Below are positions 1 through 64,000 of a DNA stretch of 64,000 nucleotides, in pieces (position 1 is the first letter of the stretch; each line of letters starts with the position of its first letter). The position numbers were made by a program, and so were the translations under genes. Below the pieces are notes generated by a model, which saw only the letters and a list, made by a program, of their open reading frames with translations, was not told where the DNA came from and ran no database searches. The stretch comes from Gemmatimonas sp. (GTDB lineage Bacteria > Gemmatimonadota > Gemmatimonadetes > Gemmatimonadales > Gemmatimonadaceae): contig NZ_JAPZSK010000011.1 of the NCBI RefSeq assembly GCF_027531815.1, positions 68,223 through 132,222 of the forward strand. Reading direction: 5' to 3'.

Positions 1-1377
<1,377 letters not shown>

Positions 1378-1553
1378 TTAATTCGTTGGCCCCGAAACGC
1401 CGTCCGGGTGCGTCCTCGATATTCACCGTCGACGGACGCCCCGCCATCCCCCACGCGCCGCTCGTCACGCGGCAGGAATGCCTGCGGCGCCGCAAGTTGT
1501 GCCGGCCCCCCTGTGTCCCGCGCCCCGCACACCGCCCGCTGAGGAGCTGCCCC

Positions 1554-3041
1554 ATGCCGCTGGAGCGTCCGTACTTCCCTATCATCTACGTACGCGGCTA
1601 CGCCATGACCGGCGGCGAAGTGGAGCACACCGTGGCCGATCCGTACATGGGCTTCAACGTGGGCTCGACGAAGCTGCGCCAGCAGTACCCGCGGCGCGTC
1701 GTGCGCCACGTCTTCGAGTCGCCACTCGTGCGGCTCATGAAGGACGAGGGGTACGGCGACAGCTTCGTGGACGGCAGCGAGCTGCCGGCTCATGCGGTGC
1801 CCAACGCACGCGCGGTGTGGATCTACCGCTACTACGAGGACGCGTCGAAGGAGCTGGGCAGTGGCACACGCCACGACATCGAGACGTATGCGCGGGGATT
1901 GCTTGCGCTCATCGACGAGCTGCACGATCGCTACGTGCCCGGTGACCGCGCGCGGCACGGCGCGCGCTCGAATGCCTTTCGGGTGTATCTCGTGGCGCAC
2001 TCCATGGGTGGGCTCATCTGTCGATGCCTGCTGCAGCAGCTGTCACGCCACGATGCCCGCATCGACAAGGTGTTCACCTACGCCACGCCGCACGGCGGCA
2101 TCGATCTGCGCGGCATCGGCAACGTGCCGGGGTTCGGCATCAATCAGTCGGAGGGGTTCAACGAGGGGCGCATGCGCGAGTACCTGCAACTCGCGCCCGG
2201 CACGCCGGTCAACTCGCTCGACGGTGCCTTTCCCGAGGAGCGCTTCTTCAGTCTCGTGGGCACCAACCACGACGATTACGGTCTCGCGCGCCTCGCGGTG
2301 GGGCCCATGAGCGACGGCCTCGTGCGCATCCCCAACGCCTATGTGGCCGATGCGCCGCGCGCCTTCGTGCACCGCTCGCACTCGGGGCACTACGGCATCG
2401 TCAACTCCGAGGATGGCTACCAGAACCTGCGCCGCTTTCTCTTTGGCAACGTGCGCGTGGACGCCTTTCTCGACATCGAGGCGCTCACCCTGCCGCCCGC
2501 AGTGCAACGCGAGAAGGATGCGGGGCACGCCATTCGCGCCGACTATCACATCGACGTGATCGCCCGGGTGCGCGGCGCCCGCTGGGACCTGCACCGCCGC
2601 ACCACCAACGAGGGGTCGGCCGTGCTGGTGGATTACGACCGCCACGTGAAGGGCCGTCAACCGCTGCATCTGGCCAGCGCCTTTCTCTCCAATCAGGCCC
2701 GGGTGGACCCGGCCCGTCCCACGCTGGGCTTCAGCCTCGACGTGGGCGTGCAGGTACCGGAGTACCAGATCGACGGCAAACCCTTCTGGACGCGCGATCA
2801 CTACGACGGCGGGTTCCTCTTCCGCGACAAGGTGAACCTCGAGGCCATCGTCGACGACGACGGCCGCTGGTCGCTGCGCTACGGCTGGGACAGCGCGGCG
2901 CCCAATGCGGCGCAGCACGACGCCGTCGCGGTGTCGCCGATCCCCGGCAGCTGGACCTTTGCCGTCCCGGTGGTGCAGGACACCCAACCCGGGATCCGCG
3001 CCGTGCTGCGCCTCGAAACGCGCCCCTGGAACGAGGAGTAG
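1554..3041 (+). CDS. Lipase-like alpha/beta hydrolase
   Basis: This is a predicted serine hydrolase of 495 residues, probably acting on ester or lipid substrates. The nucleophile elbow AHSMGG puts Ser at residue 150. A MSDGLVRI segment supplies a likely catalytic Asp near 254, and HRSHSGHYG supplies His near 276-279, which is the order expected for lipases. The first 280 residues hold the hydrolase core, and the rest is a beta-rich region I do not recognise. There is no signal peptide. The ATG at 1554 follows a GAGGAG stretch about 10 nt upstream; the open frame continues upstream but with poor protein character. The amidase gene starts 10 bp downstream, so the two are probably co-transcribed. 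The natural substrate is unknown. Confidence 0.8.
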   Translation: MPLERPYFPIIYVRGYAMTGGEVEHTVADPYMGFNVGSTKLRQQYPRRVVRHVFESPLVRLMKDEGYGDSFVDGSELPAHAVPNARAVWIYRYYEDASKELGSGTRHDIETYARGLLALIDELHDRYVPGDRARHGARSNAFRVYLVAHSMGGLICRCLLQQLSRHDARIDKVFTYATPHGGIDLRGIGNVPGFGINQSEGFNEGRMREYLQLAPGTPVNSLDGAFPEERFFSLVGTNHDDYGLARLAVGPMSDGLVRIPNAYVADAPRAFVHRSHSGHYGIVNSEDGYQNLRRFLFGNVRVDAFLDIEALTLPPAVQREKDAGHAIRADYHIDVIARVRGARWDLHRRTTNEGSAVLVDYDRHVKGRQPLHLASAFLSNQARVDPARPTLGFSLDVGVQVPEYQIDGKPFWTRDHYDGGFLFRDKVNLEAIVDDDGRWSLRYGWDSAAPNAAQHDAVAVSPIPGSWTFAVPVVQDTQPGIRAVLRLETRPWNEE

Positions 3042-3051
3042 CTTTCTCCGC

Positions 3052-4659
3052 ATGTCTCTGTCGCGTCGTGATGCGCTGGCTCGGCTCAGCGCCCTGTTCA
3101 CCGTCCCCCTCGCCGCGCGCGGCGCGTGGTGGTCTGCTGCCGAGTTCAGCGCGCACGCCGATGATCCGCTGCGCGGCACCATGGCCCTGTACCAGGCGGG
3201 AAGGCTGCGCGGTGAGTACTCCGCCGTGGAGGTCACCACCCAGGCGCTGGCGCGCTGCCGCACGCTTGGCGCACAGCTGCGCGCCATCGATCTGCTCGCC
3301 GAGACGGCGCTGGCCGAGGCGCGCGCCTCCGACGACCGCTTGCGGCAGCGTGCGCTGCGTGGCCCGCTCGATGGGGTGCCGCTGTTTGCCAAGTCGATTT
3401 ACGACATGCAGGGACTGCCCACGACCGCATCGAGCAGCGCGTGGGCGCGGCTCTTTCCCGGCGCGGTGCCGCGTGACGCCATCGAAGTGGAGCGGCTGCG
3501 TACGGCCGGCGCCGTGCTGTTGGGCAAGACGGCCGCCGACGACTTCGCGTATCGCGGTAACGGCACCGCCAGCGCCACCGGCCAGGTGCTCAACCCGCAC
3601 GATGCGGCCAGGCGCATCACCCCCGGCGGGTCGAGTGCCGGGTCGGCGGTGGCCGTGGCCTGCGGCATGGCGTTCTGCGCCCTGGGCACCGACGATGGCG
3701 GATCCAATCGCATTCCGGCGCAGTTCACCGGGGTAGTGGGGGTGAAGCCCACCTTCGGGCTGGTGCCGCGGACGGGCGTCATTCCCACCTGGCCGGTGCT
3801 CGACACGCACGGACCGCTGGCCCGTACGGTCGCCGATGCCGCGCTGATGCTCGATGCGCTCGCCGGACACGACGGGGGCGACGGCCTGTCGTTACGGACG
3901 CGCTGGCAGCGCGGCGCCCTGGGCGCACTCGATGCGAACGCGCTGCGGGGCGCGCGCCTGGGCGTAGTGGAGGTGCATGCGCCGCGGACGCAGATGACGG
4001 CCGAGTGTCTTGCGGTGTTCGACGGCGCCCTGGCCGACTGCGCACAGGCCGGCGGCATCATCGAGGCGTTCGTGCCGGCGGTGGATCGTACCAACTATCG
4101 TGAGCAGTTCGCGGCGGCGGCCACCGCTCGGGGCGATGTGCCCCCCAACGCCAATGCGCCGGGCGCCACCGCCAATGCCCTGCAGCGCTACTTCGAGCGG
4201 CAAGGGGTGAACGCCACCGAGGCCATGCAGCGCGGGCTCGAAGCGTATCGCGCCTTTTACGATGTGCTGCCCGCCAGCTGGCGCGACTTCGCGCCGCTCA
4301 CGCGCGTGCCCTACGAGCGTGATGCGGCCTCGGTGAGCTTCCTCGCGTCACGCGAGACCGTGGTGGCGGCGCTGGCCCGCAGCATGACCGAGCGGCGCAT
4401 CGACGCCATGATCTATCCCACGATGCCCTTCAAGGCGCCCGAGGCCACGCAGCCCTGGCCCGACGTGCGAACGCCATTGGGCTACGGCAACTGGCTTGGC
4501 TTGCCGGAAGTGTCGGTGCCGGCCGGATACGGCGCCGACGGGCTACCGGCGGGGAACCTGAGCTTCGTGGGACTCCCCGGCAGCGACGCCAGACTGTTTG
4601 CCCTGGCCCACGCCTACGAGCAGGCGAGTCGGCGCTTCCGCATGCCGAACGTGGGCTGA
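3052..4659 (+). CDS. Amidase-signature hydrolase, probably Tat-exported
   Basis: This 535-residue protein belongs to the amidase-signature family, which hydrolyses carboxamides with a Ser-cisSer-Lys triad. The Lys lies in LFAKSIYD (about residue 114), the cis-Ser in GGSSAGSA (194-195) and the nucleophile Ser in GTDDGGSNR (218). The N-terminus MSLSRRDALARL followed by a hydrophobic stretch resembles a twin-arginine signal, so export is likely. A GAGGAG sequence at the end of the preceding hydrolase gene serves as ribosome site, which suggests translational coupling to it. The substrate cannot be told from sequence; gatA is unlikely because no gatB or gatC is nearby and the protein looks exported. 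Confidence 0.9.
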   Translation: MSLSRRDALARLSALFTVPLAARGAWWSAAEFSAHADDPLRGTMALYQAGRLRGEYSAVEVTTQALARCRTLGAQLRAIDLLAETALAEARASDDRLRQRALRGPLDGVPLFAKSIYDMQGLPTTASSSAWARLFPGAVPRDAIEVERLRTAGAVLLGKTAADDFAYRGNGTASATGQVLNPHDAARRITPGGSSAGSAVAVACGMAFCALGTDDGGSNRIPAQFTGVVGVKPTFGLVPRTGVIPTWPVLDTHGPLARTVADAALMLDALAGHDGGDGLSLRTRWQRGALGALDANALRGARLGVVEVHAPRTQMTAECLAVFDGALADCAQAGGIIEAFVPAVDRTNYREQFAAAATARGDVPPNANAPGATANALQRYFERQGVNATEAMQRGLEAYRAFYDVLPASWRDFAPLTRVPYERDAASVSFLASRETVVAALARSMTERRIDAMIYPTMPFKAPEATQPWPDVRTPLGYGNWLGLPEVSVPAGYGADGLPAGNLSFVGLPGSDARLFALAHAYEQASRRFRMPNVG

Positions 4660-4676
4660 CACGAAGCCGGCGCGGT

Positions 4677-5639
4677 TCAGAACACCGCGTGCTCGCCGCG
4701 GTCGTCGGCCACTTCGCCGCGTAGCAGGCGCGCGTAGTGCCCCTCGAGCGTATCGCGTCCGTAGGAGGGGGTGGCGTTGGCGTCGTAGCGCTGCGCCACC
4801 GGGTCCCAGAGCAGCATGGACTCCGTGGCGTAGTAGCGCCCGATGCGCGCGAACTCCGCCTTGTCGCGCAACGGCGGAATGACCGTGCCCAGAGCGCCAA
4901 GCACACCGGCAATCACATCGAAGAGCTTCACCGGCACGCTGGTGAAGCGCGGCGGCTTGCCGGCCACCCGAAAGAGCAATTCGCCCTGCTCGCGCAGGGT
5001 GATGGCGTCTCCAGGGCCACCGATGGGGAGGATCCGATTGGCCCGTGACGGGTCGGTGAGACAGCCGGCGAGATAGTCGGCCACGTCATCGTCGCTGATG
5101 GGCTTGCAGGCGGTGAGCGTGCCGTCGCCGAAGAGCAGGAACGGCTTGCCCTGCTGCACCCGCTTCACCTGCCCCGAAATGCTCTTGAAGAAGGCGGTGG
5201 GGCGCACGATCGACCAGGTGAGCCCCGAGGCCATGAGCGCCGCTTCGAAAGCCAGCTTGGCGTGCTGAAACGCGAGCCGTGGCTTCTGGACACAAATGGC
5301 CGACAGCAGCACGAAGTGCGTGACCCCCGCCGCGCGCGCCGCCTCGAGCACGTGCCGATGCGCCTGGTGGTCGATGGCCCAGGCGTCGGTGGGGCCGCCC
5401 GTACGCGAGGCAAGACAGCTCACCACGGCATCGAACGGTTCCCCGCGAAAGACCTCGCGCGCCAGGCTGGCGGGGCTGGTCACCTCCCCGGTGCGTACCG
5501 TGGTACCCGGAATGTCCGGGGCCGCGCCCGGCTTCGGCCGCACGACGCTCACCACCTCGTGACCGTGGCGCACCAGCGCCCGCGCCGTGGCCCGACCGAT
5601 CGTACCGGTGGCACCCAACAGGAGAACTCGACGGGACAT
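4677..5639 (-). CDS. bciA: Divinyl (bacterio)chlorophyllide 8-vinyl reductase
   Basis: This 320-residue protein is an atypical SDR/NmrA-type NAD(P)H reductase matching BciA and plant DVR, which reduce the 8-vinyl group of divinyl chlorophyllide intermediates. The cofactor loop GATGTIG is at residues 9-15. Blocks characteristic of BciA/DVR follow in order: SCLASRTGG (74-82), HFVLLSAICVQKP (108-120), IVRPTAFFKS (144-153), ACKPIS (177-182), LPIGGPG (204-210), IGRYYATESML (256-266), TPSYGRDTLE (280-289) and a C-terminal GEHAVF. That density of matches goes well beyond a generic epimerase. It lies 45 bp downstream of a barrel-protein gene on the same strand. No other pigment, reaction-centre or carotenoid gene is in the window, so it lies outside any photosynthesis cluster. 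Confidence 0.88.
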   Translation of the reverse strand: MSRRVLLLGATGTIGRATARALVRHGHEVVSVVRPKPGAAPDIPGTTVRTGEVTSPASLAREVFRGEPFDAVVSCLASRTGGPTDAWAIDHQAHRHVLEAARAAGVTHFVLLSAICVQKPRLAFQHAKLAFEAALMASGLTWSIVRPTAFFKSISGQVKRVQQGKPFLLFGDGTLTACKPISDDDVADYLAGCLTDPSRANRILPIGGPGDAITLREQGELLFRVAGKPPRFTSVPVKLFDVIAGVLGALGTVIPPLRDKAEFARIGRYYATESMLLWDPVAQRYDANATPSYGRDTLEGHYARLLRGEVADDRGEHAVF

Positions 5640-5684
5640 GGCAGCGGTGCGGCGAAGGCGGGCGAGGGGAGTGCGGTGCGACGC

Positions 5685-6488
5685 TCAGTGCGCGCCGGGA
5701 GCCGCGCGAGGCCGGGAAAGAATTCCGGCGACCTCGAGCACCAGCGCGCGCTCCGTGGCCGCACCGCGATTGGGGATCTTGTACCCGGTAATGAAGATCC
5801 AATCGCGGGGCAAATTGAACTGGACCGCTGGAATTGCCGCCGCCAGGTCATGCCGCCCCGAGTACCAGTCGGCCACGAGGCTCACGCGGCGGCGAAATGC
5901 GCCCCCCAGCGGCTGCTCGATGCCGGCCATCATCCCCAGCTTCTCCTTGCCGAACAGCTGCGGGGTGCCGTACGTGGGGCCGGCAGTCAGTCGCGTCTGG
6001 ACGTGGGGCAGTCGCACACTGCCCGACGAGAAGATCCAGCTGCCGGCGCCGGCGCCGTCGAGTGAGACCGGAACAAGCGCCCCCAGCGTGCCGCGCACCT
6101 GCCAGGCCTTCCCGCGTCCGGAGGGGAGCTCATAGACCGACTTGAATCCGGCTGCGATGGTCCGGTTGCCGGTGGCCGGACGACCGAAGTTGACGAACGA
6201 CAGGGCGATTTCGGTGTCGAAGCCGCCGGGAAGCAGCCCCTTGCCCAGATGTCCCGCGCCGTAGGTCAGGAACTGAAAGGTGTTCCAGGCATTGCGCTTC
6301 CCGCGCTCGATCTGGCTTTCGTGGGTGAAGAACCACGCGCCCTTCGGGGTGGCTTCGGCGTTGGGGATGCCCACGATGAGCGACTGTGCGGCGCCTCGGG
6401 CGAAGGGAACGGCAAGCAGCGTCGCAACGGCAACGGCGACGCAGCGCGATTTGAGGGTGGCAAACAGCATCCAGGCGGTCGGCGGCAT
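5685..6488 (-). CDS. Predicted outer-membrane barrel protein
   Basis: I do not recognise a named family for this 267-residue protein. It begins with a hydrophobic signal segment ending near GAAQS, and the rest alternates polar and hydrophobic residues in short glycine-rich beta strands, as in small outer-membrane barrels. Segments such as YELPSGRG, GPTYGTPQLFG and WYSGRHDL resemble those in porin-like proteins of unknown function. It is first on the minus strand, with bciA 45 bp downstream, so the two may share a transcript. The start at 6488 is an ATG lying close to two short palindromes that may regulate it. Confidence 0.65.
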   Translation of the reverse strand: MPPTAWMLFATLKSRCVAVAVATLLAVPFARGAAQSLIVGIPNAEATPKGAWFFTHESQIERGKRNAWNTFQFLTYGAGHLGKGLLPGGFDTEIALSFVNFGRPATGNRTIAAGFKSVYELPSGRGKAWQVRGTLGALVPVSLDGAGAGSWIFSSGSVRLPHVQTRLTAGPTYGTPQLFGKEKLGMMAGIEQPLGGAFRRRVSLVADWYSGRHDLAAAIPAVQFNLPRDWIFITGYKIPNRGAATERALVLEVAGILSRPRAAPGAH

Positions 6489-6495
6489 GACATGA

Positions 6496-6523
6496 GGTGA
6501 TATTCACCGACAGAATGTGTCGG
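6496..6523. promoter_or_regulatory. Overlapping palindromes between divergent genes
   Basis: GGTGA-TAT-TCACC (6496-6508) is a perfect 5-bp inverted repeat. It overlaps CCGACA-GAATG-TGTCGG (6507-6523), a perfect 6-bp inverted repeat. Both sit between the start of the barrel/bciA pair (6488) and the sulfurtransferase start (6635), a place where a dimeric regulator would act. I checked for the TGT-N12-ACA motif used by PpsR/CrtJ light and redox repressors and did not find it. The operator role is inferred. Confidence 0.35.
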
Positions 6524-6634
6524 ATTTGCGCGAGATACGGTGTTTCGTGTCAGATTGTTCCCTCCGGGGAACGGCTTTCCGGATCCGTCGCCAGCAGGGC
6601 ACCAGCCACCTCGAGACCTCGGAGTGCGACCATC

Positions 6635-7489
6635 GTGCTGCTCCTTCCCACGCCGCTCATAAGTACGAGCTGGCTCGCCACGCATCTCGGCCATCCGCAG
6701 CTGCGCGTGATCGACGCCAGCTGGTACCTGCCCGCCATGGGACGCAACGGCCGCCTCGAGTACAAGGCGGCGCACATCCCGGGCGCCATCTTCGCCGATC
6801 TGGAGCAGCTGGCCGACGAGACGGCCCCCTACCCGCACACCATGCCCGCCCCCACCGTGCTGGCGACCCGCCTGGGCGCCCTGGGCATTGGCGATGAACA
6901 CGCAGTAGTCGTGTACGATGGTTCGGGGCAGAACTTTAGCGCTCCTCGGCTCTGGTGGATGCTGCGCACCATGGGACACGAGCAGGTGGCAGTGCTCGAC
7001 GGCGGCCTCGACGCCTGGCAGCGGGCTGGGCACACGGTCTCGGCAGAGGCGACATCGTTCGCCCCCGCACAGTTCACACCCCGCTTCGACCCATCGCGCT
7101 GGCGCGACCTCGCCGCCATGCGCGCCACTATTGCCGCACGGGATGAGCAGGTAGTGGATGCCCGCTCGGCTGGCCGGTTCACCGGCACCGAAGCCGAACC
7201 GCGCGCCGGCGTACGCGGCGGACACATGCCGGGCGCCCATCACGTGCACTACGCCAGCCTCGTGCACCCGGACGGTACCATGAAGCCCGCCGAGGAGCTG
7301 CGCGCCACATTCGAGAAGGCGGGCGTGAATATCCACGCGCCCATCGCCGCCAGCTGTGGCACCGGCATCACCGCCTGCGCCGTGTTGCTGGGACTGGAGG
7401 TGGTGGGGGCACCGCACACCGCCCTGTACGACGGCAGCTGGACCGAATGGGGCAGCCAACCTGATACGCCGGTGGAGACCGGACCATGA
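6635..7489 (+). CDS. sseA: 3-Mercaptopyruvate sulfurtransferase (two rhodanese domains)
   Basis: The 284-residue product has two tandem rhodanese domains: an N-terminal inactive one (residues about 8-125) and a C-terminal catalytic one (about 150-280). The active-site loop CGTGITAC has its Cys at residue 231; a CG(S/T)GxTA loop is typical of mercaptopyruvate sulfurtransferases rather than the CRKGVT loop of thiosulfate enzymes. It moves sulfur from 3-mercaptopyruvate to an acceptor such as thioredoxin or cyanide. I chose GTG at 6635, with GGAG about 10 nt upstream, because it gives a length close to the 281 residues of E. coli SseA. The frame stays open upstream to 6497 but without homology. 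Its stop overlaps the next start by 4 bp. Confidence 0.88.
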   Translation: MLLLPTPLISTSWLATHLGHPQLRVIDASWYLPAMGRNGRLEYKAAHIPGAIFADLEQLADETAPYPHTMPAPTVLATRLGALGIGDEHAVVVYDGSGQNFSAPRLWWMLRTMGHEQVAVLDGGLDAWQRAGHTVSAEATSFAPAQFTPRFDPSRWRDLAAMRATIAARDEQVVDARSAGRFTGTEAEPRAGVRGGHMPGAHHVHYASLVHPDGTMKPAEELRATFEKAGVNIHAPIAASCGTGITACAVLLGLEVVGAPHTALYDGSWTEWGSQPDTPVETGP

Positions 7490-8361
7490 TCGCTCACGCC
7501 TTGTCCGCGGCCGCCGCCGCCCTCGTCGCGCTCGTCGGCTCCGCCGCCGTGCCGGCGATGCTGCACGCGCAGCCCACGCGCACCGCCGCCCTGCCGCTCT
7601 GGAAGCAGGGCGGCTCGGCCTTCGGCATCTTCGTGCCCAGCGAACGGGCCCCCAACGCCACCGACGCCGCCGGCAACCGGCTGCCGCCGCTCTACACCGA
7701 ACTGGGGGCGCAGGCCCTCGGCGCGAACCCCCTGCTCGACTACCTGTTCCTCAATCTCGAGGGACAGTTCGACATGGGTGCCGTGAAGAACATGGTGGCC
7801 GGCCTGGCCCGGCACCCCGCCGGCGCTCGCCCAACGCTACTGGTGCGCATTCCCACCATCGAGGCGGCCGGGGCCGACAGCACCCGGGCGCGCGTGAAGG
7901 CCATTCTGTCGGCCGGCGCCGACGGTGTGGTCATTCCCCATGTGCGCACGGCGGCCGAAGCGCGCCTGGCGGCCGGGTTTTTCAAGGAGGCGGGCGCCAA
8001 CGTGTGGTCACCGGCCAATCCGTCGGGCACCGTGGTGGCGATGCTCATGATCGAGGATCCCGGCGCCGTCGCGGAGATGGAGGCCATGGCGGCAATTCCC
8101 GGCTACAGCCTGCTCTCGTGCGGCATTGGCAGCCTCACCATGGCCATGGGCGGTCGCGAGAAGGCCCCCGACGCCGAGGCGGCCTGTCAGCGGGTGCGCG
8201 ATGTAGCGCAGAAGGCCGGGATGCCCAGCATGATGACCGCCAATGCCGCCACCCTGCGTGACCGCATCACGCGTGGCTATCGGGGGCTGCTGCTCATGGG
8301 GGCTACGGCGCAGACCGACAGCCTCATTCGCGTGGGGCGCGAGACGGTGGGTCGCCGGTAG
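7486..8361 (+). CDS. Exported HpcH/HpaI aldolase-like protein, catalytic residues altered
   Basis: This 291-residue protein has the fold signatures of class II HpcH/HpaI aldolases but starts with a clear signal peptide, which is unusual for that cytosolic family. The segment DYLFLNLEGQFD (about residues 85-96) matches the family D-x-E-H-G block, with the His replaced (EGQ). The Glu metal ligand seems present in LMIEDP (190). The GPxDLS block that carries the Asp ligand reads GIGSLTM (213-219). The Arg in LVRIP is kept. It overlaps the sulfurtransferase gene by 4 bp (ATGA), implying translational coupling, and its 3' end overlaps the convergent cyclophilin gene by 38 bp. Aldolase activity is doubtful. 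Confidence 0.7.
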   Translation: MIAHALSAAAAALVALVGSAAVPAMLHAQPTRTAALPLWKQGGSAFGIFVPSERAPNATDAAGNRLPPLYTELGAQALGANPLLDYLFLNLEGQFDMGAVKNMVAGLARHPAGARPTLLVRIPTIEAAGADSTRARVKAILSAGADGVVIPHVRTAAEARLAAGFFKEAGANVWSPANPSGTVVAMLMIEDPGAVAEMEAMAAIPGYSLLSCGIGSLTMAMGGREKAPDAEAACQRVRDVAQKAGMPSMMTANAATLRDRITRGYRGLLLMGATAQTDSLIRVGRETVGRR

Positions 8362-9064
8362 GCACCGACGGCTCGATGACCGCCGTGACGATGGAGTCGA
8401 GCGCCGGAAACCACTGCTGCAGGTAGCGGTTCCCCTGGCGCACGATGCGTGAGGGGTTGGGTTCCTCGCCGTACTCGGCGTTGAGCGCGCGCACCACCGC
8501 CATGCCGTCCACGACCGAGCCGAAGGGTGAGAACAAGCGCTGCCCATCGAGCTTGCGTGCGTTGTTGCCGGTGTTGATGAACAGCTGGGTGGCGCGCGTA
8601 TTGGCGCCGCTCGCGGCAAAGGCGATGGTGCCGTCGGCGTTGCTGGAGCGGATGGGATCGTCGGGAATGGCTGCCGTGTCCCACAGGGTGTTCACGGCCG
8701 GGTCGCCGTGAATGCCGAACTGCACCACGAAGTTGGGCACCAGGCGAAAGAAGCGCACGCCGGTGAAGTAGCCAATGCGCACCAGCTCGTGAAAGCGATC
8801 GGCGCCGCGCGGCGCGAGTGAGCGTTTCACCTGCACCACGAATGCCCCCTTGCTCGTTTCGAAGCGCACGCGGTAGCTGTCGGGGCTGCGCTCCGGCTCG
8901 AGCGACGGTGGGGGAATGCGCGGCACCGCCGCGGCGCCGGCAGCGGTCGCCGCCACTGCGTTGTCGGCGGGGCGCGGCGCGTCACCGCCGCAGGCGCCCA
9001 GCAGCAGCAACAGGGGCGCAGGCACGAGCCGCGCAGCCAGCGAAGGGGGCAAATGGCGGTGCAT
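8324..9064 (-). CDS. Cyclophilin-type peptidyl-prolyl isomerase lipoprotein
   Basis: This 246-residue protein has a signal peptide with the lipobox LLGAC followed by GGD, so it is probably a lipid-anchored envelope protein. After a low-complexity linker comes a cyclophilin domain (about residues 65-215), with family blocks FETSKGAFVVQV, GYFTGVRFFRLVPNFVVQFG, FAASGANTRATQLFIN and FSPFGSVVDGM. It would catalyse proline cis-trans isomerisation during folding of exported proteins. Its last 38 bp overlap the convergent aldolase-like gene. The ATG at 9064 is the only start that keeps the lipoprotein signal intact. Confidence 0.9.
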   Translation of the reverse strand: MHRHLPPSLAARLVPAPLLLLLGACGGDAPRPADNAVAATAAGAAAVPRIPPPSLEPERSPDSYRVRFETSKGAFVVQVKRSLAPRGADRFHELVRIGYFTGVRFFRLVPNFVVQFGIHGDPAVNTLWDTAAIPDDPIRSSNADGTIAFAASGANTRATQLFINTGNNARKLDGQRLFSPFGSVVDGMAVVRALNAEYGEEPNPSRIVRQGNRYLQQWFPALDSIVTAVIEPSVPTGDPPSRAPRE

Positions 9065-9165
9065 CGGTGCAAGCTAAGGCGCCCGCAGCGCCAAGGCATG
9101 CGGCTACCGGCAATGGCGCGGTCGCGTTTTCGGTCGCGACGGCCAGGCCCCGTTACATTTGCTGC

Positions 9166-9438
9166 ATGACCCAGCCCAAGCTCTATCGCCTCGTCGGTGC
9201 CGACGGCAGCACGGTGGCCAGCCCCACCCCCGGTACGCTGGGCGGACACCGGAAGACGCGCGTGTACGGCCGCCTCGACTGCAAGGCGGCGCGGCGGGCG
9301 CTTGGCACCGGCCGCAGCTACGAGCAGCAGCGCGTCTTCTTCGCCGACGAGGCCACCGCGGTGACCGCCGGATACCGTCCCTGCGCTTCCTGTTTGCCCG
9401 AGGCGTACGCGCAGTGGAAGGCCAGGGGCGGCAAGTAG
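9166..9438 (+). CDS. Small Ada-type zinc-binding domain protein
   Basis: This 90-residue protein consists of one Ada-like metal-binding domain. It has VYGRLDCKAARRAL, then RVFFADEATAVTAGYRPCASC, which match the Cys-bearing blocks of the Ada zinc domain family; the visible Cys are in LDC and the CASC pair. No methyltransferase or AraC domain is attached, so it is not a full Ada repair protein. Its function is unknown; such stand-alone domains may bind zinc or DNA. The ATG at 9166 is chosen because the frame upstream (from 8818) is low-complexity antisense of the cyclophilin gene. Confidence 0.75.
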   Translation: MTQPKLYRLVGADGSTVASPTPGTLGGHRKTRVYGRLDCKAARRALGTGRSYEQQRVFFADEATAVTAGYRPCASCLPEAYAQWKARGGK

Positions 9439-9442
9439 CGCC

Positions 9443-9694
9443 TCAGCTGCGGCGACGTCGCTCCAGTTCCCGCCGTACGGCGCCGGCGCGAATCACGAAG
9501 GGCACCAGCGCGATCCCGGGCAGCAGCAGCACCGGAATGAGCGCCACGATGGGCGTCTGCGGTCGCGTGACGAGGATCCACACGAAGACCCCCACCACGA
9601 CCGCATCGATGACGCCGATGTACACGATCCAGTTGGTGAGACGCGCCTTCATGGCCGACAGCGTCTCGGTCGACAGCGAAGCGAGGTCTTTCAT
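9443..9694 (-). CDS. Small two-helix membrane protein
   Basis: I do not recognise this 83-residue protein. It has a short charged N-terminus, two transmembrane helices (about residues 22-42 and 48-68) and a very basic tail ending in RRELERRRRS. The ATG at 9694 gives MKDLASLS. The open frame extends to 9889, but the added residues are arginine- and proline-rich and look non-coding. It is convergent with the Ada-type gene, 4 bp away. Confidence 0.6.
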   Translation of the reverse strand: MKDLASLSTETLSAMKARLTNWIVYIGVIDAVVVGVFVWILVTRPQTPIVALIPVLLLPGIALVPFVIRAGAVRRELERRRRS

Positions 9695-10127
9695 GCGGTC
9701 AACGATGCATCTGGTGCAGCGCCCGTTCAAGGGAGCGGGGTGAGCGCCGAGCGCCAGGCGCCGGCCGCGGCCTGGCGGCCCAGACTCGCGTCGTTCCACC
9801 TGCGCGGAGAGCTGTTCGAAGTCGTCCGCGATGCAGTTGAAGGCAGGCACGACGCCGCTCACCGCCTTGGCGCGAAAGGCGGTTGGCATGGCGATGCCAC
9901 AGCTCCTGCATGCGGGTATAGAGCCGCTGCCATGTATTGTGGTTCTCTGGCGAATAGAGCGCAGGAGGCTGTTCGCTGTTCCTGTGCCTCGTTGCCGCGA
10001 TACGCGGCTCCCCAGTCTAGCGGGAAGAGCATGGCGCGTGATCCCGCTACCTTATCGGCATACCGCGTCGACGCCGCTTCGTCCCCCGGGCTTGGGTCGA
10101 ACGGGTACCCTCCTGCATACCGTGCGC
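9695..10127. other. Intergenic stretch, no gene recognised
   Basis: This 433-bp gap separates the start of the small membrane protein from the DUF952-cupin gene. Frames across it are open by chance but have no recognisable protein character. I see no RNA gene, repeat or clear promoter, although both flanking genes should have their promoters here. Confidence 0.5.
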
Positions 10128-11012
10128 ATGACGATTGCCAGCGACCGTGCCGTCTTCCACATCTGCTCGCGCACCGCGCTGCAGCACGCACGCGCAGCGG
10201 GCGTCTATCGCGCGGACAGCCTGCAGCACGAGGGGTTCATCCACCTGTCGCAGGCGCACCAGGTGTTGCCCACGGTGCAGGCCTACTTCGCCGGCGTGCC
10301 CGACCTGGTGGTGCTGGTCATCGATCCCACCCGGCTCACGTCACCCCTGCGCTACGAGCCACCGGCACCGCTGCCGTCCCACGCGCCCAAGCCCCCCAGC
10401 GACGACCTGTATCCGCACTGTTACGGTCCCCTCGACCTCGCGGCCATCGTGGACGCCGTGGAGGTGGCGCACTTCACCGGCGCGCCGGTGCACGCCGACA
10501 CGATGGCCGTGCTGCGCCGGTATGCCTTCGAGCGCCTGCCCGTGGAGGGCACCCTCTTCCGCAGCAGTTGGCGATCATCGCGCGACGATGCGCAGGGCGC
10601 ACCGGCCGGAACGGCCATGATCGGGCTCTATACCGACAGTCCGCGTAGCGTGTCGCTCTTTCACCGGCTCGCCCACGATGAAGTGTGGCACGCCTACGGC
10701 GGCGACCCGTTCGTGCTGCATCTGCTGTATGCCGACGGACGCACCGACACGGTGACCATGCACGCCAACGCGGGCGACGATGCGTTGGTGCAGTACGTCG
10801 TGCCGGCTGGCACCTGGCAGGCCGGTGAACTGGTGCCGGGTGGCCGCTACGCACTGTTCGGCTGCACCATGGCACCCGGCTTCACCGGCGCCTGCTTCGA
10901 GGCGGGGCGTCTGGATGACCTGCGCGAACGCTACCCTGCCGCCGCGGCTACGATCGAGCGCCTGGCGTTGGCCCACGGCGACACCCGCATGCCGGCGGAT
11001 TTCGCGACGTAG
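10128..11012 (+). CDS. DUF952-DUF985 (cupin) fusion protein
   Basis: The 294-residue product joins two small families. Residues about 1-115 match DUF952, with FHICSRTALQHARAAGVYRADSL, GFIHLSQAHQVL and a closing YPHCYGPLDL. Residues about 125-285 match the DUF985 cupin family, with FHRLAHDEVWHAYGGDPFVLHLL as the metal-binding core and VPAGTWQAGELV further on. Both families are uncharacterised and usually encoded separately; the cupin half might bind a metal and a sugar-like ligand. The ATG at 10128 starts exactly at the DUF952 domain, while the 99 codons upstream in frame look non-coding. The cupin start has FERLPVEGTLF where family members have HPEGGYF-like sequence. Confidence 0.8.
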   Translation: MTIASDRAVFHICSRTALQHARAAGVYRADSLQHEGFIHLSQAHQVLPTVQAYFAGVPDLVVLVIDPTRLTSPLRYEPPAPLPSHAPKPPSDDLYPHCYGPLDLAAIVDAVEVAHFTGAPVHADTMAVLRRYAFERLPVEGTLFRSSWRSSRDDAQGAPAGTAMIGLYTDSPRSVSLFHRLAHDEVWHAYGGDPFVLHLLYADGRTDTVTMHANAGDDALVQYVVPAGTWQAGELVPGGRYALFGCTMAPGFTGACFEAGRLDDLRERYPAAAATIERLALAHGDTRMPADFAT

Positions 11013-11171
11013 GGTGGACGGGACGAGCCGTCCGTGTCGTCCGTGGTGCGGTACGGCGGCGGTGCGGGGGTGGTGCGGGGGTGGTGCGGCCATGCCCCAA
11101 GGCGGCGGAGTCGCGCTAGCTTGCGCGAGTGGCACGTCGCGAGTCCCCCTCTCCTCTCCCTGACGCATTCC

Positions 11172-11675
11172 ATGGTCCTCACCAAAGACGAACTGATTGG
11201 CGCGCTCACGCACGAAGTGCAGGTGCTGCGCCATCTCCTCACCAAGATCGACGCCGAGGCGGTGAACTACCGCCCCACGCCGAAGCAGCGCAGCAGCATC
11301 GAAGTGGTGCGCTACCTCGTAGTGCAGGGGCCGGTACTCACGACCGCCATCAAGACCGGCACCTTCGACGGGGCGGCGTGGGGCGCCGCGCAGGCGGCGG
11401 CCGAACAGGCCGATCTCGCCGGGCTCGATGCCATGCTCGCCACGCAGCCGGCGATGTACGCCGAGCAGTTGGGCGCCATGACCGACGAAGACTTCCGCGG
11501 CACCATCCAGCTGTTCGGCGGCCCCATGTCACGCGGCCTGCACTTCGTGACGCTGGTCCTCGCCAACTACGCGGCGTACCGCACGCAGCTGTTCTGCTAC
11601 CTCAAGCTGTGCGGACGTGAAGAGCTCGGTACCGCCAACCTGTGGCAGGGTCGCGACCCCAAGCCGGCGGCGTAA
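11172..11675 (+). CDS. DinB-like four-helix protein
   Basis: This 167-residue, mainly helical protein resembles the DinB/YfiT-like four-helix superfamily, whose members bind a metal through three His residues and sometimes act as thiol transferases. The first helix has THEVQVLRHLL, and LHFVTLVLANYAAYRTQLF forms a late helix typical of the family. I see one His in helix 1 and one in the late segment, but the middle His position reads VVQG, so the metal site may be incomplete. The ATG at 11172 follows a run of low-quality upstream frame. The alcohol dehydrogenase starts 22 bp downstream and may be co-transcribed. Confidence 0.65.
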   Translation: MVLTKDELIGALTHEVQVLRHLLTKIDAEAVNYRPTPKQRSSIEVVRYLVVQGPVLTTAIKTGTFDGAAWGAAQAAAEQADLAGLDAMLATQPAMYAEQLGAMTDEDFRGTIQLFGGPMSRGLHFVTLVLANYAAYRTQLFCYLKLCGREELGTANLWQGRDPKPAA

Positions 11676-11697
11676 GCCCGTGCCCATCCCCACCGCC

Positions 11698-12759
11698 ATG
11701 CCGGCGCGCATGCGGGCCGTGCGACTCGTGCGCCCCGGCCACCCCGTCGAGATGCAGGAGGTGGCCGTCCCGTCGGTTGGCCCGCACGACGTGCTGGTGC
11801 GCGTGCGCGCTGCCGGCATCTGCCACTCCGACGTACACTACCGCGCCGGACGCTCGCGGGTGGAGCCGTTGCCGCTCACCCTCGGGCACGAGGTGGCGGG
11901 CGACGTCGTGGCGGTGGGAAACGGGGTGCACACACACGCCGTGGGTGACCGGGTGTGTCTGCACTACCTGGTGATCTGCGGGCAATGTCCGCACTGCGTT
12001 GCCGGCCGGGAGCAGTTCTGTCCCACGGGGCTCATGCTGGGGCACTTCACCGACGGCGGGTGGGCCGAGTACATCGCCGTGCCGGCACGCAATGCCGTGC
12101 GCTTGCCCGCAACGGTGCCCTACGAACATGGCGCGGTGATGATGTGCTCTTCGTCCACCTCGCTGCACGCACTGCGCAAGGCACGATGCCTACCGGGCGA
12201 CACGGTGCTGGTGGTGGGCGCCGGCGGCCTGGGGATGTCAGCCATCCAGATCGCGCAGCAGCTGGGGGCGACGCGGGTCATTGCCGCCGACCGCGATCCC
12301 ACCAAGCTGGCGCTGGCGCAGCGTTTGGGGGCGGTGCCACTCGATGTGCGTGGCCTTGGTCCCGACGCAGGCGCCGCTGCTGTGCGCGCCCTCACCGAGG
12401 GACGCGGCGTGGATGTGGCGGTGGAGCTGGTGGGCCATGGGGACACCGTGCAGCTCGCCCTCAAGAGCGTGGCCCCGTTGGGACGCGCCGTGGTGGTGGG
12501 GCTCAACGATGTGCCCGTGCCCATCGACAGCTACCGCGATCTGATTGGCCGCGAGGCGGAGCTCATCGGCTCCAACGATCACCTGTTGGGTGAACTCGAG
12601 GAGCTCACCGAAATGGCCGCCCGCGGCGCGCTTGTACTGGACGACGTGGTCACCAACCGCGTGGCGCTCGACGCCGACGCCATCAACGCCGTGCTCGATG
12701 CCCTCGAGCAGCACCGCGCGCCGGTGCGCACGGTGATCGTGCCCGACTCCGCCGGATAG
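11698..12759 (+). CDS. Zinc-dependent alcohol dehydrogenase (MDR family)
   Basis: This 353-residue medium-chain dehydrogenase would oxidise an alcohol or reduce an aldehyde with NAD(P). The catalytic zinc Cys lies in AGICHSDVH, followed by LGHEVAGDVVAVG. Structural zinc Cys residues appear in CGQCPHCVAGREQFC, and the Rossmann loop is VGAGGLGMSAIQ. The domains are complete and of normal length. I chose the ATG at 11698; GTG at 11680 and ATG at 11710 are also possible. Its last 181 bp are antisense to the 3' end of the DUF3179 gene. The substrate is not predictable from sequence. Confidence 0.9.
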   Translation: MPARMRAVRLVRPGHPVEMQEVAVPSVGPHDVLVRVRAAGICHSDVHYRAGRSRVEPLPLTLGHEVAGDVVAVGNGVHTHAVGDRVCLHYLVICGQCPHCVAGREQFCPTGLMLGHFTDGGWAEYIAVPARNAVRLPATVPYEHGAVMMCSSSTSLHALRKARCLPGDTVLVVGAGGLGMSAIQIAQQLGATRVIAADRDPTKLALAQRLGAVPLDVRGLGPDAGAAAVRALTEGRGVDVAVELVGHGDTVQLALKSVAPLGRAVVVGLNDVPVPIDSYRDLIGREAELIGSNDHLLGELEELTEMAARGALVLDDVVTNRVALDADAINAVLDALEQHRAPVRTVIVPDSAG

Positions 12760-13910
12760 CGACTGGTGGTGGGCTGGAAGGTACGCCAGCTGTGCCAGAA
12801 CTCCTGACTCGCCACCAACGCGGTGAGCGTGTCGCTCGCCCCCTGTCCATTGAAGGCGTACGCCCGTCGCGTGCCGCCCTCTCCGGTAACGAGGGAATCG
12901 TCTTCCACGCGGAACAGGGCGGTGGCACTCGGCCGCTCGAAGGCGAAGAAGCTGAGACTGTCGCTGGCCAGCGCGATCACCAGCGGCGTGCCGTCAAGCA
13001 CATCGTTGATGGCCTTCGTGTGCTCGAGATGATTCCAATCGTAGGCGCGACTTTGTGCGCCGATCGTGATGCCCACCACCCAGCTCTTCTCGCCCCAGGA
13101 ACTGGTGTCGGTGCCGGTGAGCTTCTTGCGACTGGTGCCGCGCTCGTAGGCATAGTCCTTGGCGTACTCGGTCAGGAAGGTGCTGTCCGCCTGCATGATG
13201 CGACTGGCCGGATACAGCGACAGCCAGCGCGCGAGCGTCATCTGGCGACTGGGAATCTCGGGGAGCACGGTCCCCTGGCGCGGGCCCACCACGGCTTCGC
13301 CGTTGGCCTGGCGCCACCAGCTGCCGGTGCGCTCATCCTCGAGCATGGCGTTGAAGTTGTCCATGCCCACCAGTCGAAACGTCTGCTCCTCGGCGCCCAC
13401 GAACGGCGAGAAGACCCGGCCGGTCCGGCAGACCGTGCAGTAGGTGACCAGTACGTCCTGTCCACCCACCCGGTCGCGCAGGTGATGATGGTAGCCGATG
13501 TACTGGAGCGGGTAGGCACGCGCTTCACCATTCACCACCACGCCCACCACGAGGCGATCGAGCGCCACGCCGTTGTCGGCGGCACTGGCCATGCGCAGCA
13601 CCGTGGGTGGGCGGAACATCTGGTCGGCCGCCATGCGGAAGTTCACGTACCACGCGAGAGCCGCCACCAGCCCGGTGAGCGGCGCCAGCACCCACCAGCG
13701 GCGGGCCGACCGGTCACGCAACAGCGCCAGCGCACCAAGCGCGAGCAGCGTGCCGGCGATACCGCGCACCACCCACCGCGCTGACCACAGCGTGTAGGCC
13801 AGGTCGAGACTGCGCATGCGCTGACTGCCCGGCAGCGGCATGATGAAGTACACATTGGCCAGCTCGAACAGGGCCAGCAGCGCCAGCCCTACGGCATAGA
13901 ATCGTCGCAT
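12579..13910 (-). CDS. DUF3179 membrane protein with an extended tail
   Basis: The 443-residue product starts with three or four membrane helices (residues about 1-105) and continues with a DUF3179 domain (about 120-385). Typical blocks are VTYCTVCRTGRVF with its CxxC pair, a segment ending in DERTGSWWRQANGEAVVG, and LARWLSLYPASRIM. The function of DUF3179 is unknown. The family sequence ends near FWHSWRTFQP, but no stop follows, so about 60 Ser/Ala-rich residues are added by reading the antisense strand of the alcohol dehydrogenase gene. I chose ATG 13910, which opens with a membrane helix; the frame stays open to 13961. Confidence 0.8.
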   Translation of the reverse strand: MRRFYAVGLALLALFELANVYFIMPLPGSQRMRSLDLAYTLWSARWVVRGIAGTLLALGALALLRDRSARRWWVLAPLTGLVAALAWYVNFRMAADQMFRPPTVLRMASAADNGVALDRLVVGVVVNGEARAYPLQYIGYHHHLRDRVGGQDVLVTYCTVCRTGRVFSPFVGAEEQTFRLVGMDNFNAMLEDERTGSWWRQANGEAVVGPRQGTVLPEIPSRQMTLARWLSLYPASRIMQADSTFLTEYAKDYAYERGTSRKKLTGTDTSSWGEKSWVVGITIGAQSRAYDWNHLEHTKAINDVLDGTPLVIALASDSLSFFAFERPSATALFRVEDDSLVTGEGGTRRAYAFNGQGASDTLTALVASQEFWHSWRTFQPTTSRYPAESGTITVRTGARCCSRASSTALMASASSATRLVTTSSSTSAPRAAISVSSSSSPNR

Positions 13911-13999
13911 GCCGAAATGAATATCAGCGCATGCGCCGGTGCCACGCCCCTCCGGCAACACCCCCGTGCACGAACCGTCGCCGGCGTCGCCGGCCTGCG

Positions 14000-14791
14000 C
14001 TATTCCACGCGGAGACGGTCACGCCGATAGCGCTGCCGCAGTCCCCCCGGCACCCACATGGCGTGCTTGAGCAGAAAGACGATGAGCTTGAACCGCTTAC
14101 CCGGCACACACACTACGGCGCCGCGGGATCGCGCCTGCGCGAGGCTCTCGTCCACCACCCGCTCGGCCGACAACCACGCCCACCCGGGGATCCCCTTGCG
14201 CCCACTCCCCAGCCGGTCGTGGAACTCCGTGTAGGTGAAGCCGGGGCACAACGCTTGAATGTGTACGCCGCTCCCCTCCAGTTCCGTGGCGGCGGCCTCG
14301 CAGTACACGCGCTGGTACGCCTTGGTGGCGTTGTAGTTCACGTTGCCGGCGGTGGGCGACCAGCTGGCGACACTGGCCACCACGATGATTGTGCCGGCGG
14401 CGCGCTCGGTCATGCCGGGCAACGCAGCGCTCACCAGCTCGTGCGTGCAGGTGACGTGCAGGCGCAGCATCTGCCGCTGCTTCTCCGGATCGGCGGTGAG
14501 CAGCGTCCCGCGCGTACCGAACCCGGCGTTGCTCACGAGAAAGGCCAGCCGCGGCTCCGCGCGCAGGCGGTCGGCAAGCCGCGCCATGTCGGTGTCGACG
14601 GAGAGGTCGGCCACGAAGGGCTCCGCCGCCACGCCGTGCGAGGCAGCAAGCGCGGCGCATACCGCATCGAGGCGCACGTGGTCACGCGCCACCAGCAGCA
14701 GGTCGTGTCCCGCGGCGGCCAGTCGCTGCGCGAAGACGTGCCCGATGCCGGCCGTGGCGCCGGTCACGACGGCGAGCGGCCGGGGTGACAT
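14000..14791 (-). CDS. Short-chain dehydrogenase/reductase
   Basis: This 263-residue classical SDR has the cofactor motif TGATAGIG near the N-terminus, the NAG motif in LVSNAGFG, a catalytic Ser in VVASVASWSP, and the YxxxK motif as YNATKAYQ. C-terminal features (VCVPGKRFKLIVFLLKHAMW) resemble the DltE/YqjQ-like subgroup, which may act on lipid-like substrates. The ATG at 14791 places the glycine motif at the usual distance. The amphi-Trp gene ends 22 bp upstream on the same strand, so the two are probably one transcript. Confidence 0.88.
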   Translation of the reverse strand: MSPRPLAVVTGATAGIGHVFAQRLAAAGHDLLLVARDHVRLDAVCAALAASHGVAAEPFVADLSVDTDMARLADRLRAEPRLAFLVSNAGFGTRGTLLTADPEKQRQMLRLHVTCTHELVSAALPGMTERAAGTIIVVASVASWSPTAGNVNYNATKAYQRVYCEAAATELEGSGVHIQALCPGFTYTEFHDRLGSGRKGIPGWAWLSAERVVDESLAQARSRGAVVCVPGKRFKLIVFLLKHAMWVPGGLRQRYRRDRLRVE

Positions 14792-14813
14792 CACGCGAGC
14801 TCCGCCGCGCACA

Positions 14814-15038
14814 TCACTCCGGGCTCCAGCGCACCTGGAACTCCAGCTCCTCGGTTCCGTCGGTACGTTCGTGTTCGATGGTGAACTCCGCGTGCGCGGG
14901 AACACGCAACCGTTCACCGGCTACCTGGATGGTGAACGGCGCTTCCGACTCGATGGCGTCGGCAAGGCGGCGCAGCTTGGCAACGAACTGCGAGCGCGAG
15001 TAGTGGCGCTCGAGATCACGGTCACGGCGAGCGGGCAT
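14814..15038 (-). CDS. Amphi-Trp domain protein
   Basis: This 74-residue protein matches the small amphi-Trp family. It has a helical FVAKLRRLADAIES block, then FTIQVAGERLRVPAHAEFTIEH and a closing ELEFQVRW with the conserved Trp. The role of the family is unknown. It is probably cytosolic, as no signal or membrane segment is present. It precedes the SDR gene by 22 bp on the same strand. Confidence 0.8.
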   Translation of the reverse strand: MPARRDRDLERHYSRSQFVAKLRRLADAIESEAPFTIQVAGERLRVPAHAEFTIEHERTDGTEELEFQVRWSPE

Positions 15039-15148
15039 GGGCAGTGAAGAATGAGGAGCCGGGCCGTCGCCTCGTGCGACGGCAGGTGGTGGAAAGATGA
15101 CGCCAACGCGTGCCGGAACCTACGTCGCCCCAGCGGCCCCCCGCCGCC

Positions 15149-16552
15149 TCACTCCTGCTGAAACTCCGCCACCACCAGGCGGCGCCGGTCCTGCGGGTGG
15201 GTGCGCACGACGATGGTTTCGGCGTTGATGGTGGCGCGAACGGTGCGGGCCGTATCGGCGGCGAACCAGCGAAGCGCCCGGTCGACGGTGGGCACCCCCG
15301 GGGTGATACCCGCCGCCGGGACCCCATCGAAGTGCACCGTATCGCGCGAGGCGCCCAGGTATCCGCGCGGCCGCGTCATGAGCACGCTCACGCTGTCGCG
15401 ACGCGGTGCCAGTGGCGCCGGCAGGCGGAAGTTCACCACGGCGCTCGAGCGGGAAAAGCTGCTGCGATATACGTGCAGGATGACGCTGCTGTCGGGCATT
15501 GCCACTTCGAATTCGTACCGGGCGGTGGCGCTGGCCCGAAACGGGCCCCAGCGGCCGTCGTCGCGCGTGACGGCGCGATGCACGGCCACACGCGTACGTA
15601 CCCCGCTGGCGGCATCCACCTCGTGCACCGTGACCACGGCGCGCGCGAGCGGCACGTTGGTGGGCTGGCCGCCGGCATTGGCGCTGACCATGCCATCGAG
15701 CACCACCGCGCTGTCGGGCACGATGGCGAGGGTTCGCGCAGGCCGCCCCACGATGAAGCGATACTGCGCGGCAAAGGCCGCCGCCCCGAAGGCCACTTCC
15801 CGATGATCGGTTCCGGGGAGCACCACGTTGGTCGCGCCTGCCAGTGCCGGCGAACGCGCGTCCACCCCGGTCGCCATGGTGGGCGCGCCCATGGCGGCAC
15901 CGGTGGGCTGCGCGTACTTGTCGAGCGAGTCGCTGCGCAGGGCAAGAAAACGCACACCGGCCACCACTTCACTGCCCGCGTTGAGCGCGCGCAGATACGG
16001 GGACAGGCCGTTGAATTCACTCTCGGGCGTCATGGTGGCCAGCGCCATGACGCCATGATTGGGGGTGCCGCAGGTGATCACGTGCGACACGTGGGCCGCG
16101 CCGCCACCGAAGCGCACGTAATGGCGCATGGTGAGGCCGCCACGCGAACTGCCCACCAGCGCCACCCTGTTGGCGCCGGTGCGCAGCAGCACCCGCGTGA
16201 CGAAGGCGGCGAGCGCGGCCGCCTGATCCTCGGGGGTACTGCGGTTGCTTTCGCGCGCGGTGGGGGTGCTGGACGCCGACGGATGCGGGAGGTCGACCGC
16301 AAAGAGCCGGTCGCGCGGATAGCCGTTGCTTTCGAAGCGCCAGATGGTGTTGTCCCACAAGCCGGCGTGGTCGCCGTTGCCGTGCACGAATACGATGGGA
16401 ATGGGTGCCGCTGCGGCAGCACTCCGACGCGCGGGCGCCGGCCGCTGCGCCGCCTGCTGGGCCGTCAGCGGCGTGACCATGGCGCCCGGCGTGGCGACGC
16501 TCAGGGCAAGCAGTGCGCGGGTTCGTGCGACCCGCGACGCCCACCACCTCAT
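15149..16552 (-). CDS. Exported alpha/beta hydrolase
   Basis: The 467-residue product has a signal peptide ending near LTAQQ and an Ala/Pro-rich linker, then an alpha/beta hydrolase core (about residues 50-290). The oxyanion strand is IVFVHGNGDHAGLW, the nucleophile elbow is GSSRGG and the likely catalytic His is in LPGTDHREV. CGTPNHG resembles lipase-like members of the fold. The last 170 residues are beta-rich and may be an accessory domain. It overlaps the upstream YbjQ gene by 4 bp (ATGA), so translation is probably coupled. The substrate is unknown; an esterase or lipase role is the best guess. Confidence 0.8.
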   Translation of the reverse strand: MRWWASRVARTRALLALSVATPGAMVTPLTAQQAAQRPAPARRSAAAAAPIPIVFVHGNGDHAGLWDNTIWRFESNGYPRDRLFAVDLPHPSASSTPTARESNRSTPEDQAAALAAFVTRVLLRTGANRVALVGSSRGGLTMRHYVRFGGGAAHVSHVITCGTPNHGVMALATMTPESEFNGLSPYLRALNAGSEVVAGVRFLALRSDSLDKYAQPTGAAMGAPTMATGVDARSPALAGATNVVLPGTDHREVAFGAAAFAAQYRFIVGRPARTLAIVPDSAVVLDGMVSANAGGQPTNVPLARAVVTVHEVDAASGVRTRVAVHRAVTRDDGRWGPFRASATARYEFEVAMPDSSVILHVYRSSFSRSSAVVNFRLPAPLAPRRDSVSVLMTRPRGYLGASRDTVHFDGVPAAGITPGVPTVDRALRWFAADTARTVRATINAETIVVRTHPQDRRRLVVAEFQQE

Positions 16553-16872
16553 GGCGCCACCGGCTGTACGCGCACGGCCGTGCCGTAGCAGAGCACCTCG
16601 GTGACGCCTGCCATGAGTTCGTTGGCGTCGTAGCGGATGCCGATCACCGCGTCGGCACCGGCCATCTCGGCCTGCACGATCATGGTGTCGAACGCCTGCT
16701 GCCGCGTACGCTCGGCCAGCTGCGTGAACAGCGAGATGTTGCCGCCGATGAGCGTCTGAAAGCTGGCGCCGATGGTCCCGAACACCGACCGGGAGCGCAC
16801 GACCACGCCCCGCACCACCCCGAAGCTCTCGACGATGCGATACCCCGGCAGCTCGAAGGTGGTGCTCGTCAT
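16549..16872 (-). CDS. YbjQ/UPF0145 family protein
   Basis: With the ATG at 16872 the product is 107 residues, the same length as E. coli YbjQ. It carries the family blocks YRIVESFGVVRGVVV, GGNISLFTQLAERTRQQAFDTM and GADAVIGIRYDAN. Members form pentameric rings and have been suggested to bind heavy metals, but the function is not established. ATGs at 16917 and 16926 would add residues that family members lack. Its stop overlaps the start of the exported hydrolase by 4 bp. Confidence 0.85.
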   Translation of the reverse strand: MTSTTFELPGYRIVESFGVVRGVVVRSRSVFGTIGASFQTLIGGNISLFTQLAERTRQQAFDTMIVQAEMAGADAVIGIRYDANELMAGVTEVLCYGTAVRVQPVAP

Positions 16873-16936
16873 GTTGTACGGAATGTCGATGGCCTGCGCG
16901 TGTATCACGGAATCCATGGGGACCATCGGGTGTGAG

Positions 16937-18172
16937 TCAACGTGTGTGGCGAATCCATCGCCAGGTGTCCGCGAGCGAGGGTTCCTTGCCGTGCAGCAGA
17001 ATGCCAAGGGCGAAGATCGTTCCCGCCGCGCGACGAAAGGCCCACGCCGCCGTGGCCAGGAGCAGCACGGCCAGGGTGGGCTCCCACCACGGCACGCTGG
17101 TAAGCAATAGCCGTACGGGAAGTACCGCCATGCTCGTGAGCGGAAAGACCGACAGGACCTGAGCCACGACCGTGTCGGGGCGCGAGAGCAGGCTGAACGC
17201 GAGACCCAACGGGAGCACGGGTACCAGCAGCAGCGACGAGCGCGGCGACGAGTTGGGATCGTCGATCGTGGCGGCGACGGCAGCCATGAAGGAGAACCAC
17301 ATGATGATGCCGAGGAGCGTCACGAGCGCCACCACCGCCACCATGCCAGCGTCCCCCGGCATGGCCGGCATGGTGAAGGTGCTGGAGCCAAGGAGCCGTG
17401 GCAGTGTGGCCAGCAGCACGAGACTGGTGGCGCCAAGCAGCAAGGTGCTCGCCAGCGCTGCACTGGCGAGTCCGAGGATCTTGCCATCCATCCAGGTTTG
17501 CGGCGTCACGATGGCAATGACCTGTTCGGTGATGCGCTGCTGCTTCTCCCCGGTGATGCCGGTGAAGAGTGAGGCGAAGCCGTTGAAGAGCACCAGGATG
17601 CCGCAGGCGAGAATGCCGCCGGTAATCAACCGACTGGACGCATCACTGCCCCCCTGCCCACGCGACACGGTGGAGACCGCAACGGAGAAGGGGGTGAGGA
17701 GCGACGCGCGCTGTGCGTCGGTGATGGGCAACGCGGCGAAGGCGGCGCCCTGGCGCGCGCCGGTGAGCGCCGTCTCCACGGCGCCGGTCCATGCCGCGCG
17801 CTTGCGGACCACGATTTCCGCGGCCTGGGCGCTGCGCACGAGCAGGACGCCGCCCACCGAATCGGCGGCAACGGCCGCACGCGCCGCCTCCTCCGTGGCG
17901 TAGCGGGCGGGGAGCCAGACCACGTCGTCCACCACGGGTAGCGGGAACCCCAGGGCGGCCCCGTTCACGACGGCCACCTCGGTGGCCTTGGCTTTGGCGT
18001 CGTTCACCAGCTTGGTGAGCACGCCCGAGGCGGTGCCCACCGCCGCCATGATGGCAATGCCGATGACCTGCTGCCGCCACTTCACGAACCGGTTGAACTC
18101 CCAGCTGGCGATGCGGCGCACCTGCTGCCACCGCGATTGCTCATGGCCGCTCGTGCTGCTCGTGCTGCTCAT
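16937..18172 (-). CDS. ABC-2 type exporter permease (NatB-like)
   Basis: This 411-residue integral membrane protein has one N-terminal helix after a cytosolic start (RIASWEFNRFVKWRQQ), a large extracytoplasmic loop (about residues 60-180), and five or six helices in the C-terminal half. This is the layout of NatB/YhaP-type ABC-2 permeases that export ions or small molecules. The segment GEKQQRITEQVIAIVTPQTWMDGKILG is typical of these permeases. It overlaps the ATPase gene by 4 bp, so the two form one exporter. The transported substrate is unknown. Confidence 0.88.
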   Translation of the reverse strand: MSSTSSTSGHEQSRWQQVRRIASWEFNRFVKWRQQVIGIAIMAAVGTASGVLTKLVNDAKAKATEVAVVNGAALGFPLPVVDDVVWLPARYATEEAARAAVAADSVGGVLLVRSAQAAEIVVRKRAAWTGAVETALTGARQGAAFAALPITDAQRASLLTPFSVAVSTVSRGQGGSDASSRLITGGILACGILVLFNGFASLFTGITGEKQQRITEQVIAIVTPQTWMDGKILGLASAALASTLLLGATSLVLLATLPRLLGSSTFTMPAMPGDAGMVAVVALVTLLGIIMWFSFMAAVAATIDDPNSSPRSSLLLVPVLPLGLAFSLLSRPDTVVAQVLSVFPLTSMAVLPVRLLLTSVPWWEPTLAVLLLATAAWAFRRAAGTIFALGILLHGKEPSLADTWRWIRHTR

Positions 18173-19110
18173 GCCACCTCCGCCAGAACGGGCGCCGGCA
18201 CGGCGCCTACCGTGTTGATGTACACCTCATGCAGCGTCGGTTGCTCCGTGCGCACATCGACGATGGTGAACAGCTGGGCACAATGGGCCAGCAACTCGCC
18301 CACGGGCGAAGCCGCGCCCAGCGTGATCTCCATGCTGCCATCATCGTGGACCACCACACCCGTGGCCGCCGGGTGCGCCCGCACCTGTTGCACGGCCTCG
18401 GCGGTCACCGACGTCGCGTGAAGCACGACCTTGCGGTCGCCCCCCCACCGCGCGCGCACATCGGGAATGGTTCCGTGCAGAACCTCCCGTCCGTGCTGCA
18501 TCACGAAGAGGCGGTCGGCCAGCCGTTCCACGAGCGCCATCTGGTGTGCGCTGAACAGCACGGTCGTGCCTTCGTCGCGCAGCCCCTGTACCAGCGACAG
18601 GAACAGCTCCTGATTGAGTGGATCGAGTCCGCTGAACGGTTCATCGAGGATCACGAAACGCGGCCGGTGCAGCACGGCGGCCGCGAACTGCACCTTCTGC
18701 TGGTTGCCCTTGGAGAGCGCGCCCACCTTGTCCTTGAGTCGGCCTCCCAGCTCGAGGCGCTCCAACCACGCGGTCGCCGAGGCGCGAGCGTCGGTGCGGG
18801 TCATGCCACGCAAGGTGCCGAAGTACTCGAGCACGGTGACGAGCGGCTGGTCCTGGTACAGGCCGCGATCTTCCGGCAGGTAGCCGATCTGACTGGCGGG
18901 CAGACGGGACGCGGTACTGCCGCCCTGCTGCCACTCAATGCGGCCGCTATCCGGGTACGTGATGCCCACCAGCATGCGCAGCAGAGTGGACTTGCCGGCA
19001 CCGTTGGGGCCGAGCAGGGCAAAGATCTCGCCGGCCGTGACATGGAACGAGATGTCGTTCACCGCATGCACCTGCGCGAACCGCCGGTGCACGTGCGCTA
19101 CGTTCAGCAT
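18169..19110 (-). CDS. ABC transporter ATP-binding protein (NatA-like)
   Basis: The 313-residue product is the ATPase of the exporter encoded just downstream. The Walker A is GPNGAGKST, the Q-loop region is QIGYLPEDRGLY, the signature is LSKGNQQKV, the Walker B is FVILDEPFSGLD and the H-loop His is in FSAHQM. The C-terminal 90 residues form the accessory domain seen in NatA-type ATPases. I chose the ATG at 19110, giving MLNVAHVHRRF; in-frame starts at 19155 and 19182 add no conserved residues. The NatB-like permease gene follows with a 4-bp overlap. Confidence 0.92.
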   Translation of the reverse strand: MLNVAHVHRRFAQVHAVNDISFHVTAGEIFALLGPNGAGKSTLLRMLVGITYPDSGRIEWQQGGSTASRLPASQIGYLPEDRGLYQDQPLVTVLEYFGTLRGMTRTDARASATAWLERLELGGRLKDKVGALSKGNQQKVQFAAAVLHRPRFVILDEPFSGLDPLNQELFLSLVQGLRDEGTTVLFSAHQMALVERLADRLFVMQHGREVLHGTIPDVRARWGGDRKVVLHATSVTAEAVQQVRAHPAATGVVVHDDGSMEITLGAASPVGELLAHCAQLFTIVDVRTEQPTLHEVYINTVGAVPAPVLAEVA

Positions 19111-19274
19111 GGTCGCTCGTGGAGGAGGAGTGGACGCGTTGAACCCGGAGATCATACGCGACAGGCCCCCCGCGGTTTCCAACGGTGCGCCGGAGTCGCG
19201 CCCCGACGGCGGCGACGCGACATTGCAGGCATGACCGCGCTGAGCGACGACCCCTCCTGCCCGGAGAGTGACCG

Positions 19275-19535
19275 ATGAGCGAAGTGAAAGTGGCCGCGGA
19301 CAAGCTCAAGTCCACCCTGAAGCAGCTGCTGCGCGAGGGGAACGTGCGGCGGGTGATCATTCGCAACGCCAGCGGCCGCACGCTGCTGGACATGCCGCTC
19401 ACCGCCGGTGTGGCAGGGGCGGTGCTCATGCCGTTCTGGATGGCCGTGGCGGGCGTGGTTGCGCTGGCCAAGGAGTTCACCGTGGTGATCGAACGCGACC
19501 CGGATACCGCGGTGGTGCGGGCCGATCCGCCGTGA
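19275..19535 (+). CDS. DUF4342 protein
   Basis: This 86-residue protein resembles the DUF4342 family: a short charged helix with LKSTLKQLLREGNVRRVIIRN, then a beta strand and a hydrophobic helix (about residues 42-66). The function is unknown; related proteins carry a UBA-like helix and one membrane segment. The ATG at 19275 has GGAG 8 nt upstream. It is divergent from the ABC exporter operon and convergent with the beta-lactamase-like gene. Confidence 0.72.
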   Translation: MSEVKVAADKLKSTLKQLLREGNVRRVIIRNASGRTLLDMPLTAGVAGAVLMPFWMAVAGVVALAKEFTVVIERDPDTAVVRADPP

Positions 19536-19536
19536 A

Positions 19537-19570
19537 CGGCAACGCCGTGCGCGGCAACGCCGTGCGCGGC
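19537..19570. repeat. 15-bp tandem repeat between convergent genes
   Basis: Two exact copies of CGGCAACGCCGTGCG (19537-19551 and 19552-19566) plus CGGC of a third fill most of the 45-bp gap between the DUF4342 gene and the convergent beta-lactamase-like gene. The unit may have arisen by slippage. I see no protein or hairpin role with certainty. Confidence 0.75.
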
Positions 19571-19580
19571 GCGCGGTGCC

Positions 19581-20732
19581 TCAGTCGGCCGCGCCCAGCA
19601 GCCGACGAATGGCCTGCGCCAGCCGCTCTGCCGCCGGTGGGTCCACGTTGGCCAGCACGATCACGTCGCGCCCGCCCGGCAGGTCCCCTTCGATGATGGC
19701 GTTCACCCCGGGGCTCCCGCCGGCCACGCCGATGCCGGGTGGTGGGGCCTGCGGCAGCCGGCGTTCGCGCAGCGCCTGCACGAAGCGCACGAGGTCGGCG
19801 GCCGACGCGTAGCCGCCGCCGGCCGACGACCCGCGCGCCGGCAGCGTGGCCACGTTGCTGCGCGGCGCCGAGGGGGGGACACCCGGTTCCGCGCCGCGCG
19901 TGCTCCCACGCGCCGCGAAGGCCGGCAGCGAATCGCGTCGCCAATGGGCGCTGCGGGTCATGCCGGCCGGCCCGTACACGCGCTCCGCGACCACGTCGAA
20001 GTACGAGCGCTGGGTCCGCTGCTCGATGAGCAACCCCAGCAGCACGTAGCCGGCATTGGAGTAGGCGTCGCGCGAACCGGGGGTGAACTGCAATGGTTCG
20101 TTGACGAACAGTGGCAGGAAGTCGCGCAGGGTGCGCAGCGAGGCACGCGCCGCCGAATCACCGGCGAAGATGTTCCCCTGGACGCCGCTGCGGTGCGTGA
20201 GGAGCTGGCGAATCGTGATGGCGCGCGCGACGGCGGCGTTGGGATATTGCGGCCAGAGCGCCGCCAGAGTGGTATCGAGCGACCACCCCTGTTCGGCCGC
20301 CAGCTGCCGCACGACGATCTGGGTGAACAGCTTGTTCACGGAACCCAGGTTGAAGGCGGTTTCTGCGGTCGGCGATGGCCCGCCCGGCGCGATGGTGCCC
20401 GCGGCAGCGAGGTGCACGACGACACCGCCACGACCGATCGCCACGACGCCGGAAAAGCCGGGGGTGGCCGCGACGAGTGAATCGACGCGGCGGAAGAGCT
20501 GGGAATCCGGGATTGCCGGCGGTTGAGGAACTGACTGGGCGCCGGCGAGCGTGGCGGGTGCCAGGAGACCGGCGAGAACACCGGTGCGGGCGAGCCAGCG
20601 CGCGGTGCGCGAGAGGGAGGAGGAGGGCCTTTCCGGAGGACCCTGAGGCCGTGCGCAGGAGTCGCCTCGCACCGACAGCGCCGGCACCAGGCGGTTCGCA
20701 CGCCACCTGAACGGGCTACCGGTTCTCGCCAT
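19581..20732 (-). CDS. Exported serine beta-lactamase-like hydrolase
   Basis: This 383-residue protein belongs to the class C beta-lactamase-like/penicillin-binding fold. The SxxK motif is SVNK within LGSVNKLFTQ, and the YxN motif is YSNAGY. A hydrophobic stretch ending in LAGAQ near residue 65 looks like a signal, which makes the N-terminus from ATG 20732 unusually long. A GTG at 20672 would shorten it and may be the true start. The gene overlaps the DUF1289 gene by 17 bp on the same strand. Members hydrolyse esters or peptides; true beta-lactam resistance is unlikely to be its main role. Confidence 0.82.
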   Translation of the reverse strand: MARTGSPFRWRANRLVPALSVRGDSCARPQGPPERPSSSLSRTARWLARTGVLAGLLAPATLAGAQSVPQPPAIPDSQLFRRVDSLVAATPGFSGVVAIGRGGVVVHLAAAGTIAPGGPSPTAETAFNLGSVNKLFTQIVVRQLAAEQGWSLDTTLAALWPQYPNAAVARAITIRQLLTHRSGVQGNIFAGDSAARASLRTLRDFLPLFVNEPLQFTPGSRDAYSNAGYVLLGLLIEQRTQRSYFDVVAERVYGPAGMTRSAHWRRDSLPAFAARGSTRGAEPGVPPSAPRSNVATLPARGSSAGGGYASAADLVRFVQALRERRLPQAPPPGIGVAGGSPGVNAIIEGDLPGGRDVIVLANVDPPAAERLAQAIRRLLGAAD

Positions 20733-20970
20733 GTCCGCGAAAGCCGAGGCGGGTGTTTACGGCGCGGCGCTCGTCGAGGGACATGGCCGACCAGCGCGCA
20801 ATCTCCGTTCGCGTGCGCCCGCAGCCATGGCAGCGGTCGTGCACGTCGAGACGGCACACCTTGATGCAGGGGGATTGCGTGGACGACGACGCGGCATTCA
20901 GCCGACCGCGGCTCGCTCCGACGTCCTGTTCAACCGGGGGTACCATCCTCGCAAGGTAGCGGGCGTCCAT
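20716..20970 (-). CDS. DUF1289 Cys-rich protein
   Basis: The 84-residue product ends in a DUF1289 domain, with four Cys in SPCIKVCRLDVHDRCHGCGRT and then IARWSAMSLDERRAVNTRL. The family is thought to bind a metal or an iron-sulfur cluster; its function is unknown. ATG 20970 is 7 bp downstream of the DUF2071 stop; the ATG at 20946 would also keep the whole domain. It sits in a DUF2071-DUF1289-hydrolase run, probably one operon. Confidence 0.85.
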   Translation of the reverse strand: MDARYLARMVPPVEQDVGASRGRLNAASSSTQSPCIKVCRLDVHDRCHGCGRTRTEIARWSAMSLDERRAVNTRLGFRGHGENR

Positions 20971-20977
20971 GTGGAAT

Positions 20978-21751
20978 TCACGGCGGGGCGTGCGGGCGCA
21001 GCGCGTGGATGGTCACATCGACCGGCTGCGCCGCCAGCGCTGATGCGGGTGGCCCCTCGAGAGTGAACCCCGCCAGTGTCGCCGGTCCGGTATCGAACGC
21101 CTGCAAAGTGGGGGTGTGCACGGCGTACGGGGCGTGCGATACCGTTCCACGATAGAGGCGCTGCCGCGCGTTGGCGCAGTAGAGGGCATACCGCTCCACC
21201 AGGAAGTGCTCCAGTGAACCGACCATCACGGGCGCGCCGTCTTCGCGGGTACTCCATGCATAGCGCCATGGCGACCGCGCCTGCCCCCAACGGCGACACT
21301 GGTACTGGAGCGTTTCGCCCGCCTGGTCGCGCCCGCGTCGGGCGCGCATGCGCGCGTGCTGGTACGGCAAATGAAAGAGCGAGCGGGCGAGCGCCACGGC
21401 CACAGGCTGATTGCAGTCGAGCGAGTAGAACCACACCCCCGGGTTGCCGGCGCGGTCGCGCACGTAGGTGCGCACGTTCAGTTCGAGGAACCACGAAAGC
21501 CACGGCAGCGGCGGCAGGAAGCGCGGGCGCACGCGCGCCATGGCGAAGGGCACGATGCCCACCCACGCGTTCCCGTGGAACGTGTCCACGGAAAGACCGG
21601 GCGGCAGCGTGGCCTGCACGGCCGCCGGGTGTACCGGCCAATGCAGAAAGAGCAGGTCGCGCCATTGCTGCGTACCCACGGCGACCGTGCTGGGCAGGGC
21701 GGACCATGAGGGGGGTGCCGAACGCACGGCGGGCGCGGGAGTGGCAGGCAT
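20978..21751 (-). CDS. DUF2071 (YqjF-like) protein
   Basis: This 257-residue protein matches the DUF2071/YqjF family through WRDLLFLHWPV near residue 31, LPPGLSVDTFHGNAWVGIVPF and LELNVRTYVRDRAGNPGVWFYSLD. The fold is related to acetoacetate decarboxylase, but no enzyme activity is established for the family. No signal or membrane helix is present. It is first in a likely three-gene operon with DUF1289 7 bp downstream. Confidence 0.88.
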   Translation of the reverse strand: MPATPAPAVRSAPPSWSALPSTVAVGTQQWRDLLFLHWPVHPAAVQATLPPGLSVDTFHGNAWVGIVPFAMARVRPRFLPPLPWLSWFLELNVRTYVRDRAGNPGVWFYSLDCNQPVAVALARSLFHLPYQHARMRARRGRDQAGETLQYQCRRWGQARSPWRYAWSTREDGAPVMVGSLEHFLVERYALYCANARQRLYRGTVSHAPYAVHTPTLQAFDTGPATLAGFTLEGPPASALAAQPVDVTIHALRPHAPP

Positions 21752-21933
21752 ACGAAACCATGGGAAGGTACAGGGCGTCCTCCGTCCCGCCAGGCACAGG
21801 CGTCCGCGCGTTGTGCCGTCGGGTCGGCCCTGCCAGACGGGACAAAGCGTTTCGGAGACATCGTGTCGTCACCAACAACCAGACAGGACACTGCGTTGAG
21901 CGATACCCCCGACCGCCCTCGATCGTCTGACCG

Positions 21934-21962
21934 TTGTCCGCACTGAGTAATCTCGACATTAC
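21934..21962 (+). promoter_or_regulatory. Possible promoter for the HEAT/HD-GYP pair
   Basis: TTGTCC (21934-21939) and CATTAC (21957-21962) are spaced by 17 bp and end 24 bp before the ATG at 21987. Both boxes are partial matches to the housekeeping consensus, so this is a weak prediction. Confidence 0.25.
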
Positions 21963-21986
21963 CCGGCACGCCATTCTCCGTCGCCT

Positions 21987-24260
21987 ATGATTGCGCCTCC
22001 CGCTTCTGCCCAATGGTTGCGTCGAACCGAGCCGTCGGTTGCGGCCATCGGTGCGGCCATCGGCGCCGCCAGCGCAGCGAGCGACGGCGGTCGTCCGCCG
22101 ATTACGGCGGCACCGGGGAGCGATCGGCACCCAGACGAGGTGGAGGCCGTCCGGGAGTGCCTCATGCTGCTCGGGAAGGCCGTGCGGTGTTTCCAGACCC
22201 TGCCCGCGAGCAGCCCGATTTGCGTGGCGGCTATCGCCGCGGTGCACGCGGCGCTCGGCCGGCTCCCCGGTGGCGAACCTCTGGCGTTCCGCGTGGGTGC
22301 CTCGTGGGTGACGATCCACGAGACGGTCACCATCACGCTCAACGGTGGCGAGGTCGATCTCGCGCGCCGCCTGCACCGCGCCCAGGTGGAGGCCGTGGAG
22401 ATCGCGCGCTCCGTCACACCCGCCGAGCTGAGCCGCTTCTGTGCCGAGTTGGGAGGACTCAACGAGACTGCGCTGACTGCAGGCGCCTTCGCAAGCAGCT
22501 GGAGTGGGCAGCGGGGTGAATGGATCACCGTACGCGCGGCGCATCGCCCGGTGGTGATCGATGCCGGCACCCCACCAGCAGTGGTCCAGCGACTGGTTGA
22601 CGCCGCGCAGCGCCAGCGACAGGAGCAGCAGGCCGACAGCGGATCGGTGCGTCATTGCTATCCGCCGCAGCGGGGATGGGTGCGCGTCGATCCCTCCGTG
22701 ACCTGCGACGCCGTGACGATGGCCGACCTGGCGCTGCTGCTCGGTGATCCCGTGGAACTGGCAGTGGCCTTGACGCGCCTCACGGACGAGGGGCCAGCCA
22801 CAGCCATCGATCGGCAGACCGCCTTTGCCGACCGGTTCACCGAGTTGGCGGCGCTGTTCGCGACCTTCGATCCGCAAATCGGGGAGCTGCTCTTCTCGAA
22901 ACTGGCCCGGTCGCTGCTCGACCTCGACGAGAGTCGCCGGATCGCGCTGTTGCGAAACACAGTGCTCCCCGGCCTCCTCGATGGCGCGCTGGAGGGCTCC
23001 GTGCTTGCCAGCTTTCCTGATGTGGCCTTGGCCGACGCGCTTTGTCTGCTGCTCGACCTCGAGACGGCGGCCCCCGAGCTGCTGGCCACGGCGGTGGATC
23101 GCCTGGGCCTCCCCTCGGAACGGCGTGAGGCACTCGACCCGCTGCTCCGCGATCGCCTGGGGCGGCGCGTGGCCACCGGCCCGGCGGCATACGGGCCCGA
23201 CAGCGCCATGGAGCGGTTTGCCCGGAGACTGATCGCGGTGGATCCCGCAGGCCGGCGCCACTTCGCCGACTATGTAGCGTTCGATCTCGCACTCACGGAC
23301 GCGACGACTGAGGAGACGCGGTGCCTCGCACGCGACATCGCGGCCATGGATGAGACCGATACGCACCTCGAGACCGTCTCCCGCCTGTTGCGGGTCGTAC
23401 CCGATTCCACCTCGGCGGCACGGTTGCTGGCGCAGGCGGATGCGTTGCTGGACACGCTTGGTCGGCAAGGGCGGTGGATGACGGTGGCGCAGTGGGGTTG
23501 CCACCTGCGCACGCTGGCCGAGAGCGACCAGCCATCGCATCCGGAGGTGATCGCGGAGATCACGGTCGCGTGGCGCCACTTCTGGACCCTCGATCGCCTC
23601 GCCCTGCTGGTGCGACAGGACGCGCACGAACGTCTTTCCCCAACCACCACCGGCGCGCTCCTCGACGGGTTCGGGGCGCACCTGATCACCGCGATCGTCG
23701 CCGGCTGCCATGATCCCGTCATGGCCGATCGCGCCCGCGCGTTGTTGGCCGGGTTGGACGACCATGCCTCCACCGTCGCGCCCATGCTGGCCCCACAGCT
23801 GACGTCGGCGAGGGGCGAGTTCCGCCTCGCGATCATCCGTTTTCTCGGTCGCGCGGGGACGGCCTATGGCAGCAAGGTTGCCGCCGAGCTGGCCTCGGGC
23901 GACGACAACGCGGTTCGGGAAGCGCTGGACGCGCTGGCCACGATGGGGAGCTCGGTGGCAGCAATCACGGTAGCGCGCCACCTGGTGACTGGTCCCGCGT
24001 CGACGCGGGACGCGGCCGCGGAGGCGCTGCTGCGCTTCGCACCAGCCCAGTTGCAGCCCCGTCTGCACGACCTGCTCGCCAATATGGAATTCGTTCGGCG
24101 ACATCCCGGCCTGGCGCAGCAGTTGCTTGACCGCGTCAGCCGTCCCGTCTCCGCCGATATAGCGCCGGCGCTCCGTGCGCTGACGGCGTTGCGTTTCCAC
24201 CTCTGGAACCCCGCCCTGGTTCGCGTAGCCCGCAGCGCCTCGCAGCTCCTGCGGGCATGA
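21987..24260 (+). CDS. HEAT-repeat protein with a shared N-terminal domain
   Basis: This 757-residue cytosolic protein has no recognised enzyme domain. Residues about 50-165 form a mixed alpha/beta domain that resembles the N-terminus of the HD-GYP protein encoded next door: a helix, a strand pair (LAFRVGASWVTIHETVTI) and a closing helix VTPAELSRFCAELGGL. The rest is helical, with HEAT-like repeats clearest near residues 570-720 (for example LASGDDNAVREALDALATMG). HEAT repeats usually mediate protein binding, so a scaffold or regulator is plausible. The HD-GYP gene begins 10 bp downstream, so the two are surely co-transcribed. Confidence 0.75.
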   Translation: MIAPPASAQWLRRTEPSVAAIGAAIGAASAASDGGRPPITAAPGSDRHPDEVEAVRECLMLLGKAVRCFQTLPASSPICVAAIAAVHAALGRLPGGEPLAFRVGASWVTIHETVTITLNGGEVDLARRLHRAQVEAVEIARSVTPAELSRFCAELGGLNETALTAGAFASSWSGQRGEWITVRAAHRPVVIDAGTPPAVVQRLVDAAQRQRQEQQADSGSVRHCYPPQRGWVRVDPSVTCDAVTMADLALLLGDPVELAVALTRLTDEGPATAIDRQTAFADRFTELAALFATFDPQIGELLFSKLARSLLDLDESRRIALLRNTVLPGLLDGALEGSVLASFPDVALADALCLLLDLETAAPELLATAVDRLGLPSERREALDPLLRDRLGRRVATGPAAYGPDSAMERFARRLIAVDPAGRRHFADYVAFDLALTDATTEETRCLARDIAAMDETDTHLETVSRLLRVVPDSTSAARLLAQADALLDTLGRQGRWMTVAQWGCHLRTLAESDQPSHPEVIAEITVAWRHFWTLDRLALLVRQDAHERLSPTTTGALLDGFGAHLITAIVAGCHDPVMADRARALLAGLDDHASTVAPMLAPQLTSARGEFRLAIIRFLGRAGTAYGSKVAAELASGDDNAVREALDALATMGSSVAAITVARHLVTGPASTRDAAAEALLRFAPAQLQPRLHDLLANMEFVRRHPGLAQQLLDRVSRPVSADIAPALRALTALRFHLWNPALVRVARSASQLLRA

Positions 24261-24270
24261 CCCCCTGTCG

Positions 24271-25698
24271 ATGACCCTTCCCGTTCGCCCGCCCACCCCA
24301 GTCGGCAGCGCGGCTCCCGCCGCCGGGCCAGTGGCCATTTTGCGAGGCATCGGCACCGTGCGCCGTCTGATTGGACTGTATCCGCACGGGCACCCGCTCG
24401 TGGAGGAGCGGCTGCGGGTGCTCCACGAGGCGATACGGGCGCAGCTGCGCCGCGAGTCGCCCGTCAGCATCGATATCGTCGAGGGGGGGATCACCGTCGA
24501 CAGGGAGTCTGGGCCGCTGGAGCTGGAGACCGGCGGCCAGGTCATCGACGACCTCCTGGCCCTCGGCGTCCAGAGCATTCAGCTCGATGTGGGCGTGAAC
24601 CACGAGGAATTGCGCGCGCTGGCCCAACTGCTCTGGGACATGCAGCACCATCCGATCGAGGGCACCGTCGCGGCCCAACTCGCCGACCGTGGGATACGAC
24701 ATGTTCGCCTGAGCCGGCTGGTGCCGCTCGACACGCGCCAGGTGGTGCCGGATTGGCCCGACGCGCCATCCGGGGTGCTCGATCCTGACTATGCGGAATC
24801 GATCATGATGTCCAAGGCGACCTTCGACGAGTTCTCCAGCGGCGGTGAGATCACGGCCAGCACCGTGCGGGACTTCGTCCAGCTGCTGATGTACAAGGTC
24901 TCGCGCAGCAACGCCGTGCTCAGCCAGATCCTCGCGGTGAAGAAGTACGAGAACCAGACGTGGCTCCACTCGGTGAATGTGGCGATGCTCAGCCTGCTGC
25001 TCGGACGGCAGGTCGGTCTCCGTGACGAGTTGTTGGGCGCGCTCGTCGAGGCGGCGCTCCTGCATGACATCGGAAAGACGCACGTGCCGCTCGATATCCT
25101 GCGGAAGCCGGGCGCACTGGACGACCGGGAACGACGCCTCGTCGAACGCCATCCCGCGCATGGCGCCGAGTTCCTGTTGCGCACGCCGGGATTGCATCCG
25201 CTCACGCCGCGCCTGGCGCTCGAGCATCACCGTACCGTGCGGGGGACCGGCTACCCGGATCTCGGCGACGGGGTCATTCCGCACCCCATGAGCCAGCTCC
25301 TCTCGGTGGTCGACATCTACGAAGCCGTCACGGGTGTGCGCACGTACCGCCGCCCTGCCCCACCCGAGCAGGCGTGCCTGCTGCTTGCCCGGCTCGCCGG
25401 CGACACCCTCAACACCTCGCTGGTCAAGACGTTCGTGAACGCGATCACGTTCTTTCCGCTGGGCTCGCTGGTCCGCACCAGCGACGAGCGGCTCGGGGTC
25501 GTGGTCCGTATCACCGAGGGCGACCTGCTGCATCCGGTCATTGTGCCGGTCAACGACCGGTTCGAGCGCGTGGGAGACGAAATCGACACGAGCTCCCGTG
25601 ATGGGCGTGGGGCGTATCGCGTCCATATCGTCGAGAGCGTCGCCCCTCCGGACGAAACGTTCGACGTTGCCGCCTACCTGACCGATCGCGCCGCCTGA
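24271..25698 (+). CDS. HD-GYP domain protein (candidate c-di-GMP phosphodiesterase)
   Basis: The 475-residue product has an N-terminal domain (about residues 20-125) like that of the preceding HEAT protein and an HD-GYP domain (about 210-400). Metal-binding motifs are His233 in [13 protein letters not shown] (265-269), His294 and His297 in ERHPAHGAE, and [12 protein letters not shown] (318-329), so the site looks intact. HD-GYP enzymes degrade cyclic di-GMP. No receiver, PAS or membrane segment is present, so input may come through the N-terminal domain or its partner. The C-terminal 80 residues ([18 protein letters not shown]) resemble the tail of other HD-GYP proteins. Confidence 0.9.
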
Positions 25699-25919
25699 TT
25701 CGTCGCTGGATGCGCCCCATGGCGCCGGTCACCCGCTCTCGTGAGCGGTGGCCCCGAACGTCTGGCCCCCCTCATCCGTTTGTTAATGGGCGCGTCGGGC
25801 CGCATAGTTTACCGACGGTTTGGTGCCCGTGCACCGCACGCGCCCCCGGCGCCGTGCTGCTTTTTCACCCCTCCGCCACTGACGGCGTGCCCCTGTGGGC
25901 GCCGTCTCGGGAGTCCTTC

Positions 25920-28916
25920 GTGAAAGTCGTCCGTTCCCTGTTGAGCCTGGCCCTCGTAGCCGGCGGCTCTCTCGAGGCCCAGCAAGCCACCCGCACCGAA
26001 CCAATCGCCGGCCTGCGCGCCAACGCGACCGGCTTCCATGCGCTCATTGGCGCTCGTGTGGTCACCGCCCCGGGCCAGGTCCTCGACAACGCGACCATCG
26101 TGATCCGCAACGGTGTTGTGGCGGCGGTGGGGGCCGGTATGGCCCCGCCGGCGGGCGCCCGGGTTTGGGAGCTCAAGGGGCTTACGGTGTACCCGGGCTT
26201 CATCGATGCGCACGCCGATCTGGGCGGTGACGCCCCGCAGCAGGGGGGCGACGTTGGCCCCACGCACTGGAATCCACAGGTGCGTGCGTGGTTCAGCACC
26301 ACAGCGAACCTCAAGGACGACACCACCCGCCGCACCGCGCTCCGCTCACTCGGCTTCGGCGCGGCACTTGCCGTGCCGCGTCAAGGGCTGTTCCGCGGGA
26401 CCGCCTCCGTCGTACATCTCGGCGACGCCGGCGTCCGCGAGCGGGTGCTGCGCCCCGATCTCGCACAGAGCGTCGGCTTCTCACGGTCCTTCGCGCTCGG
26501 CGGCACCTACCCCAACTCGAGCATGGGGACGATCGCCCTCATGAAGCAGACACTCCTCGACGCGGAGTGGTACGGCCGCGCGTGGGGCGCCTACGAGACG
26601 AGCGGCCGCTCCATCCTGCCGCCCGAGACGAGCGAGGCGCTTGCGGCGCTCGGCAAGGCCGTGAAGGGACAGCAGCCGGTGGTCTTCCAGACCAACAACG
26701 AAGAGGAGTACCTGCGCGCGTTCAAGCTCGCGAGCGAGTACAAGCTCACACCATGGTTCCGCGGCAGCGGCCAGGAGTACCGTCTCGTCGACGTACTCAA
26801 GGGACGTGCGGAGCCGCTGATCGTACCGCTCAACTTCCCGGACGCGCCGAATGTGGCGAACCCCGAAGCGGCGAGCGACGTGTCGCTGGCCGACCTGCGG
26901 CACTGGTACCTCGCGCCCACCAACCCGGCGCAGCTGGCCACGAACGCCATCCCGTTCGCCATCACGGCCGACGGGTTATCGTCGCTCAACCAGTTCTTCC
27001 CCAACCTGCGGGTGGCCGTGGCACGTGGCCTCGCGCCCGAGCGGGCGCTGGCGGCCCTCACCACGGTACCGGCGGGCTTCCTGGGGATCGAGAAGACCCA
27101 CGGTACGATCGCGGTGGGCAAGGTGGCCAACCTCGTGGTGAGCGAGGGCGATCTCTTTACGGAGGAGGGCGCCATCCGCGACGTGTGGGTGCAGGGTACC
27201 CGCTACGGCGTCACCCGTGCGCCGCAGGTCGACCCGCGCGGAACGTGGACGATCGCGTCCGAGGATCAGGGCACCTTCCGCAGCGCCACGCTGCGCCTCG
27301 AGGGACCGCTCAACCGCATCCGCGGCACCATTGAAATGCCGAGCCGCCGGCCGGTGAACCTCACCGGTGTGCGCATCATTGCCGAGACGGGCCGCCTTGA
27401 GGCGACGTTCAACGGCGAGCAACTGGGCCTCGAGGGCGCGGTCCTGCTCTCGGGCTCGGTGCGTGGCGAGGAGTTCTTCGGCTGGATGTCGCTCCCCACC
27501 GGCACCGATGCGAACTACAAGGGCACGCGCACCGAAGCCTATCAGGGGCCCGCGCGCGGCGCCGTCGCGGTGAAGGTCCCGAAGATCGACCTGCCGTTCA
27601 TTCGCCCGTCCATGGAGTATGGACGGAGCGCGCCGCCCGCGCGGCCGGCGGCCGTGCTGGTGCGCAACGCCACCGTGTGGACGTCCGGTCCGCAGGGGAA
27701 ACTCGAGAATGCGGACCTGCTCGTGCAAGCGGGCAAGGTCGTACGCGTGGGCAAGGGGCTCACTGCCCCCGCTGGGGCCACGGTGATCGACGCCACCGGC
27801 AAGCACGTCACGCCGGGGCTCATCGACCCGCACACGCATGGCGGCGTCACCGACATCAACGAGAGTGGGTTCGCGATCGTCCCCGAAGTGCAGATGGGCG
27901 ACGTGGTCACGCACAACAATATCTGGTTCTATCGCCAGCTCGCCGGTGGCCTCACCACCACCATGATCAAGCACGGCTCCGCCAACCCGATCGGTGGCGA
28001 GAACGTGTTCGTGAAGACGCGCTGGGGCTCGCTCCCCGACGAGTACAAGATCCAGGGCGCGCCGCGCACCGTGAAGTTCGCGCTGGGGGAGAACCCGAAG
28101 CGCAGCCCGACGCGCTACCCGAACACGCGCATGGGTGTGCAGGAGATCATCCGTGACCATTTCATGGCCGCGCGTGATTACGAGAAAGAGTGGAAGAACT
28201 GGGAGAAGACAAAGACCGGCATTCCACCGCGCAGGGATCTGCGCATGGAGGCGTTGCTCGACATTCTCAACCGGAAGCTGCTCGTGTCGTCACACGGCTA
28301 TCGCGCCGACGAATTCCTCGCGCTCGTGCGCCTGACCGAGGAGTTTGGTTTCAAGGTGCAGACGCTGCAGCACGGTGTGGAAGCGTACAAGATTGCCGAC
28401 GAGCTGAAGAAGTCGGGCGTGGCCGCGGTGGTGTGGAGCGACTGGGGCGCGTTCAAGATGGAAGCATACGACGCGACCAGCTACAACGCGCGCCTGCTCA
28501 TGGAGGCTGGCGTGGTCACGTCGCTGCACTCCGACGACAACGAGATCTCCACGCGCATGAACTGGGAGGCGGGCAAGCTGCTGCGCAGCGGCGTGAACGA
28601 GATCGACGCGCTCAACACGGTCACGATCAATGCGGCCAAGGCCGTCGCGATCGACAGCCGAATCGGCTCGCTCGAGTCCGGCAAGGATGCCGACTTCGTG
28701 ATCTGGAACGGCAACCCGCTGTCGCAGTTCACCAAGGCCGAGCAGACCTGGGTCGACGGCCGCCGGTACTTCTCTCTCGACGAGGACAAGGTGCTGCGCG
28801 ACGAGGTAGTGAAGCAGCGGGCGCAGCTGCTGCAGGCCGTGATCGCGGCGAGCGCCACCGACGCCCCGGCGGCGGGCGGCGCGCCGACGCGCGGCCGCGG
28901 TCCGGGAGGCCGCTGA
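25920..28916 (+). CDS. Exported protein with two amidohydrolase domains
   Basis: This 998-residue protein starts at GTG 25920, with GGGAG just upstream; this gives a clean signal peptide ([20 protein letters not shown]), while the frame upstream to 25710 is non-coding in character. It has two amidohydrolase-type halves. In the first (about residues 30-440) the metal motif reads H98-A-D100 instead of HxH. In the second (about 565-965) the motif is intact (H638-T-H640), with further His and Asp candidates in [15 protein letters not shown] and LHSDDNE. Only the second half is likely to be active, on an amide, imide or cyclic substrate. The next amidohydrolase gene starts 2 bp after its stop. Confidence 0.85.
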
Positions 28917-28918
28917 GC

Positions 28919-30337
28919 ATGCATCCCATCACGAAGCACTTCACGATCAGCTCCGGGGCCCACACCATGAACACTGCCGCGCGCGTAGCGGCCCTCTCCG
29001 CATCGCTGGTCGCGGGTGGGCTGCTCGCCACCGTCATCACGCCCCGGTTGGCCGAGGCGCAGGTCGTCATTCCCACGGCCGAGCAGAGCCAGCCGGTGGT
29101 GCTGAAGGGAGCGACGATCCACACGGTCACCAAGGGCGAGATCGCCAATGGCATCATCGTGATGGATCGCGGCAAGATCACCGCCATTGGTGGTCCCGAG
29201 GTGGCCGTGCCGCGCGGCGCGAAGGTGGTGGACTACACGGGCAAGCACATCTATCCCGGGCTCATCGACGCGTACAGCACGGTGGGCATCTCCGAGATCG
29301 GTGCAGTTGACATGTCCAACGACGTGAACGAACTCGGCGACTTCAACCCGAACGTGCGCGCGGAGGTGGCCGTGAATGCGGAGAGCCGGCACATCGGGAC
29401 CACGCGCAATGCGGGTGTGCTGGTGGCCTTTGCCACACCGGGAGGCGGACTCATCTCCGGCCTGTCCAGTGCGATCTCGCTGGAAGGGTGGACGTGGGAG
29501 GAGATGAGCATGAAGGGCGCCGCCGCGCTCAACGTGAACTGGCCCGACCCCAACGCCCGGCCGCGGCGGTTCGGCGGCGGGCCGCCGCCGGGCATGGGCG
29601 GACGCGCGCAGCCGGCGCCCAAGACGTACGCCGAGCAGGTGGAGGAGATCCGCAATTTCTTCGGCGAGGCGCGCGCGTATCGCGACGCCATCAAGGCGGG
29701 GCAGATGGTGCGCACTGACTCGCGTTTTGCCGCCATGATCCCCGCACTCAACGGCGAGATGCCGGTGGTGGTGGCAGCCGAGGGTGTGGCGCAGATGAAC
29801 GACGCGCTCACGTGGGCCCGGCAGGAAGGGGTGAAGCTGGTCATTCGCGGCGGTCGGGACGCCGTGAAGGTGGCACCGCGCCTCAAGGCGGAGAACGTGC
29901 CGGTCATTCTCACCTCCACCATGTCGGCGCCGGCGCGCAGCGACGACGGCTACGACGAGGCCTACGCCACCCCGGCCGCGCTCTTCAAGGCCGGGGTGCG
30001 CTTCGCCATCGCCGGTGAGGGGAATGCCCTGTACAGCTATCGGCTGCCATGGGATGCGGGCGTGGCCGTGGCGTTTGGCCTCCCCGAGGAGGAAGCGCTC
30101 AAGGCGGTGACCATCAATGCCGCCGAGTTCATGGGGGTGGCGGACAAGGTGGGATCCCTCGAGGTGGGCAAGGAAGCGACGCTGGTGATCACCACCGGGA
30201 CGCCGCTGGACATGACGACCAACATCATTCAGTCGTATATCCAGGGGCGCGAGATCGACATGAACGACATCCAGAAGCAGTTCTTCAAGAAGTACCTGGA
30301 GAAGATCAACCAGCAGAAGAAGAAAATCGCCAGCTGA
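28919..30337 (+). CDS. Exported amidohydrolase-like protein without the HxH motif
   Basis: The 472-residue product has an amidohydrolase-fold sequence with a signal peptide ending near PRLAEAQ. The strand-1 motif that should read HxH is Y119-S-T121 in YPGLIDAYSTVG, so the usual binuclear metal site is missing at least two His. It keeps the C-terminal composite barrel signature (ALKAVTINAAEFMGVADKVGSLEVGKEATLV). I chose ATG 28919 because GGGAGG lies 9 nt upstream; ATG 28967 gives a shorter signal peptide and is possible. It directly follows the two-domain protein, so the two likely act together, perhaps as a complex. Confidence 0.82.
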   Translation: MHPITKHFTISSGAHTMNTAARVAALSASLVAGGLLATVITPRLAEAQVVIPTAEQSQPVVLKGATIHTVTKGEIANGIIVMDRGKITAIGGPEVAVPRGAKVVDYTGKHIYPGLIDAYSTVGISEIGAVDMSNDVNELGDFNPNVRAEVAVNAESRHIGTTRNAGVLVAFATPGGGLISGLSSAISLEGWTWEEMSMKGAAALNVNWPDPNARPRRFGGGPPPGMGGRAQPAPKTYAEQVEEIRNFFGEARAYRDAIKAGQMVRTDSRFAAMIPALNGEMPVVVAAEGVAQMNDALTWARQEGVKLVIRGGRDAVKVAPRLKAENVPVILTSTMSAPARSDDGYDEAYATPAALFKAGVRFAIAGEGNALYSYRLPWDAGVAVAFGLPEEEALKAVTINAAEFMGVADKVGSLEVGKEATLVITTGTPLDMTTNIIQSYIQGREIDMNDIQKQFFKKYLEKINQQKKKIAS

Positions 30338-30453
30338 TGTCGTGGTGCGCTTCTCCAGCCCCGTCCGGGGACTCGGCAGGGAGCGCGTGACCACACGGGT
30401 GCGGCAGCCAGCGTAGCGGACCGGTTCCCCCTCCTCAGCCGTCGTTCGTGCGA

Positions 30454-32232
30454 CTAGGGGCGGGGGGCATGGCGCTGGACCTGCTCGGCCATAAGGCGCA
30501 GCAGCTCCTGGTTGCTCCACGGCTGCCATCCGTGCGGCTTGAGCGGGCGGCCGTAGTCGAAGCGGCCGGCGTAGTATGGCCCCTTCCCCGGCTCCTTCGT
30601 GCTCTCGAGAAACGCTTCGAGCTTGTAGACGGCGAGGTTGAGGAAGTAGTTGTCCATGTCCCCCACGGCGACATGCAGCTTGCCCACCAGCTGCGGCCCC
30701 ACGGTGGACCAGTGGCGCTCGAGGTAGTCGCGCAGATCGTAGCCTCTGGCGCGCATTGATTCGGCCACACGGTGGTCGAGGACCCCGGTGCGCTTGTCCC
30801 AGAGCGGCTTGGGGTAGCCATCGGTGCCCACGGGCGCCCACGCCGCCTGCCAGCCATCCCATTGCCCGCCCGAACGCCCCTTGCTGGCGATCACCGCCTC
30901 CGCCGCGTTCTCCTCGCGCATGGTGAGTTCGGTGAGCCCTTCCGGCGTGCGGTTGGCAGGAATCTCCCGGGGTGGCAGCCACGCGTTGTCGCGCACCGCG
31001 TAAGCGTTGGAGTCGGCGTACACGTTGCCGAACTGGTAGTGGCGAAAGTCCACCTGATCAGGATACAGCGACCAGGCACCCCCGAAGACGCCGGGATAGT
31101 GAATCTGCAGCGCCAGCACATCCCACCCACCGGTGGAGCCACCGGTGAGCGTGCGCGCGTACGCACTGGGAATCGTGCGATAGCGACGGTCAACCTCAGG
31201 GATGAGCTCCTGCGTGATGGCGTCGCCATACGGGCCGTTGTTGGCCGAATTGAGAACGTAGCTGTCGTCGTAGAAGGGCGTGGGGTGCTGAATGAATACC
31301 GCAATGAATTCGGGTACGCGGCCACTCGTCCACGCCTGTTGGAACTCGCATCCCGGCTCGCGCGCGCTGCGGGCCAGACGCGCGGCGCGTGCGGCTGGCG
31401 CCTCGGGACGATCACAGCCGTCGAAGGTGAAGCCGAAGGGCGCGCGCTCGCTGAAGTGCCCCACCGTGTACACCACCGGGTAGCGCTTGCCGGGATTCTG
31501 GGCGTACCCCTTGGGGAGCAGCACCACCGCGCCCAGCGGCATGTCATGACGCCAGAAGGCGCTCACCCGCTTGGAGGTGATGCGGAACCGCTGCACCCAC
31601 TCGGTGTCGGCGATTCTGGGCACGGGCGGTAGCGTACGCACCAGCGGCAGCGCGAGGTGCGTGGCCGCGTCGATGCGCACCTTCTGTACGGCGCTGACGA
31701 ACGAGCCCGGGGCGTCGTTGAAGCGCTGCCCTTCCCACTGATCCATGTGCGCCCATATGGTGTGGCCGTCGGCGCGCGCGAACTGCGTATACGGCAGCAG
31801 CAGCCCCTGCACGTAGTACTCACCGGGCGGCAGCTGACCCAGCGATGCCACCGGGAAACCCGGCACCTCGGGGCCGATGCGCACGCTACGCCCGGGAGCC
31901 AGCTGCTCCACATCCACGCCGAAGAACGGTTCGCTGGCGCGGCGTGCTCCCGCCTGCAGGCGCGGCTCGGCGCGGTCGGTGCGCGCCACAAACACGAAGG
32001 CGCGCCCCGTGACCGGCGCGGCGCTGCTCCCGGCCGGCAGCGTGAGCGTGACCGTTTGCGCGGCGGCCCGCGACGACGGCGCGAGGGCCAGCAACGAGGC
32101 CAGTGTCGAGGCTCGCACCGCTGCAAGCACGGCGGGAAGTAAGGCGGGCAGCGCGACGGGAAGCCGCCGGACTGCGCGGCGGCTGAGCAGGGCAGAGCGA
32201 AGGGGACGCATGCGGAAAAGATGCACCCGCAT
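30454..32232 (-). CDS. Exported esterase (EstD/Fes-like alpha/beta hydrolase)
   Basis: This 592-residue protein has a long Arg- and Ala-rich signal region ending near SSRAAAQ, then a beta-rich N-terminal domain (about residues 60-200) and a putative-esterase domain. The nucleophile motif is GGSTGGW, in the position of the GxSxG elbow. Strand YPVVYTVGHFSERAPFGF precedes it. Asp and His candidates are present in the last third. Its distant family includes enterochelin esterases and acyltransferases. ATG 32211 is an alternative start. It lies 19 bp downstream of the DUF5916 barrel gene on the same strand, so they may be co-transcribed. Confidence 0.8.
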   Translation of the reverse strand: MRVHLFRMRPLRSALLSRRAVRRLPVALPALLPAVLAAVRASTLASLLALAPSSRAAAQTVTLTLPAGSSAAPVTGRAFVFVARTDRAEPRLQAGARRASEPFFGVDVEQLAPGRSVRIGPEVPGFPVASLGQLPPGEYYVQGLLLPYTQFARADGHTIWAHMDQWEGQRFNDAPGSFVSAVQKVRIDAATHLALPLVRTLPPVPRIADTEWVQRFRITSKRVSAFWRHDMPLGAVVLLPKGYAQNPGKRYPVVYTVGHFSERAPFGFTFDGCDRPEAPAARAARLARSAREPGCEFQQAWTSGRVPEFIAVFIQHPTPFYDDSYVLNSANNGPYGDAITQELIPEVDRRYRTIPSAYARTLTGGSTGGWDVLALQIHYPGVFGGAWSLYPDQVDFRHYQFGNVYADSNAYAVRDNAWLPPREIPANRTPEGLTELTMREENAAEAVIASKGRSGGQWDGWQAAWAPVGTDGYPKPLWDKRTGVLDHRVAESMRARGYDLRDYLERHWSTVGPQLVGKLHVAVGDMDNYFLNLAVYKLEAFLESTKEPGKGPYYAGRFDYGRPLKPHGWQPWSNQELLRLMAEQVQRHAPRP

Positions 32233-32251
32233 GGCGTTTGCCGCCCTGACG

Positions 32252-34633
32252 TTACGGCGCCGAGTTCCGCACCCGGAAGAGATAGCTGAACTTCACGAAG
32301 GCGCCGTCGCTGGTACGCTCGATATCGCCGGGGCGCATGGTGTCGGAGGCATCGACGGCGGTGCCGTACCCAAAGAAGACCACGGTGCCTGGGCTCGGCA
32401 GATAACTCACCAGCCAGTCCGCGCGCCCGAGGAACGACTTGCGCGCCCCCTGCGCCGTGAGCGCGCCGGTGGATGACCGGCGGAAGAGCGGCTGTTCGGT
32501 GCGCGGGTCGCGCAGCGCCGTGCGATCGCGTGATTCCACCTGCCCGATGAAGCGCAGGAAGAGGGCGCGAGAGAACTGATACTCGAGTCGCAACCGCGGC
32601 ACGACCTGCGTGCTGAACACCGAACCGTCACGCTCCCGAACAAACCGCTGATAGCGCAGCAGCGCTCCCACGCGCACCTGCGAGGATGGACGCAGATCCA
32701 CCTGTGCCTCCACTTCGCGTCGCCGCACGGTGGATGTCTCGAAGAACTCCGGTTCGGTGCCCATCGTGGCGGTGAGACTGGCGCCCGCCTTGCGCCACTG
32801 CGGGGTATTCACCGCCAGGGCCGTGTTGCTGGTGATCTGCGCACCGCTGGGGGTGAAGCGCAGCGTGTCCCGGCCATTGGCTCCTAGTACGGCGTACGAG
32901 GCGTAGCGCCGCGGATCGAAGGCGACCCGCTGCAGATCGGGGGTGACGCTCACCCGCCAGCCGCCGCGAATGGTCATGGAGTTGTCGAGCGACACGCGCG
33001 CCTCAAGCGGCGTATCGCGGCTGGCGAATCCATTGTAATTCCACAACGAACTCGCGCTCACGAAGTGCTGCCGCTGATCCCACCAGCCACCCTTGGCGCC
33101 GAACATGGTGAAGCGCTGGTTCACCTGGGCGCGCACGAAATCCACGCGGTTGACGAACCCGGTTTGTGTTTCGAACTCGGGGCTGAACCCCTGCAGGTTG
33201 TAGCGGTAGCCGTAGCCGCGCCCGGTGCGCCCGTGGCTCACTTCCCAGAGCGACCCGGTGCGCGTGCTGCTGTCGCGGGTCATGCTGGCCGCGAAGCGAA
33301 TGTCGGCGCTGTACACCTTGGCGAACTGCAGGCGGGTGTCGAAACCGGCCACGCGGTTGAAGCGCGCCCCTTCGCTGCGATCGGTGAAGACGATGCCGGC
33401 GGTGCTCTGCTCCCCAAGATCGCGGCGCAACCGCACGATGTTGAAGCGCGGGCTCGTCGTGCCATCGCTGCCGCTGGTCGGCGCGTCGATGGCCGACAGC
33501 AGCCCCACGTCGGTACGCGGAATCTTCCCCGTGAGCTTGAGCGCGCCGAGCGGTTGCACGATGGCGCGCGTGTTGACGAGGCGGTTGGGGGCGTCGAACT
33601 GCTCGCTCCCTTCCACGAAGAAGGGACGCAGTTCCGGGAAGAAGAGCGCGAAGCGCACGTCGCCCGGAATCTGCCCGACGTCGGTCTCTACCTGGGAAAA
33701 GTCGGGATTGGCGGTGGCGTTGACGGTGAAGTTGGAGGTAATCCCCCACCGCACGTCGCCACCGAACTCCCCGCGGGTCCCGTAGCGCCACGACTCGGGT
33801 GCGGCGCCAGCGGCCGGCGCGCCCGTGGTGGAGGTGACCGAGGTGGGGGTGAGGTCGAGCACCAGTCCCCGCTTCATGCCCGTGAGCCCGCGCAGGAACC
33901 CGCTCTGCGGCGTGAACGCCTGCAAGGCCCGGGACGTGGGCGCCCAGGTGTCCTGATACCCGGTGCGCTGCGTCTGGCGCACGACCTGCACGCCCCAGTC
34001 CTGCGTATTGCCCATCTGGTACCGGATGGACTTGAAGGGAATGCGCAGCTCCACCACGAATCCGTCGTCGAGCAACTGTCCCTTGGATTGCCACACGTAG
34101 TCCTGCGACAGATCGACCGCCTGCAGCGACGCGCGCGACACGCCGGGCCCCGCCGACACATCGCTACGCATACCATCGGCCTGCACCCCGTACGCGTTCA
34201 CCGCGAAGACGAACGAGCGCCTCCGGTCGAGGAAGGTGTCCAGATGCAGAGCCACCCAGTCCTCACTGCCAATGCGGTCGCGTTCGGCCAACGTGGCGCG
34301 CACCGTGCCCGGCGGTGCCCAGGCGCGGATCGCCACGTACAGGGCATCCTCGGCATACCAGACGCGCACCTCGGTGTTGTCCTGGGCCGGGCGGCCGTCC
34401 ACCGGGCTGTACGACGTGAAGTCGGTCAGCACGGTGGCCTGCTTCCAGACCGGCTCGGAGAGCGTCCCGTCGATGGTCACGGACTCGCGCAGCCGAGGCG
34501 CCTGCGCCGACAGCTCGCGGGCGCGCCCCGAGAACGAGCGCGCGACGACCGGCGTGGGGTCTGGCGCCGGCGCAGCGGGGGCGGTCGCGGGGCCGTTCAG
34601 TTGTTGGATCAGCGCCAGCAGGACCGGAAGCAT
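32252..34633 (-). CDS. DUF5916 protein with CBM9-like domain and outer-membrane barrel
   Basis: The 793-residue product combines a CBM9-like sugar-binding domain (about residues 40-235, with VTIDGTLSEPVWKQA and the WVALHLDTFLDRR block) and a DUF5916 barrel domain over the rest. The barrel start has NPDFSQVETDVGQI and FPELRPFFVEGSEQF, the hallmark blocks of DUF5916. It is probably an outer-membrane protein; the family is often found near peptidases, but its role is unknown. The signal peptide at ATG 34633 is short. It is divergent from the M20-like gene and precedes the esterase gene. Confidence 0.87.
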   Translation of the reverse strand: MLPVLLALIQQLNGPATAPAAPAPDPTPVVARSFSGRARELSAQAPRLRESVTIDGTLSEPVWKQATVLTDFTSYSPVDGRPAQDNTEVRVWYAEDALYVAIRAWAPPGTVRATLAERDRIGSEDWVALHLDTFLDRRRSFVFAVNAYGVQADGMRSDVSAGPGVSRASLQAVDLSQDYVWQSKGQLLDDGFVVELRIPFKSIRYQMGNTQDWGVQVVRQTQRTGYQDTWAPTSRALQAFTPQSGFLRGLTGMKRGLVLDLTPTSVTSTTGAPAAGAAPESWRYGTRGEFGGDVRWGITSNFTVNATANPDFSQVETDVGQIPGDVRFALFFPELRPFFVEGSEQFDAPNRLVNTRAIVQPLGALKLTGKIPRTDVGLLSAIDAPTSGSDGTTSPRFNIVRLRRDLGEQSTAGIVFTDRSEGARFNRVAGFDTRLQFAKVYSADIRFAASMTRDSSTRTGSLWEVSHGRTGRGYGYRYNLQGFSPEFETQTGFVNRVDFVRAQVNQRFTMFGAKGGWWDQRQHFVSASSLWNYNGFASRDTPLEARVSLDNSMTIRGGWRVSVTPDLQRVAFDPRRYASYAVLGANGRDTLRFTPSGAQITSNTALAVNTPQWRKAGASLTATMGTEPEFFETSTVRRREVEAQVDLRPSSQVRVGALLRYQRFVRERDGSVFSTQVVPRLRLEYQFSRALFLRFIGQVESRDRTALRDPRTEQPLFRRSSTGALTAQGARKSFLGRADWLVSYLPSPGTVVFFGYGTAVDASDTMRPGDIERTSDGAFVKFSYLFRVRNSAP

Positions 34634-34738
34634 TGTGGGATGTTAACGCCCCCCCGAACCCCAACGTTGCCTTTTTCCGTTTTTTAGAACGTCAGAATCC
34701 TTGGACAGTCGGCGCGTCGGTCGTGCATGATCTGTCCC

Positions 34739-36028
34739 ATGACCCGACTTCGTTCTGCACTTGCCGGCGGCCTGGTGGCCGCCCTGTTCCTCCAGACGGA
34801 TGCCGCGGCGGCACAGGGGAGTACCCCCGCAGCCCCCCCGGTGCGGGTGGCGCCCGTGGACGCCGCTCTGCGCGACCCCGGGGTGACACGGGCGCTGGCG
34901 GCACTCGACGCCGGGGCGCCGGGCATGGCCGCCGGGCTGGCAGCGCTGGGGGCCATCGAATCGCCCTCGGGGCGCGAACACGAGCGGGCGGCCGAGGTGG
35001 CCCGGCGCCTGCGCGCGATGGGGATGCCGGAGGTGCAGCTCGACAGCCTCCCCAACGTGGTGGCGCGCATTCCCGGGCGATCGGGGCGCGCCATCGTGTT
35101 CGTCTCCACGCTCGACGATCTGGGCTCCATTCCGGCGCTGCAGCGCGCGGCGGGCACACCGCCACGGGTGGAGGGCAACCGCGTGGTGGGGCCGGGGACC
35201 AACACGTCGGCCACGACCGAGGCGATGCTCGCGGCGGCCCAGGCTTACCTGGCCACGGGGCGCCGGCCGCAGCACGACCTCGTTTTTGCCGCCGTGGCGC
35301 AGGAAGAAACCGGACTGGTGGGGATGAAGGCGTTGTATGCCCGGTATCGCGCGTCGGCGCTGGCGTTCGTGGATATCCTGGGCGACGGCCGCTCCATTAC
35401 CTACGGGGCGCTGGGCATCCACTGGTGGCGCGTGGTCGCCCGGGGGCCCGGCGGCCACTCGCTGGGCGGGGGCACGCCCAACGTGAACCAGGCCATTGGC
35501 CGTGCGGTGGATCGCATCCTGTCGCTGCCGCAGCCGCCCGCGAGTGACAATCCGCAGCGCACCATTCTCAACGTGGCCATGCTGCAGAGCGGCGCCGTGT
35601 TCAACCACAAGCCCGACAGCGGCTGGTTCTCGGTGGATATCCGCTCGCTCGACGCGGGGGTGATTGCCCGCACTGAAGCCGAGGTGCAGCGCATCATGGC
35701 GGAGGTGGCGCGGGAGACCGGGCTGTCGCTCAGCCTGCAGCCGGTGAGCCGCACGCCGGGCGGGCAGATCGCCGGCGCCGACACGTCGTTGCTGGTGCGC
35801 GCCTCGACGGCCATTGCGCAGGCGCTGGGGCTGTCGCCGCGACTGGGGAATGCCGGCTCCGCCAACCTCAACGTGCCCATCGGCGGCGGCTCGCTCGCCA
35901 TTGGTCTGGGTGGCGAACGCGGGGGCGCGCGCGGCCAGCCTGGCGAGTTCGCCGACATCCCCGCCATGGTGCGGACCGCCAAGCACGTGCTGCTGCTGGC
36001 GGTGGTGCTGGGCGACGCGGGCAGCTGA
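34739..36028 (+). CDS. Exported M20-like protein with missing zinc ligands
   Basis: This 429-residue protein has a signal peptide ending near AAAAQG and the M20 di-zinc peptidase layout, with a dimerisation domain in the middle (GIHWWRVVARGPGGHS onward). The HxD motif reads T124-L-D126, and the GxGxxD block reads GPGTNTSATTE. The Glu pair is kept in QEETG (189-190). The C-terminal His seems replaced (RGQPGEFADI). Three zinc ligands therefore look lost, so peptidase activity is doubtful and a binding role is possible. I chose ATG 34739; ATG 34727 adds four residues. The S9 peptidase gene follows 125 bp on. Confidence 0.78.
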   Translation: MTRLRSALAGGLVAALFLQTDAAAAQGSTPAAPPVRVAPVDAALRDPGVTRALAALDAGAPGMAAGLAALGAIESPSGREHERAAEVARRLRAMGMPEVQLDSLPNVVARIPGRSGRAIVFVSTLDDLGSIPALQRAAGTPPRVEGNRVVGPGTNTSATTEAMLAAAQAYLATGRRPQHDLVFAAVAQEETGLVGMKALYARYRASALAFVDILGDGRSITYGALGIHWWRVVARGPGGHSLGGGTPNVNQAIGRAVDRILSLPQPPASDNPQRTILNVAMLQSGAVFNHKPDSGWFSVDIRSLDAGVIARTEAEVQRIMAEVARETGLSLSLQPVSRTPGGQIAGADTSLLVRASTAIAQALGLSPRLGNAGSANLNVPIGGGSLAIGLGGERGGARGQPGEFADIPAMVRTAKHVLLLAVVLGDAGS

Positions 36029-36153
36029 GCGTCTTTACCGGATCGCCGCCGCGACACCAGCGGACACATGACCGTATCGTTCCCGGAGGAAGTCGCCAGC
36101 CCCATCGGCCGTGGCTTCCTCGTCGAGTTCCATTCATTTCCCAGGGTATCCAC

Positions 36154-38235
36154 ATGCGCCACCTCCGCGCGCTGGTCGCCGGACTGCTCACCGCCTCGCT
36201 CGCGTTCGCGCCACGACCCGCTGCGGCGCAGCCGCGCACGCTGACCCCCGGCGACCTCTTCGACCTCGAGTACGTTGCGGAACCGGCCATTTCGCCGGAC
36301 GGCGAGTGGATCGTGTACGTGCGTCGCTGGAGTGATCGCGCCACCGACCGCCGATACGGCAATCTCTGGATCGTGCGCAGCGATGGCACCGGACACCGGC
36401 CGCTCACCACCGGCCGCACGACCGAAAGCGCCCCCGTGTGGTCACCCGACGGGTCACGCCTCGCCTTCATCTCCACCCGCGGCGGGACGCCGCAGCTGTG
36501 GGTGCGATGGATGGATCGCGGTGACGAGCTGCCGCTCACGCACGGGGCGGAAGCGCCCAGTGCCCCCGCGTGGTCGCCCGACGGGCGACAGCTGGCGTTC
36601 CTGCAGCTGGTGCGCACGCCGCCGCTGGTCATCGGGACACCACTCACGCCGCCGCCGGGCGCCACGTGGGCCGCGCCGCCCAAGTACACCGACCGTCTCG
36701 TCTTTCGGCAGGACCAGATCGGTGAGCTGCCAACGGGCTTCGTGCATGCCTTCGTGATTCCCGCCGATGGCGGAACGCCGCGCCAGGTGACCCGCGGCGA
36801 CTACCACCACGGGGGCAATGTGTACGGTGGCGGCGCGGTCACGTGGAGCGCCGACGGTGCGGAGCTGCTCATGGCCGCGCGGCGCGGTGACAACCCGGAG
36901 TGGAATGCCCGCGAGACCGACCTCTTTGCCTTCACCGTGGCGAGTGGCGAGGTGCGCCGCCTCACCCAGCGCTTCGGGCCCGACCAAAGCCCGGCCGTCT
37001 CGCCCGATGGCCGCTGGATTGCCTACACCAGCTTCGACGATCGCAAGCAGGGCTACCAGAACACGCAGTTGCACCTCATGGCGCGCGACGGCTCGGGCAT
37101 GCGCGTGCTTTCGGCACGGCTCGACCGGAGCGTGTCCGCCCCCGTGTGGAGCAGCGACAGCCGGACGATCTACGCCCAGGTGGACGACGAAGGCAACACC
37201 AAGGTGGCCCGCTTCTCCCTCGACGGGGCCTTCGAGTATGTCGCGCGCAACCTTGGCAACGGGAACTCGGCCTACAGCGGCGGCAGCTTCTCCGTGGCGC
37301 GCGACGGCCGACTGGTAGTCACGGCAAGCACGCCCGCCATGCCCTCCGAACTCGTGCTGGTGACACCCGGCACCGTACGCGGCGGCAAGACAGTGCCGCC
37401 ACGCACGCTCACCGCGATCAACGACGACGTGCTGAACGGCAAGACGCTCGGCGCGGTGGAAGAGATCTGGTACACATCGGCGAAGGATGGACGCCGCGTG
37501 CAGGGGTGGATCATCAAGCCGCCGGGGTTTGCGCCTGACCGCAAGTATCCCCTCATGCTCGAGATCCACGGCGGCCCCTTTGCCAATTACGGCGACCGCT
37601 TCGACGAAGAGAAGCAGCTCATGGCGGCAGCAGGCTACGTGGTGCTGTACACCAATCCGCGCGGCAGCACGAGCTACGGCGAGGAGTTCGGCAACCTCAT
37701 TCACCACGCCTATCCCGGTGACGACTTCGATGACCTCAACAGTGGCGTCGATGCCGTGGTCGCCAAGGGGTATGTGGACGCGAACAACCTGTTCGTGACG
37801 GGGGGCAGCGGCGGCGGCGTCCTCACCGCGTGGATGATTGGCCGCACGAACCGCTTTCGCGCGGCGCTCGCTTTCTATCCGGTCATCAACTGGGAGAGTT
37901 TTGTGCTCACGGCCGACATGTCGTCCATGGCCGTCAACAACTGGTTCCCCGGTTTCCCGTGGGACCACCCTGAGAACTACGCCAAGCGTTCGCTGCTCTC
38001 CGTCGTCAAGCAGGTGCGCACCCCCACGCTCATCATGACCGGCGAGGAAGACTTCCGCACGCCCATGTCGGAGTCGGAGCAGTACTACAAGGCGCTCAAG
38101 ATGCAGGGCGTGGAAACGGTGCTCGTGCGCGTCCCCGACGAGCCGCACGGCATTCGGCGATATCCCAGCCACGAGGCCGCCAAGATCACGACGATGGTGG
38201 GGTGGTTCGCGAAGCACCGCGCAACGGTACCCTGA
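36154..38235 (+). CDS. Exported prolyl-oligopeptidase family (S9) peptidase
   Basis: The 693-residue product has a signal peptide ending at PAAAQP, a WD40-like/TolB-like beta propeller (about residues 35-400, with repeated WSPDG-type motifs) and a C-terminal S9 peptidase domain. The catalytic Ser is S552 in GGSGGG, Asp is D633 in EEDFRTP and His is H665 in EPHGI, so the triad is complete. The sequence most resembles S9C acylaminoacyl-peptidase-like enzymes, which release N-terminal dipeptides or blocked residues. It probably works in the periplasm on peptides. It lies downstream of the M20-like gene and is convergent with a RidA-like gene. Confidence 0.93.
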   Translation: MRHLRALVAGLLTASLAFAPRPAAAQPRTLTPGDLFDLEYVAEPAISPDGEWIVYVRRWSDRATDRRYGNLWIVRSDGTGHRPLTTGRTTESAPVWSPDGSRLAFISTRGGTPQLWVRWMDRGDELPLTHGAEAPSAPAWSPDGRQLAFLQLVRTPPLVIGTPLTPPPGATWAAPPKYTDRLVFRQDQIGELPTGFVHAFVIPADGGTPRQVTRGDYHHGGNVYGGGAVTWSADGAELLMAARRGDNPEWNARETDLFAFTVASGEVRRLTQRFGPDQSPAVSPDGRWIAYTSFDDRKQGYQNTQLHLMARDGSGMRVLSARLDRSVSAPVWSSDSRTIYAQVDDEGNTKVARFSLDGAFEYVARNLGNGNSAYSGGSFSVARDGRLVVTASTPAMPSELVLVTPGTVRGGKTVPPRTLTAINDDVLNGKTLGAVEEIWYTSAKDGRRVQGWIIKPPGFAPDRKYPLMLEIHGGPFANYGDRFDEEKQLMAAAGYVVLYTNPRGSTSYGEEFGNLIHHAYPGDDFDDLNSGVDAVVAKGYVDANNLFVTGGSGGGVLTAWMIGRTNRFRAALAFYPVINWESFVLTADMSSMAVNNWFPGFPWDHPENYAKRSLLSVVKQVRTPTLIMTGEEDFRTPMSESEQYYKALKMQGVETVLVRVPDEPHGIRRYPSHEAAKITTMVGWFAKHRATVP

Positions 38236-38290
38236 TACCGCAAGAACGCGCAGCGGGAGAGCGCGCCGTCAGACAACGACCCGGCGGCGG

Positions 38291-38752
38291 TTACCGTCGC
38301 CGCCGGCCACTGCACTTCACCTCCACCAGCGCGGTCGGCCGCGGCAGCGCCGTCACGGCCAGCGTGGCGCGCGCCGGTGGATTGCTGGGGAAGAACTTCA
38401 TGTACTCCGTGTTCATGGCCGCGTAGTCGGCGATGTCCTTGAGGTACACGGTGCACTCGGCCACATCGGCCATGCGGACGCCGCCCGACTCCATCGCCAC
38501 CCGGATGTTCTCCATCGTCTGACGTGTCTGCGCCGCGATCCCGCCCCCCACGATGTCCTGAGTACCAGGCGCGATCCCGGTCATGCCGGACACGAACACC
38601 CATTCGCCTTCGCGAATGGCCACCGAGTAGGCAGGGACCAGCGGGGCGAGCCCCGGCGGGTTGAGCACCGTGCGCTCGGATTGCGCCGCGAGGGGCGCCG
38701 CGAGCCCCACCCACCCTGCAAGCAGAACCGCACCAGCAACACGACTGAACAT
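38291..38752 (-). CDS. Exported RidA-like protein
   Basis: This 153-residue protein is a YjgF/YER057c/UK114 (RidA) family member with a signal peptide (GWVGLAAPLAAQ), which is unusual since RidA deaminases are cytosolic. The family blocks are VFVSGMTGI, IAAQTRQTMENIRVAMESGG and TVYLKDIADYAAMNTEYMKFF, with the catalytic-site Arg in NPPARATLAV. The ATG at 38752 has GGAG 8 nt upstream; the open frame extends to 38791. It is divergent from the amidase gene, so the two may be functionally linked. If active it would hydrolyse imines or enamines in the periplasm. Confidence 0.85.
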   Translation of the reverse strand: MFSRVAGAVLLAGWVGLAAPLAAQSERTVLNPPGLAPLVPAYSVAIREGEWVFVSGMTGIAPGTQDIVGGGIAAQTRQTMENIRVAMESGGVRMADVAECTVYLKDIADYAAMNTEYMKFFPSNPPARATLAVTALPRPTALVEVKCSGRRRR

Positions 38753-38889
38753 CGGACACACTCCGGAGAGGGGAAGCGCAACGCCGACCACGGCACCAAC
38801 ACGCCCCGAAGGTACCTCTCACGTCCGACGATGCCAGACGCCACAATACAGCAGCGCCGGTTGTTCGCGTCCCGCTCACCCGAGTCCCC

Positions 38890-40488
38890 ATGCCCGCTGT
38901 GCGTTTTCCGGCCATCGCCGGCCTGCTGCTGTGCATGTCCGCCGCGCCGCGGCTGCGGGCACAGCCGGTCGACCTCGATGCGGCCACCATTCAGCAACTT
39001 GCCGCGGCTCTCGATGCCGGAACGCTGACCAGCGAACGACTGGTCACGCTCAGCCTGGCGCGCCTCGCCGCCTACGACGACAAGGGGCCCCGACTCAACA
39101 GCATGCTGGCGATGAACCGCAGCGCGCTGGCCCAGGCACGGGCGCTCGACGCCGAGCGCCGCGCCACGGGAAAGCGATCGCTGCTGCACGGCATTCCGGT
39201 CATCGTCAAGGACAACTACGACACCAAGGACCTGCCCACGACTGGCGGGTCGATTCTGCTCGAGGGGTCGATCCCGCCCGACGACGCGTTTCTCGTGAAG
39301 AAGCTGCGCGACGCGGGGGCGGTGATTCTCGGCAAGGCCAACCTTTCGGAGTTCGCCTCCGGCAGCGCCTTCAGTTCGCTGGGTGGACAGACGCGCAATC
39401 CGCACGATCCACTGCGTACACCGTCCGGATCGTCGGGGGGTACGGGGGCCTCCATCGCCGCCGCGTTCGCGACGCTGGGCATGGGCACCGACACCGGCGG
39501 CTCCATTCGCGGACCCTCCACGGTGAATGGCATCGTGGGGCTCAAGCCTACTCTGGGGTTGTTGAGCCGCGATGGCATCATTCCGCTGGCGCTCAGCTTC
39601 GACACCGGCGGTCCCATGGCGCGTCACGTGAGCGACATCGCCGTCGCCCTCGATCTGCTGGCTGGCGTCGACGACGCCGACACGGTGACCTGGCGCAGTC
39701 GCGGCAAAGCGGACACCGCGTACGTGCGGCACCTGCGGGCCAACGCGCTGGCGGGAGCGCGCATTGGGGTGGCGCGCGACTTCATGGGGCACGACGCCGA
39801 GGTGGACTGGGTCACGGAAGCGGCGCTGGCCGGCATGCGGGCGGCCGGCGCGACGATCGTGGACGTGCGGTTGCCACGATGGCTCATCGACGCCAAGGGA
39901 GAGTTCTACAGCGCGGTGCGGTACCCCGAGTTCGCCGCACAGATTGCCACGTATCTGGCCACGTTGTCACCGGGGTATCCGCGTTCCCTGACCGCGTTGA
40001 GTGCGCGCGCTGACAGCATCGTGGCGCCGCGCGCCGACGGCGCCGGCCCCAACGCCATGCGCTGGTCGCTCTTCAAGCGCGAACTGGCGAGCGGCACGCT
40101 CAGCGATCCGCGGTACACCGCGGTGCGCGAGCAGGCGTTGCCGCTGGTCCGTGCGCTGCTCGATGGGCTGTTCGCATCACAGCGGCTCAACGCCATCGTA
40201 TATCCCACCGGCTCGCGTCGCCCGGATCTCATCAGCGCGCCCCCCGAACCGCCGGGTGGTGGCGCCGCGAGCGGCTCCAACCTCGCCAATCTGTCGGGGT
40301 TTCCCGAACTCGTGGTGCCCGCCGGCTTCACCACGGATCAGTTGCCCGTTGGCGTGTCATTTCTCGGGCCTGCGTTCAGTGAGGGCACGCTCCTTGGCCT
40401 GGGGTTTGCGTTCGAGCAGCGCACGCGCGCGCGGCGCCTGCCGCGCTTCACGCCGCCGTTGCCGGGGGAGAAACTGATCATTCGGTGA
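38890..40488 (+). CDS. Exported amidase-signature hydrolase
   Basis: This 532-residue amidase-family enzyme has a signal peptide ending near RLRAQ. The triad is Lys107 in VIVKDNYD, cis-Ser at 181-182 in SGSSGGTGA and nucleophile Ser205 in GTDTGGSIR, all intact. The blocks VNGIVGLKPTLGL and DTGGPMARHVSD are typical of the family. It is the second amidase in the window and is less than half identical by eye to the Tat-type one at 3.1 kb. It belongs to the exported peptide/amide-degrading block (S9, M20-like, RidA-like neighbours). The substrate is unknown. Confidence 0.92.
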   Translation: MPAVRFPAIAGLLLCMSAAPRLRAQPVDLDAATIQQLAAALDAGTLTSERLVTLSLARLAAYDDKGPRLNSMLAMNRSALAQARALDAERRATGKRSLLHGIPVIVKDNYDTKDLPTTGGSILLEGSIPPDDAFLVKKLRDAGAVILGKANLSEFASGSAFSSLGGQTRNPHDPLRTPSGSSGGTGASIAAAFATLGMGTDTGGSIRGPSTVNGIVGLKPTLGLLSRDGIIPLALSFDTGGPMARHVSDIAVALDLLAGVDDADTVTWRSRGKADTAYVRHLRANALAGARIGVARDFMGHDAEVDWVTEAALAGMRAAGATIVDVRLPRWLIDAKGEFYSAVRYPEFAAQIATYLATLSPGYPRSLTALSARADSIVAPRADGAGPNAMRWSLFKRELASGTLSDPRYTAVREQALPLVRALLDGLFASQRLNAIVYPTGSRRPDLISAPPEPPGGGAASGSNLANLSGFPELVVPAGFTTDQLPVGVSFLGPAFSEGTLLGLGFAFEQRTRARRLPRFTPPLPGEKLIIR

Positions 40489-40522
40489 GGCCGTGCAGGT
40501 GGCGCTTCAATGTGCGCCTGGG

Positions 40523-40553
40523 CGCGCTCCGCGAACGCGCTCCGCGAACGCGC
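40523..40553. repeat. 13-bp tandem repeat between convergent genes
   Basis: Two exact copies of CGCGCTCCGCGAA (40523-40535 and 40536-40548) plus CGCGC of a third lie in the 110-bp gap between the amidase gene and a convergent small gene. It resembles, in size and place, the 15-bp repeat at 19537, but the sequences differ. Confidence 0.7.
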
Positions 40554-40598
40554 CACGTGAGCGTGACGGGCGTGCGGACGGATCGCGGAGGGGGGATA

Positions 40599-41078
40599 TC
40601 ACGGGTGGTACGCGTCGGCAACGTCTTCGTACACCCGCTTCGACTCGACGATCGCGCCCAGATCACGCAGCGTCTTGCCGTCCACGAGGACGGGGGTGTG
40701 GGCGCGACGGATCGTTTCGAAAGCCTCCGCGATACCATCGTAGCCCCGGGCGTCCGTGTACGTCACCGCCACCAGCACATTCCACGGCCCGTCGTCGGTC
40801 CCGGTGTCCATCACCGTAAAGCCGCGCATGAGTCCCTGCTCCACCGCAATCCGGTCCATCGCAAACCAGTTGCGCACGATGAACTGTTTCAGCGGCTCGC
40901 GCTGTCCCGGGGTGGACTTGAGAAAAGTCAGTTCGACGGCGCGGCGGTCCTGCGGCGGCGTCGCGCGGGCTGGCGGCGCCCTTGCTGAGGCCCGAGTTTC
41001 GACGGCGGTCCCCTTCTGGTTCTTCCGGCTGACCGGGCCCTGATCCGGTCCGCGCATGGGTCTACCGGACTCAGCCAT
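40599..41078 (-). CDS. Uncharacterised small protein
   Basis: I do not recognise this 159-residue protein. After a polar, Arg/Ala-rich N-terminus comes a domain of about 100 residues (ELTFLKSTPGQREPLKQFIVRNWFAMD, then FTVMDTGTDDGPWNVLVAVTYTD and KRVYEDVADAY) with strand-helix character like dimeric alpha-beta barrel proteins. There is no signal peptide. ATG 41078 is chosen; ATG 41057 is possible. The open frame continues far upstream only because it is antisense to the fasciclin gene. Confidence 0.55.
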   Translation of the reverse strand: MAESGRPMRGPDQGPVSRKNQKGTAVETRASARAPPARATPPQDRRAVELTFLKSTPGQREPLKQFIVRNWFAMDRIAVEQGLMRGFTVMDTGTDDGPWNVLVAVTYTDARGYDGIAEAFETIRRAHTPVLVDGKTLRDLGAIVESKRVYEDVADAYHP

Positions 41079-41181
41079 TACCGTGAAGGGGCATAGGACC
41101 AACTGGTCATACTCGTCGGCTCGGGTGTGGTGATGGTGATCGTGTCCGGATTCGCCGGCACGGCCTGACCATCTCCCGTTG

Positions 41182-43731
41182 ATGATCACCATGCTCCAAT
41201 CCTTGAAGTTGCTTTCGCGGCGCGCGGCCGTGGCGTTCTCTCTTGCAGCGCTGACCTCCACCCTGGTGGCGTGCGGCGACGACAGCGACACCCCCGTCGC
41301 TCCGGCGGGCCAGACGATCACGCAGACGGCGGCGGCCACGCCGCAGCTCTCGACACTCGTTTCCGCCCTGCAGGCGGCCGAGCTCACGGCCACCCTGAAT
41401 GGCCCCGGGCCGTTCACGGTGTTCGCCCCGATCAACCCCGCCTTCAGCGCCCTCCCGGCCGACGTGCTGCAGCGCCTGCTGGAGTCGGGGAACCGCGCGA
41501 TCCTGACCAAGCTGCTCACGTTCCATGTGGTCCCCGGGCGCCTCACCGCCAGCCAGCTGCAGAACGGCCAGACGCTGACCACGGTGGAAGGCACCACGCT
41601 CCCGGTGACGGTGGCCGGCGGGGTGGTCACGGTGGGTGGCGCGCGCGTCACCACCGCTGACATCAGCGCGTCCAATGGCGTCGTGCACCTCATCGACGGC
41701 GTGCTGCTCGGCAGCCTGGACATCGTGGACAACGCCATCATTCGCGGGTTCAGCTCGCTGGTGAGCGCCGTGACCACCGCGAACCTCGCCGGTGCGCTGC
41801 GCGGCGGAAACCTCACGGTGTTCGCCCCCACCAACGCGGCGTTCGCCGCCATCCCCGGTGGCGCCCCCACCACGGCCGCGGCGCTGACCCCGGTACTGCA
41901 GCTGCACGTGATCGGCTCGCGCGCGCTCTCCACGCAGCTCACCAACGGGCAGCAGCTGCCCACGCTGCTCACGGGCGCCAATCTCACCGTCGGTCTCGCG
42001 GGCGGCACGGTGCGCCTTACGGGCCCGCGCAACACGGTGCAGGTGGTCACCGCAGACATCGTGGCCAAGAACGGCGTGATCCACGTGATTGACAACGTGC
42101 TGCTCCCGGCTGCCGCACCGCAGACCATCACGCAGACCGCCATTGCCACGCCGCAGCTGTCGACACTGGTCGCGGCGCTGCAGGCCGCTGAACTCACCGG
42201 CACGCTGAGTGGCACCGGCCCGTTCACGGTGTTCGCCCCGGTGAACGACGCCTTCGCCGCGCTTCCCGCCGGCGTCGTGCAGCGTCTGCTCGAGACGGGC
42301 AACCGCGCCATTCTCAGCAAGCTGCTCACGTTCCACGTAGTCCCCGGCCGCATTACCGCGAGCCAGCTGCAGAACGGCCAGACGCTTACCACGGTGGAAG
42401 GCACCACGCTCCCGGTGACGGTCGCCGGCGGTGTCGTCACGGTTGGTGGCGCCCGTGTGACCACCGCCGACATCAACGCCTCCAACGGCGTCGTGCACCT
42501 CATCGACGGCGTGCTGCTGGGCAGCCTGGACATCGTGGACAACGCGATCATCCGCGGCCTCAGCTCGCTGGTGAGCGCGGTCACGGCGGCCAACCTTGGC
42601 ACCGCCCTCCGCGGCGGCAATCTCACCGTGTTCGCGCCCACCAACGCGGCGTTCGCGGCAATTCCGGGTGGCGCCCCCAGCGATGTGGCGGCGCTGACGC
42701 GCGTGCTGCAGCTGCACGTGGTGGGCGCGCGCGCGCTCTCCACGCAGCTCACCAACGGTCAGCAGCTGCCCACGTTGCTCGCGGGCTCGAGCCTCTCCGT
42801 CGGACTCGTGGGTGGTGGCGTGCGCATCACCGGTCCGCGCAACACGGTGTCGGTCGTCTCGGCAGATATCGTGGCCAAGAACGGCGTCATCCACGTGATC
42901 GACAACGTGCTGCTCCCCGCGCCGCCGCAGCAAACCATCACGCAGACGGCCGTCGCCACGGCGCAGCTCTCCACGCTGGTCGCAGCGCTGCAGGCCGCCG
43001 AACTCACCGGCACGCTGAGCGGCACGGGGCCGTTCACCGTCTTCGCCCCGGTCAATCAGGCGTTTGCCGGCCTGCCGGCGGGTGTGCTGCAGCGTCTGCT
43101 CGAGACCGGAAATCGCGCCATCCTCAGCAAGCTGCTCACGTTCCATGTCGTACCGGGACGCATCACCGCCAGCCAGCTGCGGAATGGCCAGACGCTCACC
43201 ACGGTCGAAGGCACGACGCTGCCGGTGACGGTCGCCAGCGGGTTCATCTTCGTGGGCGGCGCGCAGGTGACCACCGCCGATATCGAAGCCTCCAACGGGG
43301 TGGTGCACCTCATCGACGGCGTGCTGCTGGGCAGCCTCGACATCGTCGACAACGCCATCATCCGCGGCTTCACGTCGCTGGTCGGCGCCGTGACGGCGGC
43401 GGGGCTTACCAATGCCCTGCGCGGTGACAACCTCACGGTGTTCGCCCCCACCAACGCCGCGTTCGCTGCCATTCCCGGTGGCGCGCCCAGCAACACCGCT
43501 ACGCTGGCGAACGTGCTGCAGCTGCACGTGACGGGGTCGCGGGCCCTGGCAGCCCAGTTGACCAACGGGCGGCAGGTGCCCACGCTGCTCGCGAACACCA
43601 ACCTGTCCGTGGGGCTCATCGGCGGCACGGTGCGGCTCACCGGACCGCGCAACTTTGCGACGGTACTGACCGCCGATATCGTGACGAAGAACGGCATCAT
43701 TCACGTGATCGACACCGTGCTGCTGCCCTGA
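41182..43731 (+). CDS. Lipoprotein with six fasciclin domains in three tandem repeats
   Basis: The 849-residue product has a lipoprotein signal (TSTLVAC, then GDD) and six fasciclin-like domains. They come as three near-identical 270-residue units, each holding two domains. The first domain has blocks FTVFAP and LTFHVVPGR and ends in HLIDGVLL. The second has LTVFAPTNAAF and NGVIHVIDNVLLP. Fasciclin domains mediate cell-surface and matrix adhesion, so a surface adhesion or biofilm role fits. I chose ATG 41182; TTG 41179 and ATG 41191 are possible. The strong identity of the units at DNA level suggests recent duplication or ongoing conversion. Confidence 0.93.
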   Translation: MITMLQSLKLLSRRAAVAFSLAALTSTLVACGDDSDTPVAPAGQTITQTAAATPQLSTLVSALQAAELTATLNGPGPFTVFAPINPAFSALPADVLQRLLESGNRAILTKLLTFHVVPGRLTASQLQNGQTLTTVEGTTLPVTVAGGVVTVGGARVTTADISASNGVVHLIDGVLLGSLDIVDNAIIRGFSSLVSAVTTANLAGALRGGNLTVFAPTNAAFAAIPGGAPTTAAALTPVLQLHVIGSRALSTQLTNGQQLPTLLTGANLTVGLAGGTVRLTGPRNTVQVVTADIVAKNGVIHVIDNVLLPAAAPQTITQTAIATPQLSTLVAALQAAELTGTLSGTGPFTVFAPVNDAFAALPAGVVQRLLETGNRAILSKLLTFHVVPGRITASQLQNGQTLTTVEGTTLPVTVAGGVVTVGGARVTTADINASNGVVHLIDGVLLGSLDIVDNAIIRGLSSLVSAVTAANLGTALRGGNLTVFAPTNAAFAAIPGGAPSDVAALTRVLQLHVVGARALSTQLTNGQQLPTLLAGSSLSVGLVGGGVRITGPRNTVSVVSADIVAKNGVIHVIDNVLLPAPPQQTITQTAVATAQLSTLVAALQAAELTGTLSGTGPFTVFAPVNQAFAGLPAGVLQRLLETGNRAILSKLLTFHVVPGRITASQLRNGQTLTTVEGTTLPVTVASGFIFVGGAQVTTADIEASNGVVHLIDGVLLGSLDIVDNAIIRGFTSLVGAVTAAGLTNALRGDNLTVFAPTNAAFAAIPGGAPSNTATLANVLQLHVTGSRALAAQLTNGRQVPTLLANTNLSVGLIGGTVRLTGPRNFATVLTADIVTKNGIIHVIDTVLLP
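41311..43731 (+). repeat. Three tandem 810-bp repeats in the fasciclin gene
   Basis: Units begin at 41311, 42121 and 42931, exactly 810 bp apart, each opening with a CAGACGATCACGCAGAC-like sequence. The last unit is a few bases short because the gene stops. Long stretches are near-identical between units, for example around the HLIDGVLLGSLDIVDNAIIRG codons. Such repeats can recombine to change unit number, and they are easily collapsed in short-read assemblies. Confidence 0.9.
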
Positions 43732-43763
43732 GCATTGGCACGCGTCTCGCGCCCTGACGCGTG

Positions 43764-43799
43764 GAACGGCCACCCGGCATGTCAGCCGGGTGGCCGTTC
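43764..43799 (+). terminator. Long perfect hairpin after the fasciclin gene
   Basis: GAACGGCCACCCGGC (43764-43778) pairs perfectly with GCCGGGTGGCCGTTC (43785-43799) across a 6-nt loop, 33 bp after the fasciclin stop. No T-run follows, so it may be a Rho-independent-like terminator lacking its U tract or a 3' stabiliser of the message. The structure itself is certain. Confidence 0.7.
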
Positions 43800-43946
43800 G
43801 TGTGTGAAGCGCCGATGGCCCCACAGCAGCTCTTGCTGCTGACTATCCCGATGGGCACTATTCCGGACAGTAGAACCAATGCCCCGCGGGCAAGGTTCTC
43901 TGCGCTCGGCCGGTGGGCGAAGTCTCCTCATGTGAGGTCTGTTGCC

Positions 43947-45206
43947 ATGACCAATGTCAGAACCACCGCGCACCGCGTGGCGTCAATGCTGCTCGCCGCC
44001 GGGGCCGGCGCCGTTGCCGCCTGTGGTGACTCGCCCGTCGGCCCGACGCCGCCACGCGTGGTGCGCAGCATCCTGGATACGCTCACGCCGAGAGGGTACG
44101 TGTCCATCGCGGTCGACTCCATGCGCGGGCGCTCCGTGAACACGGCGCGCGTGAACTGGACCGATTTTCGCAGCCGATATCTGGCCCGGGCGGCCGCCGT
44201 GCCGACCCTGCGAGACAGCTACTCGATCATCTCCGCGGCGCTGCGCGAACTCGATCCGCACAGCAGCATTTCGCCCCCCAATCAGCTGCCCGGCTCGACC
44301 GACGCACCGACCGATCGCCCGGACCAGCGTGTGAACGGACGCATGATCACGCCGCGCCTGGGCTACGTGTGGATTCCCGGTTTCATCGGTCGCAGCCAGT
44401 CGGGACGGGTGGACACCACGCACACGCTGTTGCGCGAACTCGACGCCAACCGCCCCTGCGGATGGATCGTGGACCTGCGGCACAACAGCGGCGGATTCGT
44501 CTTTGCCCTCATGGCGAGCGTGGGGCCGCTGTGGAACACCGACAACGGCTTCGCGGGCGGGCTGCAGTACAGCGGTACCTATCGCGAGCTCTGGTACTAT
44601 CGCGATCGCGGGAACAATGGGGTCTTCGGCCTCAGTAACCTGCGCGACTCGGCGGAGTTGGTGGTGCCCAACCCGTTCCGCCCCACGCGACGCGGGCTGC
44701 CGGTGGCCGTGCTCATTGGCAGTTCGCAGGTCACCTTGCCCGACGGCCGTGTCGCGCGCTCCGTAACGGCCAGTGCGGCGGAAGCCATCACGCTCGCCTT
44801 CCGCGGCGGCCCGCCGTCACGCGTGTTCGGGCTTCCCAGCATCGGTGTCGCCAGCGGGCGCGACTTCTTTTTCATGCCCGACACGGCGCGCGTGGATATC
44901 ACCGACTCGTACATGTTCGCGCGCGACGGCTTCACCCCAGGCGACCGACCGATTGCGCCGGATCAGGAGGTGGCGGGCGGCATTGCGCGGACCATCACCG
45001 GCGATCCCGCCGATCCCACCGTGGCTGCAGCAATCACGTGGCTCCAGGCCCGCAACGAGTGCACCGGCTCGACCGCGACCCCGCCGCAACGGGATGCCGG
45101 CGTCCGCTCGGCGCTCGACCTGCTGCAGACCGCTCCGCCGGCAGCCACCGACCGTCGGCGACCCAAGGGCGTGGACGTGGTGTTTCGGCGTGGCGGGACG
45201 TCGTAG
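43947..45206 (+). CDS. S41-family peptidase lipoprotein
   Basis: This 419-residue protein has a lipobox (GAVAAC, then GDS) and an S41 peptidase core. DLRHNSGGF matches the family NxGG block, and the nucleophile Ser is S276 in TASAAEAITLAF. The following PSIGVASGRDFFFMPD resembles the IRBP-like S41 subgroup rather than CtpA, which explains the absence of the GKG lysine. No PDZ domain is present. It likely cuts peptides in the periplasm or at the membrane. The ATG at 43947 has GAGG 9 nt upstream; the long frame before it covers the terminator hairpin and is non-coding. Confidence 0.83.
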   Translation: MTNVRTTAHRVASMLLAAGAGAVAACGDSPVGPTPPRVVRSILDTLTPRGYVSIAVDSMRGRSVNTARVNWTDFRSRYLARAAAVPTLRDSYSIISAALRELDPHSSISPPNQLPGSTDAPTDRPDQRVNGRMITPRLGYVWIPGFIGRSQSGRVDTTHTLLRELDANRPCGWIVDLRHNSGGFVFALMASVGPLWNTDNGFAGGLQYSGTYRELWYYRDRGNNGVFGLSNLRDSAELVVPNPFRPTRRGLPVAVLIGSSQVTLPDGRVARSVTASAAEAITLAFRGGPPSRVFGLPSIGVASGRDFFFMPDTARVDITDSYMFARDGFTPGDRPIAPDQEVAGGIARTITGDPADPTVAAAITWLQARNECTGSTATPPQRDAGVRSALDLLQTAPPAATDRRRPKGVDVVFRRGGTS

Positions 45207-45391
45207 GGTCCCCACCGGTCGGTTCACTCAGCCACGGCGGGCCGTGTCGCACTACACCAAGGTCGCCCGTTACGATGGCGCCGAGTGTCGTGCCAAGGCG
45301 GATGATGCAGGCGACGGCCGATCACCACGTTCGCGTAAGTTGCCCATACTTGGCTGTGAATGTGCCATCCCCTCTGTCCGATCTCGTGTCC

Positions 45392-47665
45392 ATGCCCACT
45401 CCCCCGTCTGCTCGTCTGGTTCGTCCGCGTCGCTGGCTCACCTGCTCTCTGCTGGTGCTCGCCGCCACCACTGCCTGCGGAGGCGGGGATCCGTCGACGT
45501 CGGCGCCGCCAGCGCCCACCCCGCCGCCGCCCCCGGCGCTCACGGGGGCCACGGCGTCGGTGAATGCGCTGACGCTTACCGCGGGGCAGTCGGGATCGCT
45601 GACGATTACCGCCACCGTCGCCGCCGGCGCGACCGCGACCTTTGCCCTTGTCTCGGCCAACACGGCGGTCGCCACCGTGTCGGGGAGCGCGGGCCAGTAT
45701 ACGATCACGGCCGTGAGCCCCGGCAGCACGACGCTCACGGCCCAGATAAGCGCGGCGGGGCCAGCACTTGCCAGTGCAACGCGCACGCTGGACATCCCGG
45801 TGACCGTCGTCGCGCCCGTGGCGGTGACGCTGACGCCCGGCACACTGGCGCTGCGTCCCGGCGGCTCAGGCGTGTTGACGGTCGCCATCTCCGGTGGTTC
45901 GCCGACCCCCACGGTGCAGGCGTGTACCTCCGGGAACGTGGCGGTGGCGACGACCGCGTTGAGTGGAAGCGCGTGCACCGTGACCGCGGTGGGGCCGGGG
46001 AGTGCGACGATCACCGCGGCCGCCTCCACCGGCCAGTCGGCGCAAGCCACCGTTTCAGTGGCCGCGGAGTCGGCGATCACCGCGCTGACGGTCGCCCCGG
46101 CCTCGCCCGCGCTCACGATCGGCCAGCAGCTCACACTCGTGCCGTCGGTCACGCGCGCATCGAGCACCGTGGACGTCACGTATGGCTTTCGGGCCGTGGG
46201 CACCGCGGCCAGCGTCAGCGCGAGTGGTGTGGTCACCGCACTCACCGCGGGCAGCACCGACATCACCGTTACGGCGCGCGGGAGCGGTGGCGGCTTCGTC
46301 GCGGCGGAGCTGACCACCACGATCCGCGTCACCGTTTCGGCGGCCATCAGTTCGATCACGATCGAGCCCGGCGCGCTGTCACTGGCCCGCGGTCTGGCGG
46401 CGCAGGCCACCGCGGTGCTCCGCAATGCGGCCGGCGCCATTCTCACCGACCAGGCCGTGCAATGGAGTTCGTCGGATACGAGTGTGGCGCGGGTGGATGC
46501 AAACGGGCTGGTGGCGAGCGGTCGCACCGGCAGCGCGGTCCTGGAGGCCATCAGTGGCGGCGTGCGCGGCTCGGCCACGGTGACCGTCACCGCGCCGCCG
46601 CCGAATGCCGCGTGCCGACTGCCGTCGCGCACCGGATCGGTGAGCTTCGGCTTCCCCCGCAACTCGGCGCGCCTGCGCAGCACCGGCACCGTGCGTGCCA
46701 CGGTGCTCTTCGTCGACTTCAGCGATGCTCCAGCCACGCGCACGACGCAGAGCGTCCTCGACATCATTCAGCCCACGGCCGGCGCGTTTTTCGCGGCGCA
46801 GTCCTACGGGGCGATGTCGCTGGTGCTCGAACCGCAGCAGCGCTGGCTGCGCATGTCGAAGCCTTCCACGCAGTACGGATGGCCGAGCAACGTCACGTTT
46901 GAGGCCCATCGCCTGCTCCTGCAGGAAGCGGCCGATCTGGCGGCACCCTTCACCGACATGTCGGCGGCCGACCTGCTGGTCGTGATGACCAACCCGGATG
47001 CCGGCGCGATCACGTTCGGCCCCGCGTTCACACCGAACACCGGGAGCGGCATCCGCGTGCCGGGGCGGGCGACCACGATCGATAACGCCACGAATTCCGC
47101 CCGCGATCTCAGGACGTGGGGCGGCCTGTGGTTGTCGCACGAGATGGGGCATCTGCTGTCGCTGCCGGACCTGTACGACTACGCGCCACCGACGCCGGCG
47201 CAGACGCACCTCCACGTGGGGGAGTGGAGCATCATGGGGCTCATCAGCGGTCGCGGGGGCGAGTTCACGGCCTTCGAGCGCTGGCAGCTCGGCTGGCTTG
47301 CCGATGAGCAGCTGGTGTGTGCACCCGCAAGCACGTCGCTCGTCTCGCTCACCCCAATCACCCAGGCGGGCGGCACGAAGGCGGTGCTTGTGCCACTCTC
47401 GGCCACATCGGCGCTGGTGGTCGAGAGCCGACGCGCCACGGGGTTCGACGCGCGGCTGCCCCAGACGGGAGCGCTCACCTATCTCATCGACACGCAGGTA
47501 GCGAGTGGCCGAGGCACCATGCGCGTTCTCCCGATGGCCGACACGGATTTGGCGAAGCTCACGCGCGTGCTCGCCCCGGGCCAGAGCGTGACGCTGGGCG
47601 GGGCAAGCATCACCCTGGTATCGCGCACGGACGGGAGCGATGTGGTGCGGGTCGTACGCCCCTGA
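45392..47665 (+). CDS. M6-like zinc metalloprotease lipoprotein with Ig-like domains
   Basis: The 757-residue product has a lipoprotein signal (LAATTAC, then GGG), a Pro-rich linker and about four Ig-like (BIG2-type) domains up to about residue 405. A zincin domain follows. The metal motif is H583-E-M-G-H587 with LPDLYDY after it, the pattern of M6 immune-inhibitor-A proteases. It would cleave proteins at the cell surface or outside. I chose ATG 45392 because it gives the best signal; a GTG at 45362 is possible. The long frame upstream overlaps the S41 gene and is non-coding. Confidence 0.85.
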   Translation: MPTPPSARLVRPRRWLTCSLLVLAATTACGGGDPSTSAPPAPTPPPPPALTGATASVNALTLTAGQSGSLTITATVAAGATATFALVSANTAVATVSGSAGQYTITAVSPGSTTLTAQISAAGPALASATRTLDIPVTVVAPVAVTLTPGTLALRPGGSGVLTVAISGGSPTPTVQACTSGNVAVATTALSGSACTVTAVGPGSATITAAASTGQSAQATVSVAAESAITALTVAPASPALTIGQQLTLVPSVTRASSTVDVTYGFRAVGTAASVSASGVVTALTAGSTDITVTARGSGGGFVAAELTTTIRVTVSAAISSITIEPGALSLARGLAAQATAVLRNAAGAILTDQAVQWSSSDTSVARVDANGLVASGRTGSAVLEAISGGVRGSATVTVTAPPPNAACRLPSRTGSVSFGFPRNSARLRSTGTVRATVLFVDFSDAPATRTTQSVLDIIQPTAGAFFAAQSYGAMSLVLEPQQRWLRMSKPSTQYGWPSNVTFEAHRLLLQEAADLAAPFTDMSAADLLVVMTNPDAGAITFGPAFTPNTGSGIRVPGRATTIDNATNSARDLRTWGGLWLSHEMGHLLSLPDLYDYAPPTPAQTHLHVGEWSIMGLISGRGGEFTAFERWQLGWLADEQLVCAPASTSLVSLTPITQAGGTKAVLVPLSATSALVVESRRATGFDARLPQTGALTYLIDTQVASGRGTMRVLPMADTDLAKLTRVLAPGQSVTLGGASITLVSRTDGSDVVRVVRP

Positions 47666-47767
47666 CGGCAGCGCCATACAGGTTCGACCGTCTGGAATGA
47701 ATGGCGCGCTGACGCGTGCGTGTCCGGCATGTCACGGGCACGCTAGCCACCGTGAACTTCTCCACAC

Positions 47768-48622
47768 ATGGCCCCTATCCTTCGTCTCGTCGCCGCTGCA
47801 CTGGTGGTGTTGCCCATCGCCCTTTCGGCGCAACCCGCCCCGTCCCGTGCCGCGATCGCTGATCTCAAGCTATCGTATGCCGTTCCCGCTGGATGGACGG
47901 CGCCGCCGGAATCGCGGGCAGTGGTCGAACCGCTTGCCAGAGTGCATTTGTATCGTGCCGGGAGCGACCGGGCGCTGGCCCTCGTGGTGGCGGGATGGCG
48001 GGATGTCGACGCCTTGATGAATGCCGCCCTGGCAGATCTTCAATCGCTCAGCGGCGCAGCGCCGGCACCGGACGGCCCCGTGACGGACCGCCGCGTGGGG
48101 CGCTGGAACGGCCGGACGGCGTCGATTCGCCTGACAGGGGTAGGGGGAGTACCGCTCCGGTCGCGGATCGTGGCCTTCGTCACGGAGCACGGCAGTACCA
48201 TGGCGCTGGTCACGGTGACCGATGCAACGACAGAGGCGGCGGTGCAGCAGGCGGCGGAACAACTCCTGGGGTCGGTGAGGGCCGCCCCCGTTACCACGGA
48301 CGCAGCGGCGATGGCCCGCGTGGTCGGACGGTGGCGGTGGTTCACGAGTACCTCAGGGAGCTACGGCAGCGGGGGCAGCAATGCGGAGTCGACGCTACGT
48401 CTGGATGCCGACGGGCGTTACGAGCGGCGAACGACGAGCAGTACCTACGTGACTGGTGCGACGATCGCGCCGACGGACACCCGGGAGGCGGGGCGGTGGC
48501 GGGCGGTGTCACCCCGAATGCTGCTCCTGGAGCCGGCGGGCGGGGCAGCGGAGCTGCTGGTTTACGCGCTCGATGGGGGCCGACTGACGATCGACGGCAA
48601 GCGGTATCTGCCCGTCAGGTGA
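47768..48622 (+). CDS. Exported protein of unknown function
   Basis: I do not recognise this 284-residue protein. It has a signal peptide ending at ALSAQP, then a domain of about 150 residues with YAVPAGWTAPPE and alternating strands and helices that recalls PsbP-like or lipoprotein-type periplasmic domains. A second half is a lipocalin-like beta domain with GRWRWFTSTSGSYGSGG, SNAESTLRLDADGRYERRT and a C-terminal GGRLTIDGKRYLPVR. The second half resembles small lipocalin-like domains seen in exported proteins. It stands alone between the metalloprotease gene and a convergent PEGA-like gene. Confidence 0.65.
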   Translation: MAPILRLVAAALVVLPIALSAQPAPSRAAIADLKLSYAVPAGWTAPPESRAVVEPLARVHLYRAGSDRALALVVAGWRDVDALMNAALADLQSLSGAAPAPDGPVTDRRVGRWNGRTASIRLTGVGGVPLRSRIVAFVTEHGSTMALVTVTDATTEAAVQQAAEQLLGSVRAAPVTTDAAAMARVVGRWRWFTSTSGSYGSGGSNAESTLRLDADGRYERRTTSSTYVTGATIAPTDTREAGRWRAVSPRMLLLEPAGGAAELLVYALDGGRLTIDGKRYLPVR

Positions 48623-48653
48623 ACGGGCGACCGCGGCGCATCATGGCAGGGAG

Positions 48654-49994
48654 TCAGCGCAGGCGCGCCTGTGTTTCGTTGATGAGATCCTTGTACTGCA
48701 GGAGGATGCGGTCCCACTCGCGGAAGAGCTCATCATCCTTCACGGTCGCACGACCGTCGTCGGCCTTCTCGCTTGCCAGCTTGATGGTGTACTTGAGCGG
48801 ATTGGAGTCGGCAAGCTTCACGATCACGCGCGTGCGGATGACCTTGTCGCTGAAGCGGCGCACATTCCACCCGGTGCGCAAGTAGCCCGTCTCCTTGTCG
48901 GTCACTTCGAGTACATCGAAGCTGTTGGTGATGATCTGGCTGATCGTCTTCCACGCCTCGTCGGGCGTGCGCTTGCCAGCAACCTCGACGGTGAAGTTGA
49001 CATTCGCCTGATCGCTTGCCAGCGAGAGATCCCATGCCTCGTCGCGCTCGAGCTTGACCATCTCGTCGAACGGGATGGGCTGCGCATTGTCCTGATTGCA
49101 ATACTCCCGGCGCTGCGCGGAGAAGGCGGGCGCCTCGATGCGCACCTCCGCGCAGGTCCCCGTGCGGATCGCCACGTTGAACTGCCCGGTGCCGACCTTC
49201 CGACCACTAACGAAAATGTCCGCGGTTGCCGGCTCCGCCGATACGGCCACCATGCGATCGCGCAGTTCGATCTTGTCGGTAAGGGGCAGCGCGGCGAACG
49301 CCGGGCCCTCGCAGTACTGCTTCTCGACGGGCATGAAGCCGGGACGGACGGCACGCACGACGCTGCACTGTCCAGGCGGCACCGCGATCTCCGCTGCATT
49401 TTCACCGATGGACTTGCCGGCCACCTCGATGGTCGTGCCGGCAGGGGCAACGGTCAGCAGCACGGCCCGATCGGTGAGCTGGAACCGCTCGATGGTCGGC
49501 GGCTGGGTACCCTCAAGATTTTCGTAGCGCTTCACGATCCGGCGGTAGCCGGGCTTCGTGATCTCCAATGTGCGCGCCTTGTCACGCTCCACCTCGAGCA
49601 CGAAGGATCGTCGCGGCTGCACAACGCCATCCACCCGGCCGTCGGCATCGAAGGGGTCGATGTTGATGGGGAAACGCCAGGTGGTCAGGGCGAACTTCAG
49701 CCCGCCGCTTTGCACGTCTGCCTTCGTGAAGACGCGCGTGACGGGGCGGTACCCCTCGGCGGTGATGAGAACACGAGTGCCCTCCTCCTTGACGATAACC
49801 GAGGCTGTTCCTCCCTGACCCAGCAGCGTACTGTCCCCGCGGGGATTGTAGCCATAGACCTTCGCCGTCGACGGCGTCACCGTGAGCAGCAACGGCTTTT
49901 GCGAGCACGCCGACAGGACAGCGCCCATCGTCAGCATACTGGACGCCGCGGCGAAACGGGAAGCGGATGCGCGGGGACGACGAAGAGCGGGCAT
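48654..49994 (-). CDS. PEGA-like repeat lipoprotein
   Basis: This 446-residue lipoprotein (lipobox VLSAC, then SQK) carries several beta-rich PEGA-like repeats: segments such as RVLITAEGYRPVTRVF, TLEITKPGYRRIVKRY and SVVRAVRPGFMPVEKQY, each preceded by a strand with an I/V-rich core. The last 130 residues are a different domain, with NVNFTVEVAGKRTPDEAWKTI. PEGA domains are surface modules of unknown ligand. It may work as an envelope anchor or scaffold. The ATG at 49994 gives a long positively charged n-region before the lipobox. Confidence 0.75.
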   Translation of the reverse strand: MPALRRPRASASRFAAASSMLTMGAVLSACSQKPLLLTVTPSTAKVYGYNPRGDSTLLGQGGTASVIVKEEGTRVLITAEGYRPVTRVFTKADVQSGGLKFALTTWRFPINIDPFDADGRVDGVVQPRRSFVLEVERDKARTLEITKPGYRRIVKRYENLEGTQPPTIERFQLTDRAVLLTVAPAGTTIEVAGKSIGENAAEIAVPPGQCSVVRAVRPGFMPVEKQYCEGPAFAALPLTDKIELRDRMVAVSAEPATADIFVSGRKVGTGQFNVAIRTGTCAEVRIEAPAFSAQRREYCNQDNAQPIPFDEMVKLERDEAWDLSLASDQANVNFTVEVAGKRTPDEAWKTISQIITNSFDVLEVTDKETGYLRTGWNVRRFSDKVIRTRVIVKLADSNPLKYTIKLASEKADDGRATVKDDELFREWDRILLQYKDLINETQARLR

Positions 49995-50399
49995 GAGGTC
50001 TCGAGGTCGAGAAGGATTGACACGTGTATGGCAGGACTCGCGTCGAGTCTATGGAAGGGAGTCCGGCGCGGCAAGCATTTTCGTGGCGGGAAATGGGAAG
50101 TTCCCAGCCGATCGGCAGCTTGAAGCGCTGAAGGGCCAGCCCCTTGCCGCAAGGAGCGGGCGGAGGTGACTCCGTGTACCCCGACCGCAGACGTGGTCCA
50201 ACTCCGATCTACGAGCGGACGTCGAGCCCCGGGCCGTTGGCCTGTCGTGCGCCGATGTCGTCCAGCACCGGCACGAGCGTGAGGTGACGTCCGCGATGAG
50301 CCACCACGCGGTCGGAGGTCGACGAGGGCTTCGCGCGTGAGGACGACCCGTCGATCGCCCCCGACCGGAATGCCTATCCTGCCGTCACTTCACGCTTTC
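49995..50399. other. Intergenic stretch, possible relic of a gene
   Basis: The 405 bp between the PEGA-like gene and a PEP-CTERM gene hold no complete gene. On the minus strand a stop at 50209-50211 closes an open segment (about 50212-50330) that includes HRGRHLTLVPVLDDIGARQ, which reads like the end of a real protein, but I cannot assign it. I see no RNA gene or repeat. Confidence 0.4.
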
Positions 50400-51053
50400 T
50401 CAGGCCCTGCGACGAAGGCGGACGACTACACCGAGAGCCAGGAGGCCAGCACCCGTGAGGGCTGAGGTCGACGGCTCGGGGACGGAGGCAACCACCGAGA
50501 TGTTGTCGAGGTGATCGCCGTGGGTGTTCTGCGTCCCAAGCGACTGGAATCCCAGCTTCGTCTGAGTGCCCGCGGCGACGAAGTTGTATGAGAACACGTT
50601 CCAGGTATACGGCGTGCGCATCTGGGGAGTCTGGAACAGGGGCACGTCATTGATGAGGAGGCCCAGTACGCTGAACTGGTCCCCGCCTCCACCATTTCGA
50701 TGCGCCGCCGAGAAGGTCACGGTGTACTCGCGCCCCTGCTGGGTGTTCAGCGTCTGCCAGATCGTCGTGTTCGAGTTGGCATGGTGCACATCGAGCTCGA
50801 GGTGCTGCATCCCGTCGGCCGCGGCGAACGAGTCAAGTCCACGCCAGATCTCGAACTTGTTCGGATTCCCGTTGGATTCCCAGCCGGTGAGCGAGTTGAC
50901 CCACAACCACGAGGAGGCAATCGTGTTCGCCTCAAAGCTGCAGTTCGCGACCAGATTACCGACGGCCGTCGTGCACGACTGCGCCTCGGCGATCGACGTC
51001 AGCGACAGGGAAGCGGCAGAGGCGAGTGCACACAACGTGCGGAAGCGGCGCAT
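50400..51053 (-). CDS. PEP-CTERM sorted surface protein with a galactose-binding-like domain
   Basis: The 217-residue product has a signal peptide ending at SIAEAQ and a C-terminal PEP-CTERM tail: VPEPSTSAL, a hydrophobic helix and a basic RLRRRA end. Such tails are cut by exosortase for surface export. The body (NLVANCSFE, then EIWRGLDSFAAADGMQHLELD) resembles DUF642-like galactose-binding beta-sandwich domains. No exosortase gene is in the window. A sigma-54-like element lies about 50-65 bp upstream on the same strand, similar to the one before the divergent PEP-CTERM gene. Confidence 0.9.
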   Translation of the reverse strand: MRRFRTLCALASAASLSLTSIAEAQSCTTAVGNLVANCSFEANTIASSWLWVNSLTGWESNGNPNKFEIWRGLDSFAAADGMQHLELDVHHANSNTTIWQTLNTQQGREYTVTFSAAHRNGGGGDQFSVLGLLINDVPLFQTPQMRTPYTWNVFSYNFVAAGTQTKLGFQSLGTQNTHGDHLDNISVVASVPEPSTSALTGAGLLALGVVVRLRRRA

Positions 51054-51100
51054 GGGCAGTGAGCTGATGGGCGGAGAGACGTGCGGCTGGCGCTCCGAGC

Positions 51101-51117
51101 CTCAACAGTCATGCCAA
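51101..51117 (-). promoter_or_regulatory. Imperfect sigma-54-like promoter, left PEP-CTERM gene
   Basis: On the minus strand the sequence reads TTGGCAT-GACTG-TTGAG. The -24 element TTGGCAT is the same as in the right-hand promoter, and the spacing is correct, but the -12 element has GA where GC is expected. It lies about 48-64 bp upstream of ATG 51053. Confidence 0.45.
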
Positions 51118-51428
51118 TCGCACGGCCCTGCCGCACCCGCCGCGCGTGAGGCCCCGAGCATCACGCAGCGGGAAGTCCCTGGCGCTTCCTCCGGATGCGT
51201 CCGTTACACTTCGTCGTGTCCCACGGCTCGACGTCGGCCGGGTGTGCGCGACCCCAGGCAAGCACCACACACGAGAGGCGCTGCACATCTCCAACAGGAG
51301 CATGGCATGGGCGCAACGCCTGAGTGCCCGGTGTGCGGACGGCGGTCTGTTGATCGTTCCAGAAGGGACTCGCGGGGGATGGCGGTGGCGCGTCACGGGT
51401 CGTTCAAGCTGTACACCTGAGTCTGGTT

Positions 51429-51444
51429 TGGCATGGCCTTTGCA
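51429..51444 (+). promoter_or_regulatory. Sigma-54-type promoter, right PEP-CTERM gene
   Basis: TGGCAT-GGCCT-TTGCA matches the sigma-54 (RpoN) consensus TGGCAC-N5-TTGCA at all but one core position, with correct spacing. The -24 GG is at 51430-51431 and the -12 GC at 51442-51443. Transcription would begin near 51455, leaving a leader of about 70 nt before ATG 51525. Regulation of PEP-CTERM genes by RpoN with the PrsK/PrsR system is known in Zoogloea; neither gene is in this window. Confidence 0.65.
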
Positions 51445-51447
51445 GAG

Positions 51448-51473
51448 GTACGATCGAGTTTGGCAGATCGTAC
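51448..51473. promoter_or_regulatory. Inverted repeat at the predicted transcription start
   Basis: GTACGATC (51448-51455) and GATCGTAC (51466-51473) form a perfect 8-bp inverted repeat with a 10-nt spacer. It lies at or just after the predicted start of the sigma-54-type promoter, so it could be a repressor site or a 5' hairpin of the message. Confidence 0.5.
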
Positions 51474-51524
51474 GACGGGGTATGCCTCACGGCCCCGCCA
51501 TTCCAATTCAGCTCAGGCGAGAAT

Positions 51525-52205
51525 ATGCGTTCCCTTCTTGTTGGTGCCTTGTGGCTTGCGGCGACCGCGTCCCCGGCGTTCGCGCAGGTCAGCTTTTCGT
51601 CATCCGCGGGAGCTCCCGACCCGGGGTTTGCCCCGAATCAGCAGCTGCTGGTGAACTTCAACAACCTGAATCCGGCCTCGTATCCCGGGGTCTCGCTCAG
51701 CGGCAACTACGCCATCCTGAACGGATCTCTCCCAGGCGCCGCGGCACCGGCCGGCGTGACGTCAGGGTTCTTCGCGGTGCCGAATGTGTCCGGGCCCAGC
51801 TACGGCACGGCCGTGATCGATTTTTCGACGTATCTCGGGGCGCGGTCGTTCAGCTCGCTGAGCTTCTATTGGGGCTCCATCGACAGCTACAACATGCTTG
51901 AGCTGCTCGACGCGAACGGCAAGGCGTTGAGTATCCTGGGCACCAGCAACGCGGGGTTCTTCACCGGCACCGATCTGGTCGTCCCCGCCAATGGCAATCA
52001 GACGAGCGCGCTCACCAACCGTCGCCTGTTCCTGAACCTCGAGGCCACGCCGACTTTTCGTGCGCTGCGATTGACGTCGAACGGACGGGCCTTCGAAATC
52101 GACGACATCGCCGGCGCCATGACGGTCCCGGAGCCGGGAACGCTGGGGCTTCTGGGCGCGGGGCTCATCGGCATGATGACGGGGGCACGGCGGCGCCGGC
52201 GTTGA
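51525..52205 (+). CDS. PEP-CTERM sorted surface protein
   Basis: This 226-residue protein has a signal peptide ending at SPAFAQ and a PEP-CTERM tail of VPEPGTLGLLG, a hydrophobic helix and a final ARRRRR. The body is beta-rich, with SFSSLSFYWGSIDSYNMLEL and FRALRLTSNGRAFEIDDI, a pattern common in PEP-CTERM proteins of unknown binding partner. It would be exported and processed by an exosortase encoded elsewhere. The sigma-54-type promoter and inverted repeat lie directly upstream. Base use is like that of its neighbours. Confidence 0.9.
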   Translation: MRSLLVGALWLAATASPAFAQVSFSSSAGAPDPGFAPNQQLLVNFNNLNPASYPGVSLSGNYAILNGSLPGAAAPAGVTSGFFAVPNVSGPSYGTAVIDFSTYLGARSFSSLSFYWGSIDSYNMLELLDANGKALSILGTSNAGFFTGTDLVVPANGNQTSALTNRRLFLNLEATPTFRALRLTSNGRAFEIDDIAGAMTVPEPGTLGLLGAGLIGMMTGARRRRR

Positions 52206-52254
52206 TCCGGTCGGCCACGACACGCGCCTGGTGCGTACGATTGGGTGCGCACTG

Positions 52255-55101
52255 TCAGGTGCGCACCATCCAGGTGCCCGACAGGCGTTCGAACAGGCTG
52301 CGCGAGGGGGTGCGCCACGCACTCCATAGCCAGAGCAGGATGGTGCCGACGACGAGCCCCATGACGTACAGGCTGGCCCGCGCCTGCATGCGCATCAACG
52401 ACACGGCCCACAACCCGGCCATGGCGGGTGCCGCAATGAGGAGATGCCGCAGGCACAGGCGCCAACGCGTGGCGGGGGCGCCGCTGTCGTCGACGAGGTC
52501 GAGGCGCAGCAGGCGCAGCATCAGGCCACGTCGCCCGACCACGGCAATCGTCAGGGTGATCAGACTGGTCATCAGCGCCATCGCGAACATGAAGCCGAGG
52601 GCATTTCGCACCCCGAGGGTGATCATTCCGGGTGGCGTCGCGCGGAGCTCCGTGAGCAGGCGCCGGTCCGCCGCCACGCTGTCGCGAGGGACTGGGCGTG
52701 GGTGAGCCGCGAGGAGGGAGTCGAACACCCGCTGCTCCCGCACGGTGAGGCGTTTTCGAACTCCGGCCTGCAGCGCCGCGCGTGTTGAGTCGCCTCCGGC
52801 GGGGACCGCGACGCGCGCGGCCAGATAGGTGGCAAAGGCGTCGCGATCGTCGCGCGCCCCCGCGGCGGACGCCGAGGGCGTCGGATCCGCCGCGATCCAC
52901 GTGGTGAAGTCCACCAGCGCGTCCCGGTCCCGCTCCTGCGTGGTTCTCGTGCCGATGAACCACGCGGTCACACATGCCAGAGACACGGCGCAGACCAGCG
53001 CGGTTCCCAACCGTCTCGCGCGAGAGACGGTGCCGGACACAACACCCGTCGCGGCGATGGCGTCGCGTACGGTGTCGGGCGTCGGGGCTCCCGTCGTGAG
53101 GGCGTCCAGGAGCGCGCGGGCCTTGGGCGGCAACTCCCGTAGCGTGTCCTCGCGCGGGGCGGCGAGAATGGCCTGAGCAAAGTGCCGGAAGGGATGGGGG
53201 CCGTCCGGATCGCCCCCACCATGAGTGGGGGACCCTCCGGCAAGTCGGAACGGCACCCAGAGCAACTGGTCGTCCGGGGCAATCAGCAGACGGGCGCTCG
53301 TACCGTCGGGCATCGGCGCTCCGGTACGCGCCGCCACCTCGGACGTCAGATCCAGGAGCCAGCGGCGGATGACCGGCCACGGGCACGGGCGCTGGAGACG
53401 CTCGCGCAGGGACTCACCGTCCACGGCCGCGTAGACGTCCCAGGATTCCGTGTCCGTGACGACGGTTTCCAGAAAGCGGGGTGCCGAAATGCGTGGCAGG
53501 CGAACGGCGTGCGCGGCGGAACCGACCAGCGGTGCGCCGCTCACCAGCCAGACGGACCGCCCGAGTCCCGGATCTCGAGCCAGCAGGACGGAATCCGGCG
53601 AGTCCAGCTGGGCGCTGACCTGATACTCCCCCACCATCACCATCGGTACCGGCCGGCTCGGCAGTCCTGACCTGGTGTGGTCATCACGCGTCCGTTCCGC
53701 CGTCCTGGGCCGGGTCGTAACCACCCGGGTGCCGGTCCAGCGATCATGTTCGGCGCGCCAGCCGTTGGCCGTGCGCGCCCGCAGGAACAGGAGGGCCGGC
53801 AGCACCCAGAACCACAGGCTATTATGCGTCTCAAGTTGTTCCGCTGACAGCACGCCACCCGCCAGCAGGAGCAGCATGAGCCAGGAATCCGCACTGACCA
53901 CCGCGGCCCGCGCCAGCCCGGCTCGCCATCCCGCGCGTCCGCCCCCGTTGGCGATGACGCGAAGCTTCAGCAGTCGCTTGCCCGGCGTGAACCCGACGAC
54001 GCCCTCCATGATGCCCAGGCCGAGTGCCGCGAGCAGCGGGAGACCGTTCGCTGTCACGGCCTGCCGCACCGCTCCGCCCGCGCCAGGCGCGAGGGTGAGC
54101 GGCGTGGCGAGGACGAGGTCAACCAGCACGACGTCGAGGAACGCGGCCGCAAAGCGGCGCACCGGCTCGGCCGACGTCCAACTCTGGGGCAACGCGGCCT
54201 CCAGCGCCGCCCGAAGCTGGGCGTACGATGCCCACCGCGCGTCGGGTTTTCGCGCCAGACAGGTCATCAGCGTCGCCTCCACCGCAGGGGGCACGCTGAC
54301 GCCGTGGTGGGCGAGCGGCGTCGGATCCTCGCTGACGACCTGGGCGATGAGTCGCGCGGCGCTCGTGGCCGAATAGGGAAACGCACCGGTCAGCAGGTAG
54401 TAGAGCGTCGCCCCCACCGCATAGATGTCCGAGCGGACATCGAGCGCCTCGCCCAGCAGTTGCTCAGGCGACGAGCAGACCGGTGTGCCGATGAACAGCC
54501 CCGTTTGGGTGAGGCGCATCTCCCCAGCCGACTCCACCGGACGGGACAATCCGAAGTCGCCGACCTTCAGCTCGCCCCCGGCCCCCACGAAAATGTTCGA
54601 CGGCTTGATGTCGCGATGGAGAATGCCCTGTCGCTCGGCCGCCTCGAGTCCGGCGATCACCTGCAGCATGTCCTGCACCGCCTCGACCCACGGCAAGGGT
54701 CCGCGTTGCGCGACCTTGTGCTCGAGGGTGCCGCCACCCACGAGCTCCATCGCGATCACCAGACGCCCGTCGATGTCCTCGGTGCGGTAGACGTACACGA
54801 CGTGCGGATGGTCGATGGCGGCAGCCAGCTGGCCCTCCCGCAGGAAGCGCTGGCGATCGGCCTCCGCATCCAGTCCCTGTGCCAGCAGCTTCAGTGCGAC
54901 GACACGCCCGGTCTCATGCTCGCGTGCCGCCCACACCACGCCCATGCCACCACGCCCCAACTCGTGGTCGAGCATGTAGCGGCCGATCACCGCACCCGCG
55001 CCGCAGGCGGTCCCGGTCCTGGCCGCGCTGTCGTGGTCCGGGCCGCGCGAGCCTGAGGGGTCAGTCGTCGAGGGCGTGGGCGACGGCTCGAGTGGTGGCA
55101 T
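52255..55101 (-). CDS. Ser/Thr kinase with two RDD domains and a pseudokinase-like segment
   Basis: The 948-residue product begins with a Hanks-type kinase (about residues 40-310). It has GRGGMG (49-54), the ATP-binding Lys71, HRDIKPSN (162-169) and DFG (182-184), so it should be active. An RDD membrane domain follows (about 315-460), with three helices. Residues about 485-690 look like a second kinase-like lobe, starting GEYQVSAQLDSPDSVLLARD, but with no catalytic motifs. A membrane helix lies near 710-730, and a second RDD domain (about 825-945) ends the protein. I infer a membrane-anchored signalling protein with an inactive partner lobe. The ATG at 55101 leaves a Pro/Ser-rich start. Confidence 0.85.
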   Translation of the reverse strand: MPPLEPSPTPSTTDPSGSRGPDHDSAARTGTACGAGAVIGRYMLDHELGRGGMGVVWAAREHETGRVVALKLLAQGLDAEADRQRFLREGQLAAAIDHPHVVYVYRTEDIDGRLVIAMELVGGGTLEHKVAQRGPLPWVEAVQDMLQVIAGLEAAERQGILHRDIKPSNIFVGAGGELKVGDFGLSRPVESAGEMRLTQTGLFIGTPVCSSPEQLLGEALDVRSDIYAVGATLYYLLTGAFPYSATSAARLIAQVVSEDPTPLAHHGVSVPPAVEATLMTCLARKPDARWASYAQLRAALEAALPQSWTSAEPVRRFAAAFLDVVLVDLVLATPLTLAPGAGGAVRQAVTANGLPLLAALGLGIMEGVVGFTPGKRLLKLRVIANGGGRAGWRAGLARAAVVSADSWLMLLLLAGGVLSAEQLETHNSLWFWVLPALLFLRARTANGWRAEHDRWTGTRVVTTRPRTAERTRDDHTRSGLPSRPVPMVMVGEYQVSAQLDSPDSVLLARDPGLGRSVWLVSGAPLVGSAAHAVRLPRISAPRFLETVVTDTESWDVYAAVDGESLRERLQRPCPWPVIRRWLLDLTSEVAARTGAPMPDGTSARLLIAPDDQLLWVPFRLAGGSPTHGGGDPDGPHPFRHFAQAILAAPREDTLRELPPKARALLDALTTGAPTPDTVRDAIAATGVVSGTVSRARRLGTALVCAVSLACVTAWFIGTRTTQERDRDALVDFTTWIAADPTPSASAAGARDDRDAFATYLAARVAVPAGGDSTRAALQAGVRKRLTVREQRVFDSLLAAHPRPVPRDSVAADRRLLTELRATPPGMITLGVRNALGFMFAMALMTSLITLTIAVVGRRGLMLRLLRLDLVDDSGAPATRWRLCLRHLLIAAPAMAGLWAVSLMRMQARASLYVMGLVVGTILLWLWSAWRTPSRSLFERLSGTWMVRT

Positions 55102-55593
55102 CCGGTGGTCGGGAGTAGGGACAGGGCACGGGCACGCCTGCGGTCAGGCGCTCAGGTCATGCCGCGACCTCCCCCGGTTTCACCGACGTCGAGCAGACAG
55201 GCAGACACAGCAGCAGATGGTTCCTGTCGAGTATATGGCGTGGTCTTCCGCGGCGCGAGCACCGGCGCGGGGCGGGCCGCTCCCGCCGGTCCGCGACATG
55301 AATGGCACCGACACGCGCTGTCCATTCCCCTGCGGAAGGTGCTGGTGTCCGCGGTAGTGAAGCGTGTGCGCCACGCGCCCGTGAATGAGAGCGCATTCAG
55401 CAGAAACATCACCAGAGAACTCCGCTTTGGGCGCCCGTGCTTGTTCGGGGTATTCCCCCCGTTGCATGCCTACCTCGCGTGAATCAACTACGCCCCACCG
55501 GCGCGGGGCCTGCATCAATTTTTGGCAAGAAAAGGCAGCAGATTGGCGAGCTCGGGTTTACCTCGCGCGCAGTGCGCCGGGTATCGCTTCAGT
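55102..55593. other. Intergenic stretch, no gene recognised
   Basis: This 492-bp gap separates the kinase start from the S33 peptidase start. Frames across it are open but lack protein character. An A/T-richer patch at about 55510-55550 may hold the promoter for the peptidase gene, though I see no good match to a consensus. Confidence 0.5.
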
Positions 55594-57033
55594 ATGACTA
55601 CTTCATCTCGTTCCCGCGCCAGACAGCTTGTGTCCAGCTTGGCCCTTGGGGCCGGCATAATCGCCTGCGACAACGATGGGGCCGTTGGCCCGACGCCCGA
55701 CGGATCAGGACGGTTCGCCGCAACGGCGTGCCCACAGCCCCTTCCGCCGGGGCTCAGCGAAGGAACGACCGTGCGCTGCGGGACGCTTACGGTTCCCGAG
55801 AACCACGCGGTGCCCAACGGCAAGTCGATCCAGCTGTCCGTCCTCATCCTCAAGGGGGCGGCCACCGTGACCAAGGATCCCATTGTCCACTTGCAGGGAG
55901 GACCCGGCGGCACCTACAGCAGCTACGCCCAGGTCCTCGGCGGGGAGTTCGGCCTCGGGACCTCCAGGGCAACCGGCCGCGAGATCGTGTTCTTCGATCA
56001 ACGCGGCACCGGCGCTTCGAAGCCGGCGCTCATGTGCAGAGCCAACGAGGAAGCCCCGGCATGCCTCAGTCGGCTGAAGGCAGCGAGCATCGATCTCGCG
56101 GCCTACAACTCCGAGGAGAGTGCGCGGGACGTGGAGATGCTGCGCACGGCGCTGGGCTACGAAAAACTCAACCTGTACGGCCAGTCATACGGTACAGTTT
56201 TGGCGCAGACGGTGATGCGGTTGTTCCCCGGCTCCGTGCGATCCACGATGATCGAGGGCGTTTCATCGGTTCCGTTCGACGCCCAACTCTCCAGCTCACC
56301 CAAGTCCCTCGAGTCGGCGCTCGGGCGCGTCTTCGAGGAATGTGCCGCCGACGCTGCCTGCAAGGCGGCGTACCCGTCGCCCTCCCGGGATCTCGATGAC
56401 ATCTTGCGCGCGCTGGAGGAGGCGGGCGCTGACCCGTCGGGGTTCGTGGGCATTCTCGGCACGCTGACCCAGTTCTCGCAGGGCAAGTCCTACATTCCAT
56501 ACATGCTGCGCGCCGCCGCGACGAATGACGAAGCGAAGTTCAATGCGCTCGCGCCGGTAGTTGAACAGGCCCAGGCTTGTTTAGCTGCGGTTCAGGAGAC
56601 CCTCGCGCTGGGCGCCCTCATCGCGGTGAACTGCTATGATTACGGGCCGCTCGCCACGACCGCGCGGTGGAATGCCGTCAACGGCAGCGCGCGCCCGGCA
56701 TTTCGCGCCGCCAACCCCCAACAGCCGCTGCCCTGTGAGCTGCTGCCGACGTCGAGGGTCTCCGATGCCCACCGGAGTCCGTTCGCCAGCAGCATTCCGA
56801 CACTGCTAATAAGCGGCTCGGCCGATAGCAACACGCCCAAGGAGACCGCCGACGCGCTGGCGCCTTCGCTGAGCAAAGCCTACAAAGTGGTGGTTCCTGG
56901 CTGGGGGCACGTCATTCTGGCGTTCCAAGAGCCGTGCAGCACGAACATCTTTCGCGAGTTCGTCCGAGACCCGTCGCGGGCGCCGAACACATCGTGTCTC
57001 GCGAAAACCACGTTCCCAACGACTATTCGCTGA
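55594..57033 (+). CDS. S33 alpha/beta hydrolase lipoprotein (tripeptidyl aminopeptidase-like)
   Basis: The 479-residue product has a lipobox (LGAGIIAC, then DND) and a complete S33 peptidase. The oxyanion motif is HLQGGPGG, FFDQRGTGAS follows, the nucleophile elbow is GQSYGT, the Asp is in SGSADSNTP and the His in PGWGHV. Related enzymes (TAP, proline iminopeptidase) remove N-terminal residues from peptides. The Cys-rich C-terminal region is typical of the TAP-like C-terminal domain. The ATG at 55594 is used since residues upstream in frame look non-coding. It fits the exported peptide-degrading theme of the window. Confidence 0.9.
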   Translation: MTTSSRSRARQLVSSLALGAGIIACDNDGAVGPTPDGSGRFAATACPQPLPPGLSEGTTVRCGTLTVPENHAVPNGKSIQLSVLILKGAATVTKDPIVHLQGGPGGTYSSYAQVLGGEFGLGTSRATGREIVFFDQRGTGASKPALMCRANEEAPACLSRLKAASIDLAAYNSEESARDVEMLRTALGYEKLNLYGQSYGTVLAQTVMRLFPGSVRSTMIEGVSSVPFDAQLSSSPKSLESALGRVFEECAADAACKAAYPSPSRDLDDILRALEEAGADPSGFVGILGTLTQFSQGKSYIPYMLRAAATNDEAKFNALAPVVEQAQACLAAVQETLALGALIAVNCYDYGPLATTARWNAVNGSARPAFRAANPQQPLPCELLPTSRVSDAHRSPFASSIPTLLISGSADSNTPKETADALAPSLSKAYKVVVPGWGHVILAFQEPCSTNIFREFVRDPSRAPNTSCLAKTTFPTTIR

Positions 57034-57314
57034 CCCGTGCGCCAAGTCGCTGTGCCGCCAGTGCATCCCCCGGGACGCACTGGCCCCCCGGGAAGTCGCG
57101 ACGGCAACTCAAGTTCGCTGACCCAGTGGTCGACCCTTCAAAGGCGGTGTGTCCGATGTGTCTCATTCGGACGTGTCGACTTGGTGCCACGTAGGTCCCG
57201 ACGCAATGTTTTCACGTCGGGCTGTACAGGAGACGTTTGGGGCATGCTGGACGCTGCCACAGACGGCAGTTGCGTCGCCGCAACGCTGCAGGAAATTGCG
57301 CCGAGCCCAGCAGG

Positions 57315-58325
57315 ATGCCCCGGGCGATGAGTCCCGCCAGCAGTGCGGTGGTGTCGATCGCCAAGTTCGCGTCGGTGCTGCGTGCCGCGGAAGCAGTCGA
57401 TCTGGACATGACGGTCGAACGTACCACTCTTGGCATCGCCGCCGACATTGGCTCTGACGTCGTCGGCTTCTTGCCGGTCGAGGCGTACCTCGCCATGTGG
57501 GAGCGGCTGATGCGGCGGCACCGGAACCCTGCCTTGCCGATGCTGGTTGCGCGGGTGCCGGTGGAGACACATGGCCTCATCGGCTTCTTGGCGGTCACCA
57601 GCGAGACGCTGGGCGAATCGCTGGAACGCGCCATTCGCTTCCAGCGGCTGTGGGGAAGCCTGGACCAATGGTCGCTTCCGGAGTATCTGGGCGACCGGGT
57701 CATGCTTGGCTGGAGATCGAGCGGTCCGGCCTCGCGGCTCGGCGTTCGCGCCGCCGCCGAGTACGCTGCCGCCAGCATGTGGGTCGGGCTGCAGGCCGTT
57801 GTCGGTACGACACTGCTGGCCCGGCAGATCGCATTTTCGCACGCGATGCCTGCGGACGTGACGGCGCACGCGGCGGTATTCGGGGTCGCGCCGATATTCG
57901 GCGCCACGCGAACATCGATCGAGTTCGACCGGGCCGTTCTCGGAGCGTCGCTTCCCAAGGCCATCCCGCAGCTTTCGTCCTATCTCGAACGTCAATGTGT
58001 CTCGCTGCTCACCCACTCACCTTCCCCATCGCCGACGGTCATCCGGGCGAAGACCGTGCTTCGGCAGGCGATGCTGCACGGCGTCAAGCCGTCCGCTATG
58101 CTCCTCGCGAGGCAGCTCAACATGAGTCACCGCACCTTGCTGCGTCGGCTGGCGGACGAGGGGCAGACCTATCGCGGTACGCTCGATGAAGCCCGGCAGG
58201 ATCTCCTCCGCGCCGATCGCGGCGAGATCCACGCGACGACGACGCAGCAGGCGGCGCTGCTCGGCTTCTCCAGCGTGAGCGCGTTCCATCGGGCTCGCCG
58301 CCGGTGGGTGGGCGGCGACAGTTAG
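57315..58325 (+). CDS. AraC-family regulator with Arabinose_bd domain
   Basis: This 336-residue regulator has an N-terminal Arabinose_bd domain of the ArgR/OruR-type (about residues 20-205, with GLIGFLAVTSETLGESLERAIRFQRLW) and a C-terminal AraC helix-turn-helix (about 245-335, with LNMSHRTLLRRLADEGQTYR and ALLGFSSVSAFHRARRRW). It likely controls a nearby catabolic or transport gene in response to a small molecule. I used ATG 57315; ATG 57327 is possible, and the 281 bp before it hold nothing I recognise. The next gene (58461) is on the same strand 135 bp downstream and may be its target. Confidence 0.85.
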   Translation: MPRAMSPASSAVVSIAKFASVLRAAEAVDLDMTVERTTLGIAADIGSDVVGFLPVEAYLAMWERLMRRHRNPALPMLVARVPVETHGLIGFLAVTSETLGESLERAIRFQRLWGSLDQWSLPEYLGDRVMLGWRSSGPASRLGVRAAAEYAAASMWVGLQAVVGTTLLARQIAFSHAMPADVTAHAAVFGVAPIFGATRTSIEFDRAVLGASLPKAIPQLSSYLERQCVSLLTHSPSPSPTVIRAKTVLRQAMLHGVKPSAMLLARQLNMSHRTLLRRLADEGQTYRGTLDEARQDLLRADRGEIHATTTQQAALLGFSSVSAFHRARRRWVGGDS

Positions 58326-58460
58326 CCCTCAGGGCCGGCGCGAGCCCGCACGACCGTTGGCCCCGACCGTCGTGTCCCGCCGGGATGCGCAGGTCCACGG
58401 GAAGTTCCCAGAGTCAATGGTTTGCCCCGACGTGATCTCTCGGGCTGATGCAGAAGCAGC

Positions 58461-59375
58461 ATGCCATCTCTCAACCCTTCCCAATTTCATCGCATGAGCA
58501 ACCCGGCGCGCAACACCCTGATCACAAGCGTGCTTCTCGTTGCTGGTGCCCGGCTCGAGGCGCAGCCCGCACGCGAGCCCAAGGCCGGGCAAGTACAGAT
58601 CACGGTCGCGCACAGTTTGCTACCTATACAGCGTGAGGCGGCTCAGGTCGTGTTTCGCTACGTCGATGGCATGGCCAATGGGGCCTACCCAGTCGACACC
58701 ATCTCCTCGAACTATCGGTTGAGCCAGCGGGCATTCGCTCAGGCCATCACCCTCGGAGTGCAGTACGCGGTGACCGATCACGTCAGGACATCGTTCAGCG
58801 TCCGGCCTTATCTCAACTCATTCCTGTCCAATAGGGCCAAGAACGGACAGGTGTATGGGGTGCAGTTCGATGTGGGAGCCGACTACATGCTTCGGTTCTC
58901 AGATGGTGTCGGTCTGGCCGTTGGCAGCGCCGTTTCCAGGGTGATTGGGGGCTATGGCATCACATCGGGGGGACCAAGAAACAAGGACTACCTGATGGTG
59001 GATCAGACCAAGCTTTACGATCAGGATATCGGGTTTCACGTCGTAGACCAGGCGTGGGCGGTAGCGCCACGTATCGGCCTGCATGTGCGCGCAAAGCACA
59101 ACAGCGTCCTGTTTGCCAACACTGGCGTTCAGCTGGCATTTGCCCGAACTAGCCGCATCAACATCGCCGGTACCGTGAAAGAGGGCGATGAAAAGTGGAC
59201 CAGCAGGACGTTCTCGGACCCCGACCTGTTGTTACGCGTCGATGACCAGAGAGTTGAGGACGGCATGAGCAACCAGCTGCCATACCGCTTTTCGGGAATG
59301 CAGCTTGATCTTGGGGCGGCCTTCACATTCAGGAGCAAGAAGGACCGTTCGGGAAATGCCGCTCAGGCGAAGTAG
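58461..59375 (+). CDS. Predicted barrel protein, lower G+C
   Basis: I do not recognise this 304-residue protein. A signal peptide ends near ARLEAQ, and the body is a series of amphipathic strands with a closing LDLGAAFTFRSKK, as in outer-membrane barrels. Base use is visibly lower in G+C than in neighbouring genes (for example codons for YDQDIGFHVVDQAW), hinting at transfer. ATG 58494 would give a shorter start and may be right. It lies between an AraC regulator and an IS30 transposase remnant. Confidence 0.6.
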   Translation: MPSLNPSQFHRMSNPARNTLITSVLLVAGARLEAQPAREPKAGQVQITVAHSLLPIQREAAQVVFRYVDGMANGAYPVDTISSNYRLSQRAFAQAITLGVQYAVTDHVRTSFSVRPYLNSFLSNRAKNGQVYGVQFDVGADYMLRFSDGVGLAVGSAVSRVIGGYGITSGGPRNKDYLMVDQTKLYDQDIGFHVVDQAWAVAPRIGLHVRAKHNSVLFANTGVQLAFARTSRINIAGTVKEGDEKWTSRTFSDPDLLLRVDDQRVEDGMSNQLPYRFSGMQLDLGAAFTFRSKKDRSGNAAQAK

Positions 59376-59476
59376 GTCTCGTTTCGGCGGCATCTACAGC
59401 CAGCCACCCGCCTGACCGATCCCCGCACCATGAGGTATGTGGCGTACGGATGATCTAGCACCAGCTTCAGTGCGAG

Positions 59477-59790
59477 GGCGTCACCGTGCCCCGCGAGCGG
59501 CGGACCGTGCTTGGTGTCGGTGACACGCATGCCCGGCGTATGCCCCGCCATGCGCGGGAGATGCAGCAAGAGCGTGAAGCAACTGGTCCGCTCCACGAGC
59601 GTGCCGATGGCCGAGCCCTCAAGGCGTGGCAGGCGAAGTGCCCGCCCGGTACGCAAGCACGCCGTGAGTTCCCCACGCAGCGCCCCCCGACCTTGGATGT
59701 ACAGGGCTTGGTAAATCGCTTCCGCGCTTCCGCGCTACTGCGCATCGTGGGATCGTCGGGAACATCGAGCATCAGCCGGTACGCGATCGG
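59477..59790 (-). pseudogene. Remnant of an IS30-family transposase
   Basis: Read on the minus strand, AYRLMLDVPDDPTMR is in one frame. After a frameshift, QALYIQGRGALRGELTACLRTGRALRLPR, then EGSAIGTLVERTSCFTLLLHLPRMAGH and GPPLAGHGDA are in another. These match successive blocks of IS30 transposases, but about 30 residues between RALRLPR and SAIGTLVERT are missing, including the first catalytic Asp region. It is a broken fragment; I found no terminal inverted repeats. The rest of the 557-bp gap (59376-59932) shows nothing else I can name. Confidence 0.75.
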
Positions 59791-59932
59791 CGCGCGGCTC
59801 CAGGCACGGCCCCAGCGGCGGTGCTGTCGTCGCCTCCGCATACATCGTGTTGCGCCGCCGGGGCTCCTCCTCGAATTCCTTCGTCCGGGTCGCCAGCGCG
59901 GCGACCAGGCGTCTGCACCCGGCCTGCCACCT

Positions 59933-60997
59933 TCAGTACATCACCCCGTTCGACGACGTCAGGACGCCGGCCCTTGCCGTGACGGAGTACACGGGGCCCG
60001 GGGCCGTCCAGCTGGCGGCATCGAAGGTGCCGCCGATTGGCACCCGCGCGACCGTCATGGCGTGGTAGGTGAGTGGGGCCGACAGCGTGCCACGGGGCGA
60101 CGGCGGCGGGGTCAGCAGATACACGCCACCTCCCGCGCCGAACACGGTTGCCCGGTGATTCGCCGCGAGGCCAACGGCGGACCCTTCGTCAACGGCGAGC
60201 CCCCGCGGCGCGCGGGCACCATCGTCGGCCTGCAGCCGAGCCAGGAAGGTGTAGAGGCGCCCCATGCGATCGCGGGTCACGAAGTGCGGCTCGGCGATCA
60301 CGTTGGCCAGCAGCGGGACGTCGAACAGGTCCTTCGCGAATGTGATCGAGCGGTCGTAGGGATTTGCCAGCGCCACGCCCGAGGTGGTGGACGTGAGCTG
60401 GGCGGAGTAGATGTGCCCCGCGAGGACGTTGAGCCCAGCGCTGGTCCCCCCGATCGGATAGCCCTGGGCAACCCGCGTGTTGACCGCGCGCTGGAGGCGT
60501 GTGCCGGTCCAGCGGTTCACATACGTGGACTGGTCACCGCCGGCGAGGAAGAGTACCTCGGCACGCGCGATGGCCGCCGCCACACTATCGCTGTTGGCGC
60601 CCTCGGTGGAGGTGATCACGTACGTCGCGACCGAATTGGCTCCCAGCCGTTCGAGGAAGCTGTTGTAGCCGTCGCTGCCGCTGGTGCGCAACACGACCAC
60701 ATCGCCGAAGTACGGCTGGCCCCCGCGGGTGATTCCGGCAACGCCGCCCTGGGCCAGAAGCCACGCCATGCCCACCGCGTCATCGGTGCCGCCACCGGCC
60801 AGATAGACACCACCGGCCGGCGAGGCGGTGGCATTGGGCGTGCCCGTCACGTACGCCGTGTAGCCGGTCGGCAGGGCGCCAATTGGTGACGTCGGCGGGG
60901 GCACCGGATCGCCGACACCGCCGCACGCCGCCAGCAGGAGCCCGAACGCCGCGCTCGCCACCATCATCTGCCCGCCGCGCGCGGGCACGCTGCGCAT
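59933..60997 (-). CDS. Cyanophycinase-like (S51) lipoprotein
   Basis: The 354-residue product has a lipobox (LLLAAC, Cys25) and an S51-type fold. The nucleophile Ser166 is in PIGGTSAGLN, the GGDQ block is at 143-146 and AEPHFVTRDRMGRL matches the cyanophycinase HF-R-R block. Cyanophycinases hydrolyse cyanophycin, an arginine-aspartate polymer, to dipeptides. The protein is exported, so it could degrade external polymer or peptides. There is no cyanophycin synthetase here. I chose ATG 60997, which gives the shortest n-region; the frame stays open to 61531 with an ATG at 61072. Confidence 0.83.
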   Translation of the reverse strand: MRSVPARGGQMMVASAAFGLLLAACGGVGDPVPPPTSPIGALPTGYTAYVTGTPNATASPAGGVYLAGGGTDDAVGMAWLLAQGGVAGITRGGQPYFGDVVVLRTSGSDGYNSFLERLGANSVATYVITSTEGANSDSVAAAIARAEVLFLAGGDQSTYVNRWTGTRLQRAVNTRVAQGYPIGGTSAGLNVLAGHIYSAQLTSTTSGVALANPYDRSITFAKDLFDVPLLANVIAEPHFVTRDRMGRLYTFLARLQADDGARAPRGLAVDEGSAVGLAANHRATVFGAGGGVYLLTPPPSPRGTLSAPLTYHAMTVARVPIGGTFDAASWTAPGPVYSVTARAGVLTSSNGVMY

Positions 60998-61119
60998 CAG
61001 GCGCGAGCAGCGGCACACGGCGAAGGCGGTCGGTGGCGTGCGGGCACCGCGATCGCGGGCGACGGCTGGCATGGTGGCAATCTTGCGGCCGAGAGCCCGC
61101 CCGACAAGAATCCGGCCGC

Positions 61120-64000
61120 CTATGGCATGCCGATCACGATCTGCGTCCGCCCCCCGCGCTGCGCCCCGTCCAGGCGATAGCTCCACCGCACCCCCACCGG
61201 GAGCTGCAGCACGGGGTGAAACCACGCGGCATCCATCCACAGCTCCGCTCCCACCGACCGGAAGGTCTCCGAGACGGAAGTGGCCACCCCCTGCGGGAAG
61301 GTGCGGGTGGTGGTGGTGGTCGCGTCCCCGAAGAGCGTCATGCGCAGTCGCCGCACTTGCAGCTGTCCCGACCCCAGCGTCCAGTCCGGGTACCACAGCG
61401 GCGCGTGGTATTCCGCGCTCAGCCGCGTCAGTTGCGGCGCCGTCACCGCCGTGTACCCCCGCGCGAAGGGGAGGCGCGTGGCAAAGCGATAGGGGCGTGG
61501 TCCCGTGGCGGTCTCCTGCAGCGATTGCCAATCACCGCCGGCGTCCAGCCGTACCCCGTGATTGGACGCCACCCCCGGGACGTACTGCTGCACCCGGCCG
61601 TACCACTGGGTCCCGTTGAAGGTCCCCCCCAGCGGCGTTTGGCGCATCATGGCCTCGAACGCCTGCCCCCGCTCCGGGATGATGTCGCGGATCCACTGCA
61701 TGGTGCGCATGCCGCGCAGCTCCAGCGTGATTGGGCGCACGCTCCCGGCATCCGGCGCAAACCACCCGGGGAGGGTGCTGCGGCTCACGCGGCGCTCCTC
61801 CAGGCGCGCGCCCACCTGCAGCCGGGTGTCATAAGCCGAGCGGGTGAAGTCGAGAGGGATGTCCACCCCGGCGCCCACCGACTGCTCCTGCCACGTCCAG
61901 CTCCCCCCCTCCCGCTGGCCGGCGGGTGTGGTGGCGGCCGGGTAGTCGTCCCGCCGGCTCCGCTGGTCCACCCACGCCCGCACGATCGGGAGCCGCTCGG
62001 CGTACGTCACCCCCAGCTGCCCTCCCCACGCCTGCTCCTGGGTGTTGTAGCGCGCCCCCGCGTCGATGCCCACCGTCCCCAGCACGTTGCGCGAGTTCAC
62101 CGTGGCCCCCAGATCCGGGCCCAAGGGGGGGAGTTCCACCGACACCCCCACGGGGTTCCACACGCCTTCAAAGCGGGAAAAGTTGCGCACCGGCAACGTC
62201 CGATCGGCCGCGATGGTGTCGGGGCGAAACGGCGCCCCCTCCTGCGCCGCCAACGCCGCCACGCGCGGACGGTCGGGGGGCGTCACCGACACTTCCCGCC
62301 ACTGCGCGGGGTCCAGCTCCATCGTGGCGATGCGTCGGCCGCTGGCGGTGTGGTCGGTGAAGGCAAGGCGCCGTCCATCGGGCGACAGCACTGGGTCAAT
62401 GGCCCCCACCGGCCGTTCGGTGACCTGAAACCACATGCCCGTGGCGGCGCGCCATGCCACCACCTGGTCGCGCCCCTCCACAGGAAGGTGGGCCACCACC
62501 AGCGTGTCATTCCCGAAGGGGGAAGACAGACCGTTGAAGGCCCACGGGGAGAGCGGGGTGCACGCGCCGCCGGCCACAGGGCAGCGCTCCACGCGCTGCC
62601 CTTGCCCGCGTCGGATGCGCACCAGCAGCAGGGCGCCGCCGTCGCGCGTGAAGCGCGGGGCAATCAACTGGTCGCCGGGGGGCGCCACTTCGCGTCGGCG
62701 TACCGCCCCGTCACGTCCCAGCAGCACCAGCGCCATGCCGCTGTCGGGGTGCTGCTGGATCGCGGCCAGCTGCGCCCCGTCGGGAGACACCGTCACCGCG
62801 CTGTACCGGGTGGTGTCCCCCACCTGCGTGGTCGCCCCCGTGGCCAGGTCGTGCAGCTGGATCACGTTGTAGCCGCGCAGGGCGTAGCGGGGGTCGGGGC
62901 GATACTCCACCCACGCCGCCACCCCACCGCCCACCGACAGCAGCGGAGGTTCCGCGGCGGGACCGAGAAGCCGGAGCCGCGTCGTGCCCGTCGCGGTGTG
63001 GCGCACCAGCTGTGGCCGGTCGGCCAGCCCCTGACGCATGGACAGCAGCGTGCTGTCCGACTCCCACTGCGGAAACAGGTCGTCGGTCCAGCTGGCCGGC
63101 GTGCGACCAACCCGGGCGGCCGGCGTGAGCGTGGCCGCCGCCGCGGCCGCCCGCACGCTGTCCTGCAGGGCGCGCAGCGCCACCTGGTGCAGGGCGCCCG
63201 CGCTCATCCCTGCCGTCTTGCGCAACCCCTGGGAGAGCTCCAGCGGCATGAAGGAACGACGCGTGGAGGCCCGCAGCGCGCGGTCCCAGACGTCGGGGCC
63301 GAACCGCTCGCGCCCGGCGATAATGAGGTGGTAGCCGTGCACGTAATGGTTGGGCCACTGCTGGGCGAAGGAGCCGCTCATCACCGTCATGAACGATGGC
63401 ACCGGGCGCTCCAGCAGCTGCGCCCGGAAGTCGGCGTCGAACAGGGGAAGACGGCCGCGCCCGGAGGGGGTGAGCGCCGTCTCGGTGACGGTCGCGTCTC
63501 CCTCCCAGTACCAGGGGGGGATAGACAGGAAGGCCAGAGCGCCCCACACGGGTTCGCCGAAGAGGGCGCTCGCGATTCGCGTGAACCCCTGGCGCGCCGC
63601 GGAGAACTGCTTGACGTGCCGGTACTCGTGCACGGCCAGGAGCGTGAGCCAATCCCCGCTCCCCAGCAACCCGCTGGACTGGGGCGGCTGGAGGAAGAAC
63701 TCCGAACGTCTGGGCATGAGCGAGACGAAGGCATTGGGCTGCGCCAGCTGGTGGCGGAGCACCACGTCGATGCGAGGCGCGCGTGCGCGCAGCGTGGTGG
63801 TGTCGCGCGCCGCCACCAGGTCGATGAGCGTCGCCAGTCGCTGCGCCTCGGGAACCAGGGCGTCGGGGGTGATCACGCGGGCGTTCCGCCCCTCCACCAC
63901 GCGCCACCGCACGGTAGGAGCCCCTTGGGCTGGGCCCAACACGGGTGCCTCCTGGGCACCAAGCGCCGGCTCTGCCAGCGGGCTGGCCACCAGCAGCAGC
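61120..64000 (-). CDS. Exported zincin/TolB-like/barrel protein (5' end cut off)
   Basis: This protein is 960 residues as visible and is cut at its start by the right edge; the first residues in frame (LLLVASPLAEPALGAQ) look like the end of a signal peptide. HEYRHVKQF near residue 120 is a HExxH zinc motif. Residues about 300-620 form a TolB-like propeller with VSPDG-type blades. The last 330 residues are amphipathic strands ending GGRTQIVIGMP, resembling an outer-membrane barrel. This order is unusual; a surface metalloprotease anchored by a barrel is one reading. The substrate is unknown, and the domain limits are approximate. Confidence 0.78.
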   Translation of the reverse strand, partial: LLLVASPLAEPALGAQEAPVLGPAQGAPTVRWRVVEGRNARVITPDALVPEAQRLATLIDLVAARDTTTLRARAPRIDVVLRHQLAQPNAFVSLMPRRSEFFLQPPQSSGLLGSGDWLTLLAVHEYRHVKQFSAARQGFTRIASALFGEPVWGALAFLSIPPWYWEGDATVTETALTPSGRGRLPLFDADFRAQLLERPVPSFMTVMSGSFAQQWPNHYVHGYHLIIAGRERFGPDVWDRALRASTRRSFMPLELSQGLRKTAGMSAGALHQVALRALQDSVRAAAAAATLTPAARVGRTPASWTDDLFPQWESDSTLLSMRQGLADRPQLVRHTATGTTRLRLLGPAAEPPLLSVGGGVAAWVEYRPDPRYALRGYNVIQLHDLATGATTQVGDTTRYSAVTVSPDGAQLAAIQQHPDSGMALVLLGRDGAVRRREVAPPGDQLIAPRFTRDGGALLLVRIRRGQGQRVERCPVAGGACTPLSPWAFNGLSSPFGNDTLVVAHLPVEGRDQVVAWRAATGMWFQVTERPVGAIDPVLSPDGRRLAFTDHTASGRRIATMELDPAQWREVSVTPPDRPRVAALAAQEGAPFRPDTIAADRTLPVRNFSRFEGVWNPVGVSVELPPLGPDLGATVNSRNVLGTVGIDAGARYNTQEQAWGGQLGVTYAERLPIVRAWVDQRSRRDDYPAATTPAGQREGGSWTWQEQSVGAGVDIPLDFTRSAYDTRLQVGARLEERRVSRSTLPGWFAPDAGSVRPITLELRGMRTMQWIRDIIPERGQAFEAMMRQTPLGGTFNGTQWYGRVQQYVPGVASNHGVRLDAGGDWQSLQETATGPRPYRFATRLPFARGYTAVTAPQLTRLSAEYHAPLWYPDWTLGSGQLQVRRLRMTLFGDATTTTTRTFPQGVATSVSETFRSVGAELWMDAAWFHPVLQLPVGVRWSYRLDGAQRGGRTQIVIGMP

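Follow-up and report, generated by a model that had tools for sequence, protein, structure and literature searches.

A bciA gene predicted to serve a distant photosynthesis gene cluster in Gemmatimonas, and the complementary distribution of BciA and BciB in its class

Introduction

In characterised organisms the C8-vinyl group of chlorophyll precursors is reduced by BciA or by BciB, a ferredoxin-type enzyme of the FrhB/HCAR superfamily that is unrelated to BciA and frequently carries the label frhB in annotations. Chlorophyllide oxidoreductase (COR, BchXYZ) differs from both in being nitrogenase-like and in having the reduction of C7=C8 as its main reaction. Rhodobacter sphaeroides lacking bciA nevertheless makes 8-ethyl BChl owing to COR (PMC4214422), and reduction of the C8-vinyl group by COR only has been proposed for Roseiflexus (PMC4214422). 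The BciA of R. sphaeroides is genetically characterised, and that of R. capsulatus is 61% identical to it (PMC4214422). In Acaryochloris marina an frhB gene was experimentally shown to be bciB (PMC4836224).

In the Gemmatimonadota an frhB gene in the bchP-bchG operon of the photosynthesis gene cluster (PGC) has been treated as an F420 hydrogenase subunit or as a replacement of bch2 (PMC8547001, PMC9426454). Words starting with bci or vinyl are absent from the main texts of these two papers, and in open-access main texts we found no report that connects the PGCs of Gemmatimonadota specifically with BciA, BciB or 8-vinyl reduction. Here we describe a gene in a 64,000-nucleotide stretch of a Gemmatimonas contig (the window, meaning the whole stretch analysed) that an earlier note had read from the letters as an orphan bciA. 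With a probability of about 0.94, we regard it as a predicted functional bciA acting in trans in a Gemmatimonas with BChl a-type anoxygenic phototrophy.

Results

The gene (window 4677..5639, minus strand) is an intact open reading frame with an ATG start that encodes 320 amino acids, a putatively NADPH-dependent 8-vinyl (proto)chlorophyllide reductase. It is single copy in the host genome, where the protein matches itself at 100% over 320 amino acids and the next match scores 20.6 bits. The Rossmann dinucleotide-binding motif GATGTIG (residues 9-15, 5595..5615, minus strand) was located by alignment and lies in a Pfam NAD_binding_10 match of 101.5 bits, with a strand predicted at residues 4-8 and a helix at residues 13-24. 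The four sequence blocks on which the BciA reading had first been based were all found, each on the minus strand and in the most conserved part of an alignment of 94 homologues: SCLASRTGG (residues 74-82, 5394..5420), in which S74, C75, A77, S78, R79 and G81 are invariant, HFVLLSAICVQKP (residues 108-120, 5280..5318), IVRPTAFFKS (residues 144-153, 5181..5210) and IGRYYATESML (residues 266-276, 4812..4844). The second and fourth blocks provided the patterns LSAICVQK and YYATESML, respectively, for a cross-genome scan. Both F124 and K128 of an FxxxK motif (5256..5270, minus strand) are invariant in the 94 homologues, and this motif may be the BciA counterpart of YxxxK in classical SDRs. Strict invariance was seen in 53 columns of the alignment, and the window protein agrees with the consensus at every column of 95% or higher conservation among the 93 other homologues. 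R34 and GATGTIG are compatible with NADP binding, and the predicted structure, which is confident (pLDDT 88.9), resembles atypical SDRs, including several that depend on NADP. The window BciA is an ordinary and probably functional member of its family.

Domain searches with Pfam and NCBIfam returned only the generic NAD_binding_10, NmrA and Epimerase families for the window protein, and no BciA-specific model; a BciB-specific model was not returned either. Family names alone were therefore not relied on. The generic domain names, the lack of a BciA model in NCBIfam and the structural matches to SDRs of other kinds (SimC7 and the 39-kDa subunit of complex I, for example) could be taken to mean that the protein is a general NmrA-like or atypical SDR that acts on another substrate and only looks like BciA. 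This is extremely unlikely in view of the scores within the class, where BciA orthologues reach 376 bits or more, far beyond chance similarity, and the next-best SDR reaches 98.7 bits, of the position of the protein in the BciA clade, and of an occurrence that is tied to pufLM and complementary to that of BciB. The tree, built by a quick method and with long outgroup branches from 28 Gemmatimonadota proteins, 37 others and three general SDRs, places the window protein within a BciA clade of purple-bacterial proteins with 100% support against the general SDRs, as the earlier note had proposed to check. Within that clade resolution is weak as to whether BciA entered the Gemmatimonadota once or several times, with five changes, at least two of them forced by starred branches.

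When the genomes of 84,980 species were scanned with an alignment of the 28 Gemmatimonadota BciA proteins, 583 relatives were confirmed, and the best 80 of these were kept. These 80 belong to Gemmatimonadota and otherwise nearly all to Proteobacteria, and the purple-bacterial homologues among them, from Rhodovulum, Rhodoblastus, Rhodobium, Limnohabitans and Rubrivivax among others, are 63-71% identical to the window protein. Many of the proteobacterial genera with BciA relatives are known for phototrophy. The homologue of Rhodobacter sp. CZR27, a congener of R. sphaeroides, is 68% identical over 93%; for comparison, the characterised R. sphaeroides BciA and that of R. capsulatus share 61% (PMC4214422). 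Score gap, identity, tree and conserved columns together bear out the original assignment to BciA. The window protein resembles the BciA of R. sphaeroides and other purple bacteria in clade, conserved blocks and predicted NADP-type SDR fold, and differs in its gemmatimonadotal host and in its chromosomal neighbourhood.

No PGC gene lies beside bciA in the window, and the PGC of the genome is on another contig, in line with the orphan position first described. Such a stand-alone position is usual for bciA: PGC genes were absent from 20 Gemmatimonadota loci inspected together with several kb of their surroundings, disregarding a 28% match to a bchO-like hydrolase in one of them (L076). Gene order around bciA is partly common within the genus and lost beyond it. 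Outside the Gemmatimonadota, 13 of 65 homologue loci have a PGC gene within about 6 kb, 11 with bchG-bch2-bchP or bchC and two more with an lhaA-like gene. In Rhodobacter sp. CZR27, as here, the homologue is outside the PGC; it is flanked there by sox genes and ben genes of an 860-kb replicon. A search of the 250 bases upstream of the window bciA gave no PpsR-like site (TGT-N12-ACA), and 28 bciA upstream regions together held one match against 0.44 expected. Since bciA is outside any bch operon and has no such site upstream, co-regulation with the PGC is unsupported.

The barrel-protein gene described upstream of bciA is real (5685-6488, minus strand). It encodes a predicted exported barrel-like protein, lies 45 bases upstream of bciA and has no match in Pfam or NCBIfam. 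It was dropped as a functional partner, being adjacent to bciA only in the closest relative (G116). One other genome bin (G345) has a BciA match at L034 and a second at C273:556-1320 (70% and 66%, respectively, to the window protein), reflecting either a duplicate gene or mixed strains.

In the host genome (4.3 Mb, 27 contigs, 99.9% complete), a PF00124 search located pufL and pufM at 491.5-493.2 kb of contig C6. They belong to a PGC at about 484-524 kb of C6 that contains bchC, bchX, bchY and bchZ (the last three at 485-490 kb), bchO, acsF, bchM, bchL, bchH and bchG-bch2-bchP-hemA-hemE; genes other than pufLM were named by order, length and cross-genome homology, with no curated model for each. 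Of the pigment genes that the earlier note had suggested looking for, pufL, pufM, bchX, bchY, bchZ and bchL are thus present, and so are bchC, acsF, bchH, bchM, bchG and bchP. Neither of the outcomes that the note had named as a refutation was obtained. A BciB homologue, also to be sought, was absent from the whole genome, and there is no bciB between bch2 and bchP, since these genes abut at C6:520,424-520,427.

Two alternatives had been offered for the orphan gene. That it is a retained or repurposed reductase in a non-phototroph finds some footing in other genomes: one relative (G393) has an intact bciA and, elsewhere, an apparent PGC deletion scar, with no puf, bchY, acsF or bchL found, and in another (G149) bciA is present and no PGC gene was detected. 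For the window gene this reading has next to no probability, its own genome having pufLM and a PGC, which refutes it there. The other alternative, that BciA provides a step which a cluster at another place in the genome lacks, is supported, because the PGC is on C6, BciB is absent and BciA is single copy.

Among 394 genomes of the class that were profiled, 41 have pufLM, 28 a BciA orthologue and 13 BciB, the last scoring at least 547 bits with the next match at 44.5 bits. The 41 pufLM genomes divide into 25 with BciA only, 12 with BciB only, four with neither and none with both (hypergeometric P for no sharing 2e-7, a value that ignores the relatedness of the genomes). The occurrence of BciA is tied to phototrophy: it was found in 25/41 genomes with pufLM versus 3/353 without. 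One of these three (G194) has acsF and bchL; the others are G393 and G149. A BciB genome without pufLM (G066) has a contig with bchG, bch2, bciB and bchP; it probably comes from a phototroph and is short of some contigs. A PufLM tree built by a quick method requires six changes of the BciA label, at least five of them forced by well-supported branches, so replacement or differential loss has been repeated; in one case (G201) a genome with BciA falls within a clade of BciB genomes. Two different pufLM pairs that stand apart in this tree occur in a single genome bin (G335, L202 and L203), from two clusters or from contamination (6%).

The four genomes with neither enzyme (G326, L040/L041; G074, L223; G230, L222; G323, L218) have puf and the bchP operon, with no bciB in it. 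G326 and G074 are also without bch2 between bchG and bchP. Missing sequence may explain some of these metagenome-assembled genomes and hardly all four: G323 is 75% complete, and G326 is in six contigs and 97% complete. By analogy with COR-only reduction elsewhere, BchXYZ presumably performs the C8-vinyl step in these lineages. Together with the ability of the COR of BChl a organisms to reduce the 8-vinyl group (PMC4214422), these phototrophic relatives give some credit to the view that BciA in the window is retained and no longer needed, BchXYZ alone doing the work. We consider this very unlikely, as the window protein keeps every conserved BciA position and BciA is kept in 14/14 puf-bearing Gemmatimonas genomes. 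A functional BciA remains our preferred reading, with the bchX, bchY and bchZ of the host as a possible backup for the same reduction; the formation of 8-ethyl BChl without bciA in R. sphaeroides implies that the window gene may be dispensable.

BciB adjoins bchP in 13/13 genomes and has bch2 on its other side in 12, the thirteenth ending at a contig end; examples are L045:16730-17962, L050:9497-10783 and L054:6937-8205, with others at L058-L070, always adjoining bchP. Among solved structures its closest match is 7-hydroxymethyl chlorophyll a reductase (E 1e-74), as against E 1e-14 or weaker for F420 enzymes, and its score with NCBIfam frhB is 61-73 bits at a cut-off of 331.5. In the genomes read, bch2 is kept beside BciB. 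The so-called frhB of Gemmatimonadota PGCs is probably BciB; from its position, we infer that the gene seen here is the one reported in PMC8547001 and PMC9426454. A search of a plasmid collection for further BciB gave a single distant match only. BciB resembles BciA in catalysing, in characterised organisms, the same step, and their distributions in the Gemmatimonadota are complementary; it differs in its place inside the PGC between bch2 and bchP, and the window's own genome has none.

G393, another Gemmatimonas genome, keeps on one 695-kb contig the gene order that surrounds the PGC in the host genome, and the stretch matching about 477.7-515.3 kb of C6 is absent. The last left-hand and first right-hand kept genes look shortened around L220:14,600-15,220, which is C2 at about 144.6-145.2 kb in G393, the site of an apparent internal PGC deletion of about 38 kb. 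By eye the first right-hand gene is AerR/PpaA-like, and after the junction come a ppsR-like gene, bchG, bch2, bchP and hemA. Homology searches found no orthologues of pufLM, bchY, acsF or bchL. The bciA of this genome is intact, and the genes near it are those found near bciA in other Gemmatimonas. Its product has five departures at near-invariant sites (median 1, maximum 10 in the set) and no change of its own at a universal site, and thus no clear sign of decay. Most of the PGC seems to have been lost by internal deletion, with assembly error as the alternative, and G393 is a possible case of secondary loss of phototrophy with an orphan bciA left behind. The suggestion of a reductase retained in a non-phototroph, which fails for the window's genome, thus apparently holds for this relative, with its PGC remnant and intact bciA. 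In G149, bciA is present and searches, those for pufLM, bchY, acsF and bchL among them, detected no PGC gene.

Discussion

By analogy with characterised BciA enzymes, the window protein would be an atypical SDR that most likely uses NADPH to reduce the vinyl group at C8 of 8-vinyl chlorophyllide to an ethyl group, either ahead of COR or in parallel with it. The gene is presumably expressed, and its product would act in trans at a step that no dedicated enzyme of the host's own PGC covers. In sister lineages the same step would be performed by the unrelated BciB, whose gene lies between bch2 and bchP within the PGC, or, where neither is present, by COR.

The distribution in the class leads us to favour, with some reserve, a scenario in which phototrophic Gemmatimonadota repeatedly exchanged BciA and BciB, none keeping both. 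BciA would be the orphan, NADPH-type enzyme and BciB the unrelated, PGC-embedded, ferredoxin-type one, the choice between them may follow the supply of oxygen or iron, and the frhB of the PGC would be BciB rather than an F420 enzyme or a bch2 substitute.

In phototrophic Gemmatimonadota BciA would account for one step in the making of BChl a, a step on which PMC8547001 and PMC9426454 are silent, and a search confined to the PGC would miss an orphan bciA. The puzzling frhB gene becomes readable as bciB, in parallel to the reassignment in A. marina (PMC4836224). The exchange of BciA and BciB and the apparent PGC deletion scar are of more interest than the window gene itself. One class offers a natural series of lineages with BciA, with BciB, with neither and with the PGC deleted, which serves the questions of why C8-vinyl reductases swap and of the order in which the parts of a transferred photosynthesis pathway disappear.
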